Assembly (NCBI GenBank): GCA_017525875.1
Contig: JAFXSG010000007.1
Span: 1-50,505, forward strand
Length of the DNA: 50,505 nt
From: Clostridia bacterium
GTDB lineage: Bacteria; Bacillota; Clostridia; Christensenellales; CAG-138
Reading direction: 5' to 3'
Part shown: piece by piece, positions 1-50,505 of the stretch
Layout of the letters: each line of letters begins with the position of its first letter
Numbering within the stretch: position 1 is the stretch's first letter
The notes under the pieces: generated by a model
What the model was told of the DNA's origin: nothing
What the model saw: the letters and a program-made list of their open reading frames with translations, nothing else
The model's database searches: none
Translations under genes and position numbers: made by a program

Positions 1-275
1 GGAGCGCCGTTCCCATCACATCTTTTTTCCGCCGCGGCACCGTCAGGCACGGCGGGCGGCAGTAACGAAAACGGCGGAGGAGCGCTGTTCCCATCACATC
101 ATTTTTCCGCTGCGGCACCGTCAGGCACGGCGGGCGGCAGTAACGAAAACGGCGGAAGAGCGCCGTTCCCATCACATCTTTTTTCCGCCGCGGCACCGTC
201 AGGCACGGCGGGCGGCAGTAACGAAAACGGCGGAAGAGCGCTGTTCCCATCACATCATTTTTCCGCCGCGGCGCG
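1..275. repeat. 78-bp tandem repeat, about 3.5 copies
   Basis: Units start at 1, 79, 157 and 235. The last decays into the polA promoter region near 275, and the array may continue left of the window. Units 1 and 3 share one variant and units 2 and 4 another (CCG/CTG and CTT/CAT changes), which suggests a 156-bp higher-order unit. Because 78 is divisible by three, forward frame 1 is open from base 1 to a TAA at 313-315 and would encode a 26-residue repeat. Three of the four kinds of change between units alter the amino acid, so coding is not well supported. Each unit also holds a GC-rich imperfect hairpin. It may be a minisatellite or the 3' end of a repeat-protein gene. Confidence 0.85.
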
Positions 276-287
276 ATTCATTTCCCG

Positions 288-316
288 TTGCTCACGTGCT
301 CGTTTCGTGGTATAAT
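288..316 (+). promoter_or_regulatory. Sigma-70-type promoter of polA
   Basis: TTGCTC (288-293) and TATAAT (311-316) are separated by 17 bases. Transcription would start near 323, giving a leader of about 50 bases to the polA start. Confidence 0.75.
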
Positions 317-372
317 ACTTTTATTATGGGCCGATCCGTGCTTTCGGCGCGGAGCCCAGCGGGAGATACTCA

Positions 373-2970
373 ATGAAGCTTATCGCGATCGACGGAAACT
401 CACTTATGTTCAGGGCGTTTTACGCTCTGCCGAATATGACGAACCGAGCGGGCGAGCCGACCGGCGCGCTGCACGGCTTTCTTTCCATGCTGCTCAAGCT
501 CGTGGAGATGAAGCCGGATTACCTGCTCGCCGCCTTCGACATGCACACGCCCACCTTCCGCCACGAGCAGTATGCGGACTACAAGGCGGGCCGGCGCGAG
601 ACGCCGCCGGAGCTGAGAGCCCAGTTCCCCGTGCTCAAGGACCTGCTCCGCAGTATGGGCGTCGCCGTCATAGAGTGCGAGCGCTACGAGGCGGACGACA
701 TCCTCGGCACGTTTTCAAGAAAGGCCATGGCCGCAGGCGCGGACGCGCTGCTCGTTACCGGCGACCGCGACGCGCTGCAGCTCATAAACGATAAGGTCCA
801 CGTGCTGATGACCAAGAAGGGCATCACGGAGACCGTGGAATACGACGAGGCGACGCTCAGGGAGGAGTACGGCCTCGAGCCCGCCCGCATGACCGACCTC
901 AAGGGCCTGATGGGCGACAGCTCCGACAATCTGCCCGGCGTAAAGGGCGTGGGCGAAAAGACCGCGCTCAAGCTGCTTGAGAAGTACGGCACGCTCGACG
1001 GGGTGCTCGCGAACGCCGAAAACGAGAAGGGCGCCCTGCGCGAAAAGCTGATCGCCGGGAAAGAGCAGGCGCTCATGAGCCGCCGCCTGGGGACGATCGA
1101 TACGGCCGCGCCGGTCGCGGAGGAGCTTTCGGACTGCCGTTTCGATCCCGCCCGAATGCGCTCGGCGCTTCCGGAGCTGACGAAGCTCGAGCTGCGCGCC
1201 GTCACGAAGCGCGTCGCGGAGCTCTCTCCGGAGGCGGGCGCGGCTCCCGCACCCGCGGCGGAGAATACCGAATACAAAACCGAGGATATCAAGCTGCTGA
1301 CCGCGGAAGAGCTTTTTGCCGCCTGTGCCGCTCTTCGCGGCTCAAAATACTTCGCGCTCGATCTCACGGAGACCGAGGTGCGCTTTGCGGGAAGCGCCGA
1401 GGAGCTTCCCGGCGATATCGCCTGCTATACCGCGCGGCTCGGCGGGACGCTGCTCGAGAGCGGCGTTTCCCCGGAGGACGCGGCTCAAGCGCTCCGTCCC
1501 ATCCTCGAGGACGGGGCCGTGAATAAGGTCGTTTTCGACGGGAAGAAGCTCATGTGGGCGTTTTCAAGGCTCGGTGTGGAGCTTGCCGGGATCGAATTCG
1601 ACGCGATGATCGGCGACTATCTGCTGAACGCGCTGCACCCCGCGAAGGACCTTGCGACCCTTGCCGGGGAAAGCGGGCTCGGCGCTCTGCCCTCCCCCGC
1701 CCAGCTCCTCGTGCTGCGCGAAAAAATGCTCGCGGCCCTTCGGGAAAACGGCATGACGGAGCTGTTCCGAACGGTAGAGCTGCCGCTTGAGACCGTGCTC
1801 TTCGATATGGAGCGCACGGGCTTTATGATCGACCGCGGAGTGCTCGAGGAGCTTGGAAAAAGCATGAAGGAGCGCATAGCGGAGCTCGCGGGCGAGATCC
1901 ACGCGCTTGCGGGCGAGGAGTTCAACATCCTCTCCACAAAGCAGCTCGGGCATATCCTGTTTGAAAAGCTGGGCCTGCCCGCCAAAAAGAAGACCAAGAC
2001 CGGCTACTCGACGGACAGCGACGTGCTCGAGGCGCTCGAGCCGTATCACCCCATCGTGAAGCCGGTCATCGAATACCGTTTCCTAACGAAGCTGCGCTCC
2101 ACCTTCATCGACGCGATGCTCGAAAAGATCGGCCCGGACGGCCGCATCCACACGACGCTGAACCAGAACGTGACCGCGACGGGGCGCATCAGCTCCACGG
2201 AGCCGAACCTGCAGAACATCCCCGTCCGCACGGAGCTCGGGCGGCAGATTCGCCGCGCGTTCATCGCAAGCCCCGGCAATCTCCTCGTCGGCGCGGATTA
2301 TTCCCAGATCGAGCTCCGGGTGCTTGCCCACATGAGCGGGGACCCGACCTTTATCTCCGCGTTCAATAATGGCGAGGATATCCACGCCCGCACCGCGGCG
2401 GAGGTCTTCGGCGTTCCTAAGGACGAGGTGACCCGCGAGATGCGCTCGAGCGCGAAGGCCGTCAATTTCGGCATCGTGTACGGCATTTCCGCGTTCGGCC
2501 TTTCGGAGCAGCTTGGCATCTCCCAGAAGAAGGCGGCGGAATACATTTTAAAATACCTCGACCGCCTGCCCGGCGTGAGGGACTATATGGAAGCCGCGAA
2601 ACAGGCGGGGCGCGAAAAGGGCTATGCCGAAACGCTCTTCGGCAGACGGCGCAGCCTTCCGGAGCTCCGGTCCTCCAACTTCAACACCCGCAGCTTCGGC
2701 GAGCGCGTCGCGATGAACATGCCCATCCAGGGCACCGCGGCGGACATCATCAAGTCCGCCATGGTGAAGGTGCACGAGAGGCTGAAGGGCGAAGGCCTTT
2801 CGGCGAAGCTCGTGCTGCAGATCCACGACGAGCTGCTGATCGACACGCCCGAAAACGAGGCGGAGCGGGTCGCCGCTCTCCTCTCGGAGTGCATGAGCGG
2901 CGTGATCGCCCTCTCCGTGCCGCTCGCGGCGGACGTTGAGGTGGGGCGCAGCTGGTTCGACACGAAATGA
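373..2970 (+). CDS. polA: DNA polymerase I
   Basis: Family A DNA polymerase that fills gaps and removes primers in replication and repair. The 865 residues cover an N-terminal 5'-nuclease domain (about 1-290, with the acidic metal-binding start IAIDGNSLMFRAFYA), a central 3'-5' exonuclease-like domain and a C-terminal polymerase domain. Polymerase motif A (ADYSQIELR, Asp642), motif B (KAVNFGIVYG) and motif C (QIHDELL, Asp819) are intact. The exonuclease-like domain reads ALDLTETE where proofreading enzymes have DTE, and the other exo motifs are not recognisable. It is probably inactive, as in many Firmicutes. GGGAG lies 8 bases before the ATG. It is the first gene of a run with coaE and the transglycosylase. 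Confidence 0.97.
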   Translation: MKLIAIDGNSLMFRAFYALPNMTNRAGEPTGALHGFLSMLLKLVEMKPDYLLAAFDMHTPTFRHEQYADYKAGRRETPPELRAQFPVLKDLLRSMGVAVIECERYEADDILGTFSRKAMAAGADALLVTGDRDALQLINDKVHVLMTKKGITETVEYDEATLREEYGLEPARMTDLKGLMGDSSDNLPGVKGVGEKTALKLLEKYGTLDGVLANAENEKGALREKLIAGKEQALMSRRLGTIDTAAPVAEELSDCRFDPARMRSALPELTKLELRAVTKRVAELSPEAGAAPAPAAENTEYKTEDIKLLTAEELFAACAALRGSKYFALDLTETEVRFAGSAEELPGDIACYTARLGGTLLESGVSPEDAAQALRPILEDGAVNKVVFDGKKLMWAFSRLGVELAGIEFDAMIGDYLLNALHPAKDLATLAGESGLGALPSPAQLLVLREKMLAALRENGMTELFRTVELPLETVLFDMERTGFMIDRGVLEELGKSMKERIAELAGEIHALAGEEFNILSTKQLGHILFEKLGLPAKKKTKTGYSTDSDVLEALEPYHPIVKPVIEYRFLTKLRSTFIDAMLEKIGPDGRIHTTLNQNVTATGRISSTEPNLQNIPVRTELGRQIRRAFIASPGNLLVGADYSQIELRVLAHMSGDPTFISAFNNGEDIHARTAAEVFGVPKDEVTREMRSSAKAVNFGIVYGISAFGLSEQLGISQKKAAEYILKYLDRLPGVRDYMEAAKQAGREKGYAETLFGRRRSLPELRSSNFNTRSFGERVAMNMPIQGTAADIIKSAMVKVHERLKGEGLSAKLVLQIHDELLIDTPENEAERVAALLSECMSGVIALSVPLAADVEVGRSWFDTK

Positions 2971-2986
2971 TTTTTGAGGCGATACC

Positions 2987-3604
2987 ATGATCCTTGGACT
3001 TACCGGCAGCATGGCGAGCGGCAAATCGACGGTCTCCGCCATGCTCAAAGAATACGGTCTGTACGTTCTCGACGCGGACGAAGAAGCCCACGCGGTGCTT
3101 GAGCTGCCCGCCGCGGCGTCAGAGCTTTCCGCGCTTTTCGGGGAGGATATCCTCGATGAAGGCGGCGCGGTCGTGCGCGCAAGGCTCGCGGAAAAGGCGT
3201 TCGCCTCCGCGGAGGAGACGGCGAAGCTCAACGCTGTGATCCACCCCGCGGTGATACGCGCCATGCTTGAAAAGGCGGAGGAGTTTTTGCTCGAATACCC
3301 GGAGATCCCGGTCGTGTTCGACGTGCCGCTCCTTTTCGAGAGCGGGATGGACAGGCTCTGCGACCGCGTGGTGACCGTCGCCGCGGACGACGAGGTGCGC
3401 TATCTGCGCATCATGCTGCGTGACGGGTTGACGAGGGAGCAGGCTTCAAGGCGCATCGCGAGGCAGACGCCGCAGGAGGAGAAGATCGCCCGTTCGGACG
3501 CGGTCGTTTTCAACAACGACACGCTGACGGAGCTCCGCGCGGAGGTCGGCAGAGTGCTTTCGGAGCTCGGCCTCGGCGCTTTCCTGCCGGAAGGAGCGGT
3601 GTGA
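2987..3604 (+). CDS. coaE: Dephospho-CoA kinase
   Basis: Catalyses the last step of coenzyme A synthesis, ATP-dependent phosphorylation of dephospho-CoA. The 205-residue length is typical. The P-loop is GLTGSMASGKST (residues 4-15). DADEEAH follows, in the position of the usual CoaE DAD motif, and the lid region (RRIARQTPQEEK) is near the C-terminus. GAGGCGA precedes the ATG. It starts 16 bases after the polA stop; polA-coaE adjacency is common in Firmicutes. Confidence 0.95.
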   Translation: MILGLTGSMASGKSTVSAMLKEYGLYVLDADEEAHAVLELPAAASELSALFGEDILDEGGAVVRARLAEKAFASAEETAKLNAVIHPAVIRAMLEKAEEFLLEYPEIPVVFDVPLLFESGMDRLCDRVVTVAADDEVRYLRIMLRDGLTREQASRRIARQTPQEEKIARSDAVVFNNDTLTELRAEVGRVLSELGLGAFLPEGAV

Positions 3605-3606
3605 AA

Positions 3607-4182
3607 ATGGCCGTTCGTTCAGGGAAAAAGCGAGCTGCCGTGCTGGCGCCGCTGATCGCGGCGGCAGTTATCTTCGCCTGCTTCGGCTTGCTTCTCGTCC
3701 ACGTTATGAACCGCAAAGCGGGGAGCTATCCGCGCCTGTACGCGGATGAGGTCGCGGCCGCTTCGGAGCGGTACGGCCTCGATGCGGACCTCGTTTTCGC
3801 GGTGATCCGCACCGAAAGCTCCTTCAAGCCGGACGCCGTTTCGAGCGCGGGCGCGAAGGGCCTGATGCAGATCATGGCGCCTACGGCGGAATGGGTCTGC
3901 TGGCGTTACAAGGAGGAATACGACCCCTCCCGCATCTTCGAGCCGGAATACAATATCGAGCTCGGCTGCCGCCTGCTTTCCTACCTGATCGATCACTACG
4001 ACGGGAACACAGAGTATGCCGTCGCCGCCTACAACGCGGGCAACGGCCGCGTGGACGGGTGGCTGCAGGATCCCGAGCGATTTCGGGACGGCAAGCTTAT
4101 GATACCGATCGACGAAACGCGAAACTACGTTAAAAAGGTGCTTGATTCCTATGAAAAATACAAGCAGCAAACGAATAACTGA
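3607..4182 (+). CDS. Membrane-anchored lytic transglycosylase (SLT family)
   Basis: Cleaves peptidoglycan between MurNAc and GlcNAc with 1,6-anhydro product formation (family knowledge). After a short basic N-terminus there is one transmembrane segment (about residues 10-33), then a compact SLT domain. It shows the catalytic glutamate in IRTESSFKP (Glu70), AKGLMQIM, and the AAYNAGNGRV motif. The ATG at 3607 lies 10 bases after AAGGAG. A GTG two codons earlier (3601) would overlap the coaE stop and is the alternative start. The 3' end overlaps the next gene by 32 bases, so the two are probably co-translated. Confidence 0.9.
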   Translation: MAVRSGKKRAAVLAPLIAAAVIFACFGLLLVHVMNRKAGSYPRLYADEVAAASERYGLDADLVFAVIRTESSFKPDAVSSAGAKGLMQIMAPTAEWVCWRYKEEYDPSRIFEPEYNIELGCRLLSYLIDHYDGNTEYAVAAYNAGNGRVDGWLQDPERFRDGKLMIPIDETRNYVKKVLDSYEKYKQQTNN

Positions 4183-5794
4183 GCGGCTTTGCCTGGCATT
4201 GGCGGCGGTGCTGCTCGCCGCGTTCCTCTGTGCCTGCGCGCGCGGGAACCCCGGAGGCGCGACCCCCGCTCCACAGCAGACGCCCGAGCCCACGGCGGAT
4301 GCGGAGCTTTCCCCCGCGCCGGGCGGAAAGCTGCGCATGGCGATGCCCGAGAACCTTTCGGTCGGCAACGCGTTTTACGACCCGCTGATCGTGAACACCG
4401 AAGAGGCGCTGAACCTCTATTCGCTGGTCTTCGAGCCGCTGATCGCGGTCGACGAAACGAACGGCCTCGTGCCCTGCCTCGCGATCAACTGGAGCGCAGC
4501 GCCCCACCTTGAGAACGCGTGGATGATCAACCTGCGCGAGGGCGTGCGCTGGCACACCGGCGCGGCGCTGACGGCGGACGACGTTATCTACACCTTCGAT
4601 CACCTCAGGCAGCTCGGCGCGGAAAGCTATTACAAAAGCAGCGTGAACGCCATCGAAAGCATCATGAAGCTGGACGCGACTACGCTTATCGTGACGATGA
4701 ACTCACCCGGGCTCATGAGCCTGTATTCGCTCAATTTCCCGATTATCAAAAGGGATATCTCCGCCTCGGTGCTGGTCGGCACCGGCGCGTACCGCGTGAC
4801 GAGCTATAATGACGAGCGCATCGCGATGAGCGCCAACGCCGACTGGTGGGATCGCCCCCCGTACGTTCAGGCCGTTGAATTCCTCGCGAGGGACAGCAAC
4901 GAGACCGCGCTCGCGAGCTATGCCGCGGGTCAGCTCGACCTCGTGCCGACGGCGCTGCTTGCCGCCGGAAAATACGGCGACGCGGGCGTGACGGTCGTTC
5001 GCGACTATATGACGCAGGGCATGGAGACGATGCTCTTCAACCACCGCCGCAGCCTTCTCGCGAAAAACGATCTCCGCCGCGCCGTCGCGATGAGCATCAA
5101 CCGCACGCGCATCATCGCGAACGTCTACATGAACAGGGCGAGGAGCTGCGACGTGCCCGTCCCGCCGGACAGCTGGCTGTATAACGGCAGCAACAGGCAG
5201 ATCGACTACGATCCCCAGGGAGCGGCGGCGCTGCTTTCGGGGCTGGGCTATACCCTGCACGACGACGGACTGCTGTACTCGGGCGGCGAGCCGCTCACGC
5301 TGACCCTGCTCGTGAGCTCTTCGAGCGAAAACACCACCCGCGCGGACGCCGCCGCCGCGATCGCCTCGCAGCTCGCGCAGGTCGGCGTCACGGTGAACGT
5401 TGTCACCGCCGCGCACAACTACGGTCAGACCGAGAGCGAATTCCTGACCCTGCTTTCCCAGATGAACTGGGATATCGCGCTCGTGGGCTTCAACCTCTCC
5501 GTCGCGAACGACCTTGCGCCCTACCTGACCGTGAACGGCGCTAACAATTTCGGCGCCTTCCCGGGGGAGGAGTTCACTCCCCTTCTGCGCGAGGCGCGAA
5601 ACGCCGCGGACGAGGAGAGCTTGCGAAGCGCCTTCTACGCCCTCGAAGCGAAATTCACGGAGGACCTGCCGTTCCTCGTGCTGTATTTCCGCCTTAACAG
5701 CCTCGTCGCGAGGGCGGAGCTCAAGGGCGTAGCGGCCTTCCGCGAGCCCGCGCTGCTGCGGAATATCAAGAATTGGTATCTGAACGAGGAGTGA
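4151..5794 (+). CDS. Peptide-type ABC transporter solute-binding lipoprotein (family 5)
   Basis: Extracytoplasmic binding protein of the oligopeptide/dipeptide type. The signal peptide ends in a lipobox with the lipidated Cys in FLCAC, followed by a Pro/Thr-rich linker (TPAPQQTPEPTA). The mature part has the family 5 layout: LVFEPLIAVDETNG near the start, then LREGVRWHTGAALTADDVIYTF, the stretch most characteristic of the family. AAGGTG (4135-4140) sits 10 bases before the ATG at 4151; a TTG at 4142 would add three residues. No permease or ATPase genes of the Dpp/Opp type are adjacent, so it is an orphan binding protein here. Substrate cannot be inferred. Confidence 0.9.
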   Translation: MKNTSSKRITERLCLALAAVLLAAFLCACARGNPGGATPAPQQTPEPTADAELSPAPGGKLRMAMPENLSVGNAFYDPLIVNTEEALNLYSLVFEPLIAVDETNGLVPCLAINWSAAPHLENAWMINLREGVRWHTGAALTADDVIYTFDHLRQLGAESYYKSSVNAIESIMKLDATTLIVTMNSPGLMSLYSLNFPIIKRDISASVLVGTGAYRVTSYNDERIAMSANADWWDRPPYVQAVEFLARDSNETALASYAAGQLDLVPTALLAAGKYGDAGVTVVRDYMTQGMETMLFNHRRSLLAKNDLRRAVAMSINRTRIIANVYMNRARSCDVPVPPDSWLYNGSNRQIDYDPQGAAALLSGLGYTLHDDGLLYSGGEPLTLTLLVSSSSENTTRADAAAAIASQLAQVGVTVNVVTAAHNYGQTESEFLTLLSQMNWDIALVGFNLSVANDLAPYLTVNGANNFGAFPGEEFTPLLREARNAADEESLRSAFYALEAKFTEDLPFLVLYFRLNSLVARAELKGVAAFREPALLRNIKNWYLNEE

Positions 5795-5814
5795 GGGGGC
5801 GGCCAAGCCGGCGG

Positions 5815-6050
5815 GCTTCCCCTGTGAGGGCATGCGATCCGCAGGTCGCACGCTGGCTGAAAGGCCCGAAGGGGCTTGAAGACTGATGAGGTGTCACGCT
5901 GCGTGAACTAATAGGTAAGAGTGAATAGTGAAGAGGTAGATTGAAAGTGTCCTTTGGGAAAATCTCTTGAGAATTGCTTTGGCATTTCTCTTAACACCTC
6001 ATCCGTCATTTTGCCTGAGCAAAATGCCACCTTCCCCTCGAGGGGAAGGC
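5815..6050. repeat. Palindromic intergenic element (GATGAGGTGTT family), copy 1
   Basis: Two arms face each other. The left arm has a degenerate GCTTCCCC...GAGGG box and ends with TGATGAGGTGT (5884-5894). The right arm begins AACACCTCATC (from 5993), continues with a CATTTTGCC...AAAATG hairpin, and ends with the perfect palindrome CTTCCCCTCGAGGGGAAG (6031-6048). Similar elements lie at 32246-32438, 40307-40464 and 46641-46792, with a half copy near 39831-39905. No gene is apparent between 5795 and 6088. Confidence 0.75.
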
Positions 6051-6088
6051 CTGAAGCTATGAATCGATTCAACAGAAAGGACCCCCCT

Positions 6089-6520
6089 ATGAAAAAACAT
6101 CTTCTCCGCATCATCGCCGCCGCGCTGGCTGTCGCGCTTATCCTCGCGCTCCCGGGCTGCTCCCTGCTCGTGCCCGTGACCGGCGAATACCGGATCCTCT
6201 CGGTCAACGATATCGGCGTCAACCGGTTCTTCGCCGAGGGCAGCCCAGAGGGCGCAGCGTTCATAGAGTCCCTCGGCTTCGGAGAAGAGACGGGTTTTGA
6301 CGGCCCCGCAAACGAGATCATGACGATCGGCCTCGAATCGGGCGGCACGGGGTACGTCACCAAGCTCGGTTTCATCACCTACGCCTCGTGGAGCGAGGCG
6401 GACGATATCATCACGGTCGTCTGCGATTCGGGCGAGGTGCTGATCCTCGAGCACATCCCCGGCTCCTCCGCCGTGACCTATTCGACGGACGGTTATCGGA
6501 TACTGTTTTCCCGCATGTGA
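6089..6520 (+). CDS. Small lipoprotein of unknown function
   Basis: 143 residues. MKKHLLRI and a hydrophobic stretch lead to the lipobox LPGC, so the protein should be lipidated and anchored outside the membrane. The mature part begins near the phrase VTGEYRILSVNDIGVN and is rich in short beta-prone stretches and acidic residues. I do not recognise a family. AGAAAGGA lies 9 bases before the ATG; an upstream in-frame ATG at 6062 has no good ribosome site and lies in the repeat element's edge. An intrinsic terminator follows 22 bases after the stop. Confidence 0.75.
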   Translation: MKKHLLRIIAAALAVALILALPGCSLLVPVTGEYRILSVNDIGVNRFFAEGSPEGAAFIESLGFGEETGFDGPANEIMTIGLESGGTGYVTKLGFITYASWSEADDIITVVCDSGEVLILEHIPGSSAVTYSTDGYRILFSRM

Positions 6521-6542
6521 GAAGGCTTCAAAGGCTTTCCGC

Positions 6543-6579
6543 GCCCCGCAGATATTACAATGCGGGGCATTTATTTTTT
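6543..6579 (+). terminator. Intrinsic terminator after the small lipoprotein gene
   Basis: An 8-bp stem GCCCCGCA/TGCGGGGC (6543-6550 with 6561-6568) has a 10-base loop and is followed by a T-rich tail. It isolates the upstream operon from the lysine operon promoter 11 bases further on. Confidence 0.8.
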
Positions 6580-6589
6580 GAATTGGCTA

Positions 6590-6619
6590 TTGACAAAAAG
6601 CGGCTCAATCCGTTATACT
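6590..6619 (+). promoter_or_regulatory. Promoter of the lysine fermentation operon
   Basis: TTGACA (6590-6595) and TATACT (6614-6619) are 18 bases apart. The predicted start near 6626 coincides with the 5' strand of riboswitch stem P1. Confidence 0.85.
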
Positions 6620-6625
6620 GTAACC

Positions 6626-6820
6626 GTGAATAGAGGTGCAGGGGCCGAGGTAAGCTCAGCTAAACGGGCGGTTCCGGCGAAGCGTAATGCGTCCCCTGCC
6701 GAAAGTATGGTCCGCGGCCGCGCGTTCCATGCTTGGGCGCAATGCCCAGCGCATTGCGACTGTCATCTTCGGCTGCTCCCGCCCCCCCCGGCGGGCAAGG
6801 CAAGATGTTGCGCTATTTGA
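6626..6820 (+). promoter_or_regulatory. Lysine riboswitch (L box)
   Basis: Conserved core pieces occur in order: AGAGGTGC (6632-6639), GCCGAA (6698-6703), TTGGG (6733-6737) and ACTGTCA (6759-6765). Five helices can be drawn. P1 pairs 6627-6633 with 6813-6819 (with G-U pairs). P2 pairs GCAGGGG (6638-6644) with CCCCTGC (6693-6699). P3 pairs GTATGG (6705-6710) with CCATGC (6727-6732). P4 pairs CGCAATG (6738-6744) with CATTGCG (6752-6758). P5 pairs CATCTT (6764-6769) with AAGATG (6802-6807) and contains an extra GC-rich hairpin. The 3' strand of P1 overlaps the 5' arm of the terminator at 6810-6853, which predicts that lysine binding prevents termination. The downstream genes degrade lysine, which fits an ON switch. 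Confidence 0.88.
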
Positions 6821-6853
6821 AAAGCACAGGCTTTTCGGCAGCGCGTTTTTTTT
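6810..6853 (+). terminator. Riboswitch-controlled intrinsic terminator
   Basis: The outer stem GCGCT/AGCGC (6810-6814 with 6840-6844) and inner stem GAAAAGC/GCTTTTC (6819-6825 with 6830-6836) are followed by eight T (6846-6853). The outer 5' arm shares bases 6813-6819 with riboswitch P1. With P1 formed, only the inner hairpin remains, and it is nine bases away from the T run. Confidence 0.85.
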
Positions 6854-6889
6854 GTTTAGTACCGAAAATAATCCAGGAGGAAATATAAA

Positions 6890-7330
6890 ATGGCAGAAAA
6901 AATCACATCCACGATCCGCCTTCGCATGAGCTCGCAGGACGCGCATTACGGCGGAAACCTCGTTGACGGCGCTCACATGCTCGCCCTCTTCGGCGACGTG
7001 GCGACCGAGCTGCTCATCAAGTGCGACGGCGACGAAGGCCTCTTCAAGGCCTACGACATGGTCGAGTTCATCGCGCCCGTCTACGCCGGCGACTACATCG
7101 AGGCCTACGGCGAGATCACTAACATCGGCAACAGCTCCCGCCGCATGAGCTTCGAGGCCCGCAAGGTCATCGTCCCCCGCACCGATATCAATGAGTCCGC
7201 GTGCGATTTCCTCGAAGAACCCATCGTCGTCTGCCGTGCGACCGGCACCTGCGTCGTCCCCAAGGATAAGCAGCGCAAGGAGCACGTCGTCGTCGCGAAG
7301 CCGGGCGGCGCCAAGGTCGTCAAGCAATAA
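6890..7330 (+). CDS. kal: 3-aminobutyryl-CoA ammonia-lyase
   Basis: Removes ammonia from L-3-aminobutyryl-CoA to give crotonyl-CoA in lysine fermentation. The 146-residue hotdog-fold protein carries the family phrases [23 protein letters not shown] and DEGLFKAYD. The ribosome site AGGAGG lies 11 bases before the ATG. It is the first gene behind the lysine riboswitch and is followed by kce after 14 bases. Codons are strongly biased to C-ending forms, as in the next genes, which fits high expression. The assignment is supported by both sequence and neighbourhood. Confidence 0.93.
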
Positions 7331-7344
7331 GGAGAAAAGCTGTA

Positions 7345-8172
7345 ATGGAAAAGCTTATCATCACGGCCGCCATCTGCGGCGCGGAAGTCACCAAGGAGCA
7401 TAACCCCGCCGTCCCGTACACCGTTCGTGAGATGGTCAACGAAGCCAAGAGCGCCTACAACGCCGGCGCCGCCATCATCCACGTGCACGTCCGTGAGGAC
7501 GACGGCACCCCCACGCAGAGCCGCGAGCGTTTCCGCGTGGTCATGGACGCGATCCGCGCTGAACTGCCGGACGTTATCATGATCCCCTCCACCGGCGGCG
7601 CGACCGGCATGAGCCCCGAAGAGCGCCTGCAGCCCACCGAGCTGTTCCCCGAGATGGCCACGCTCGACTGCGGCACCTGCAATTTCGGCGATGAGATCTT
7701 CGACAACACCATGCCCAACATGCGCGTTTTCGGCAGGCGCATGATCGAGAACGGCATCAAGCCCGAGTACGAGTGCTTTGAGATGGGTCATATCGACACC
7801 ATCCTCGACATGGCGAGAAAGGGCGAGGTCCCCGGCGACCCGATGCAGTTCAACTTCGTTCTCGGCGTCAAGGGCTGCACCCCCGCGACCGTTCAGAACC
7901 TCTGCTGGATGGTGAACGCCATCCCGGCAAACGCCACCTGGACCGCGACCGGCATCGGCAGGGCCGCGTTCACCCTCGCCGCGCCGACGATCGTCATGGG
8001 CGGCAACGTCCGCGTCGGCTTTGAGGACAATATCTATCTTTCCCGCGGCGTCAAGGCCGTTTCTAACGGCGCGCTCGTCGAGAAGGTCGTCCGCCTCAGC
8101 CGCGAGCTCGGCCGCGAGATCGCTTCCCCGGAGGAAGCAAGGCGCATCCTCAGCCTCAAGCCGCTGAAATAA
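7345..8172 (+). CDS. kce: 3-keto-5-aminohexanoate cleavage enzyme
   Basis: Zn-dependent BKACE-family enzyme. It condenses 3-keto-5-aminohexanoate with acetyl-CoA and cleaves it to acetoacetate and 3-aminobutyryl-CoA, the substrate of Kal. The 275 residues show the family start LIITAAICGAEVTKEHNP, the metal-binding IIHVHVRE, the phrase STGGATGMS, and GGNVRVGFEDN near the C-terminus. AAGGAG precedes the ATG. It lies between kal and kdd in the riboswitch operon. The BKACE family acts on several beta-keto acids, but the neighbours point to the lysine pathway. Confidence 0.94.
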   Translation: MEKLIITAAICGAEVTKEHNPAVPYTVREMVNEAKSAYNAGAAIIHVHVREDDGTPTQSRERFRVVMDAIRAELPDVIMIPSTGGATGMSPEERLQPTELFPEMATLDCGTCNFGDEIFDNTMPNMRVFGRRMIENGIKPEYECFEMGHIDTILDMARKGEVPGDPMQFNFVLGVKGCTPATVQNLCWMVNAIPANATWTATGIGRAAFTLAAPTIVMGGNVRVGFEDNIYLSRGVKAVSNGALVEKVVRLSRELGREIASPEEARRILSLKPLK

Positions 8173-8210
8173 AAAACAATAAATAAACTATATTTTCGGA
8201 GGAAACAACA

Positions 8211-9254
8211 ATGGAACAACTTAAAGGAAACAAGTACGGCACTCACCGCGTTATCGAGCCGAAGGGCGTTCTGACCCAGGCGGCATGGAAGATCGACAAC
8301 GACATGACCAAGCGTTACAGCAACGAGATCATCTGCGACGTCATCTCCCTCAACATCGACTCCGCTTCCTTCACCCAGATCGAGGAAGCCTGCGGCGGCG
8401 ACGAGCAGAAGATCGCCGACATGATCATGGGCATCGTCGCTGAGCGCGGCAAGCAGCAGAACCCCGTCACCGGCAGCGGCGGCATGTTCATCGGCAAGGT
8501 CGCCTACATCGGCGAAGACCTCAAGGACCGCGACCTCAAGGTCGGCGACAAGATCGCTTCCCTCGTTTCCCTCTCCCTCACCCCCCTCAAGATCGAAAAG
8601 ATCCTCGCTGTTCATAAGGATATCGACCGCGTCGACATCGTCGGCCAGGCTGTCCTCTTCGAGAGCGGCATCTATGCCAAGCTCCCCGAAGACATGAGCG
8701 AGCCCCTCGCCCTCGCGGCGCTCGACGTCGCCGGCGCACCCGCGCAGGCACGCAAGCTGCCCAAGGAAGGCGACAGCGTCCTCATCCTCGGCGCAAACGG
8801 CAAGAGCGGCGTTCTCTGCGGCTATGAGGCCATGAAGAAGGTCGGCCCGAACGGCAACGTCGTCGGCGTCGTCCGCAACCCGAAGCAGGTCCCGGCTCTG
8901 ATGGAGCTCGGCGTCTACAACAAGGTCATCGTCGCCAGCGCGACCGAGCCCGTTGCGGTGCTCGAAGCTGCGCTCGAGGCCAACGGCGGCAAGGAGTACG
9001 ACATCTCCATCTGCTGCGTCAACGTTGAAAACTGCGAGATGAGCGCGATCCTCCCCGTCCGTGACGACGGTATCGTCTACTTCTTCTCCATGGCGACCAG
9101 CTTCACCAAGGCGGCCCTCGGCGCGGAAGGCATCGGCAAGGACGTCACCATGATCATCGGCAACGGCTACACCAAGGACCATGCCGAGATCACGCTGAAC
9201 GTGCTGCGCGAGAACGAGAAGCTCCGCAAGCTGTTCGACGAGAAATACTGCTAA
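8211..9254 (+). CDS. kdd: L-erythro-3,5-diaminohexanoate dehydrogenase
   Basis: Oxidatively deaminates 3,5-diaminohexanoate with NAD(P)+ to 3-keto-5-aminohexanoate, the substrate of Kce. The 347 residues match the family opening (GNKYGTHRVIEPKGVLTQAA). A nucleotide-binding stretch follows (VLILGANGKSGVLCGYEA), with a Rossmann-type glycine pattern. GGAGG precedes the ATG. It is 38 bases after kce. A stable hairpin (about 9267-9293) follows the stop but lacks a T tract. Confidence 0.93.
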   Translation: MEQLKGNKYGTHRVIEPKGVLTQAAWKIDNDMTKRYSNEIICDVISLNIDSASFTQIEEACGGDEQKIADMIMGIVAERGKQQNPVTGSGGMFIGKVAYIGEDLKDRDLKVGDKIASLVSLSLTPLKIEKILAVHKDIDRVDIVGQAVLFESGIYAKLPEDMSEPLALAALDVAGAPAQARKLPKEGDSVLILGANGKSGVLCGYEAMKKVGPNGNVVGVVRNPKQVPALMELGVYNKVIVASATEPVAVLEAALEANGGKEYDISICCVNVENCEMSAILPVRDDGIVYFFSMATSFTKAALGAEGIGKDVTMIIGNGYTKDHAEITLNVLRENEKLRKLFDEKYC

Positions 9255-9525
9255 GGTTATGTCTCCGCTGCCCCTCTCACCGGGGGCGGCGGATCCATAC
9301 TTCCGCCCGGTGCAGTTTGGGCCCTTCGGAGGCTCTCCGGCGCTCCGCTTTGCCGCCCGAAAGCGTATTCACCGCGCTTGAGGCTGCAGCTTTTCATTGA
9401 GCACTCTTCTTTTCATGAGGTTCAGGATTCCTCCTATCCCCACATTGCACGGAGCCCGGGCACCGGGCGATCTTTTCCCACCAAATATCTGAAAGGAGCC
9501 GGGTTTGCGAAAGCGCAAACGGTGA
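9255..9525 (+). other. kdd-kamA intergenic region with hairpins; hairpin between SD and kamA start
   Basis: No gene is seen. A CCGC-GCCCC/GGGGC-GCGG hairpin lies at 9267-9293, and a GCCCGG/CCGGGC hairpin at 9454-9468 is followed by GATCTTTT, a weak terminator at best. AAAGGAG (9492-9498) is 27 bases from the kamA ATG, too far for normal use. A perfect 7-bp hairpin GTTTGCG/CGCAAAC (9503-9509 with 9514-9520) lies between them and would reduce the effective spacing to about 9 bases. Confidence 0.6.
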
Positions 9526-10800
9526 ATGAATATGAATAAAAGCAGACAGTACGGCCTTTTTACCGACGTTCCCGACGAGCTTTGGAACGACTGGCGCTGG
9601 CAGGTGCAGAACCGCATCGAAACGCTGGACGATCTGAAGAAATACATCGCTCTCACCCCCGAAGAGGAGGAGGGCGTGCGCAAATGCCTCGGAACGCTCC
9701 GCATGGCGATCACCCCCTACTATCTCTCCCTGATAAATCCCGACGATCCCTATGATCCCGTCCGCCGCCAGTGCATCCCGTCCGCCGCGGAGCTCTATCA
9801 GGCGCCCGAGGATCAGCTCGACCCGCTGCACGAGGACACCGACTCCCCCGTGCCCGGCCTCACCCACCGCTATCCGGACCGCGTCCTGTTCCTGATCACC
9901 GACCAGTGCTCCATGTACTGCCGCCACTGCACCAGGCGCAGGTTCGCCGGCCAGCACGACACCGCCGTTCCCGACTGCCAGATCGAAGCCTGCCTCGACT
10001 ATATCCGCAATCATCCCGAGGTGCGCGACGTGCTGCTTTCCGGCGGCGACGCGCTGATGCAGAGCGATGAAAAGCTTGAGTACATCATCTCCGAGCTCCG
10101 CAAGATCGAGCACGTGGAGATCGTCCGCCTCGGCAGCCGCACCCCGGTCGTCATGCCCCAGAGGATCACGCCGGAGCTGTGCGCAATGCTCAAAAAATAC
10201 CATCCCATCTGGCTGAACACGCATTTCAACCACCCGAACGAGATCACCGAGGAATCCAAGCGCGCCTGCGAAATGCTGGCCGACGCCGGCATCCCGCTCG
10301 GCAACCAGAGCGTTCTGCTCGCGGGCGTCAACGACTGCGTCCACGTGATGAAGAAGCTCGTCAACGAGCTCGTCCGCATCCGCGTCCGCCCGTACTACAT
10401 CTACGTGTGCGACCTTTCCATGGGCCTCAGTCACTTCCGCACGCCGGTCAGCAAGGGCATCGAGATCATCGAAGGTCTCCGCGGCCACACCAGCGGCTAC
10501 TGCGTGCCCACCTTCGTTGTGGACGCGCCGGGCGGCGGCGGCAAGACCCCCGTCATGCCGAACTACGTCATCTCCCAGACCCCGAGGAAGACCATCCTGA
10601 GGAACTTCGAGGGCGTTATCACCACCTATACGGAGCCCGAGCACTACGACAACACCTGCCACTGCGAGACCTGCCGCAAGGCGCGCGGCGAGCAGCCGAA
10701 CCTCGTCGGCGTCGCGGGCCTCGAGCAGGGCCGCACCGACGGAAGGATCTCCCTTGAACCGAACGACCTCGAGAGGCTCAAGAGGGGCAGAAAGAATTAA
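9526..10800 (+). CDS. kamA: L-lysine 2,3-aminomutase
   Basis: Radical SAM, PLP-dependent enzyme that converts L-lysine to L-beta-lysine, the first step of lysine fermentation. The 424 residues carry the Fe-S motif Cys128-x3-Cys132-x2-Cys135 (CSMYCRHC), GGDAL for SAM binding, and the PLP lysine in GGGGKTPVMPNY (Lys340). These positions match the characterised clostridial enzyme with an offset of three. The ATG at 9526 is followed by a second at 9532; the shorter form is possible. The Shine-Dalgarno sequence is separated from the start by a hairpin. A terminator-like repeat lies between this gene and kamD. Confidence 0.96.
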   Translation: MNMNKSRQYGLFTDVPDELWNDWRWQVQNRIETLDDLKKYIALTPEEEEGVRKCLGTLRMAITPYYLSLINPDDPYDPVRRQCIPSAAELYQAPEDQLDPLHEDTDSPVPGLTHRYPDRVLFLITDQCSMYCRHCTRRRFAGQHDTAVPDCQIEACLDYIRNHPEVRDVLLSGGDALMQSDEKLEYIISELRKIEHVEIVRLGSRTPVVMPQRITPELCAMLKKYHPIWLNTHFNHPNEITEESKRACEMLADAGIPLGNQSVLLAGVNDCVHVMKKLVNELVRIRVRPYYIYVCDLSMGLSHFRTPVSKGIEIIEGLRGHTSGYCVPTFVVDAPGGGGKTPVMPNYVISQTPRKTILRNFEGVITTYTEPEHYDNTCHCETCRKARGEQPNLVGVAGLEQGRTDGRISLEPNDLERLKRGRKN

Positions 10801-10807
10801 CACCATC

Positions 10808-10851
10808 GTAGGGGCGGCAAGCCGATCGGCAGATCGCCGCCCCTGCTTTTT
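10808..10851 (+). terminator. GTAGGGGCGGC palindrome with T tract between kamA and kamD
   Basis: GGGGCGGC (10811-10818) pairs with GCCGCCCC (10836-10843), and TGCTTTTT follows. It belongs to the GTAGGGGCGGCAA repeat family and could act as a partial terminator that lowers kamDE relative to kamA. The kamD ribosome site AGGAGGT follows directly. Confidence 0.6.
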
Positions 10852-10874
10852 CAACTCAGGAGGTAAGCGAAATA

Positions 10875-12452
10875 ATGGAAAGCAAACTTAACCTCAACCG
10901 TGAGCTCGTCGACAAGGCCCGGCAGCACGCGAGGCGCATCGCCGAGGACACGCAGAACTTTATCGATATCCATACCACCGTCACGGTGGAGCGCGCCGTG
11001 TGCCGTCTGTTCGGCATCGACGGCGTGAACGCGCTTGAAGTGCCCCTTCCGAACGTCGTTGTGGATCACCTTGTGGACAAGGGCATTTTGTCCGGCGGCG
11101 CGGCGTACTACATCGGCAACGCGATGTGCGAAACGGGTCTTGATCCCCAGAGGATCGCCGAGGGCATCGACGCGGGCGAGATCGACCTTTCTAAGATGGC
11201 TCCGCACACGATGGAGGAGATCCGCGCGGCGATCATGCCCGTTGCGGAGGCGACCGTGGAGCGCATAAAGAAAAACGTCGCAAAGCGCAATGAATACCTG
11301 AATGAATTCGGCGATAAGCAGGGCCCCTACCTCTACGTCATCGTCGCCACCGGCAATATCTACGAGGATATCACCCAGGCGAAGGCGGCGGCGAAGCAGG
11401 GCGCAGACATCATCGCCGTCATCCGCACCACGGGCCAGAGCCTGCTCGACTACGTGCCCTACGGCGCGACGACCGAGGGCTTCGGCGGCACCTACGCCAC
11501 GCAGGAGAACTTCCGCCTGATGCGCGCCGCGCTCGACGAGGTCGGCGAGGAGCAGCACCGCTACATCCGCCTGTGCAATTACTGCTCCGGCCTGTGCATG
11601 CCGGAGATCGCCGCGATGGGCGCGCTCGAAAGGCTGGACGTCATGCTGAACGACGCGCTGTACGGCATCCTCTTCCGCGATATCAACATGCAGCGCACGA
11701 TCGTGGACCAGTTCTTCAGCCGCGTCATCAACAGCTTCGCGGGAGTCATCATCAACACGGGCGAGGATAACTACCTCACCACCGCCGACGCGGTCGAAGA
11801 GGCGCACACGGTGCTCGCCTCCCAGTTCCTCAACGAGCAGTTCGCGCTCAAGGCAGGCCTGCCCGAGGAGCAGCAGGGTCTCGGCCACGCGTTCGAGATC
11901 TCGCCGGACGTTGAGAACGGCTTCCTCTACGAGCTTGCGCAGGCGCAGATGGCGAGGGAGATCTTCCCCAAGGCCCCCCTCAAGTATATGCCCCCCACCA
12001 AGTTCATGACGGGCAATATCTTCCGCGGGCACGTGCAGGACGCGCTGTTCAACATGGTCACGATCCTGACCGGTCAGAAGCTCCACCTGCTCGGCATGAT
12101 GACCGAGGCGATCCACACGCCGTTCATGAGCGACCGCGCGCTCTCCATCGAAAACGCGCAGTACATCTTCCGCACGATGCACGACCTCGGCAGCGAGCTT
12201 TCCTACAAGAAGGGCGGCATCATGGAAACGAGGGCGAACTTCGTGCTCCAAAAGGCGGCCGACCTGCTTGGCGAGATCGAGCACATGGGCCTGTTCGCAA
12301 CGCTCGAAAAGGGCGTGTTTGCGGACATCAAGCGCCCGCGCGACGGCGGCAAGGGCCTTGCGGGCGTTGTGACCAAGGCGGAGAATTACTTCAATCCCTT
12401 CGTTGAACTGATGTGGAACGAGGAAGTTGCGAAAGGCGGTGAAAACGCATGA
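10875..12452 (+). CDS. kamD: Lysine 5,6-aminomutase alpha subunit
   Basis: Catalytic TIM-barrel subunit of the adenosylcobalamin- and PLP-dependent mutase that moves the terminal amino group of beta-lysine (or D-lysine) to give 3,5-diaminohexanoate. The 525 residues open with the family phrase LVDKARQHARRIAEDT. The stretches ATGNIYEDITQAKAAAKQGA, GQSLLDYVPYGATTEGFGGT and YCSGLCMPEIAAMGALERL are typical. AGGAGGT precedes the ATG. Its stop overlaps the kamE start by four bases (ATGA), so the two subunits are translationally coupled. Confidence 0.96.
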   Translation: MESKLNLNRELVDKARQHARRIAEDTQNFIDIHTTVTVERAVCRLFGIDGVNALEVPLPNVVVDHLVDKGILSGGAAYYIGNAMCETGLDPQRIAEGIDAGEIDLSKMAPHTMEEIRAAIMPVAEATVERIKKNVAKRNEYLNEFGDKQGPYLYVIVATGNIYEDITQAKAAAKQGADIIAVIRTTGQSLLDYVPYGATTEGFGGTYATQENFRLMRAALDEVGEEQHRYIRLCNYCSGLCMPEIAAMGALERLDVMLNDALYGILFRDINMQRTIVDQFFSRVINSFAGVIINTGEDNYLTTADAVEEAHTVLASQFLNEQFALKAGLPEEQQGLGHAFEISPDVENGFLYELAQAQMAREIFPKAPLKYMPPTKFMTGNIFRGHVQDALFNMVTILTGQKLHLLGMMTEAIHTPFMSDRALSIENAQYIFRTMHDLGSELSYKKGGIMETRANFVLQKAADLLGEIEHMGLFATLEKGVFADIKRPRDGGKGLAGVVTKAENYFNPFVELMWNEEVAKGGENA

Positions 12453-13237
12453 GCGGAGGACTTTATAACACCCACAAAGCGGATTTCGACACCACTCTGG
12501 ACCTCACCCGCCTCAAGGCGTACGGCGACACGATGAACGACGGCAAGGTGCAGTTCAGCTTCACCCTCCCCGTTAAAAACGACGAGCGCGGCATGGAGGC
12601 CGCGCGTCAGCTCGTCCGCAAGATGGGCGTTGAGGAGCCGAACGTCGCGATCGCGAAGCCTCTCGACAAGGAGTTCACCTTCTACGTCGTGTACGGCTCC
12701 GTCGTCCACAGCGTGGACTATGAGAACATCCACGTTCAGACCGTCGAGGAAGAGACGATGAGCATGGAGGACACCGACGCGTACATCCGCGAGCATTTCG
12801 GCCGCAAGATCGTGATGATCGGCGCATCCACCGGCACGGACGCGCACACCGTCGGCATCGACGCGATCATGAACCGCAAGGGCTTCGCCGGTCACTACGG
12901 GCTTGAGCGCTACGAGATGATCGAGGCGATCAACCTGGGCGCGCAGGTGCCGAACGAGGAGTTCCTCAAAAAGGCGCTCGAGGTAAACGCGGACGTGCTG
13001 CTCATCAGCCAGACCGTCACCCAGAAGGATATCCACATCCAGAACCTGACGGAGTTCGTTGAGCTGCTCGAGGCGGAGGGCCTGAGGGACCGTTTCGTTA
13101 TCTGCTGCGGCGGTCCGCGCATCACGCACGAGCTTGCAAAGGAGCTCGGCTTCGACGCGGGCTTCGGCGCGGGCAAATACGCGGATGACGTTGCGACCTT
13201 CGCCGTCACCGAAATGGTGAAGCGCGGGATGAAGTGA
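12449..13237 (+). CDS. kamE: Lysine 5,6-aminomutase beta subunit
   Basis: Cobalamin- and PLP-binding partner of KamD. In the 262 residues the B12 motif D-x-H-x2-G is D131-A-H133-T-V-G136, where His133 should be the lower axial ligand of cobalt. The PLP-binding lysine is Lys144 in NRKGFAG. Both numbers coincide with those published for the Clostridium sticklandii enzyme. The C-terminal Rossmann-like B12 domain has VLLISQTVTQKDIHIQNL and CCGGPRI. It is the last gene of the lysine operon; no CoA-transferase, lysine permease or kamB/kamC-like gene follows. A CTTCATTA repeat element starts about 20 bases after the stop. Confidence 0.96.
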   Translation: MSGGLYNTHKADFDTTLDLTRLKAYGDTMNDGKVQFSFTLPVKNDERGMEAARQLVRKMGVEEPNVAIAKPLDKEFTFYVVYGSVVHSVDYENIHVQTVEEETMSMEDTDAYIREHFGRKIVMIGASTGTDAHTVGIDAIMNRKGFAGHYGLERYEMIEAINLGAQVPNEEFLKKALEVNADVLLISQTVTQKDIHIQNLTEFVELLEAEGLRDRFVICCGGPRITHELAKELGFDAGFGAGKYADDVATFAVTEMVKRGMK

Positions 13238-13257
13238 ATACGACCCGTAGGGTCGGA

Positions 13258-13426
13258 AATGAAGACGCCCGTACTCGGGCTAATGAAGGAATGAAGACGC
13301 TTCGCTAATGAAGAAATTCAATGCGGGCGTCTTCGCTTCATTAGTGAGCAAAGCGAACGACTTCATTAAGCCGACAGATAAAGTCGGCTGACTTCATTAG
13401 TCGGTTTTGCCGACGACTTCATTAAG
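13258..13426. repeat. Modular CTTCATTA hairpin element, copy A
   Basis: About 169 bases built from short boxes separated by small hairpins. The left half carries ATGAAG boxes, two of them as CTAATGAAG; the right half carries four CTTCATTA boxes in the opposite orientation. Hairpins include GCCCGtactCGGGC, AGCCGAC/GTCGGCT and GTCGG/CCGAC. ATGAAGACGCCCG at the left edge can also pair with CGGGCGTCTTC in the middle. The same element occurs at 44647-44812. It sits just after kamE and may be a structured 3' UTR or a small mobile repeat. I know no named family for it. Confidence 0.8.
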
Positions 13427-13480
13427 TGTATTATTGCAGTATTAGAACAGCTCAAACTTCGCACCGTTTCCCCCCAGGGC

Positions 13481-13508
13481 TTGACATTCTGCCGCAAGGC
13501 CGTATAAT
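13481..13508 (+). promoter_or_regulatory. Promoter of the lipoprotein gene at 13544
   Basis: TTGACA (13481-13486) and TATAAT (13503-13508) are 16 bases apart, with a leader of about 30 bases. Confidence 0.8.
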
Positions 13509-13543
13509 TGGATTACCGAAGGGTGAAAGGATCAAAAACCGAG

Positions 13544-14179
13544 ATGAAAGCATTTTTCAGGATATTTGCGTTCGCGCTCGCGCTCGTTTTCGCGCTCTGC
13601 GCGGTCTCCTGCCGTAAAGCGTCCCCGGAGGACGCGACCCCCGCGCCGGAGACCGCCGCTCCGGCGACCGCAGCGCCGACGGACCCCGGGAACGCGGCGG
13701 CTCCCTATGATTTCAACGCGGAAACGCTCCGCTATCAGGACGCGTATATCGACTTCACGCTCCCCAAGGGGCAGACCGCGCTCCGTGACAGCACCAAGGA
13801 ATGGGGTGAGGGGTATATCCGCTATATCTTTTTCTCCGATCCCGAAAACGCGGATGTGAACACGAGTTACTGCGTCCAGCCCGCGGAGGGCGAGCTGTAC
13901 GCCGATTTTTCGCAGGAGGATCTCGAGCTGCTTTTCAAGCTGTTCTACGAGCGCAGTCTCGAGAGCGAGGTCACGGTCGAGACCCTGCGCCACGAGACCG
14001 TGGACGGCGCGAATTTCTCCGGCATCATCTATGAATACTCCGTCAAGTACGACGGCGCGGAGATCCGCCAGCTGCTGTATTCCGTCGTGACGGACGCGGA
14101 CCTTGCAGTGACCGTCTCTTACACCTTCGGGGACGAGGCCGCCGCACTCGCATCGGCGGAGAGCATTAGGATCAACTGA
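13544..14179 (+). CDS. Lipoprotein of unknown function
   Basis: 211 residues. A signal peptide (MKAFFRIFAFALALVFALC...) ends in the lipobox AVSC, then comes a Thr/Pro/Ala linker (ATPAPETAAPATAAPT) and a globular domain beginning near YDFNAETLRYQDAYIDFTLP. The domain has alternating hydrophobic strands and ends with TFGDEAAALASAESIRIN, a pattern seen in many short surface lipoproteins that I cannot place in a named family. AAAGGA is 12 bases before the ATG. It is a single-gene unit with its own promoter and a terminator at 14305-14334. Confidence 0.8.
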   Translation: MKAFFRIFAFALALVFALCAVSCRKASPEDATPAPETAAPATAAPTDPGNAAAPYDFNAETLRYQDAYIDFTLPKGQTALRDSTKEWGEGYIRYIFFSDPENADVNTSYCVQPAEGELYADFSQEDLELLFKLFYERSLESEVTVETLRHETVDGANFSGIIYEYSVKYDGAEIRQLLYSVVTDADLAVTVSYTFGDEAAALASAESIRIN

Positions 14180-14182
14180 CCG

Positions 14183-14206
14183 TAGGGGCGGATATTATCC
14201 GCCCGC
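14183..14206. repeat. GTAGGGGCGG palindrome (repeat family copy)
   Basis: GGGGCGGATATTATCCGCCC forms a perfect GGCGGATA/TATCCGCC stem. It belongs to the GTAGGGGCGGCAA...GCCGCCC family dispersed through the window. The bases from 14207 to 14304 hold nothing I can identify. Confidence 0.7.
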
Positions 14207-14304
14207 CGTATCCGATCGAACCGCGATGGAAACGATCCGTCAAAAACGGTACTCCGCCGCAATCCGTGCCCGCTGCGTCGGCGGTCCGGCAAAGCAAATA
14301 CAAA

Positions 14305-14334
14305 ACTCCGGGGATATCCCCGGAGTCGTTTTTT
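14305..14334 (+). terminator. Bidirectional intrinsic terminator
   Basis: A 22-base perfect palindrome (14305-14326, ACTCCGGGGA and its complement) is followed by TTTTTT on the plus strand. On the minus strand GTTTTG follows it. It can end both the lipoprotein transcript and the converging PNPOx-fragment transcript. Confidence 0.85.
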
Positions 14335-14348
14335 GTTTCGGTTTGTTA

Positions 14349-14672
14349 TCAGAACTCGACCGTCCTCGGCGGCTCCGTGAAGGAGCAAAAATCCGCCCTT
14401 GCGTTTTTGAAATAGAGCACCTCGGTGTTCCCGTCGTTCTCGTCGTACATGGAGCGGAGGTTCGGGTATGCGTCGAGCATGTGCTTTTTCGCCTCCACGC
14501 GCTCGTCGCGCACGAGCTCGCCCGAGAGCCTCAGCCACCTGCCGTCCCTGAAGGCGCAGAGCTCCACCTTCGGGTTTTTCTCGATCTGCTTCGATACGTT
14601 CTTGACCTTGCCCATCTGGATATAGAGCCTGTCTTCAAAGACGTCGATCGTGCCGAACGGGCGCACGCGCGG
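14349..14672 (-). pseudogene. 5'-truncated copy of the PNPOx-like gene
   Basis: This stretch repeats codons from PRVRPFGT to the stop of the intact gene at 15824-16216. I count about 11 mismatches in some 320 aligned bases. The first 25 or so residues, including the N-terminal strand, are missing; upstream of the break the frame runs into a TGA. A GTG at 14666 could start a 105-residue product, but no ribosome site was seen. It ends at the terminator at 14305-14334, so it is probably the original 3' end of the gene, cut off by the insertion of the acyltransferase block. Confidence 0.8.
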
Positions 14673-14693
14673 CTGATCGCTGTTGTTTGCATG

Positions 14694-15782
14694 TCAGATA
14701 CCGGATGCAATCTTGTCAACCAGCCTGTTTATCCAGCCCCCGACCTTGTCCGCCGCAAGGTCGATACGACACACCTTGAACAAAAGCTGCCGCAGTTTAT
14801 CGATAAGAATCGAAACGAGAACGAACAGAGCCGCAAAGCCGATCACGAAAGCTACCATACCAACGACCGATCCATTTGCAAGGAAAGCAAAGGAGTCCGT
14901 CAGCGTGATGTCACGAACGAACACATGCGTGTTAAGCAAATAACCGGCGAAAGCACCGGACGCCAGGAAACCGATAACCCGCGCTGCTTTGTTCCCTATC
15001 CTTAGTCTTGAAAAGGTAATCAAACAGAAGATCGCTGCGCAAAGCAACGTCGGAGAAAGGTGTGAGAATAGCATGTTTTCCGATATAGCGACCGGGAGCG
15101 AACCGCCCAGCATTTTCCATGCCCATGAAAAGGTGCACATAAGCACGATGCCGAAAATACAGAACACCGTTTTGATATTTTTACCGATATCGCATTTTTT
15201 GATAATGGAGCCCATTGTGTAAAGAAGAACGAGCCACAATACTGAGTATCCGCCGTTTAAGTCAAATTGGCTCGCAAAGATTTCAAAGCATGAGAAGACC
15301 GCAAAAACAGCAACAAATACTTTTCTGGCGGTAATTTCGGACATAGAACTGACAGCCTCGTCCAGCAGCGGTTTTATGAAGAATAAACCGGTGTAGGCCG
15401 TGAAATACCAGTACAATCCCTTTCTGACCTGAAAAAACATCGACAACACGTCGCGGAACGTCACGACTTCCGGCATTATCCTCCAATAAACAATTCCGAT
15501 CACTACGCCGTAAAAAGTCACTTGAAGCCAACGCTTGATATATGATGAAACCTTCGTTTTCCGTCTGACATCGGAATAAGCAACGTAGCCGCTGATCAAT
15601 GCGAAAATATCAACGCAACAATACGCAAACATTTCCAGATACCAGCCGACCGCATACATCATCGATCCTTGGCTTGACGCACGCAATACGCCGCCCGTGC
15701 CCAGCGTGTGCGAGATAATGACAAGAAACATGGATACTATGCGGAGAAGTTCTATTCCGTAGTTTCTTTCTCTTTTTTCCAT
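14694..15782 (-). CDS. Acyltransferase-3 family membrane protein
   Basis: Probable O-acyltransferase for a cell-surface glycan. The 362 residues open with RNYGIELLRIVSMFLVIISH, the typical start of this family with the arginine-containing ELLR motif and the catalytic histidine at the end of helix 1. About ten transmembrane helices follow. Base composition is visibly more AT-rich than in the surrounding genes. It lies between an intact PNPOx-like gene and a truncated copy of it, so it was probably acquired. I see no strong ribosome site before the ATG at 15782. The substrate is unknown. Confidence 0.88.
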   Translation of the reverse strand: MEKRERNYGIELLRIVSMFLVIISHTLGTGGVLRASSQGSMMYAVGWYLEMFAYCCVDIFALISGYVAYSDVRRKTKVSSYIKRWLQVTFYGVVIGIVYWRIMPEVVTFRDVLSMFFQVRKGLYWYFTAYTGLFFIKPLLDEAVSSMSEITARKVFVAVFAVFSCFEIFASQFDLNGGYSVLWLVLLYTMGSIIKKCDIGKNIKTVFCIFGIVLMCTFSWAWKMLGGSLPVAISENMLFSHLSPTLLCAAIFCLITFSRLRIGNKAARVIGFLASGAFAGYLLNTHVFVRDITLTDSFAFLANGSVVGMVAFVIGFAALFVLVSILIDKLRQLLFKVCRIDLAADKVGGWINRLVDKIASGI

Positions 15783-15823
15783 ATGTGCTCTGTTATTCTC
15801 ATTAATCCATCGGTCTCGACTGA

Positions 15824-16216
15824 TCAGAACTCGACCGTCCTCGGCGGCTCCGTGAAGGAGCAGAAATCCGCCCTTGCGTTTTTGAAATAGAGCACCTCTG
15901 TGTTCCCGTCGTTCTCGTCGTACATGGAGCGGAGGTTCGGGTATTGATCCAGCATGTGCTTTTTCGCCTCCACGCGCTCGTCGCGCACGAGCTCGCCGGA
16001 AAGCCTCAGCCACCGGCCGTCTCTGAAGGCGCAGAGCTCCACCTTCGGGTTCTTCTCGATCTGCTTCGATACGTTCTTGACCTTGCCCATCTGGATATAG
16101 AGCCTGTCTTCAAAGACGTCGATCGTGCCGAACGGGCGCACGCGCGGCCGGTCGCCGTCGACGGTCGCGAGAAAATACACGCCGCATTCCTTAAGGAATT
16201 CATAGACTTCGTTCAT
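15824..16216 (-). CDS. Pyridoxamine 5'-phosphate oxidase-like flavin-binding protein
   Basis: 130 residues with the split-barrel layout. MNEVYEFLKECGVYFLATVDGDRPRVRPFG is the usual opening of small PNPOx-like proteins, in which the Arg-Pro-Arg segment contacts the flavin phosphate. IEKNPKVELCAF and the C-terminal tail also fit. Such proteins bind FMN or F420-like cofactors; the substrate is unknown. It follows the FMN reductase gene by 18 bases in the same orientation, so the two may work together. The 3' part is duplicated at 14349-14672. Confidence 0.88.
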   Translation of the reverse strand: MNEVYEFLKECGVYFLATVDGDRPRVRPFGTIDVFEDRLYIQMGKVKNVSKQIEKNPKVELCAFRDGRWLRLSGELVRDERVEAKKHMLDQYPNLRSMYDENDGNTEVLYFKNARADFCSFTEPPRTVEF

Positions 16217-16234
16217 TTTATTGCACTCCTCGGT

Positions 16235-16870
16235 TTAATAACTGTGCGGCAGGCTGAACGCCGAACCGGCCCTTTCGGGTTCCGCAACGCCGGCCTCCCT
16301 GCCCGCCTGCCTGCACCTAACAAAGTATACCATATCGCGCACGGCATTGTAAAGCGCGTTCACGTTCGCAAGGTCCTTGCGGAGCGCGCGGGCGCCTTCA
16401 TCGCTCGAGCGGACGTTCCAATAGAGCGCGGAAACGAGCGGCGCCTCCGCGTCAGAAAAGCATTTGGTCATGCGCTTTCTGCCCAAGCTGTCCCCGGTGC
16501 GGAGGGCGGCGGTGACGCAGACGGCGGGCTTGAGGCGGAAGACCTCCCCCGCGGAATAGATGCAGCGCGAGGCGAACGAGGCTATGCTCGCTTCGGACTT
16601 GATCCTCTGCTGCGGTATGGCGACGATGAACCCGTCCGCCCTTTTGGCAAGCTCCGTGAACTCCGGCACGACGTCGTCCACGACGCAGGCGCGGGTATCC
16701 CTGCACCCGCCGCAGATCCTGCAGCTTGAGATATGGTGCGGCCCGATCCAGAACAGCTCCGTTTCGCAGCCGAGCCCGGAGAGCTCCTCCTCGCAAAGGC
16801 GCAGGATCTCCCTCGAGTGGCCGTTTTCGTTTGTGCTTGCGTTCAAAAGCAGGATCCTCGGTTTTTCCAT
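16235..16870 (-). CDS. NAD(P)H-dependent FMN reductase (flavodoxin-like)
   Basis: 211 residues. The flavodoxin-like start ILLLNASTNENGHS supplies the phosphate-binding loop for FMN. A cysteine cluster, SCRICGGCRDTRACVVDDV, is typical of the iron-sulfur or multimeric flavodoxin subgroup. GFIVAIPQQ occupies the second flavin-contact position, where the usual consensus is P-x-Y; Gln-Gln there is unusual. It leads a minus-strand unit with the PNPOx-like gene and has its own strong promoter at 17014-17042. Electron donor and acceptor are unknown. Confidence 0.85.
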   Translation of the reverse strand: MEKPRILLLNASTNENGHSREILRLCEEELSGLGCETELFWIGPHHISSCRICGGCRDTRACVVDDVVPEFTELAKRADGFIVAIPQQRIKSEASIASFASRCIYSAGEVFRLKPAVCVTAALRTGDSLGRKRMTKCFSDAEAPLVSALYWNVRSSDEGARALRKDLANVNALYNAVRDMVYFVRCRQAGREAGVAEPERAGSAFSLPHSY

Positions 16871-17013
16871 ACAATGACCCCCGGATTAAAGGCGTGCAAA
16901 AAGCCTGTTTTGCTGTTGGAACCAGCGGCTGACGATAGATAACGACGAAAACGAGAAAAATGCGTCGTATAAATCTGTATAAGTCCGACTTCCCGTATGT
17001 TTTTTACGATTTG

Positions 17014-17042
17014 ATTATAGCAAACGGATCGTGTCCCGTCAA
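17014..17042 (-). promoter_or_regulatory. Promoter of the FMN reductase unit
   Basis: On the minus strand, TTGACG (17042-17037) and TATAAT (17019-17014) are 17 bases apart. The leader to the start at 16870 is about 135 bases; I see no known riboswitch in it. Confidence 0.8.
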
Positions 17043-17073
17043 TGTTTTTTTGTCTGCGAAAACAAACTTTTGG

Positions 17074-17102
17074 GTGACAATACCGTAAAAATGTGGTATT
17101 AT
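17074..17102 (+). promoter_or_regulatory. Promoter of gltX
   Basis: GTGACA (17074-17079) and TATTAT (17097-17102) are 17 bases apart. The leader of about 125 bases has no T-box core sequence that I can find. Confidence 0.65.
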
Positions 17103-17234
17103 TTTATGAGGTGAGATGATTTTTCCACCTTATCGGAATAATTTATGAAATAAACATGTAAACCCGTTATCCGGGATCTTACAAAAGCAATACCGGCAGC
17201 ATGCCGAGAAAGGCCGCCCCTGCGCCGCGGGGGC

Positions 17235-18698
17235 ATGGAAACGAAAATGACTGTACGCACACGCTTTGCACCGAGCCCCACGGGCTTTATGCACGTCGGC
17301 AATCTCCGCACCGCGCTGTATGCGTGGCTGTGGGCCAAGAAGAACAACGGTTCGTTCATCCTCCGCATCGAGGACACCGACCAGGCGCGCTTTGTGGAAG
17401 GCGCGGAGGATATGGTCTACAAGACCCTCCGCACCGCCGGCCTGACCTGGGACGAGGGTCCCGATATCGGCGGCGAATACGGCCCCTACGTTCAGAGCGA
17501 GCGCAAGGATATGTATCTGCCCTACGCCAGGCAGCTCGTTGAGATGGGCAAGGCCTACTACTGCTTCTGCACCAAGGAGGAGCTGGACGAACGCCGCGCC
17601 GAGGCCGAGGCGAAGGGTGAAAGCTTCAAATACGACAAGCACTGCCTTTCTCTTTCAAAAGAGGAGGTCGAGCGCCGTCTCGCCGCCGGCGAGCCGTACG
17701 TCATCCGCCAGAACGTCCCCACGAGCGGCAAGGCGGATTTTGACGACGCGATCTTCGGCCATATCGAGGTGGACTGCGCGGAGCTGGACGACATGATCCT
17801 CATCAAGGCGGACGGCATGCCGACCTACAACTTCGCGAACGTCATCGACGACCACACGATGGGCATCACGCACGTTATGCGCGGCATGGAGTACCTCTCC
17901 TCCACCCCGAAATACAACCTGCTCTACGACGCGTTCGGCTGGGAGAAGCCGGTCTACGTCCACCTGACCACGATCATGCGCGACGCGACGCACAAGCTGA
18001 GTAAGCGCGACGGCGACGCCACCTTCGAGGACCTTGTGACCGCCGGGTATCTGCCCGAGGCCATCGTGAACTATCTCTCCCTCGTGGGCTGGAACCCCGG
18101 CGACGAGCGCGAGTTCTTCACGCTCGATGAGCTCAAGGAGGCGTTCTCGCTCGAGGGTCTTTCAAAGTCCCCCGCGATCTTCGACCACCAGAAGCTCCGC
18201 TGGATGAACGCGGAGTACATCCGCCGCCTCGCGCCGGAGCGCTATATCGAGCTCGCCGGCCCGTATCTCGACGAGGCGGGCGTGGGCAGCATGGACAAGG
18301 CCATCCTCGCCCGCATCCTCCAGCCGAGGACGGAGATCCTTTCGGACGTCAGGGACATGGTCCGCTTCCTCGCCCGAATGGACGAGGGGTATGAGCTCGA
18401 GCTCTTCACGAACAAAAAATCCAAGACGAACCCGGAGATCTGCCTCGGCATCCTCGAGGACGTCGTGCCCAGGCTCGCCGCTCTCCCCGAGTGGACGGAG
18501 ACGGCGCTCCACGATTTCCTGATGAACTATGCCGCCGAGAAGGGCATGAAGAACGGCACGCTGCTCTGGCCCGTCCGCATCGCGATGAGCGGGCAGGCCG
18601 TCACCCCCGGCGGCGCGATCGAGATCGCCGCGCTGCTCGGAAGGGACGAAGCGCTCCGCCGCCTTGAGCTCGGCCTTGAGAAGCTCCGCAATATGTAA
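17235..18698 (+). CDS. gltX: Glutamate--tRNA ligase
   Basis: Class I aminoacyl-tRNA synthetase that charges tRNA-Glu. The 487 residues have RFAPSPTGFMHVGN (HIGH-type signature at 20-23) and the KMSKS-type HKLSKRDG (Lys254-Arg258), with the Rossmann domain first and the helical anticodon-binding part after about residue 320. The ATG at 17235 and another at 17247 are both in frame. A GAAAGG (17208-17213) is separated from 17235 by a GCCCC/GGGGC hairpin (17216-17220 with 17230-17234). The next gene follows after a hairpin terminator. Confidence 0.96.
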   Translation: METKMTVRTRFAPSPTGFMHVGNLRTALYAWLWAKKNNGSFILRIEDTDQARFVEGAEDMVYKTLRTAGLTWDEGPDIGGEYGPYVQSERKDMYLPYARQLVEMGKAYYCFCTKEELDERRAEAEAKGESFKYDKHCLSLSKEEVERRLAAGEPYVIRQNVPTSGKADFDDAIFGHIEVDCAELDDMILIKADGMPTYNFANVIDDHTMGITHVMRGMEYLSSTPKYNLLYDAFGWEKPVYVHLTTIMRDATHKLSKRDGDATFEDLVTAGYLPEAIVNYLSLVGWNPGDEREFFTLDELKEAFSLEGLSKSPAIFDHQKLRWMNAEYIRRLAPERYIELAGPYLDEAGVGSMDKAILARILQPRTEILSDVRDMVRFLARMDEGYELELFTNKKSKTNPEICLGILEDVVPRLAALPEWTETALHDFLMNYAAEKGMKNGTLLWPVRIAMSGQAVTPGGAIEIAALLGRDEALRRLELGLEKLRNM

Positions 18699-18704
18699 TG
18701 AAGA

Positions 18705-18750
18705 ATGCCCTGCCGCAGGCGGATACGCCTTACCGGCGGGGCATGTTTTG
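18705..18750 (+). terminator. Hairpin after gltX
   Basis: ATGCCCTGCCG (18705-18715) pairs with CGGCGGGGCAT (18734-18744) through 11 positions including one T-G pair, and GTTTTG follows. The T tract is short, so read-through into the QueG-like gene is likely. Confidence 0.55.
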
Positions 18751-18758
18751 ATGCAGGC

Positions 18759-19667
18759 ATGACGCACGAAGAGTTTACCGCGATCGCAAAAGAATACGGC
18801 TTTTCGAGGGTGTATTTCCTCGCGCCGGGGAGCTTCGATATCGGCGAAAACCCGCACCGCCTTACCGCCGACGCGTGCGCGGCGTTCCCGTTTGCCGAAA
18901 GCATCGCCTGCCTCGTGTACCCCTACGCGCCGTTCACGGCGGACGAGCGCATCCCCGCCTATTACCTCGCCTCCAACAAGGCGTACTTCGGCATGAAGGC
19001 GCTTACAGCAAGGCTCGGCGAGCTCGGCGTGCGCGCCGAAAAGGCGGAGATCCCGCTCAAGCCCGCGCTCGAGCAGGCGCATATCGGCGCACAGCTCAAG
19101 ACCTCGCTGCGGGCGATACCCGGCCTCGGCACGCGGTTCGTGCTGATGTGCGTCGCGCTCGAAGGGATCCCCCCGCTCGAATACGACGAGAGCTTTGTCC
19201 CGCCCTGCAGCGGCTGCGGCGCGTGCGAGGCGGCCTGCCCCTCCGGCGCGCCTTCGAAAAACGGGCTCGACCTTTCAAAATGCATGCGTCTGCGCATGGA
19301 GACCGCCTGCCACGACGACGATATCCGCGAAAAACAGCGGACTTACATCGGTTGTGAGATCTGCCAGTATGCCTGCCCGCTGAACGCCGCGCTCCCGAGA
19401 TCGGAGCCGGACGAGGCGGTGCGCGAGGCGTTCGACCTTCGCGCCCTGATCGGGGGCGGCACCGCGGCGGCGCGGAAGCTGACCGGCAAAAACATGACCT
19501 CGAACGGCAGGCTGACCGCGGAGGCGATCGCCTTTGCCGCGCGCGACGGGCTGCTGACCGAAGACGAGCTCACGGCGCTGCTTGAAAAGGCGGAGCTCTC
19601 CCCCTTCCCCGCCGTGCGGGACGCCGTGCGCTGGGCGAGGGAAAAGCTCATGAAAAAGCACGAATGA
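18759..19667 (+). CDS. Double 4Fe-4S cluster protein, QueG-like
   Basis: 302 residues. The C-terminal half has two clusters, CSGCGACEAACP and CEICQYACPLN, arranged as in epoxyqueuosine reductase (QueG) and its short relatives. The N-terminal half (GFSRVYFLAPGSF... ACLVYPYAPF) also follows that family. It is shorter than the typical QueG of about 380 residues, so the HEAT-repeat tail is missing. It could be a shortened QueG or a different corrinoid/Fe-S reductase. The ATG at 18759 starts the recognisable domain. Its stop region overlaps a possible start of the next gene. Confidence 0.75.
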   Translation: MTHEEFTAIAKEYGFSRVYFLAPGSFDIGENPHRLTADACAAFPFAESIACLVYPYAPFTADERIPAYYLASNKAYFGMKALTARLGELGVRAEKAEIPLKPALEQAHIGAQLKTSLRAIPGLGTRFVLMCVALEGIPPLEYDESFVPPCSGCGACEAACPSGAPSKNGLDLSKCMRLRMETACHDDDIREKQRTYIGCEICQYACPLNAALPRSEPDEAVREAFDLRALIGGGTAAARKLTGKNMTSNGRLTAEAIAFAARDGLLTEDELTALLEKAELSPFPAVRDAVRWAREKLMKKHE

Positions 19668-19681
19668 CCGGAGAAAAGCAA

Positions 19682-21703
19682 ATGGAGACCGGAAAAAGGC
19701 AACCGAATAAAAAGCTGATCGCGATCATCCTGGCGGCATTGCTCTTCGCCGGCGTATGCGCGGCCGTGCTGATCCCCGCCCTTTCGCGGCGCGGGGACGT
19801 GACCGCGATGGACGAAACGCCCGCGCCGACCGCCGCCGTCACCGCGGAGCCGGCCGCGATACCTACGGCCGAGCCCACGCCGGTTTTGACCGCCGGACCC
19901 ACGCCGGAGCCCACGGAGGGACCCACTCCGGAGCCCACGGAGGAGCCGGTGTTCATCCGCCCGCCGGAAACGCGCGGCATGGTCGCCTGCGCAAAGAATA
20001 TCTCCTACGGCCTCTCCTCCTGCGGCCTGCTCAGCTATATCGGCAGGACCAACGGCCGCGCAAGCTGTTACGACTGGCGCGATATCCGGAGCATCGCCTG
20101 CTCGTCCTCTTTCACGGTCGGGCTGACCGGCGGCGGAAAAGTGCTGGTTTCCGGGAATTATTCGCTCGCGTCGAAGACCTCGTCATGGAGCGGCGCGGCC
20201 CGGATCGCCTGCACGGAGAACGCGGTCTACGCGCTCACGGCGGACGGCACGCTGCTTTCGACGGACGGCACGGCAAGCGGGCGTCTCAGCGCGATATCCG
20301 CCTGCGGGAGCTACCTCGCGGGGATCACGGCGGGCGGGAGCATAGTTACCTTCGGCGCCGCGCCGGACGTTTCCGCGCTCGAGGGCCTCGAGCTGACCGC
20401 CGTTTCGGCAGGCCCCACGCATATCCTCGCGATCACGGCGGACGAGCTGCTCGTTTCCACCCGCGCGGACGAGCCCTATGCCGGCACGCGCTGCACGCGT
20501 GTGTTCGCGGGGAACGGTTTTTCCGCGTATATCGGCGGCGACGGCGCGCTGCACACGGACTGCCCGTTCATTGCGGCGCAGGCGCCGAACGTACAGCGTG
20601 AAAACGGCGCCGTCACGGCGATCGTCGCGAACTGCGCGGGCTTTGCCGCAAGCGACGATCACGCGCTCGTGCTGTTCGATTCCGGCACGGTGACGGCCTT
20701 CGGCGCAAGCGGCTGGATGCAGACGGCCGTCGGCTCCTGGCGGCTGACGCCCTACATTACGGCGGAGGGTTACGTGCTGGGCATTGCCCCCGGTGAAAAG
20801 GACGCGGCGGGCAGCGTCATAAGGACGGGCTCGGGCTACACGCTCCCGAGCGGCGCGCGCGGCACGGCGGTCATCCTCGGCGACGTGGATGCCGACGGAC
20901 AGATCACGGACGCGGACTATACCCTGCTAAAAAACTATCTTGCGGGCAGCGCGAGCCTTTCCTCCGCTCAGAAGCAGGCTGCGAACGTCCTTCGGGACGC
21001 GAAAAAGCCCGGCGCGATCGACCGGGCGGACGCGGAGCAGCTGCGCTATCACCTCGCGGGGTACACGGTCATCGACCAGTACGCGAAGAGCTTTACCTAT
21101 TCCGGCGAGGTGGCGGACGCGGAGCGCGTGAATACGGACGCCTGCGGCTACATCCGCATGGCGAACACGAATATCTCGGCGCCGATCATGTACGGCAAGG
21201 ATTTTTACTACCACTACCACAGCCCCACGGGCGCGGAAAGCAGCAACGGCTCCATCTATCTCTACTATAACTACCCGTCCCGCAACACCGTCATAACCGG
21301 GCATAATCTGAGGAAATCCGGCACGATGCTGCACGACCTGCACAAGCTCCAGGATCATTACGCGGGCTCGTACGGGACCTTCTCAAAGCGCGTGTACTCG
21401 ATCAATCTGTTCGGCGAGACCGGGCTGTACGAGGTGTTCTCCATGTATGAAGAAAAGCCGAACGACCCGGACAGATCCTCGCAGTACTACAACTGCAATT
21501 ATTCATACAAGATGGAGAGCATGACGGACGCTCAGATCCGCGAATGGATCAGCTACCAGAACGCGCACACGCAGCTCAGCTACACGCTCGCCGTCGACCC
21601 GACCGACCGCTTTCTCACGATCCTCACCTGCGCCGACACCCACGCCGAGTCGAACCTCGGCGGCAGGATCTATTTCTTCCTGCGCAGGATCGACGGGCAT
21701 TGA
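19682..21703 (+). CDS. RCC1-like repeat, dockerin and class B sortase fusion protein
   Basis: 673 residues with an unusual layout. A transmembrane anchor (about 12-34) is followed by a Thr/Pro/Glu linker with repeated PTPEPTE (about 46-95). Next come repeats resembling an RCC1-type beta-propeller (about 100-395). A dockerin-like module has one good Ca-binding loop (GDVDADGQITDADYTLL, from 400) and a degenerate second one. The C-terminus is a class B sortase domain with the catalytic set His541 (TGHN), Cys650 (LTCA) and Arg662 (GGRIYFF). Sortases join surface proteins to the cell wall. GGAGAA lies 6-8 bases before this ATG; an ATG at 19664 overlapping the previous stop is the alternative. Confidence 0.85.
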   Translation: METGKRQPNKKLIAIILAALLFAGVCAAVLIPALSRRGDVTAMDETPAPTAAVTAEPAAIPTAEPTPVLTAGPTPEPTEGPTPEPTEEPVFIRPPETRGMVACAKNISYGLSSCGLLSYIGRTNGRASCYDWRDIRSIACSSSFTVGLTGGGKVLVSGNYSLASKTSSWSGAARIACTENAVYALTADGTLLSTDGTASGRLSAISACGSYLAGITAGGSIVTFGAAPDVSALEGLELTAVSAGPTHILAITADELLVSTRADEPYAGTRCTRVFAGNGFSAYIGGDGALHTDCPFIAAQAPNVQRENGAVTAIVANCAGFAASDDHALVLFDSGTVTAFGASGWMQTAVGSWRLTPYITAEGYVLGIAPGEKDAAGSVIRTGSGYTLPSGARGTAVILGDVDADGQITDADYTLLKNYLAGSASLSSAQKQAANVLRDAKKPGAIDRADAEQLRYHLAGYTVIDQYAKSFTYSGEVADAERVNTDACGYIRMANTNISAPIMYGKDFYYHYHSPTGAESSNGSIYLYYNYPSRNTVITGHNLRKSGTMLHDLHKLQDHYAGSYGTFSKRVYSINLFGETGLYEVFSMYEEKPNDPDRSSQYYNCNYSYKMESMTDAQIREWISYQNAHTQLSYTLAVDPTDRFLTILTCADTHAESNLGGRIYFFLRRIDGH

Positions 21704-22033
21704 TTCCTTCGTCATCAATGCCCGGCGCTCATTCCCGCTCCACGCGGAAATGAGCGGGGTCGGGTTTTCCCCTTTGGGTTGATATTTCCCGTCATCAATG
21801 CCCGGCGGAAGCCAGCACCGTAGGGGCGGCAACCTGCCGCCCGTCAGTTGAGGGTACGAGATGCAGCTGAATATCATCCATTCCGCGATACCGTTTACCA
21901 TCGCGGATTTGTTTGTCCCGCGGGCGGCAAATTGCCGCCCCTACGAGATCACGTTCATTCCGCGATACTGTTTAATAATCGCGGATTTGTTTTTTCGCGG
22001 GCGGCAAATTGCCGCCCCTACGATTTATAAAAC
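21704..22033. repeat. Intergenic repeat cluster
   Basis: No gene. A phrase CGTCATCAATGCCCGGCG occurs twice (21710-21727 and 21791-21807). A GTAGGGGCGGCAACCTGCCGCCC palindrome lies at 21821-21843. Then a unit of about 78 bases (CATTCCGCGATAC...ATCGCGGATTTGTTT...GCGGGCGGCAAATTGCCGCCCCTACGA) is repeated in tandem, from about 21878 and from 21956. Each unit contains two palindromes. Confidence 0.75.
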
Positions 22034-22059
22034 AAAAAGCACCCCGAGGGGTGCTTTTT
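22034..22059. terminator. Bidirectional terminator at the end of the eight-gene minus operon
   Basis: AAAAAGCACCCC and GGGGTGCTTTTT flank a two-base loop, giving A and T runs on both sides. It lies just downstream of the SdpI-like gene. Confidence 0.85.
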
Positions 22060-22062
22060 CGT

Positions 22063-22458
22063 TTATCCATTATTTTTATCCGTATCGATCGGCTTGCCGT
22101 CCTTATCGAAGCGTTTTTTGAGCGCCGCTTCGACGGGTCCGATCGAAACGACCATCAGCACGGTTTCGGCGACGATGATGACGACGCCCGTTTTCGCGAC
22201 CGCGTCGTCGCCGTCGTTCCACATCAGTATGAACGCCGCGATCACGGCGAGAAGCAGCGCGAGGCCGAGCCTCAGCCAGAGCTTCCCGCAGTATTCGTTG
22301 GCGAATTTCCAGGTCTCCGGACTGCGCATCGATGCCTTCGAGCGGTACCCGAACGGGACGCTGCCGCGGTGCGGCGTGTGCTTATACATCATGCACCCGG
22401 CGATCAGCATGACGGCCGGGAGCATGAGGCAGCTTACGAGCATCACGGTGCTGATCAT
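22063..22458 (-). CDS. SdpI-family membrane protein
   Basis: 131 residues with three hydrophobic segments and the family box FGYRSKASMRSPETWKFANEYCGKL, which corresponds to the GYRT...S..N...W..AN signature of SdpI proteins. The best known member gives Bacillus immunity to the SDP toxin, but most homologues have no tested role. It overlaps the preceding membrane-protein gene by four bases (ATGA) and closes the operon before a bidirectional terminator. No toxin gene is adjacent, so an immunity function is not supported here. Confidence 0.8.
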   Translation of the reverse strand: MISTVMLVSCLMLPAVMLIAGCMMYKHTPHRGSVPFGYRSKASMRSPETWKFANEYCGKLWLRLGLALLLAVIAAFILMWNDGDDAVAKTGVVIIVAETVLMVVSIGPVEAALKKRFDKDGKPIDTDKNNG

Positions 22459-24926
22459 TCGCCGCCGCCCTCATGCGCCACCTTGTAGATATTCGAAACG
22501 CTCCCGCGGAACACGCATTCGAGGTTTTCCTCGAACCAGCGGATATCCACCGAGTAGGCCGACCTCTCAAAGGGGCTTACCAGCACGTAGTCCACGCCGT
22601 ACTGCTCCGCGCAGGGATACAGGTTCTCGCCCGGGGCTTCGAACAGGCCCCGGAGCAGCGCCTCGCGCGGGCGGTAGTTCACGCCGTGCCAGTGCAGGAA
22701 AACGCCGCTGCCGACGAAGATATTGCGCCCGGTCAGCATCGCTATCGGGTTATTGTGGTTGTTGCAGGTCAGGAAGACCGCGTCCGGCTCGGTGTTTTCC
22801 TTCACCCAGTCCACGACCTCCATATAGTGCGCGGGCACGACCTCGTAGCCGCTCTCCTTGACGCCGATTTGGATCTTCCCGTCCTCCGCTTTGGCGACGG
22901 CGAGGTGATCGGCGGAAACGTATTCCCTCGCGAGGGTCATGACGCCGGAGAGCGTGAGGCTGACGATCGCGATCGCGAGCAAAATGAGCCTGCCCGCAGT
23001 CCGCGCTCCGTCGGTGACCTCCTCCCCGTTTTCGGTCTTAACGGCCTTCACGGCGAGCGTGTCGATGAGAAGGCTCGCCGCGATGCCGCAGCTCATTGCG
23101 AACCACACGAACAGCAGCTTATTGTTGTCGTACGGGTTGGGCTGGAATAAGAAGATCTCCGAGATCGCCCAGATCGCGAGCGCGCCGCCGAAGAAGACCC
23201 TGTGCTCCTTTTTGAGGTGCAGGAACGCCGCGGGCATCAGGATGAAGATGAGGCCGAGGTTCTTTATGTAGAACCACAGCCAGCCGTCGCTGACGTTGTC
23301 CCAGTTGAAGCCCCAGCGCAGGAACGAGTTGCTCGCGCCGCTCTGCTTCAGCGTGAAGCCGAAGAGCTGCGGGGCGGCAAGCGCAAGCGTTATCACGCCG
23401 AAGAGCGCGAAAAAGCCGAGGTTTTTGGTGGCCTCCCGCACCTGGTAACGGATCTCTTCACCGTTTTCGCGGCGGAAGTCGTCCGGGAAGAGCGCGGTGA
23501 GCAGGCAGATGACTATGCCCACGAGCGGTGCGATCAGGCTGAGCGCCCCGCCTTTGCGCACGGAGAGCACCGTGACGACGGAGACGGCCACGGCGAGCAC
23601 GAGCAGGCCGAGCGCGCCGATATCGCCGCCCTCATGCGGGTTTTTGCGGATGCGGCGCGAGACGGCGATCAGCGAAACGAGGGCGATGATCATCGCGGTG
23701 AGGCCCGCAATGAGGCAGCCGCCGGTCACTGTCAGCACGTCCGCGTCCCTTCCCTCAACGCGGATCGGGAGCCGCTTCAACACGGCGAGGATCAGCATCA
23801 CGATAAAGCAGCCGATGAGCCGCACGGCGAGCTCCGTCCTGCGGCTCGGGTTGCGCGTTTTGAGCAGGGCGAGGAGCTTCCCGATAAAAAGCACGGCGGA
23901 GATTATGCCGAGCGCAAGGAACGAATGCGTGTGGATGAGGGGCAGGCTGCCCGCGAGCACGCCGAGCGGGATGAACGCGCGGTCCTCGTTTTCGACCGCG
24001 CCGCGGAAAAGCAGCTGCAGCGCCGGGAACAGTATCGCCCAGCCGAACAGCGTGGCGCGCTGCGGCAGGAGCATGTCCGCTATCGCGTTGACCCACCTGA
24101 GGCCCTCGGAGGGCATGTTGGTGGGCATTTTGTAGAAGCCCGTCATCAGCTCCTGCATGCGGTCCACGCCCTCCGCCTCGAGGAGCTTTGAATTGTTGAA
24201 GAAGTACCAGAAGCCGAAGCCGCCGCCGATGAAGAACAGATACGTCGCAAGGACGGTGGTCTTGGTGTTTTTGAACCAGGTATCGAAGAAGAAATACACG
24301 CCGAACGCCACGACCGTGCAGGCGTACAGCGCGGGGAGGATGGCCGCCCACCTCAGGTCCGCGCCGAGGGTCATGAAGGTGGAGCTCACGCTGTCGCAAA
24401 GGAAGGGATAGCCGAGCTTCGTCCCCGGGAGGAGCGAATAATCGGGCGGGAAGGTCTTCTGCACGCTGATGGAGCTGATGAAGCCGAGGTGCATGCACAG
24501 GTCGCCGTAAGTGCACTGGCCCACGTGCAGCGAGCCGTCCGACGCGGTGCGTATCGTGTGGCTGATATGCAGGATGAAGCAGATCGCGAGTATCGGTATG
24601 ACCGTGAGGAGCAGGGGCAGCAGCTTCTTTTTGAGCTCGCCCCGCCCGAACGCGCGGTAGTCCTCTTTTTTGATTTTTCTGATCGAAACAAGCGTCGCGG
24701 CAAAGGCCAGAAGGACGGCCGCGCCGAGCGCCAAAAGCTGAGCCGCGAGCGTGAAATCGCAGAGGAACGCAAACAGCGCCGGCAGCCAGATGAGCAGCAC
24801 GAGGCCGAACACGAGGCCGAAGAATACACGGCGGAGCGGGTCGTCGTTTTTGAATACGGGCCGCGCGATGAGGACGCCGCAGGCGGCGAACGCAAGCATA
24901 TAAAGGATGGGGAGGATATTGTTCAT
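22455..24926 (-). CDS. Large polytopic membrane protein, possibly GT-C type
   Basis: 823 residues with about 14-16 hydrophobic segments and a C-terminal soluble part (about 690-823). The soluble part contains PDAVFLTCNNHNNP, NIFVGSGVFLHWHGV and GVDYVLVSPFE. That plan, many membrane helices with a loop after the first pair and an external C-terminal domain with an asparagine-rich substrate-like stretch, resembles GT-C glycosyltransferases and related membrane proteins. I cannot name the family. It lies between the signal peptidase pair and the SdpI-like gene and is translationally coupled to the latter. Confidence 0.75.
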   Translation of the reverse strand: MNNILPILYMLAFAACGVLIARPVFKNDDPLRRVFFGLVFGLVLLIWLPALFAFLCDFTLAAQLLALGAAVLLAFAATLVSIRKIKKEDYRAFGRGELKKKLLPLLLTVIPILAICFILHISHTIRTASDGSLHVGQCTYGDLCMHLGFISSISVQKTFPPDYSLLPGTKLGYPFLCDSVSSTFMTLGADLRWAAILPALYACTVVAFGVYFFFDTWFKNTKTTVLATYLFFIGGGFGFWYFFNNSKLLEAEGVDRMQELMTGFYKMPTNMPSEGLRWVNAIADMLLPQRATLFGWAILFPALQLLFRGAVENEDRAFIPLGVLAGSLPLIHTHSFLALGIISAVLFIGKLLALLKTRNPSRRTELAVRLIGCFIVMLILAVLKRLPIRVEGRDADVLTVTGGCLIAGLTAMIIALVSLIAVSRRIRKNPHEGGDIGALGLLVLAVAVSVVTVLSVRKGGALSLIAPLVGIVICLLTALFPDDFRRENGEEIRYQVREATKNLGFFALFGVITLALAAPQLFGFTLKQSGASNSFLRWGFNWDNVSDGWLWFYIKNLGLIFILMPAAFLHLKKEHRVFFGGALAIWAISEIFLFQPNPYDNNKLLFVWFAMSCGIAASLLIDTLAVKAVKTENGEEVTDGARTAGRLILLAIAIVSLTLSGVMTLAREYVSADHLAVAKAEDGKIQIGVKESGYEVVPAHYMEVVDWVKENTEPDAVFLTCNNHNNPIAMLTGRNIFVGSGVFLHWHGVNYRPREALLRGLFEAPGENLYPCAEQYGVDYVLVSPFERSAYSVDIRWFEENLECVFRGSVSNIYKVAHEGGGE

Positions 24927-24935
24927 CTGTTTGCC

Positions 24936-25499
24936 TCAGCTGTAAAAACGCAGTCTTGAAGGCGGGAACGCCGTGAAGCGCACCTCGCCCACGATATCCG
25001 AAAGCGGGCTTATGCAGCTCGTGACGTCACGCTCCGTCATGCCCGCGCGCTGGTCCGGCAGCAGCAGCATGCTGCCCTCCGGGACGGTGAAGCTCATCGA
25101 AAGCGCGGGATCGAAGCTGTCCGCGTAGGCGCTCTCGTCGAGCAGGCTGTTTCCGATATAGACCGAGCCGCCCGATACTGTCACCTTTTCGCCGGAAAGC
25201 GCGATAACGCGGCGGACGTGGCGCACGGTCCTCGTGCCCTCTTCCGATCTGACCACCGCGTCGTCGCCCCTCGCAAAGCCCCAAAGGTGCTTGCCGAGCC
25301 TTGACGCGAACACGATATCGCCCGGATAAAAATCGGAAACCCCGGAGCTTGTGATGCTCACCGGGGTATAGATAACGAAAAGCAGCAGCGCCGCCGCGAG
25401 TACGCAGATCACCGCCGCCGTCAGCCAGTCAGCGAGGCGGAACGCAAATGAATTCCTCTGCCCGCTGCGTGGGCGGACAGCGCCCTTGCCGCCGCTCAT
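24936..25499 (-). CDS. Signal peptidase I paralogue, catalytically doubtful
   Basis: 187 residues with one transmembrane helix (about 24-45) and an S26-type fold. Around the nucleophile it reads SSGVSDFYPGD (Ser55), so the serine is present but the following Met is Asp. In the second box VRRVIALSGE has Arg96 where active enzymes have the general-base lysine (VKRIIAFGGE in the neighbour). The MGDNR...SHDSR box is replaced by LPDQRAGMTERDV. It overlaps the lepB stop by four bases (ATGA), so both are made together. It may be inactive, or have another catalytic arrangement. Confidence 0.8.
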   Translation of the reverse strand: MSGGKGAVRPRSGQRNSFAFRLADWLTAAVICVLAAALLLFVIYTPVSITSSGVSDFYPGDIVFASRLGKHLWGFARGDDAVVRSEEGTRTVRHVRRVIALSGEKVTVSGGSVYIGNSLLDESAYADSFDPALSMSFTVPEGSMLLLPDQRAGMTERDVTSCISPLSDIVGEVRFTAFPPSRLRFYS

Positions 25500-26167
25500 C
25501 CTATGCTCCTGATGGCCGAGAACGGCCACACGACCGCGACCGCCTTGCCGAGCACCTGCTCGCAGGCTATCGGGCCGACGTCCTGTGAGCGGCTGTCATG
25601 CGAAACGTTGCGGTTGTCGCCCATCACGAAGACGTATCCCTCCGGGACCTCGTAAACGCCGTTGCGGCTGCCGCTGGTCGCGATGAGCCTTGTGATATGC
25701 CCGTACCAGTCGCCCGCGTAGGCGGTCTCGTCGAGCTGCTCGCCGTTGATGTAGACGTAGCCGCTGTCGATCGTGATCGTTTCGCCGCCGAACGCGATGA
25801 TGCGCTTGACGAAGCGCTCCGTCCTGCCTGGATAGTGGCATATTATGATGTCCCCGCGCTCCGGCTCATGGAACCAGTATGCGGTCTTGTTGACGGCAAC
25901 GCGCTCGCCGTCGAGCAGGTAGTTCTCCATGCTGGTGCCGTCCACGAGCGTGGGCTCGATGATGAACTGGCGGAGCGCCACCGCGGCGACGATCACCGCG
26001 AGCAGCATCAGTATAAAGCCGATATCGACGGGCTTTGAAAAGCCCTTTTGTTTTTTGTGCGTCTTTTCGGCGGCGGCGAGAAAGCGCTCCATCGCCCGCT
26101 TTGAAACGGTCTTCGCGTTTTCCCCGTCGGCGCCTGCCGTTATAGTGTTTTCGTTGATTTTTTCCAT
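25496..26167 (-). CDS. lepB: Signal peptidase I
   Basis: Membrane protease that removes signal peptides from exported proteins. The 223 residues have a cytoplasmic tail, one membrane helix (about 48-68), the nucleophile Ser79 in DGTSMENYL, the general base Lys121 in FVKRIIAFGGE, and the conserved MGDNRNVSHDSRSQDVG box. The start at 26167 follows a weak purine-rich site. It precedes a divergent paralogue, to which it is coupled. Confidence 0.92.
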   Translation of the reverse strand: MEKINENTITAGADGENAKTVSKRAMERFLAAAEKTHKKQKGFSKPVDIGFILMLLAVIVAAVALRQFIIEPTLVDGTSMENYLLDGERVAVNKTAYWFHEPERGDIIICHYPGRTERFVKRIIAFGGETITIDSGYVYINGEQLDETAYAGDWYGHITRLIATSGSRNGVYEVPEGYVFVMGDNRNVSHDSRSQDVGPIACEQVLGKAVAVVWPFSAIRSIG

Positions 26168-26186
26168 CGTGTTTTCCGTTCTTTCG

Positions 26187-26396
26187 TTATTCGCCCTGAT
26201 CCGCGTTTTCCCCGCGGGGAAGGCGTTTTTTCGCTGCCCGCATGAAATCGAGCCGGTCGAGCATGACGCTCCGCCCGCATTTGACGCAGCGGATGCGGAT
26301 ATCGGCGCCGGTGCGGGTGATCTCCCACTCGTTTCCGCCGCAGGCATGCTTTTTCCGCATTTCGACGCGGTCGCCGAGTTCGAACTCCGTCAGCAT
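26187..26396 (-). CDS. DUF951 family protein
   Basis: 69 residues. The family features are all visible: FELGDRVEMRKKHACGGNEWE, then TRTGADIRIRCVKCGRSVMLDR, with a Cys-x2-Cys pair and an upstream Cys that may bind a metal. Such proteins are widespread next to ychF and other housekeeping genes in Firmicutes, with no known function. It starts two bases after the preceding small gene and ends 19 bases before lepB. Confidence 0.88.
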   Translation of the reverse strand: MLTEFELGDRVEMRKKHACGGNEWEITRTGADIRIRCVKCGRSVMLDRLDFMRAAKKRLPRGENADQGE

Positions 26397-26398
26397 GC

Positions 26399-26656
26399 TC
26401 AGCCCTGCAGCCCGTTCTCCTGGCGCTGCATGTTCTCCACTACGATGTCGTAGATCTCGCCGAGGGACGCGGCGTATTCAAGCAGCTTCCAGGGCTCGTT
26501 CGTGTGGAAATGGATCTTTATCAGGTTCTCGTCGCCCACGGCAAGCAGGCAGTCTCCCGCGAAATGCTCCGTGATATAGTCGAAGATCTCGTCCTCGTCG
26601 AGGTTTTCGCCGTCGATCAAAAGCTGAGTGTCGAATTTGAATTCCAGTTCTTCCAT
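26399..26656 (-). CDS. Standalone FakA C-terminal-like domain
   Basis: 85 residues matching the C-terminal region of the fatty-acid kinase FakA/DAK2 family: FDTQLLIDGENLD, CLLAVGDENLIKIHFHTNEPW and GEIYDIVVENMQRQ. In FakA this region follows the kinase domain and contacts the FakB acyl carrier. Here it is a separate small gene. The SD AAAGGA (minus strand, 26684-26679) overlaps the stop of the amylase gene. It is separated from the ATG by a small CGGC/GCCG hairpin (26665-26678), leaving about 8 unpaired bases. Confidence 0.72.
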   Translation of the reverse strand: MEELEFKFDTQLLIDGENLDEDEIFDYITEHFAGDCLLAVGDENLIKIHFHTNEPWKLLEYAASLGEIYDIVVENMQRQENGLQG

Positions 26657-26683
26657 TCTGATACCGGCTCAAAGGCCGTCCTT

Positions 26684-28681
26684 TCATTTATTGGCTGTTG
26701 ACGGACCATCCTGGTCCCTTTCATCCTCAAGTTTCCCCGCGAGCATCACGCAGCTTATCGGCTGCATCTCGATCGACAGGCCTTTTTCGCCGCTCGTGCA
26801 GAAGCGTTCGCCCCGCAGCATGCAGCGGTATTCGGGGGCGAAGCGGACGCGCCCGGCGTCCGGCCCTTCGGTGAAATCGCTCTCGGTGAACTCCGCGCTG
26901 CGCTGCTCGCGCGAGCGGTTGACGACCGTGAGCGCCGTCTCGTTCCCGAAGCGGCGGTAGATCGCGAAAACGTCCTGATTTACGGGCAGGAACGCGGTCT
27001 CGCCGAACACCAAGGCGTTCGAGCGCCTGCGGATCCTGCCGAGCCTGCGGTAGTGCTCGAGGAGCAGCCTGTCCTCATGCCCCCACGGGAAGGTGCCTCG
27101 GTTGAACGGGTCCGAAAGCCCGGTAAGGCCGGCCTCGTCGCCATAGAACAGGGCGGGCGGCTGGGGCATCGTGTACTGGAGGCAGCTTGCCGCCATCAGC
27201 CGCTTTTTGCCGGCGGCGAGCTCCTCGGAGCCGGTGCGGAACGCCGCCTGCTGCGCCCTCGGGAGCGTGTCCTTCTTCGGCGCGCCGGAGAGCACGGACA
27301 GAACGCGCTCCGTGTCGTGGCTGCCGAGCGTGTTCATGCAGGCGCGGTAGAACGGATCCGGGTAGCGCTCGCGCTGCCCGCCGAGCGCGTCGTTCAGGGC
27401 GTAGGCGTCGATCATGCCGGTCATGAAATCCAGCACCGCGTCGCGGAAGGGGTAGTTCATAACGCTGTCGAGCTCGTGCCCGAGCACGTATTTGCGAAGT
27501 CCCTTCTCCCACATCTTGTTGGAGGCGTCGTCCCATACCTCGCCCAGCAGCAGGGCTTCCCCGTCCCTCGCCTTCACGGCGCGGCGCAGCTCCTCTATGA
27601 AGCAGTCCGGCAGCTCGTCGGCAACGTCGAGCCGCCACGAGGTCAAACCGCGCTCCGCCCACTGCGCGAGCACGCTGCGGATGAAGGCGACGTATGAGGG
27701 CGTTTCCTCTTTTACCTCCGGCAGGGTCTCAAAGCCCCACCAGCAGCGGTATTTATCCGGGAAATGCCTGAAATCGTACCATTCATAATATGGGGACTGA
27801 GGCCCCGAGTATGCCCCGACCGAGGGATAGCGGCCGTATCGGTTGAAATAGACGCTGTCGTCCCCGGTGTGGGAAAAAACGCCGTCCGCCACGACGCGGA
27901 TGCCGAGCGCTCCGGCCTCGCGGACGAGCCGCTCAAGCTCCTTTTCGGTGCCGAGCACGGGATCGACCTTCGTATAGTCCGCGGTGTTGTAGCGGTGGTT
28001 GCTCGCGGCCTCGAAGATCGGGTTAAGGTAGATGCAGCTCACGCCGAGCGAGGCGATGTAGGGCAGTTTTTCGATAATGCCCTCGAGGTCGCCGCCGTAA
28101 TAATCGCAGGGCGCGTAGTATTTTTCGCCGGGGAGCGGAGCCCACAGCACGGGCTCGTCCCAGTTTTCGTGGCGGAGGACCGGCCTGCCGAGCTTTTCGT
28201 GGCAGTCGAGGCGGTCGAGTGCAGTTTGGCCCTGTTCATCGGGCCGTCCTCTTCTGAAGCGGTCCGGGAAGATCTGGTAGACGATCGCCTCGCGGAACCA
28301 CTCGGGCGTGGTGAACGCGGGATCGTAGACCGTGATCTGATAATCCTGCGGCTGCGTGCCGGAGGGCCTCCCCTCGCCGGAGCGGCCGCCGTAGAACCTG
28401 CGCTCGTAATTCGCGTCTATGATGAAATAATACCAGAGGAGCTGGGGCTCATGGGGGGCCGTGAAGCGGTAGCTGTGATACAGCCGGCCGTCATGCCATT
28501 CCGGGCAGCCGTCGATCAGCTGCTCATGCCCTTCCGTCCAGAGGCGGAGCTTCGTCCACGCGCGCTCCGCGTCCTGCCCCCAGAGGCGCAGGCGAAGCAC
28601 GATCTCCGTCCCGCAGGTCACTGCCCCGAGCGGATCGCGATAGCTCTTTTCTCTTGAATTGTGGCAGGCAAACAGCTCCAT
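26684..28681 (-). CDS. GH13 alpha-amylase family enzyme (neopullulanase or cyclomaltodextrinase type)
   Basis: 665 residues. An N-terminal beta domain of about 120 residues (resembling CBM34) precedes the TIM barrel, which begins at WFREAIVYQIFPDRF. Catalytic regions are visible: ADGVFSHTG, the nucleophile Asp in SWRLDVADELPD, the acid/base Glu in LLGEVWDD, and the third acid in TLGSHDTERVLS. There is no signal peptide, so it acts on maltodextrins or cyclodextrins in the cytoplasm. It lies one base after ychF. No maltodextrin transporter is adjacent. Confidence 0.92.
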   Translation of the reverse strand: MELFACHNSREKSYRDPLGAVTCGTEIVLRLRLWGQDAERAWTKLRLWTEGHEQLIDGCPEWHDGRLYHSYRFTAPHEPQLLWYYFIIDANYERRFYGGRSGEGRPSGTQPQDYQITVYDPAFTTPEWFREAIVYQIFPDRFRRGRPDEQGQTALDRLDCHEKLGRPVLRHENWDEPVLWAPLPGEKYYAPCDYYGGDLEGIIEKLPYIASLGVSCIYLNPIFEAASNHRYNTADYTKVDPVLGTEKELERLVREAGALGIRVVADGVFSHTGDDSVYFNRYGRYPSVGAYSGPQSPYYEWYDFRHFPDKYRCWWGFETLPEVKEETPSYVAFIRSVLAQWAERGLTSWRLDVADELPDCFIEELRRAVKARDGEALLLGEVWDDASNKMWEKGLRKYVLGHELDSVMNYPFRDAVLDFMTGMIDAYALNDALGGQRERYPDPFYRACMNTLGSHDTERVLSVLSGAPKKDTLPRAQQAAFRTGSEELAAGKKRLMAASCLQYTMPQPPALFYGDEAGLTGLSDPFNRGTFPWGHEDRLLLEHYRRLGRIRRRSNALVFGETAFLPVNQDVFAIYRRFGNETALTVVNRSREQRSAEFTESDFTEGPDAGRVRFAPEYRCMLRGERFCTSGEKGLSIEMQPISCVMLAGKLEDERDQDGPSTANK

Positions 28682-28682
28682 A

Positions 28683-29771
28683 TCACACGTTGAAGCGGAA
28701 AACGATGACGTCGCCGTCCTGAACTACGTAGTCCTTGCCCTCGCTCCTGACGAGGCCCTTATCCTTGCAGGCGGCGATGCTTCCCTCCGCGACCAGCGTC
28801 TCATACGGAACGACCTCCGCGCGGATGAAGCCGCGCTCGAAATCCGTGTGGATCTTGCCGGCGGCGCCGGGGGCCTTGGTGCCCTTGGTGATCGTCCACG
28901 CGCGGACCTCGTCCGTTCCGGCGGTGAGGAAGCTGATGAGGCCGAGCAGCGAATAGCCCGCCTTGATGAGCTTGTCCAAACCGCTCTCGCCGATGCCGAG
29001 CTCCTCGATGAACGCGGCGCGCTCCTCGTCCGAAAGCTCCGAAAGCTCCTCCTCGACCTTGGCGCAGATGGTCAGCGCCTGCGCGCCCTCCTTCTCCGCC
29101 TCGGCATACAGCGCCTTGACGGCCTCGGGCTCCGTGCCGAGCTGATCCTCGGAGATGTTCGCAACGTAGATCACGGGCTTGGTGGTCAGAAGGAACAGCT
29201 CCTCCGCCGCCCTGCGCTCGTCCTCGGTCATCTCCATGCTGCGCACGGGGCGGAACTCGTCCAAATGCGCCTTGATGCGCTCCAGGAAAGCGATCTCGGC
29301 AAGGTATTTTTTTTCGCCGCTCTTACTGTTTTTCTTCGCCTTGTCGATGCGCCTGTCGATGGTCTCGAGGTCGGCGTACACAAGCTCCAGATTGATGGTC
29401 TCCATGTCGCGCACGGGGTCGACGGAGCCGTCCACGTGAACGACGTTGTCGTCCTCAAAGCAGCGCACGACGTGAACGATCGCGTCCACCTCGCGGATAT
29501 GCGAAAGGAACTTGTTGCCGAGGCCCTCGCCGCGGTACGCGCCGCGCACGAGGCCGGCGATATCCACGAATTTGATCGTGGCGGCAACGAGGCTCTTCGG
29601 GTGATACATTTCGTTGAGCACGGCAAGGCGCGGGTCGTTTACGTTCACGATGCCGACGTTCGGCTCGATCGTGCAGAACGGATAGTTCGCCGCCTGCGCT
29701 CCGGCCTTGGTGATCGCGTTGAAAAGGGTGCTCTTGCCGACGTTCGGCAGGCCTATGACTCCAAGCTTCAT
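28683..29771 (-). CDS. ychF: Redox-regulated ATPase YchF/Ola1
   Basis: 362-residue universally conserved P-loop protein of the OBG family that prefers ATP and associates with ribosomes. G1 is GLPNVGKST, switch regions include [12 protein letters not shown] and [17 protein letters not shown], and the C-terminal TGS-like domain has [14 protein letters not shown]. The usual NKxD motif is VANIS..., as expected for ATP-preferring YchF. The start at 29771 has the standard MKLGVIG opening. It leads the eight-gene minus-strand unit that ends at 22063. Confidence 0.96.
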
Positions 29772-29835
29772 AGCTTTTCTTCCTTTGATGCAAGAGATTT
29801 GCGCCGCTCCGGCGCAGAGTTTTTCATTACCCTTC

Positions 29836-29865
29836 ATTATAACATACACGGGGCGGATAATTCAA
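29836..29865 (-). promoter_or_regulatory. Promoter of the ychF operon
   Basis: Minus strand TTGAAT (29865-29860) and TATAAT (29841-29836), 18 bases apart; leader about 60 bases. Confidence 0.75.
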
Positions 29866-29895
29866 CGCCTTGACGGGTATTCTTTCGGATATTCG

Positions 29896-29918
29896 CGGGA
29901 AAACGGCGCGTTTTCCCG
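29896..29918. promoter_or_regulatory. Perfect inverted repeat between divergent promoters
   Basis: CGGGAAAAC (29896-29904) and GTTTTCCCG (29910-29918) flank five bases. It lies upstream of both ychF (minus) and phzF (plus) promoters and may be an operator or a simple hairpin. Confidence 0.5.
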
Positions 29919-29927
29919 GCGCGGGGC

Positions 29928-29957
29928 TTGCCGCCCGGCCTGCGCGGATGCTATAAT
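29928..29957 (+). promoter_or_regulatory. Promoter of the phzF-like gene
   Basis: TTGCCG (29928-29933) and TATAAT (29952-29957), 18 bases apart. Confidence 0.6.
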
Positions 29958-29999
29958 GGGACCGAAGTAAAATGCCCGTTCGGGCGAACGGAGAGAATG

Positions 30000-30863
30000 A
30001 TGAAGGCATACGTTATGGACGCGTTCACGGACGCGGTGTTCTCCGGCAATCAGGCCGGCGTGGTGATCCCGGACAGGCCCCTTTCGGACGCGCTGATGCA
30101 GCGCATCGCGGCGGAGTTCAAGCACTCCGAGACCGCTTTCATCGACCTTTCCGGCGCGGAAAAAGGCGCGATCGGCGTGCGCTATTTCACCCCTGCGGGC
30201 GAGGTGGAGCTCTGCGGCCACGCGACCGTCGCAGGCTTTTCGTGCCTGCTGCTCACGGGGCGCATCGCGGAGGGCCGCTATACCGCCGTCACCGGGGCCG
30301 GGCGGCTCGCCGTCGACGTCAGGGACGGCGCGGTGCTGATGGATATGGCCGCGCCGAGGCTCCTCGGCGGGCTCTCGAACGAGGACAGCGCCGCGCTGTA
30401 CGCGGCGTACGCCCTTACGGAAGCCGACTGCCCGGATGGCTGCCGCCCCGCGATCGTTTCGACGGGCCTTGCGGATATCATGATGCCGGTCTCCGATCGG
30501 GAAACGCTGCTTCGCGCCGTGCAGAACGAGGCGGAGGTCGCCGCCCTTTCAAAAAAGCTCGGCTGCGTGGGCGTGCATATGTTCTCCCCGGGCGACGGGA
30601 GCTGTACTGCGTTTTGCAGCAATTTCGCCCCGCTCTACGGCATCCCGGAGGAGTGCGCGACCGGCACGGCGAACGCGGCGCTGACGTATTATCTCAATTC
30701 CCTCGGCCTCATCGCGCCGGGCGGGGAGAATCTCTTCATCCAGGGCGAGCACATGGGCAGGCCGTCGCGGGTCGTGAGCACGCTCACCGAGACCGAAAAC
30801 GGCACGCTCATCCGCGTGGGCGGCCGTGCCGTGATGAGCATGGAATGCGATATCAAAGTCTGA
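30000..30863 (+). CDS. PhzF family isomerase/epimerase-like protein
   Basis: 287 residues with the two-domain diaminopimelate-epimerase fold. The first domain opens MDAFTDAVFSGNQAGVV, carries the catalytic glutamate in KHSETAFI, and then GEVELCGHATVA. The second domain has GIPEECATGTANAAL. Most members are of unknown function; the named one makes phenazine, and no phenazine genes are here. GGAGAG lies directly upstream; ATGs at 29997 and 30000 are both possible, the second with better spacing. It is a monocistronic unit between a divergent promoter region and a strong terminator. Confidence 0.9.
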   Translation: MKAYVMDAFTDAVFSGNQAGVVIPDRPLSDALMQRIAAEFKHSETAFIDLSGAEKGAIGVRYFTPAGEVELCGHATVAGFSCLLLTGRIAEGRYTAVTGAGRLAVDVRDGAVLMDMAAPRLLGGLSNEDSAALYAAYALTEADCPDGCRPAIVSTGLADIMMPVSDRETLLRAVQNEAEVAALSKKLGCVGVHMFSPGDGSCTAFCSNFAPLYGIPEECATGTANAALTYYLNSLGLIAPGGENLFIQGEHMGRPSRVVSTLTETENGTLIRVGGRAVMSMECDIKV

Positions 30864-30899
30864 GCGCAAGCGAAGGTATTTCGGGCAGGCAGCAACAGA

Positions 30900-30931
30900 A
30901 ACGGCCGCGCGATATGCGCGGCCGTTGTTTT
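30900..30931. terminator. Terminator between phzF-like and thiT
   Basis: AACGGCCGCGC (30900-30910) and GCGCGGCCGTT (30916-30926) form an 11-bp stem, followed by GTTTT. It serves the convergent genes on both sides, more strongly the plus strand. Confidence 0.8.
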
Positions 30932-30944
30932 CATGCGTTCCTTG

Positions 30945-31979
30945 TCAATACTTGAGCGCTGTCCTGATCGCCTTGCGGAACGGGGGAAGCAGGGCGATCA
31001 CGACACAGATCGCGATATCAGCGAGCATGTACGGCGCGTTGTAAACGAGGGAAGCCCAGAGGTTGGGCCCGATCATCTGCGCGAAGGTCATGCCTGTTTC
31101 CGCGCCTTCACCGAGCATAACGTACTTGCCGAAGAAGATCGCGCCGCCGATGAAGTGGCTGAGGAAGCGCGCGATGCCGCCGATCAGCGCGGAGAACACC
31201 AGATTTCTCTCGCCGCGGACGAGGCCGCCGAGGCCGATGAGCGCGAACGCGAGCGGATAGTCGAAGATGAACTGGAGCCAGTGCACGAACCAGCCGCCCT
31301 GGACGTACTGCAGGATGCCGTACACGAGGCCGGCGAGCATGCCGTTGCGCACGCCGTAGCGGTTCGCGTAGACCATGAGCGGCAGCATGCTTGCGAGCGT
31401 GACGGAGCCGCCGGTGGGCATTGAGAACAGCTTGACGTAGCTGAGCACGAAGCTGAGCGCGATGCAGAGCGCGCCGTGGATCAGCACGATCGTGGGGCTG
31501 ACCTTCTGACCGACGCCGGTGTCGGGCGTCTTCCTGCGGGTAGCGAGGAAAACGATCAGCGCGACGGCGATCGCGGCCGCGCCCGCGAGGAAGATCCAAT
31601 CCTTGGTCTCGAGCTTTTTGAGCTTCTCGAACAGGACGAACCCGATGCCCTCTTTTTCTTCGCCGGTGGTCTCGGCGTCATCCGCGCCGGTGGTCTCGGC
31701 GCTGTTTTCGCCGGTGGTCAGCGTGTCCTCCGCGCCGGTGGTCAGCACGCCTTCCCCGGGCGCGTCGTCGCCATCCTTGGGCGCGTCGGCGTCATCGGAG
31801 GATACGGGTGCGTCGGCGTCGGGCGCTTCGGCGTCTTCGGAGCTCATCGTCGCCGACATCTCGCCCTCCTCGGCCAAAACGAGGCCGGGACGGGTGAAGC
31901 CCATGGAAACGAGGCACAGGCATACCGCAAGGCAGATGACAGCCGCGGTCAGCACGGCGTTCATAAAGCCCTTCTTCAT
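30945..31979 (-). CDS. thiT: ECF thiamine transporter S component with acidic N-terminal extension
   Basis: Substrate-binding membrane subunit of an energy-coupling-factor thiamine importer. The last 190 residues are ThiT-like: HGALCIALSFVLSYVKLFSMP, GGSVTLASMLPLMVYANRYG and the thiamine-contact region YVQGGWFVHWLQFIFDYPLAF. ThiT alone is usually about 190 residues. Here a predicted signal peptide or first helix, about 90 acidic residues (with repeated TTG-acidic units such as LTTGAED, LTTGENS, ETTGADD) and an extra membrane helix come first. A TPP riboswitch and terminator lie upstream, confirming the thiamine link. Confidence 0.9.
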   Translation of the reverse strand: MKKGFMNAVLTAAVICLAVCLCLVSMGFTRPGLVLAEEGEMSATMSSEDAEAPDADAPVSSDDADAPKDGDDAPGEGVLTTGAEDTLTTGENSAETTGADDAETTGEEKEGIGFVLFEKLKKLETKDWIFLAGAAAIAVALIVFLATRRKTPDTGVGQKVSPTIVLIHGALCIALSFVLSYVKLFSMPTGGSVTLASMLPLMVYANRYGVRNGMLAGLVYGILQYVQGGWFVHWLQFIFDYPLAFALIGLGGLVRGERNLVFSALIGGIARFLSHFIGGAIFFGKYVMLGEGAETGMTFAQMIGPNLWASLVYNAPYMLADIAICVVIALLPPFRKAIRTALKY

Positions 31980-31992
31980 TGATAATTCCTTT

Positions 31993-32027
31993 CAAAAACG
32001 AACAGCCCCCGCAAACGGTGCGGAGGC
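31993..32027 (-). terminator. TPP-riboswitch terminator before thiT
   Basis: On the minus strand, GCCTCCGCA (32027-32019) pairs with TGCGGGGGC (32013-32005) and TGTTCGTTTTTG follows. It lies between the aptamer and the thiT ribosome site AAAGGAA. Confidence 0.8.
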
Positions 32028-32046
32028 AATAGCTTTTATTTCCGTA

Positions 32047-32127
32047 CCGCTTCCCTACGCAGGTATTACCCCAACAGGTTCAAAGGCTCATTCTCAGCCC
32101 GGGGTCTCCCCCGTGCGCGCCCAGCGG
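32047..32127 (-). promoter_or_regulatory. TPP (thiamin pyrophosphate) riboswitch
   Basis: Minus-strand sequence contains GGGCTGAGAATGAGCC, CTTTGAACCTG, GGGGTAATACCTGCGTAGGGAAG, the conserved THI-element core. P1 pairs CCGCT (32127-32123) with AGCGG (32051-32047). It should switch thiT off when TPP is plentiful. Confidence 0.96.
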
Positions 32128-32148
32128 AGCTATTCGGTTTTCGGGCAT

Positions 32149-32177
32149 ATTATAGCGCGGCAGGAAGAAAAATGCAA
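32149..32177 (-). promoter_or_regulatory. Promoter of thiT
   Basis: Minus strand TTGCAT (32177-32172) and TATAAT (32154-32149), exactly 17 bases apart, just upstream of the aptamer. Confidence 0.8.
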
Positions 32178-32245
32178 GAGCAGGCGGGCGGGAATGAATA
32201 AGTATATCGAATGGGAGGCGATCCAGCGTCGCAGGGCGGCAGTAG

Positions 32246-32438
32246 GGCTTCCCCTGGAGGGGAAGCTGTCATTTTGTTTAGGCAAAATGACTGATGAGGT
32301 GTTAAAGCGGCGGAAACGGTTTGCTCCGCAGGATGGCCTTTACCGCGGGCGGCAGGTTGCCGCCCCTACGGGTGATTTGGCTATTGAAAACACCTCATCC
32401 ACCGCAAGCGGTCCCCCTTCCCCTCAAGGGGAAGGCCT
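32246..32438. repeat. Palindromic intergenic element (GATGAGGTGTT family), copy 2
   Basis: Left arm: CTTCCCCTGGAGGGGAAG, a CATTTTGTTTAGGCAAAATG hairpin, then TGATGAGGTGTT. Right arm: AACACCTCATC, a CCGCAAGCGG hairpin, then CCTTCCCCTCAAGGGGAAGG. A GCGGGCGGCAGGTTGCCGCCCC palindrome of another family sits inside (about 32344-32366), and another follows at 32457-32478. No gene is seen between 32178 and 32492. Confidence 0.75.
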
Positions 32439-32492
32439 GATCTTTCACCCGCAGAGGCGGCAGGTTGCCGCCCCTACTGAATGCAAAACAAA

Positions 32493-32516
32493 AGAGAGCC
32501 GCTTTTGCGGCTCTCT
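32493..32516 (-). terminator. Terminator of the ATP synthase operon
   Basis: GAGAGCCGC and its complement flank a four-base loop. On the minus strand CTTTTGTTTTGC follows. It begins about 15 bases after the atpC stop, so no coding space remains for a longer epsilon subunit. Confidence 0.88.
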
Positions 32517-32530
32517 CGAAGTTATTTCGT

Positions 32531-32791
32531 TTACTTCATCGTGATCTCGCTCGAGAGCACGGTCACGAGGTCCTTTTCGACCAGCAGCAGCCCCGTCCCG
32601 CAGGCGAAATCCTTTTGGGTATTGTCCGGCAGGATGAAGTGGCAGTCGGCCGGTTTGAGGACCGTCACGAACGGAACGTGCCCGGCGAGGATGCCGAGCG
32701 CGCCCTCCGTTCCGCGAACGGAGAGGGAAACAGCCTTGCCGCTGAACGCGTCACCCGCAGGGGTGGATATCTTGAGATCGAATTCCGTCAT
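32531..32791 (-). CDS. atpC: ATP synthase epsilon subunit, short form
   Basis: 86 residues, against about 130-140 in most bacteria. The N-terminal beta-sandwich is complete (FDLKISTPAG, GTEGALGILAGHVPFVTVLKPA, LLLVEKDLVTVLSS). The C-terminal two-helix domain, which inhibits ATP hydrolysis in many enzymes, is absent, and the terminator follows at once. There is no sign of a frameshift. It is the last gene of the operon, 24 bases after atpD. Confidence 0.9.
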   Translation of the reverse strand: MTEFDLKISTPAGDAFSGKAVSLSVRGTEGALGILAGHVPFVTVLKPADCHFILPDNTQKDFACGTGLLLVEKDLVTVLSSEITMK

Positions 32792-32815
32792 TTTACTGCC
32801 CCATGCCTTTTATGG

Positions 32816-34261
<1,446 letters not shown>

Positions 34262-35158
34262 TTATCTGCCCGCGCCCGCGACGATCTCGGTGATTTCCTG
34301 CGTGATCGCGCCCTGGCGCGCGCGGTTGTATTCAAGGCTAAGATTGTCCTTCATCACGATGCCGTTCTTGGTGGCGGCGTCCATCGCGACGCGCCTTGCG
34401 GCGATCTCGCTTGCGAAGCTCTCGCGCACAAGGCCGAAGATGATGGCGGAAAGGTATTCCGGGATCGCGATGCCGAGGACCTCGGCGGCGTTCGGCTCGA
34501 ACTCCATGAAACGGGCGCCCTCCGGTTTTTCCTCCGTGTCCTGCGCTTTCATCTCGCGGAAGCCCATGCGGCGGCTCTCGGGCAGCACGCACTCGGAAAG
34601 CGGCAAAAGCGTCGACAGCACGGCGGTCTGCGTCATGATGGTGACGTAGGCGGTGGAGACGATCTGGATCCTTTTGATCTCGCCCGCGAGGTATCTTTCG
34701 CAGAGCGAAACGGCGAGGGCCTTGCTGTCCTCGGGCTTGAAATGCTCCGTCGTGCCTCCTCCGAGAGCGCTCTTTTTCTCCGGCGCGTGGCCCTGCACCC
34801 TGTCCACGCTGCGGCGGCCGATCGGGATGATCTCGTCCGCTGCCACACCGTCCGCAAGGCGGAAGGCGTTCGCGTTATAGCCGCCCGCAAGCCCGCGGTC
34901 GCCCGCGATGACGATCAGCACGGTCTTGCCGCCGTCGTCCTTGGGGCCGGTGACGTAGATGGAATCGGCGCAGTCCCGGCTCCCGGCGAGCGCGGAGATG
35001 ACGGTGCGCATGGATTCGCAGTATTTGCGGGAATTCGATAACTGCTCCGTCGCCTTGCGGATCTTGCCCGCGGCAACGAGCTGCATCGCCTTGGTGAGAT
35101 GCAGCGTTGAGTCGACGCTTCGTATCCTCGCTTTGAGTCGCTTGATGTTTGCGCTCAT
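34262..35158 (-). CDS. atpG: ATP synthase gamma subunit
   Basis: Central stalk that rotates inside the alpha-beta ring. The 298 residues have the N-terminal coiled-coil helix (LKARIRSVDSTLHLTKAMQLVAAGKIRKA) and the C-terminal helix (NLSEYNRARQGAITQEITEIVAGA-type ending, here SLEYNRARQGAITQEI). The middle Rossmann-like part contains VLIVIAGDRGLAGGYN. Length is slightly above average. It sits between atpA and atpD. Confidence 0.97.
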   Translation of the reverse strand: MSANIKRLKARIRSVDSTLHLTKAMQLVAAGKIRKATEQLSNSRKYCESMRTVISALAGSRDCADSIYVTGPKDDGGKTVLIVIAGDRGLAGGYNANAFRLADGVAADEIIPIGRRSVDRVQGHAPEKKSALGGGTTEHFKPEDSKALAVSLCERYLAGEIKRIQIVSTAYVTIMTQTAVLSTLLPLSECVLPESRRMGFREMKAQDTEEKPEGARFMEFEPNAAEVLGIAIPEYLSAIIFGLVRESFASEIAARRVAMDAATKNGIVMKDNLSLEYNRARQGAITQEITEIVAGAGR

Positions 35159-35182
35159 TGGTAACTCCGTTCGTTGATTCGC

Positions 35183-36688
35183 TTACGCGCGGAACTGCGC
35201 GTTCATTTCGGTCAGCGCCTCGTTCAGCTCCTTGATATCCTCATCGTCGAACCTGCCGGCGTCGAACCGCGCAAGAAGCTCCGCGTGATGGGTCTTCATG
35301 AACTCATACAGCGCCGTTTCGTATTCGGAGACGGAGGCGACGGGGATCTCGTTCAAATAGCCCTTGGTGACGGCGTAGATGATGGTCGTCTGGCAGCCGA
35401 CGGAGAGCGGCGAGTTGCGCTTCTGCTTGAGCACCTCGACGATGCGCTCGCCGAGGTCTAGCCTCGCGCGGGTGTCCGCGTCGAGATCGCTGCCGAACTG
35501 GGCGAACGCAGCAAGCTCGCGGTACTGGGAGTACAGCAGCTTGAGCTCGCCGGAGACCTTCTTCATCGGCTTGAGCTGCGCGCTGCCGCCGATACGGCTG
35601 ACGGAGATGCCGGGGTTGATCGCCGGCATGATGCCCGAGTGGAACAGCTCCGTTTCGAGGAAGATCTGCCCGTCCGTGATGGAGATGACGTTGGTGGGGA
35701 TATAGGCGGAAACGTCGCCTGCCTGGGTCTCGATGACCGGCAGCGCCGTGATGGAGCCTCCGCCATATTCGGGAGCGACGCACGCCGCGCGCTCGAGCAG
35801 GCGGGAGTGGAGATAGAAAACGTCTCCGGGGTAGGCTTCACGTCCCGGCGGGCGGCGGATCAGCAGCGAAAGCGCACGGTACGCGACCGCGTGCTTGGAA
35901 AGGTCGTCGTAAACGATCAGCACGTCGCGGCCCTTCTCGCGGAAGTACTCCGCCATGGCGCAGCCCGCGTAGGGAGCGATGTACTGCAAACAGGAGCTTT
36001 CCGAAGCGGACGCGGAAACGATGGTGGTGTATTCCATCGCGCCGGCGTGCTCGAGGCGGTCGGCGATCTGAGCGACGGAGCTGGATTTCTGGCCGATCGC
36101 CACGTAGATGCAGATGACGTCCTTGCCGCGCTGGTTGATGATGGTATCGACAGCGATCGCCGTTTTGCCGGTCTGGCGGTCGCCGATGATGAGCTCGCGC
36201 TGGCCCCGGCCGATCGGGATCATGCTGTCGATAGCCTTGATGCCGGTCTGGAGAGGCACGGAAACGCTCTTCCTGCGGATGATGCCGGGCGCTTCCGATT
36301 CGATCGGGCGCTCCGCCGTGGCTCCCGTGGGGCCCTTGCCGTCGATCGGCACGCCGAGCGCGTTCACGATCCTGCCGAGCATGCACTCGCCCACGGGGAC
36401 GGAAACGACCTTGCCCGTGCGGTGCACCTCGGTACCCTCGTGGATATCCGCGGTATCGGAAAGCACGGCGATGGAAACGACCTCGTCCTCGAGGTTCTGG
36501 GCGATGCCCACGCTGCCGTCCGCAAACTCGAGCATCTCATTCGCGACACAGTTGCGCAGCCCGTGCGCCTTTGCGATGCCGTCGCCCACGAGGATGACGG
36601 TGCCGGTCTCGTAGAGCTCGATGCGGCTCCTGTAGCTTTTGATCTGTTCTTTTATGATTGCGCTGATTTCTTCAGGGCGAAGATTCAT
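35183..36688 (-). CDS. atpA: ATP synthase alpha subunit
   Basis: Non-catalytic nucleotide-binding subunit of F1. The 501 residues open with [16 protein letters not shown] and have the P-loop [22 protein letters not shown], and SISRIGG-like VSRIGGSAQ. The start at 36688 matches the family beginning; a TTG-type start 10 codons earlier is not needed. It follows atpH by 71 bases. Confidence 0.98.
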
Positions 36689-36759
36689 AGTTTTATTCCT
36701 GTGCTTTTGGCGGAGCAAAAGCTTCCTTTCTGATGAGGGATTGCCTTACCCGAGGGTGA

Positions 36760-37287
36760 TCATTCGATGGCGTTCTGGATCTCGTTTATCCTGGTGCGGA
36801 TACTCCCGTCCAGAAGCTTGCCCTCGATCCGAACGATCATGCCGCCGACGAGCGAGGGGTCGACGCTTGCCCGCAGCTTGATGCGCTTGCCGGTCTTTTC
36901 CTGCAGTTTGTCCCGAAGGGCCTGCCTTTCCGAAACGCTGAGCTCCTTTGCGGAAACGACGTCCGCAACGGTGATGTCGAACTCGCGGTTGTACTGCAGC
37001 TCGAACTCCTCCGCGCAGTCGGCGAAGAAGCGCATATAGCCCCTTTCGATCAGCAGGCAGATGAAATCGGTAACGCAGTCCGGCAGCTTGCCGTCGAACG
37101 CGGCGCGCACGGCGCCGAGCCTCTCCCCGAGCGGGATGCTGGGCGTGCCGAGAAAATCCGCGTACTCCGGATTTTCCCCGAAAAGCTTTTCGCAGCCGAT
37201 GAGGGCGGCAGCCACGTCGTCGAGCGTGCCTTCCTCCTTTGCGAGCATGAACAGCGCGTTTCCGTATTCGTTACCAATCGCCGACAT
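36760..37287 (-). CDS. atpH: ATP synthase delta subunit
   Basis: Connects the peripheral stalk to F1. The 175 residues start MSAIGNEYGNALFMLAKEEG and end with the conserved VDPSLVGGMIVRIEGKLLDGS. The start at 37287 overlaps the 3' end of atpF by 17 bases. Length is typical. Confidence 0.95.
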   Translation of the reverse strand: MSAIGNEYGNALFMLAKEEGTLDDVAAALIGCEKLFGENPEYADFLGTPSIPLGERLGAVRAAFDGKLPDCVTDFICLLIERGYMRFFADCAEEFELQYNREFDITVADVVSAKELSVSERQALRDKLQEKTGKRIKLRASVDPSLVGGMIVRIEGKLLDGSIRTRINEIQNAIE

Positions 37288-37801
37288 TGCCGTCACCGTT
37301 TCCTTCCGCATCGATGCCCTCGATGAAGGAATCGATCAGATTTGCGTGGTCGTCCGCGTTGATCTCGCGCTCCAGCAGTTTTTCCGCAAGCTGAACGGCA
37401 AGATCCGCGATCTCCTTCTTCATGCCGGCGGTCGCCTTGCCGCGCTCGAGCTCGATCTCGTTTTCGGCCCTGCGGATCATACCGCTCGCGCGGTCCTCCG
37501 CCTCCGAAATGATCGCGCCGCTGCGCTGCCTCGCGTTCTGCTGCGCGGTGCGGATCAGCTCGCTGCACTCCTCATCGGCGCCGGCGAGCTTGAGCTCGTA
37601 TGCTTCACGGTCCTGCTCCGCCTTTTTGAGCGCCTCGTCGGCGCGGCTGTAAACGCTGTCCACGGCCGCCTGCCGCTCCGCCATCGTTTTGCGGACGGGC
37701 TTGTAGAGGAACTTTTTGAGGATGAGGAAGAGGATGAGCAGGTTGCAGAGCGAGATCACTATCTGCCAGATATTGACGGAAATAACATCCAATGGTTGCA
37801 T
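37271..37801 (-). CDS. atpF: ATP synthase b subunit
   Basis: Peripheral-stalk subunit. The 176 residues consist of one N-terminal membrane helix (VNIWQIVISLCNLLILFLILKK, about 9-30) and a long charged helix (about 35-165) likely to form a coiled-coil dimer. The common motif KKFLYKPVRKTMAER follows the helix. It lies between atpE and atpH. Confidence 0.95.
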   Translation of the reverse strand: MQPLDVISVNIWQIVISLCNLLILFLILKKFLYKPVRKTMAERQAAVDSVYSRADEALKKAEQDREAYELKLAGADEECSELIRTAQQNARQRSGAIISEAEDRASGMIRRAENEIELERGKATAGMKKEIADLAVQLAEKLLEREINADDHANLIDSFIEGIDAEGNGDGNVGDW

Positions 37802-37873
37802 CGCTCTATTACTCCAAACTAAAGATTTTTAAGGGATGCGCTCCCTTTTGCCGGGTCATGCCCGCAGCGCCGG

Positions 37874-38179
<306 letters not shown>

Positions 38180-39100
38180 TTACGCGGCAGTTTTAGCTTT
38201 GTTTTCTTCGCCGCCGGCTCTTTTGGCGCGGCGGGCGAGTTTCTTTTCCTGACGTTTAAGATAAAGCTCCTCCGGGAAGCCTCCCGAGATGTTGAGCATT
38301 GTCAGCATTGAGAAGATGAAGGCCTGCAGGCAGCCCGAGAACACGTCGAAATACACGGACAGCACGGCGGGGATGCCGACCTGCAGGACGGGGAAGGTCT
38401 CGGCGAGCGAGCCGAACACGGACCTTGAGAGCCCGCCGAGCGCGCTTGCGACGAGAGCGGAGATGACGGAGCCCGAGAGGATGTTGCCGTAGTGACGGAA
38501 GCTCATACTGACGGGCATCGCGATCTCGCCGATGACGTTGAGCGGCGCGAAGAAGGGGATCGGCTCGAAATAGCCCTTGACGTAGTTCCAGGCGCCGCCT
38601 TTGAGTTTATAATAGGTAATGAGGCCGAACACGAGCAGGCCCCAGCCGAAGATGGTGGAAAAATCGGAGGTCGGCGGGAAGAGGCCGACGAGCGAGGAAA
38701 GGCTCGAGAACGCGGAGAGGCCGAGGATCGCGGCGATGAACGGCGAGAACTCGCGGAAGAAGGGGCCCATGTTCTGGGCGATGAGGCCGTCCGTCTTTTC
38801 GACGATCCATTCGGCGGCGAGGGTGCGGCGGCACTTGACGCCGGCGCGGATGCCGTGGGTCATGTAGAAGACGAGCGCGGTGATGGTGAGCATCACCAGC
38901 CAGCTGTTGACGTTCGCCTCGCTGATGAGCAGGGGCTGCAGCGGCGCCGGTATGCTCTTGAATACCATCGCTCCGGTAATGGTAATGCCCTCCTCGGCCG
39001 GCTTTGTCATAACGCGAAGCGCGATGCCGGCGAGCAGGGGCAGTATCATCATAATGATCAGCAGAACGTCAACGATTTTGAAACGAAGTGTCTTTTTCAA
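38180..39100 (-). CDS. atpB: ATP synthase a subunit
   Basis: Stator channel subunit. The 306 residues have five or six membrane helices. The essential arginine lies in MSFRHYGNILSGSVI, and the following helix carries GIPAVLSVYFDVFSGCLQAFIFSMLTM. A charged tail ends the protein (KLARRAKRAGGEENK). The start overlaps the upstream gene by four bases (ATGA). Confidence 0.95.
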   Translation of the reverse strand: MKKTLRFKIVDVLLIIMMILPLLAGIALRVMTKPAEEGITITGAMVFKSIPAPLQPLLISEANVNSWLVMLTITALVFYMTHGIRAGVKCRRTLAAEWIVEKTDGLIAQNMGPFFREFSPFIAAILGLSAFSSLSSLVGLFPPTSDFSTIFGWGLLVFGLITYYKLKGGAWNYVKGYFEPIPFFAPLNVIGEIAMPVSMSFRHYGNILSGSVISALVASALGGLSRSVFGSLAETFPVLQVGIPAVLSVYFDVFSGCLQAFIFSMLTMLNISGGFPEELYLKRQEKKLARRAKRAGGEENKAKTAA

Positions 39101-39573
39101 TTTTCCGTATCCTCTGTGTCTTCTGTGTCTTCGGTATCTTCATTTGCCGGCCTGCAGGCCGCGACGGCCGCCTGCGCGCCGGGGTCGAGCTTTTCGCCCC
39201 TGTGCGTGAGCTGCCAGAACATGATCACGATCCGCGGGAAGAGCAGCGGGATCACCGCGGCGTAGAGGTTGAAGCAGGGCAGAACGGCGGCCAGGATGGC
39301 TATGACGGCCAGCATCATGAGGCGCCCGCCCTGGGAAACGCGGATCTTGAGCGCCGCCTTATCGGGGGCCAGCTCGATGCACTTCACCACGGTGAGAGCC
39401 ATAAGGAAGAAATTGAGGACCGCCGCTGCCGCGCCGAGCAGATTGCCCCAAAGCACGGTAAGATCCCATCTGCGGATAAGGATGAAAACGAGCTCCATTA
39501 TAACGCTCAGCACGGCCGTTCCCACGGCGATCCTCAGCGTTTCTTTTTTGACGGCGGGATCCAGCCCTTTCAT
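39097..39573 (-). CDS. ATP synthase subunit I-like protein with EDT repeat tail
   Basis: 158 residues with four predicted membrane helices at the head of the ATP synthase operon, in the position and with the plan of AtpI, which assists c-ring assembly or Mg2+ supply. The end of the protein (about 144-158) is a run of EDT triplets encoded by a 9-bp tandem repeat, and its last bases form the atpB start. GAGGT lies 6 bases before the ATG. The sequence itself is only weakly recognisable; position is the main evidence. Confidence 0.72.
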   Translation of the reverse strand: MKGLDPAVKKETLRIAVGTAVLSVIMELVFILIRRWDLTVLWGNLLGAAAAVLNFFLMALTVVKCIELAPDKAALKIRVSQGGRLMMLAVIAILAAVLPCFNLYAAVIPLLFPRIVIMFWQLTHRGEKLDPGAQAAVAACRPANEDTEDTEDTEDTEN

Positions 39574-39639
39574 CCGTTACCTCACACTAACAGGCCGAAT
39601 GTCAGCAAAGCCAAAACATCCGGCACTTATATCATATTG

Positions 39640-39668
39640 ATTATATCACTTCCCCCGCGATAACGCAA
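39640..39668 (-). promoter_or_regulatory. Promoter of the ATP synthase operon
   Basis: Minus strand TTGCGT (39668-39663) and TATAAT (39645-39640), 17 bases apart, about 65 bases before the first gene. Confidence 0.75.
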
Positions 39669-39719
39669 CCGCTTTGACGTATCCCGTCCGGTTTTTTTCC
39701 GCGGAGTTTTGGGGCGGTC

Positions 39720-39936
39720 AGCGCACCGCAGGGGCGGCAGGCCGCACGCGTCGCCGCTTGCGGCGGATGAGGTGTTTTAATCGCCGGATCGTTCGTAGGG
39801 GCGGCAATCTGCCGCCCGCGGGTGAAAGATCAGGCCTTCCCCTTTGAGGGGATGCGATCCGGCAGGTCGCACGGGGGACCGCTTGCGGTGGATGAGGTGT
39901 TTTTAATAGCCAAATCAGCCGTAGGGGCGGCAATCT
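39720..39936. repeat. Mixed palindromic repeats (half copy of the GATGAGGTGTT element)
   Basis: GTAGGGGCGGCAATCTGCCGCCC palindromes occur at 39797-39819 and 39921-39943. CCTTCCCCTTTGAGGGG followed by a CCGCTTGCGG hairpin and GGATGAGGTGTT (39831-39903) is one arm of the larger element; another GGATGAGGTGTT lies at 39767-39778. No gene is seen in 39669-40773. Confidence 0.7.
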
Positions 39937-40290
39937 GCCGCCCGTCAGCACAGGACACGGAATACTGCGGCGGGAGCGTTCGTGCAGGTATTATGTTATT
40001 CCATCGTGGCATTTGTTATTTCGCGGGCGGCTGCGCAGCAGACGATCGGCTGAGTTGCCGCCCGTCAGCAGAGGACACGGGATACTGCGGCGGGAGCGTT
40101 CGTGCAGGTATTATGTTATTCCATCGTGGCATTTGTTATTTCGCGGGCGGCTGCGCAGCAGACAATCGGCTGAGTTGCCGCCCGTCAGCAGAGGACACGG
40201 ACTACTTCGGCGGGAGCGTTCGTGCAGGTATTATGTTTTTAGATCGCCGCAAAGTTTTACGGGCGGGCGGCAGGTTGCCGCCCCTACGGG
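39937..40290. repeat. 120-bp tandem repeat, three copies, plus a fourth at about 40520-40627
   Basis: Units begin at 39937, 40057 and 40177 with an exact 120-base period, each opening GCCGCCCGTCAGCA. The first two are nearly identical; the third diverges after CAGGTATTATGTT and ends in a GCGGGCGGCAGGTTGCCGCCCC palindrome. A fourth unit (about 40520-40627) resembles the third. Because 120 is divisible by three a reading frame stays open (39822-40319), but it has no ribosome site and no recognisable protein. Confidence 0.85.
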
Positions 40291-40306
40291 TCAAAGTAAG
40301 CATCAG

Positions 40307-40464
40307 GCCTTCCCCTTGAGGGGAAGGTGGCCGAGGGCTCTAAAGCCCGAGGTCGGATGAGGTGTTGAGTTAGTTTAATTCCGAAGCTTGGTCGGACAGC
40401 GGCTTTTACACCTCATCAGTCATTTTGCCTAAACAAAATGACAGCTTCCCCTCAAGGGGAAGCC
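40307..40464. repeat. Palindromic intergenic element (GATGAGGTGTT family), copy 3
   Basis: Left arm: CCTTCCCCTTGAGGGGAAGG, a hairpin GGGCTCTAAAGCCC, then GGATGAGGTGTT. Right arm: ACACCTCATCAGTCATTTTG, a CATTTTGCCTAAACAAAATG hairpin, then GCTTCCCCTCAAGGGGAAGC. It is the most complete copy in the window. Confidence 0.78.
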
Positions 40465-40773
40465 CTCCGGCAGAGGGGAAGCCCGCAGGCACAGTCGTTC
40501 GTAGGGGCGGCAATCTGCCGCCCGAAAGCGTCGGACACGGAATGTGGCGGCGGGAGCGTTCGTGCAGGTACTTTGTTTTTAGATCGCCGCAAAGTTTTAC
40601 AGGCGGGCGGCAGGTTGCCGCCCCTACAAGGGGACGATCGGTTTCAGGCCTTCCCCTCCGGCTTGGTCGCATTACGCAGGCGGATGATATCCGCCCCTGC
40701 ATGGGGACGATCGGCATCAGGCCTTTACCGTTCTATATCGCGAATATAATTATCGTTTTACGGTAATTTCTTG

Positions 40774-40802
40774 TTGACATTTGTTATGGACTGTGTTATT
40801 AT
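40774..40802 (+). promoter_or_regulatory. Distal promoter of the ABC exporter operon
   Basis: TTGACA (40774-40779) and TATTAT (40797-40802), 17 bases apart. An inverted repeat CATTGAAATCAATG follows at 40830-40843 and could be an operator. Confidence 0.75.
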
Positions 40803-40886
40803 CACTGCAAGTTCAAAAAAAAAAGCCGTCATTGAAATCAATGATGTACCGGAGCAGACGCCGAATGGGGGTGTCCGATGCGATTT

Positions 40887-40915
40887 TTGACAAATCCTCG
40901 TGCAAATGCTATACT
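40887..40915 (+). promoter_or_regulatory. Proximal promoter of the ABC exporter operon
   Basis: TTGACA (40887-40892) and TATACT (40910-40915), 17 bases apart. The start would fall near 40922, just ahead of the ribosome site. Confidence 0.8.
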
Positions 40916-40948
40916 GTCCCCAAATCCCCGCCGAAAGGAGGCAGGCCC

Positions 40949-43900
40949 TTGGCTGCGATCAAAAACGGCATAAAAAGCATACTGAGAACGCCGGTGAAGA
41001 CCGCTCTGTTCCTGCTTATATCCACCGTGCTCGCGGCGTTGCTTGCCGTCGCGTTCTCCGTGTTTTCCTCGGTGCGGGGCTACCTCCGCGACTGCGACGA
41101 TTTCTACCGCACGATCGTCGATCTCGAGTACGTCGGCGTCAACTATCCCGACGGGGCCGTTTACGACGAAGCGCTCGCCCGGGCCGTTGCCGGAAGCCAA
41201 AGCGAACTCGACGCGCTTTCCGCGGACAGGAACGTTTATTCCTTCGAGAAGGCTTCGCCCTCGCTCGCGCTGATCTCCGGCTTCACCCGGCAGGACAATC
41301 TCTCCTTCGACCCGGAGGCGGCGGTGCTGATCGTTCGCGGGATGTCGTACTACGACGCCGGCAGCGCCTACACGGGCGAGATCGTCCGCCAGCTCTACTC
41401 CCGGAAGCAGGTCGAGCGCAAGCTCGTGCTTTTCCGCTTCGAGCCGGCGGAGGACGGCAGCGAGCCCGTGCCCGAAAGCGGCAGGGACTACGTGCTGACC
41501 GGGCATTTCTTCAGCGGGCAGAACAGCTATCTGTGGTTCCTCGCGGAAAACGCTTCCTTTGATGACGGGACCGGCGTGCACACCGTTCCCGCGATGACCG
41601 AACTCGGCGAGGACGGCTCCGTGCCCGTTCTCCAGCAGCAGTATGCCGAAAGGCTTGCTCAGCTCAACAACAGCGTGCACGTCCTCAGCACCGCCTCGCT
41701 CGAGGACGCGCTCCCCTTCCACCAGCAGCAGCTCATGATCTCGGAGGGCCGCAGCTTCACCGCGGAGGAATACGCCTCCCGTGCGAAGGTCTGCATCGTT
41801 TCGGGCATGATCGCCGCCATGATGGAAGTCGGCGTTGGCGACAGGCTCGATCTAGCGCTCTACGACTGCGAGGGGGACGTGTATAACGCCTTCACCGGCG
41901 GGCCGGCGGAGACCGGCGAATATGAGATCGTCGGCGTGTACGGCCTCAATTCCGATCACCCGTACCGCATCTACGTGCCCGACGCGGGCGCGGCAAACGG
42001 GCGCATCGAAGCCGGCAACGGCTACCGCATCGGCCAGTTCCGCATCAAAAACGGCACGGCTGCGGCCTTCCTCGAAAAAACGCGGGGCCTTGCCGAAAAG
42101 GGCTTCCGCTTCACCGTGTACGACCAGGGCTATTCGGCGGCGACCGAACCGATGCGCGAGCTGCAGTTCATCTCCGTGATCTTCCTCGCGATCTGCCTCG
42201 TCCTCGCCGCGGCCGCGCTGGCGCTGCAATGCCATCTGTTCGTTTCAAGGCAGCGGGACGCCGCTGCGACGATGCTGGCTCTCGGCAGCGGCAAGGCGCA
42301 CGTGCTCGCTTACTTCATCACGGCGGCGCTGATGCTCGCCGTGCCCGCCGTGATCGCCGGCTGCCTGATCGGCCGTGCGCTCGAGGGCCGCGTGCTCGAC
42401 ATGCTGCGGGACCTCGCTTCCCGCTCCGCGGAGGCGGATCTGCGCTTCTCCTCGAGCCGCATGACGTTCATGAAATCGCTTGAATTCGATCCGAAGGTCG
42501 GCATCCGCGTGTATCTCTCGGCGTCGGCCGCGCTGCTCGGCGGCTCAGCGCTTATGACGCTCATCTCCGCCTCCTCCGCGATGAAGGACCGCGAGACCGC
42601 GAAAAAACGACGCAAAGTCACCGAAAAAACGCCCAAGCTCACCGCGGGGAGATCGTCCGGGCTCTCCGGCAGGCTCAAATATGCTGTCCTTTCAATAAGG
42701 AGGAACCGCGTCCGCACGCTGGCCGTGCTGGCGCTCTGCCTGATCGCCGCGCTGTTCTTCCTGCGGCTCACCCACTCGCTTGAAAGCTATGAAAACGGGC
42801 TTGAGGCCGTGAAGCGCGACACGGTCATCAAGGGCCGCGCCACGGACCGGACCGGCCGCTTCGTGGAGGGGCTCGCCGTCAGCCGCAGGCTGTTCGACAG
42901 CGTCCGCAGCTCCGGCGCGATATCCTCGTGGAACGTTTCGAGAGAGGTCGTCCACGTCCGCTTTGAGGGCGTTTCCAGGTCCGCCGACGGCACCGAGCAT
43001 GAGCTGCCCGAGCCGTTCGTGCCGGCGGGCTCGTTCGCGCAGGAAACTTTGATGGGTAAGCTCGCGTCCGAACCGAGGCTCGTTCAGACCTACCGCGTTG
43101 CGCAGAGCCCCGCTTTCTATTACGGCAGCGGCGAGGTCCGCTGGCTCGAGGGCTGGGACGAGGAGCGCTTCAACGCGTCCGTGAGCGCGCTGTATGAGCC
43201 GGGCGCAGTCATCCCCGTCGCGCTGCCCGCCTCGTTCATGGAGAAGAACGGGATCGACCTCGGCTCCACGGTACGCTTTTTCTACGGCATGAACAGCTCG
43301 TGGGAAGGCGCCAGTTTCTCCACCTTCGACGCGCTCGCCGCCGCTTCGTACAGCTCACCCAACGACGGGGAGACCGTGTACTGCGCGCTGTACCTCGGCG
43401 AGCAGGACGAGGCCGGCGGTCCATACCACAATTCCCCGGCGACGTTCAGCAGCCTGACCTTCACTCTGGACGACACGTCAAGGCTCCCCGCGCTTCGCGA
43501 CGCGCTCGAGGACGCGGGCTTCACCTGGCCGCTCTCCGGCAGCCGCGGCAGGGGCGTCGCCGTGATAGACGACGAGGTCTATCTGGACACGGTCAATTCC
43601 ATGGAGCGGCAGATCGAATACGTTTCCGCGCTCTACTTGGGGCTGTACGTGCTCGCGGGGATCGTGGGCGCCGTGCTCTCATGGCTGCTCATCCACTCCC
43701 GCCGCAGCGAGATCGCGCTGATGCGGGCGCTCGGCACGCAGAAATCCAGGATAATCCTCTCCTGCATGTTCGAGGCCGCCCTGCTGGCTTTGCTCGGGCT
43801 CGCGCTCGGCATCGGGATCCATTACCTTATCTCCGGCGCGCCGACGCGGGATGCGCTTCTGCTGATCGCCGCGTTCTTCGCGCTGTGGTGCCTGTCGGCG

Positions 43901-43963
43901 CTCGTCTGTCTGCTCGTCACCCTCTCAAAACCGACCATGGCTTCGCTCTCGGAGCCCGAATAA
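40949..43963 (+). CDS. ABC transporter permease, FtsX family
   Basis: Permease of a MacB/Lol-type exporter. From a TTG start at 40949, which follows AAAGGAGG by 7 bases, the protein has 1004 residues. Two FtsX modules are visible. The first has a membrane helix at about 15-40, a large external domain and three helices between about 415 and 555. The second has one helix near 595, another external domain and three helices in the last 130 residues, including SEIALMRALGTQKSRIILSC, the typical cytoplasmic loop. The long upstream frame to 40781 has no support. The ATPase gene follows after 10 bases. The substrate is unknown; such pairs often handle lipids, peptides or antimicrobials. Confidence 0.9.
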   Translation: MAAIKNGIKSILRTPVKTALFLLISTVLAALLAVAFSVFSSVRGYLRDCDDFYRTIVDLEYVGVNYPDGAVYDEALARAVAGSQSELDALSADRNVYSFEKASPSLALISGFTRQDNLSFDPEAAVLIVRGMSYYDAGSAYTGEIVRQLYSRKQVERKLVLFRFEPAEDGSEPVPESGRDYVLTGHFFSGQNSYLWFLAENASFDDGTGVHTVPAMTELGEDGSVPVLQQQYAERLAQLNNSVHVLSTASLEDALPFHQQQLMISEGRSFTAEEYASRAKVCIVSGMIAAMMEVGVGDRLDLALYDCEGDVYNAFTGGPAETGEYEIVGVYGLNSDHPYRIYVPDAGAANGRIEAGNGYRIGQFRIKNGTAAAFLEKTRGLAEKGFRFTVYDQGYSAATEPMRELQFISVIFLAICLVLAAAALALQCHLFVSRQRDAAATMLALGSGKAHVLAYFITAALMLAVPAVIAGCLIGRALEGRVLDMLRDLASRSAEADLRFSSSRMTFMKSLEFDPKVGIRVYLSASAALLGGSALMTLISASSAMKDRETAKKRRKVTEKTPKLTAGRSSGLSGRLKYAVLSIRRNRVRTLAVLALCLIAALFFLRLTHSLESYENGLEAVKRDTVIKGRATDRTGRFVEGLAVSRRLFDSVRSSGAISSWNVSREVVHVRFEGVSRSADGTEHELPEPFVPAGSFAQETLMGKLASEPRLVQTYRVAQSPAFYYGSGEVRWLEGWDEERFNASVSALYEPGAVIPVALPASFMEKNGIDLGSTVRFFYGMNSSWEGASFSTFDALAAASYSSPNDGETVYCALYLGEQDEAGGPYHNSPATFSSLTFTLDDTSRLPALRDALEDAGFTWPLSGSRGRGVAVIDDEVYLDTVNSMERQIEYVSALYLGLYVLAGIVGAVLSWLLIHSRRSEIALMRALGTQKSRIILSCMFEAALLALLGLALGIGIHYLISGAPTRDALLLIAAFFALWCLSALVCLLVTLSKPTMASLSEPE

Positions 43964-43973
43964 AGGAGCAAAT

Positions 43974-44645
43974 ATGTCCGCTATTCTGGAAGTTAAAAAC
44001 TGCACGTACCGTTATCAAAACAAGTATCAGACCGTGGACGTGCTGCGCGGCGTGGACGCGAGCTTTGAAGAGGGCAAGCTCTACGCGCTGATCGGCAAAT
44101 CGGGCTCCGGCAAATCGACGCTGCTTTCGCTGATGGCGGGGCTGATGCTCCCCGGCGGCGGCGAGGTGCTGTATAACGGCGTGCCGACCGCGAAGCTGGA
44201 TCTCGACCGCTACCGCCGCGAAAACGCCGCGGTCATCTATCAGAGCTTCCGCCTGCTGCCGCTGCTCACGGTGCAGGAGAACGTGACCTATCCGATGGAG
44301 CTGCGCGGCTTCCGCGGAAAGCCCGCGCGCGAAAAGGCGGCGGAGCTGATCGAAAAAGTCGGTCTGCCGGAAAACGTGCTGCACCGCTTCCCCGGGATGC
44401 TTTCCGGCGGCGAGCAGCAGCGCGTTGCGATCGCGAGGGCGCTCGGTATGGACGGAAAGCTCCTTCTCGCGGACGAGCCCACCGGCAACCTCGATACCGA
44501 AAACGGTTCGGTCATCATCGACCTCCTTCTCAAGCTCGCGCACGAGGACGGCTATTGCGTGATCGTCGTCACGCACGACCTCGATATCGCCGCTAAGGCC
44601 GATACGGTCCTCAGGATGAGGGACGGAAGGCTGGAGAAGGGTTAA
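43974..44645 (+). CDS. ABC transporter ATP-binding protein (LolD/MacB type)
   Basis: 223 residues. Walker A is GKSGSGKST, the Q-loop YQSFRLLP, the signature LSGGEQQR, Walker B KLLLADEPTGNLD and the switch histidine VVTHD. The signature and the GNLD phrase after Walker B are typical of the family that energises FtsX-type permeases, as expected from the gene just upstream. A CTTCATTA repeat element starts two bases after the stop. Confidence 0.95.
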   Translation: MSAILEVKNCTYRYQNKYQTVDVLRGVDASFEEGKLYALIGKSGSGKSTLLSLMAGLMLPGGGEVLYNGVPTAKLDLDRYRRENAAVIYQSFRLLPLLTVQENVTYPMELRGFRGKPAREKAAELIEKVGLPENVLHRFPGMLSGGEQQRVAIARALGMDGKLLLADEPTGNLDTENGSVIIDLLLKLAHEDGYCVIVVTHDLDIAAKADTVLRMRDGRLEKG

Positions 44646-44646
44646 A

Positions 44647-44812
44647 AATGAAGACGCCCGCACGCGGGCTAATGAAGGAATGAAGACGCTGCGCTAATGA
44701 AGAAATTCAACTGCGGGCGTCTTCGCTTCATTAGTGAGCGGGGCGAACGACTTCATTAAGCCGGCATCGCCGGCTGACTTCATTAGTCGGCATTGCCGAC
44801 GACTTCATTGAG
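44647..44812. repeat. Modular CTTCATTA hairpin element, copy B
   Basis: Same plan as 13258-13426, about 166 bases. Most differences fall in hairpin loops or stems, not in the CTTCATTA boxes. The central stem is AGCCGGC/GCCGGCT here and AGCCGAC/GTCGGCT in copy A, a compensatory A-T to G-C change. The last hairpin is GTCGGC/GCCGAC here. It sits right after the ATPase gene and before a bidirectional terminator. Confidence 0.8.
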
Positions 44813-44850
44813 AATGTTGCAGCAGGAGTGGCAAAATCGAATGACCACAA

Positions 44851-44882
44851 CAAAAAGAGAAGGCCGAAACCTTCTCTTTATT
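44851..44882. terminator. Bidirectional terminator
   Basis: AAAGAGAAGG (44854-44863) and CCTTCTCTTT (44870-44879) form a 10-bp stem. A and T runs flank it, so it ends both the ABC exporter transcript and the minus-strand gene at 44965. Nothing else is apparent in 44883-44964. Confidence 0.8.
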
Positions 44883-44964
44883 GCTTTATTGCCGCATTTA
44901 TTCCTGTTCCGGAATTCTCGGCTTGCATAGTTGCAAGCATGGACAGGAAAAGCTTGCTTCGCGT

Positions 44965-45867
44965 TTACGCACGCGAAGAACACGCTAAAACGCGATCGAG
45001 CCATACGGTAAGCCGTGAAGCCTTTTTCCCGAGCTCAAAATACTCCCGCTCTCCATAGTACAGGCGGGTCCCGCCAAAGCAAAGCGAGATCCGTGAATCG
45101 TCCGATCCCACAAACTCCAGCCGATACTTCCTGTCGGCCTCGTCCTGCGGAAAGCGCGTGTCCTTGGTGACGTCGTGGGAAAGGATACTGCGGAAACAAT
45201 GGGTGAACAGCGGACGGGGAACGACGGCCGCCTTTCCCTCCGGCCCGGAAACGGTGAGCGATTTCGCACTGAGGATGCGGCGGGTGATCTGCGTGCCTCT
45301 GTAGGCCGAACACGAACGCAGAACTCCGTCCAATACCACCGCATAGGCCTTCGCGTTGCGGACGGGGTACATCTCCCCGGAGTCCCTCTGCAGATCCTCC
45401 GGATCGACGCCGCGGAAATAGATCAAAGTATTTTCGAGAAAAGCGGAATTGCTGAAGAAAACGTCCGATCCCTGATCATACCCGATAAGGATCGGGGAGG
45501 TATCGCCGTCGTAGCTTTCGCCCCATTGAACTCCGACCGAAGGACCGTATTCAAAGAACGGCATGGTTCTGTCGTTCTTTTTTAGTATCCAAAAGCTGTC
45601 CGCATCGCCTTTTCGGAGCAGATCGAGATCGTGCTGCAGCAGCGGCAGACTCCGCTCTTCCTCGGAAGGCTCCCGGATCCCGAGCTCCGCGTCCAGCCAG
45701 GCAAGGAACTCGGAGCCGGACATTCTCGGCATAACGAAATACGGCTCGAGCTCCGAAACGATCGAGCTGCTCCATTCCTTATCGGTCATGTAATATTGCG
45801 GAAGCGGAAAGGATATTAATCGTTCCATTAAAGTTTTGTGCTGAGATCCATCCTTGAGAATATCCAT
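44965..45867 (-). CDS. Hypothetical protein
   Basis: 300 residues, no signal peptide or membrane segment. I recognise no domain. Visible stretches include EWSSSIVSELEPYFVMPRMSGSEF near the N-terminus, a middle part with FEYGPSVGVQWGESYDGD, and a C-terminal part with SLCFGGTRLYYGEREYFELGKKASRL. AGGAG lies 9 bases before the ATG at 45867. Its first 89 bases overlap the end of the decayed gene at 45779-46321 in another frame, so it may once have been its co-transcribed partner. Confidence 0.65.
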   Translation of the reverse strand: MDILKDGSQHKTLMERLISFPLPQYYMTDKEWSSSIVSELEPYFVMPRMSGSEFLAWLDAELGIREPSEEERSLPLLQHDLDLLRKGDADSFWILKKNDRTMPFFEYGPSVGVQWGESYDGDTSPILIGYDQGSDVFFSNSAFLENTLIYFRGVDPEDLQRDSGEMYPVRNAKAYAVVLDGVLRSCSAYRGTQITRRILSAKSLTVSGPEGKAAVVPRPLFTHCFRSILSHDVTKDTRFPQDEADRKYRLEFVGSDDSRISLCFGGTRLYYGEREYFELGKKASRLTVWLDRVLACSSRA

Positions 45868-46321
45868 AAACAGTTGCTCCTGTGGTTACCGCGTATGCGG
45901 AGGTAAGTATTGAATTAACACTTCTATAGAACTCACCTATCTTATGGCGATACGAAGCTTGCCCGCTATAAGTATATTGAGTGAATTCGTCAATGCTGAA
46001 TAGAACAGATCCATTGATGCTGGTCTTTACGACGATGCCGGTAATCCTTGTACCCGATGTCGTTCCAAGATACCCTGCATTAGTATCTATATAAACATCG
46101 TATCTGTACTTGTTTCCGAGTGTGTTTGTTACATATGAGTTGTCAACATAAACCTCGAGATATGGATCATCATTAAGACGCGTTTGCGTGGCAGGGACTT
46201 CACAAAGTGTCGGGCTGCATTATAATACGTTCAATCTTTCGGCGGATACATTCGTAACCACTTAAAACATGGAAAAAAGAAAAACCAACAGCAGGGATAG
46301 ATAGCGCGTTCATCGTTTCAT
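45779..46321 (-). pseudogene. Decayed secreted-protein gene with three in-frame stops
   Basis: A strong AAGGAGGTAA site is followed by ATG at 46321. The frame reads MKR-stop-TRYLSLLLVFLFSMF-stop-VVTNVSAERLNVL-stop, then runs open for about 146 codons to a TAA at 45781-45779. Stops are at codons 4 (TGA), 20 (TAA) and 34 (TAA). Across the stops the sequence reads as a signal peptide with an AxA-like VSA site. The open part has beta-rich text such as YVDNSYVTNTLGNKYRYDVYID and SINGSVLFSIDEF. No frameshift is needed. It is most likely a recent nonsense-mutated pseudogene of an extracellular protein. Confidence 0.7.
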
Positions 46322-46600
46322 TCTGTTACCTCCTTGAATATAATGGGATTATAACCCAATTTTAGCGTAATAGCTTAGATAGATGCATAAATTGGCAAGA
46401 AATATCTATTACTTTCATAATGTTACAATATAATATCCAATTTGTCAATAGAATTTTTAATCCGATAAACATTTTGTCTAAAAATATGTCAAGAAGATTT
46501 TCTAACCGTAATCGCTCACTGCCGAAGGATTTGCCCACGCAAAAGATGCTGAAAACCAATCACGCTTTATCGCATAAACTAAGGAGATGTAAAACGGACG
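46322..46600. other. AT-rich intergenic stretch
   Basis: Clearly lower in GC than the rest of the window. A minus-strand TATAAT (46353-46348) lies about 25 bases before the decayed gene's ribosome site, with no good -35. Short open frames on both strands (65 and 77 codons) have no ribosome site or recognisable product. This may be an acquired segment together with the two genes to its left. Confidence 0.5.
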
Positions 46601-46606
46601 GATGGT

Positions 46607-46810
46607 ATTGCCGTCCCTACGGGTTAAGGAAGAGCTTCAGGCCTTCCCCTTGAGGGGAAGGGGGACCGCTTGCGGTGGATGAGGTGTTGAGATAAACCAA
46701 CTCCGGAGTTTGGTTGGGCAGCAGCTTGAACACCTCATCAGTCTTCGCGGCGCGCTGCGCCGCCTCAGACAGCTTCCCCTCAAGGGGAAGCCCTACTGCC
46801 GCCCCTACGG
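46607..46810. repeat. Palindromic intergenic element (GATGAGGTGTT family), copy 4
   Basis: The core spans 46641-46792. Left arm: CCTTCCCCTTGAGGGGAAGG, a CCGCTTGCGG hairpin, GGATGAGGTGTTG. The centre has an ACCAACTCCGGAGTTTGGTT hairpin. Right arm: AACACCTCATCAGTC, a GCGGCGCGCTGCGCCGC hairpin, GCTTCCCCTCAAGGGGAAGC. Half sites of the GCCGCCCCTACGGG family flank it on both sides (46607-46625 and 46797-46812). Confidence 0.78.
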
Positions 46811-46845
46811 GTTTAAGGATCGGCGGCAGGGCTGCCGTTATTTGA

Positions 46846-46917
46846 ATGCACCGCAGCGCGATCCATGCACGGAGTGCGATCCATGTGCGAAGGATGATCC
46901 ACGCATGCGGTGCAATC
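46846..46917. repeat. Short degenerate tandem repeat
   Basis: About four imperfect units of 18-20 bases around GTGCGATCCATG lie just downstream of the hydrolase gene stop. Confidence 0.5.
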
Positions 46918-46919
46918 CA

Positions 46920-47822
46920 TCACTGTACGCTCTCGACGGTCACTCTAACGCCGTTCACGGTCAGCACGACCGGGGCGGTGAAGTCGCTGCCGTCCTCAAT
47001 GCCGTCCACAGGACCGTCCGCGGGGCCGTCCGCGGAGCCGTTCTGCGCATGCGCCGCGAGGAGTTTCGCGAACGCGAACGCGGACTTTGCGCCCCATTTG
47101 CCGTCCTCCTCGAGCTCATTCCCCTGCGCGTCGCGGTAGCCCGCCTCGTTCAGCGCCGCCTGCATCGCGCGGTACGCCCCGCCCTCGGGCATGGGCTTTG
47201 CTTCCTTAAAAATGATCGTTTCCATTTCGTCCTCCTGTTCTTCTCCGTAGGTGAAGCGCGCGGTCATCAGGCCGCGGTGCGTGAAATCGCGCTCCGTGAG
47301 CCTCGTCACGACCACGCCGTACGCTATGCCCCTTGCCTCCACGACGAGGGGCGTGCCGTCCGCATCATGCCCGCAGATCCAGCCCACGTGCGTCATGCGG
47401 CCGCTGCCGCCCATGCGGAACACGGCTTCGCCCACCGCAAGAGGCCTGGCGCCGCCCGCGATCGGCCCCTTTTCGCCGCACCAGAGGCGGTAGTTCATAT
47501 CCGCGTTGATATCGGTCCTCTCCCCTTTTTCATAGGTGAGCCACGCGTCGAGCAGCCCCTGGCAGTCGGTCGCGAAGCCGCTGCGGTCCCAGTCCGCGGT
47601 GAGCACGTCATAGCGCGCACGGGTCATCTGTTTTTTATAGCGGTTCTCATAATAAAGGTCGAGCGCCGCGTCGTCGGTGCGGACGCGCACGCTGCCGAAA
47701 AGATACTGCCACGGCTCCGTGCCGCAGCGTTCCCGCGGGAGCGCGAGCACGGCGGAAGGCGGGATGCTCTCCCTCTTCGCGTGCGAAAGCGCCCAGCGGA
47801 CGAATTCCTCTGCTTTATACAT
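46920..47822 (-). CDS. NlpC/P60-like cell-wall hydrolase with peptidoglycan-binding tail
   Basis: 300 residues without a signal peptide. The catalytic part has DCQGLLDAWLTYEKG (Cys nucleophile) and THVGWICGHDADG (His), in the NlpC/P60 order. A second part near 200-255 (AYRAMQAALNEAGYRD...GKWGAKSAFAFAK) resembles a peptidoglycan-binding repeat, then a short Asp/Gly-rich linker and a C-terminal VLTVNGVRVTVESV. The absence of a signal peptide and this layout resemble phage endolysins, but no other phage genes are near. It could be a domesticated lysin. Confidence 0.72.
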   Translation of the reverse strand: MYKAEEFVRWALSHAKRESIPPSAVLALPRERCGTEPWQYLFGSVRVRTDDAALDLYYENRYKKQMTRARYDVLTADWDRSGFATDCQGLLDAWLTYEKGERTDINADMNYRLWCGEKGPIAGGARPLAVGEAVFRMGGSGRMTHVGWICGHDADGTPLVVEARGIAYGVVVTRLTERDFTHRGLMTARFTYGEEQEDEMETIIFKEAKPMPEGGAYRAMQAALNEAGYRDAQGNELEEDGKWGAKSAFAFAKLLAAHAQNGSADGPADGPVDGIEDGSDFTAPVVLTVNGVRVTVESVQ

Positions 47823-48139
47823 ATTCCTTTTTCTTTCTGTAAGTCGTTCCGCTTTGGGGCCGCGGAATAAGAATTGCCTTTGAACTGACGCCGCCCCGCC
47901 CGGGGTGCGAAGCGGTCTTCCGGGGGGGCTTCGCGCTACGCTCCGCGCTTCCCCCTCTACTATTATTATACCATATTTCCGCCCTCATTTCGAGCCCGGA
48001 AACAAAGTATTACGTTCCCGCTTCGGATTTTTCCTTAAACGCCGCGCCTTCCGTCGCCCCCTCCCCCGCCCGCGGGAAAGCGGCCCCGTATATATTTGGC
48101 CTATTTCGCAAAATACCCTAAATATTGTGGTCAGACCTA
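47823..48139. other. Divergent intergenic region between the hydrolase and nrdD
   Basis: No gene. A minus-strand extended -10 (TGGTATAAT, ending 47965) lacks a good -35. A GC-rich hairpin (about 47921-47956) would lie in the hydrolase leader. Poly-C and poly-G runs occur around 48058-48072. I looked for paired NrdR boxes ahead of nrdD and found no convincing pair. Confidence 0.5.
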
Positions 48140-48168
48140 TTGCATTTTTCAACATCTTGTGTTATACT
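48140..48168 (+). promoter_or_regulatory. Promoter of nrdD
   Basis: TTGCAT (48140-48145) and TATACT (48163-48168), 17 bases apart. A CCGCCG/CGGCGG hairpin lies at 48191-48208 in the leader of about 100 bases. Confidence 0.75.
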
Positions 48169-48272
48169 GGATTATGGTAAGCGTGTGAAGCCGCCGTTTT
48201 TTCGGCGGTCTCCGTGCGCCGGAGAAGCAAAAAATACAAGTTTTCACTATAAATAAACAGGAAGGAAGCCCC

Positions 48273-50505
48273 ATGTACAGCGTCGTAAAGAGAGATAACA
48301 AGGTCGTCGATTTCGACCTTTCCAAGATCAAAAACGCGATGCAGCTCGCGTTCGAGGCGCAGGAGAAGCCCTGCCACCCCGACGTGCTCGATCTGCTCGC
48401 ACTCAAGGTCACCGCGGATTTCGCGCCCAAGGTGAAGGACGGCAGGATCGCCGTTGAGGACATTCAGGACAGCGTCGAATCCGTGCTGATCCAGGCCGGC
48501 TATGCGGACGTCGCCAAGGCATACATCCTCTACCGCCGCCAGCGCGAAAAGCTGCGCAACATGAAGAACACCTACCTCGACTATCGCGACACGGTCAACA
48601 AGTACCTCAACGTTACCGACTGGCGAGTCAAGGAAAACTCCACCGTCACCTATTCCGTTGGCGGCCTGATCCTCTCCAACAGCGGCGCGATCACCGCGAA
48701 CTACTGGCTGAGCGAGGTCTACGACGACGAGATCGCCCAGGCGCACCGCACCTGCGAGTTCCACCTTCACGACCTCAGCATGCTCACCGGCTACTGCGCG
48801 GGCTGGTCCCTCCGCCAGCTGATCGAGGAGGGTCTCGGCGGCATCCCCGGCAAGATCACCTCCTCCCCCGCGAAGCACCTCTCCACCCTCTGCAACCAGA
48901 TGGTCAACTTCCTCGGCATCATGCAGAACGAGTGGGCGGGCGCGCAGGCGTTCAGCTCGTTCGATACCTACCTTGCTCCCTTCGTCCGCGCGGACAACCT
49001 CGACTACGACGCGGTCAAGAAGTGCATCGAGAGCTTCATCTACGGCGTGAACACCCCCTCCCGCTGGGGCACGCAGGCGCCCTTCTCCAACATCACCCTC
49101 GACTGGACGGTCCCGGACGACCTTAAAGGCCGCCCCGCGATCGTCGGCGGCAAGGAGATGGATTTCACCTACGGCGACTGCAAGAAGGAGATGGACATGG
49201 TCAACAAGGCGTTCATCGAGACCATGATCGAGGGCGACGCGCACGGCCGCGGCTTCCAGTACCCCATCCCCACCTACTCCATCACCAAGGAGTTCGACTG
49301 GTCCCCCACCGAGAACAACCGTCTCCTCTTCGAGATGACCGCGAAATACGGCACGCCGTACTTCTCCAACTACGTCAACAGCGACATGAAGCCCAGCGAC
49401 ATCCGCTCCATGTGCTGCCGCCTGCGCCTTGACCTGCGCGAGCTGCGCAAGAAGAGCGGCGGTTACTTCGGCAGCGGCGAGAGCACCGGCAGCGTCGGCG
49501 TCGTCACGCTGAACATGCCCCGCCTCGCGTTCCTCTCCGAGAACGAGACCGAGTTCTATCAAAAGCTCGACCATCTCATGGACGTTGCGGCGCGCAGCCT
49601 TCACGTGAAGCGCACGGTCATCAGCCGCCTGCTCGAGGAGGGCCTCTACCCCTACACCAAGCGCTACCTCGGCAGCTTCAACAACCACTTCTCCACCATC
49701 GGCCTGGTGGGCATGAACGAAGCCTGCCTCAACGCCAAATGGCTCCAATGCGACCTGACCGACGAACGCGCGCAGGAGTTCACCAAGGAAGTGCTCAACC
49801 ACATGCGCAACCGCCTTGCGGACTATCAGGAGCAGTACGAGGGCGAGCTGTTCAACCTCGAAGCCACCCCCGCGGAGTCCACCACCTACCGCTTCGCCAA
49901 GTACGACGCGGCGCATTTCCCGGGGATCATCACCGCGGCGGAGGACGGCGGCACCCCCTATTACACCAACAGCTCCCACCTGCCCGTCAGCTATTCGGAG
50001 GACGTGTTCTCCGCGCTCGATATCCAGGACGAGCTGCAGACGCTCTACACCTCCGGCACGGTCTTCCACACCTTCCTCGGCGAGAAGCTGCCCGGCTGGG
50101 AGAGCGCGGCGGCCCTCGTGAAGAAGATCAGCGAGAACTATCGCCTGCCCTACTACACCTTGAGCCCTACCTACTCCGTCTGCCGCAACCACGGCTATCT
50201 CGTGGGCGAGCAGTACACCTGCCCGCACTGCGGCGCGAAGACCGAGGTCTACAGCCGCATCACCGGCTACTACCGCCCCGTCCAGAACTGGAACGACGGC
50301 AAGCTGCAGGAGTTCAAGGAGCGCAAGGAATACACCATCCTCGACTGGAAGCAGCACAAGGAGCGCGAGGCGGCGGAGCAGGCGGCGAAGGCAGCGGAGC
50401 CCGACTCCACCCCGGTCAGGACCGTAATGCTCTTCACCACCAAGACCTGCCCCAACTGCAAGGCGGCGATCGCCCTGCTCGAGAAGAGCGGCGTTGAGTA
50501 CACCA
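48273..50505 (+). CDS. nrdD: Class III (anaerobic) ribonucleoside triphosphate reductase fused to a redoxin domain, 3' end missing
   Basis: Makes dNTPs from NTPs without oxygen by a glycyl radical. The frame is open from ATG 48273 (ribosome site GGAAGG) to the window edge, 744 residues so far. An N-terminal ATP-cone (MYSVVKRDNKVVDFDLSKIKNAM) controls activity. The catalytic part ends in Zn-binding CRNHGY...CPHC and the glycyl radical loop RITGYYRP (Gly665). After a charged linker (KEREAAEQAAKAAE) a new domain begins, VMLFTTKTCPNC (Cys726 and Cys729), a glutaredoxin or NrdH-like CxxC motif. A built-in redoxin suggests thiol reduction in place of formate, as in the NrdD2 type. An activase gene is expected beyond the edge. 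Confidence 0.93.
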   Translation, partial: MYSVVKRDNKVVDFDLSKIKNAMQLAFEAQEKPCHPDVLDLLALKVTADFAPKVKDGRIAVEDIQDSVESVLIQAGYADVAKAYILYRRQREKLRNMKNTYLDYRDTVNKYLNVTDWRVKENSTVTYSVGGLILSNSGAITANYWLSEVYDDEIAQAHRTCEFHLHDLSMLTGYCAGWSLRQLIEEGLGGIPGKITSSPAKHLSTLCNQMVNFLGIMQNEWAGAQAFSSFDTYLAPFVRADNLDYDAVKKCIESFIYGVNTPSRWGTQAPFSNITLDWTVPDDLKGRPAIVGGKEMDFTYGDCKKEMDMVNKAFIETMIEGDAHGRGFQYPIPTYSITKEFDWSPTENNRLLFEMTAKYGTPYFSNYVNSDMKPSDIRSMCCRLRLDLRELRKKSGGYFGSGESTGSVGVVTLNMPRLAFLSENETEFYQKLDHLMDVAARSLHVKRTVISRLLEEGLYPYTKRYLGSFNNHFSTIGLVGMNEACLNAKWLQCDLTDERAQEFTKEVLNHMRNRLADYQEQYEGELFNLEATPAESTTYRFAKYDAAHFPGIITAAEDGGTPYYTNSSHLPVSYSEDVFSALDIQDELQTLYTSGTVFHTFLGEKLPGWESAAALVKKISENYRLPYYTLSPTYSVCRNHGYLVGEQYTCPHCGAKTEVYSRITGYYRPVQNWNDGKLQEFKERKEYTILDWKQHKEREAAEQAAKAAEPDSTPVRTVMLFTTKTCPNCKAAIALLEKSGVEYT

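Follow-up and report, generated by a model that had tools for sequence, protein, structure and literature searches.

In nature, lysine riboswitches are chiefly known for repressing genes. Engineered lysine-ON riboswitches, in which lysine turns expression on, also exist; these are artificial, whereas the riboswitch considered here lies in a natural catabolic leader. In the pbuE adenine riboswitch of Bacillus subtilis, which is an ON switch, the terminator and the P1 helix compete for the 3′ strand of P1. The same competition for the P1 3′ strand is predicted for the present locus, with a different aptamer and ligand. Closer in target, lysine riboswitches have been described upstream of kal/kce in Clostridium sticklandii, Fusobacterium nucleatum, Thermoanaerobacter tengcongensis, and T. 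wiegelii, and the kal/kce genes of these four species are called positively regulated on the authority of a review cited in the same section (PMC5584792). The riboswitch described below is like these in its aptamer family, its target genes, and the stated positive control. That section gives no terminator mechanism, whereas the geometry was worked out here and then checked across 79 kal loci, of which one family of Christensenellaceae-like Clostridia supplied 69. Barrick and Breaker (2007) attributed ON logic to certain lysine, glycine, and adenine riboswitches and, citing Rodionov et al. (2003), described pieces of the terminator stem as buried in the lysine ON type (PMC2258182). Partial burial of the terminator stem in an alternative pairing on metabolite binding is also what we propose here, although the published statement is general, unlike the locus-level geometry reported below. 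An ON lysine riboswitch upstream of kal/kce is therefore already in print as a prediction. In the open-licence literature, no title or abstract opening was recognized as reporting an experiment that tests a natural lysine ON switch upstream of catabolic genes.

The window analyzed here is a stretch of 50,505 nucleotides from a Clostridia bacterium, in which a lysine riboswitch aptamer precedes the genes kal, kce, kdd, kamA, kamD, and kamE (Table 1). We propose, with a probability of roughly 0.88, that this leader acts as a transcriptional ON riboswitch for lysine controlling the six genes, a reading that rests on sequence and computed folds. All six genes exceed the curated cut-offs of NCBIfam equivalog models, and in combination they are peculiar to lysine fermentation via lysine 2,3- and 5,6-aminomutases, which bears out the initial annotation in placing the riboswitch before lysine-fermentation genes. 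The six genes are presumably carried by a single transcript. The 270-base gap between kdd and kamA (positions 9255 to 9525) contains one weak terminator-like hairpin (9454 to 9468), and no promoter-like match was found in it. Upstream of the aptamer, the position of the promoter-like site leads us to expect that the RNA begins at about position 6626, just before P1. A promoter-like match within 75 nt before P1 was present at 72 of the 79 kal loci, whereas none of 79 segments taken further upstream contained one.

Table 1. Coordinates of the leader elements, the lysine-fermentation genes, and a second riboswitch in the window
Feature	Position	Strand	Basis
Sigma-70-type promoter-like site, TTGACA-18-TATACT	6590-6619	+	11/12 matches
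Lysine riboswitch aptamer RF00168, P1-P5	6623-6823	+	Rfam, 54.6 bits (gathering score 30)
P1 helix, 5′ strand GAATAG	6628-6633	+	Rfam alignment
P5, extended	6764-6807	+	Rfam alignment (23-base loop insert), fold
GC hairpin inserted in P5, CCCGCC-C6-GGCGGG	6778-6795	+	Fold
J5/1	6809-6812	+	Rfam alignment
P1 helix, 3′ strand CTATTT, common to aptamer and terminator	6813-6818	+	Rfam alignment, folding
Terminator hairpin	6809-6845	+	Fold; -17.4 kcal/mol for the hairpin alone
Terminator outer arm, 6 bp	6809-6814/6840-6845	+	Fold; 5′ arm is J5/1 and the start of the P1 3′ strand
Terminator inner hairpin, 7-9 bp, beyond an internal loop	6817-6825/6830-6838	+	Fold
T8 run of the intrinsic terminator	6846-6853	+	Sequence
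kal ribosome-binding site, AGGAGG	6875-6880	+	Sequence
kal, 3-aminobutyryl-CoA ammonia-lyase	6890-7330	+	NF052388, 196.6 bits (cut-off 160)
kce, 3-keto-5-aminohexanoate cleavage enzyme	7345-8172	+	NF052387, 410.8 bits (cut-off 382)
kdd, L-erythro-3,5-diaminohexanoate dehydrogenase	8211-9254	+	NF052381, 263.2 bits (cut-off 200)
kamA (ablA), lysine 2,3-aminomutase	9526-10800	+	TIGR03820, 629.4 bits (cut-off 525.4)
kamD, lysine 5,6-aminomutase alpha	10875-12452	+	NF052384, 926.2 bits (cut-off 600)
kamE, lysine 5,6-aminomutase beta	12449-13237	+	NF052385, 401.8 bits (cut-off 280)
TPP riboswitch	32035-32132	-	58.1 bits (gathering score 54.3)

Elsewhere in the window, the TPP riboswitch precedes a membrane-protein open reading frame (30945 to 31979, minus strand) that resembles a thiamine transporter by eye. 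A direct repeat of 300 bases, 96% identical between its copies (14348 to 14647 and 15823 to 16122, 1475 apart), has most of the minus-strand open reading frame 14694 to 16013 between them; a small gene, flavin-oxidase-like by eye, appears to have been duplicated here recently.

A covariance-model scan for the lysine family, which had been proposed with the initial annotation, was run on the leader. The RF00168 model matched over its full length (model positions 1 to 182; E value of 1.2e-13) with a score above the gathering score, confirming the aptamer with helices P1 to P5 that had been recognized ahead of the kal operon. The core signature (AGAGGNGC, GCCGAA, and CTGTCA) is intact, and a search for AGAGGTGC, GCCGAA, and CTGTCA in this order and spacing returned a single occurrence in the 2.49-Mb source genome, as compared to none for a reversed control pattern. 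The score is nevertheless low relative to the 81.9 to 109.6 bits obtained at non-kal control loci of the family. The J5/1 region (TTGCG) is, as judged by eye, unlike that of most relatives, and folding of the whole leader (6624 to 6860) was unexceptional (z of -1.8, with 10 of 200 shuffles as good). The initial annotation also described P5 as longer than usual, with an inserted GC hairpin. The extension is real and is a genus trait, though variable inside the genus: P5 spans 40 to 59 bases, of varied sequence, in 8 of 10 kal loci of the same genus and 22 and 26 bases in the remaining two, against a median of 23 (13 to 33) in 68 other kal loci. The long P5 is peripheral to the switch.

The default fast-filter Rfam scan of the whole window and the RF00168 family search of the source genome both reported no lysine riboswitch. 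Given the full-model match, these absences were rejected as false negatives, probably due to the divergence of the aptamer and the 23-base insert in the P5 loop. A strict-filter RF00168 search likewise returned nothing in six genomes of the family (that of the window, G016, G018, G021, G022, and G031), and scans of short sequences recovered a riboswitch ahead of kal in the same six. Fast scans thus under-report such switches, the one in the window being missed by the default scan and, together with those of five further family members, by the strict-filter search.

Kal scored over the cut-off in 69 of the 103 genomes of the family, including that of the window, and approximately 800 bases upstream of kal were taken for all 68 other loci. 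Grouped scans detected RF00168 on the kal strand at 66 of these 68 loci, and the remaining two (L097 and L101) were recovered when scanned singly (63.6 and 55.1 bits). All 69 family kal genes over the cut-off are therefore preceded by an aptamer that passes the gathering score; a fragmentary Kal match in G019 and a weak one in G089, both from the family but under the cut-off, lie outside this count.

The kal-linked riboswitch is rarer outside the family. A sample of the phylum contained 77 other genomes with Kal over the cut-off; the motif signature was found in 3 (L033, L050, and L058) of 29 of them examined, a few of which had little sequence upstream of kal, and an Rfam scan of 12 of the 29 gave one match, L131, which is the same gene as L033. 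Among the best 80 of 230 Kal relatives, the signature was present upstream of kal in 31, comprising 24 family members and 7 records labelled Lachnospiraceae. None of the records labelled Bacteroidales or Lutibacter among these best 80 had it upstream of kal, and in L251 the match was on the opposite strand. The signature can miss some aptamers, since it recovered only 39 of 50 in a comparison set, as against 67 of the 68 known ones at kal. Ten kal loci outside the family combine an aptamer with a terminator spanning P1, namely, L131, L050, L058, and the seven labelled Lachnospiraceae (L224, L242, L252, L261, L266, L268, and L271; L252 by motif signature only). The L224 contig carries two lysine aptamers (2118 to 2293 and 2953 to 3129), which flank the kal match (2501 to 2884) at a distance of about 835 bases from each other; a loose copy of the aptamer 3′ edge lies behind the first.

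The aptamer class points to lysine as the probable ligand. An ON switch for a near relative of L-lysine, such as β-lysine, the product of KamA, could be suspected from the scores of the kal-linked aptamers, 50.3 to 91.4 bits as compared to 119.9 to 142.1 bits for the phylum controls L171 to L200, a comparison that is biased because these controls are among the best-scoring matches and the matches listed reach down to 29.0 bits. The intact core of the window aptamer, the loosened form of the signature at 67 of the 68 kal loci tested, and the scores above gathering at all 69 family loci argue against a change of ligand, which the biology does not require. We consider such a change improbable and retain lysine as the ligand in what follows.

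Downstream of P5, the outer 5′ arm of the terminator is made up of J5/1 and the two leading bases of the P1 3′ strand, whose remaining bases fall within the hairpin. Since the 5′ arm consists of J5/1 and P1 bases, the closed aptamer and the full terminator are mutually exclusive. The initial annotation had located the P1 3′ strand at 6813 to 6819, which is right to one base, and a terminator built on it at 6810 to 6853, in agreement with the hairpin and T8 run found here. The segment 6795 to 6860 folded at -23.7 kcal/mol, as compared to a mean of -16.0 kcal/mol for shuffled sequences, and 2 of 200 shuffles were as good. A simple terminator scanner reported no terminator between 6500 and 6900, because its rule leaves no room for the internal loop. 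For a transcript ending at 6853, the best fold contained the terminator (-95.7 kcal/mol), and forcing P1 gave a structure 5.6 kcal/mol worse (-90.1 kcal/mol). In the P1-forced fold, an inner 7-bp hairpin (6819 to 6825 with 6830 to 6836) remained, separated from the T run by nine bases (6837 to 6845), precisely as had been predicted for the lysine-bound form. Folding of the growing transcript gave averaged P1 pairing probabilities of 0.69 to 0.86 at ends 6818 to 6824, 0.29 at 6830, 0.83 at 6836, 0.31 at 6842, and 0.00 from 6845, at which end the outer terminator helix reached 0.87; these are equilibrium values, and the energies ignore tertiary contacts and speed.

In the mechanism that we propose, the RNA would begin just before P1 and the aptamer would fold first, with P1 closing after transcription of position 6818. 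With lysine bound, P1 and J5/1 would be held and the 5′ arm of the terminator would be unavailable. The one hairpin still able to form would be the short inner one, which lies nine bases short of the T run, and the polymerase would continue into the kal operon. Without lysine, the emerging segment 6840 to 6845 (AGCGCG) would, through strand exchange, capture J5/1 and the P1 3′ strand, allowing the full terminator to form and transcription to end at about 6850. The lysine pocket is built at a junction that includes J5/1. Binding must therefore hold bases needed by the terminator, so that lysine would act against termination and the switch would be of the ON type. Calculation gave the match to the aptamer model, the mutual exclusion of the helices, the order in which they form as the transcript grows, and the conservation of these helices; the mechanism further supposes that lysine binds in time and that binding affects expression. 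The ON logic fits the purpose of catabolic genes.

An ordinary OFF switch, in which lysine promotes termination and closes the operon as it does before biosynthesis genes, would be the conventional expectation, since it is as OFF switches that lysine riboswitches are most familiar. For those of biosynthesis operons, OFF behavior has been demonstrated in B. subtilis and Escherichia coli, according to PMC11477304. The window does not contain the classical OFF arrangement, a separate terminator free of the P1 3′ strand. Aptamer sequence makes up the terminator 5′ arm, and the closed aptamer cannot coexist with the full terminator, as set out above. The same contrast was obtained when kal loci were compared with other lysine riboswitches. 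For this comparison, a compact terminator was defined as a hairpin of at most 50 bases with an energy of -8 kcal/mol or better and a U run. The kal set comprised 79 loci (69 from the family, L131, and nine others). The control set comprised 48 non-kal lysine riboswitches, of which 18 were from the family, preceding genes that we take, by eye from their translations, to encode NhaC-like proteins, amino-acid ABC binding proteins, and one LysA-like protein, and 30 were from the phylum (L171 to L200), at places that differ from those of kal. A compact terminator was found at 76 of the 79 kal loci, and one spanned the P1 3′ strand in all 76; it was the strongest compact terminator at 68 of these loci and the first at 70, and at 8 loci the strongest one did not span P1. 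Controls had a compact terminator in 45 of 48 cases, which spanned P1 in 2 of the 45 (L179 and L188) and was the strongest in neither, leaving 43 without a P1-spanning compact terminator. These results support the ON geometry claimed in the initial annotation, both in the window and in its relatives, and make an OFF switch very unlikely.

Longer P1-spanning terminators at L071 and L224 bring the total to 78 of 79 kal loci; L106, from the same genus as the window, had no recognizable terminator. The 50-base limit was chosen after a first, unfiltered scan with a less clean control set had been seen. In that scan, which admitted long hairpins, L146, L160, L163, and L164 were counted as overlapping P1, and weaker P1-overlapping hairpins were recorded at L145, L150, L179, L186, and L188. 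The limit was adopted because the hairpins of the former four are, by eye, long alternative folds with compact terminators downstream. At L098 and L106, the first scan gave no terminator that covered the entire P1 3′ strand; the compact scan recovered one at L098. L078, L086, and L092, which have a poor hairpin when the first U run is taken, were counted in the compact scan. Aptamer ends were set by hand at L065 and L067, moved from a second to the first 3′ edge, and were placed by short anchors at L097, L101, and the nine extra-family loci other than L131. The relatives are not independent, and the counts therefore overstate the number of events.

Positions 1 to 6 of the P1 3′ strand pair with the P1 5′ strand at 79, 79, 78, 77, 69, and 43 of the 79 loci and with the terminator 3′ arm at 76, 75, 40, 66, 69, and 74 of 79, respectively. 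The terminator pairs were read from the fold and are therefore standard by construction, so that only their variety is evidence. Position 5 forms GC (22 loci), GT (21), AT (19), TA (4), CG (2), and TG (1) pairs, and position 6 forms CG (49), AT (10), TA (6), GC (5), GT (3), and TG (1) pairs. The six pair types at each of these positions indicate that the terminator arm follows the P1 3′ strand as the strand changes. For P1 itself, the pairing fraction over 34 distinct combinations was 0.858, as compared to a shuffled mean of 0.799, a value reached in 0 of 2,000 shuffles, with relatedness kept in.

The divergence of the aptamer in the genus of the window, together with the lack of a recognizable terminator at L106 in that genus, could suggest a decayed riboswitch whose terminator acts as a constant attenuator on which lysine has no effect. 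Decay is extremely unlikely in view of the retention of the aptamer ahead of every family kal gene over the cut-off (69/69), of the P1-spanning terminator at all kal loci but one (78/79), and of the promoter-like site at most of them (72/79). We therefore keep to a lysine ON switch as the probable reading.

Some relatives carry an additional element. A 13-base copy of the 3′ edge of the aptamer, which takes in the P5 3′ strand, J5/1, and the P1 3′ strand, lies behind the first terminator at 22 of the 79 kal loci, in seven genera of the family (L063 to L069, L073 to L076, L079, L082, L096, L102 to L104, L108, L111, L113, L117, and L120); GATGGTGCGCTAT and GACGGAGCGCTAT are examples. The copy is absent from the window. 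The strict motif used for this count was written after the copies had been seen and leaves out L084, L131, and L224, whose copies are looser. It occurred in shuffled leaders at a mean of 0.01 per 79 over 100 sets and in 0 of the 48 controls. A search tolerating three mismatches returned 24 of 68 loci, including some matches plainly due to chance. In 17 of the 22 loci, under a lenient rule for the U run, a second hairpin with a U run behind it has the copy as its 5′ arm. At L065 and L067, cmscan itself placed the end of the aptamer at the second copy.

These arrangements may represent a single-aptamer, two-checkpoint ON switch, in which one ligand pocket is read twice, a reading of the sequences that we offer tentatively and to which we give somewhat less than even odds. 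The aptamer would pass from its first to its second 3′ strand as the polymerase advances, and the first terminator would close harmlessly behind the polymerase. At the loci compared, the second copy is able to pair with the same P5 5′ strand; covariation between the two (CATC/GATG and CGTC/GACG) carries little weight, being limited to one or two lineages. P1 pairs better with the second copy than with the first at L073, L082, L096, L102, L103, L104, L108, L111, L113, L117, L120, and L224, about equally well at L076, and worse at L079, L084, and 9 of the 10 g19 loci. Because the energies of the hand-over are mixed across genera, the second hairpin may instead simply be a spare terminator or be left over from a duplication. 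Tandem riboswitches also place serial terminators in one leader, and in the table of one survey, in its flattened form, several platforms appear only with several aptamers (PMC9481103). In the relatives of the window, only the 3′ edge of the aptamer is copied. Among the literature matches listed, no title corresponded to two platforms behind one aptamer. If functional, the copied edge and second terminator would provide a sharper response without a second aptamer.

The probable lysine ON switches found across the family, all before one operon, constitute a natural series for studying reversed riboswitch logic. They also offer a plausible way for gut and rumen anaerobes to keep lysine fermentation closed unless lysine is available.
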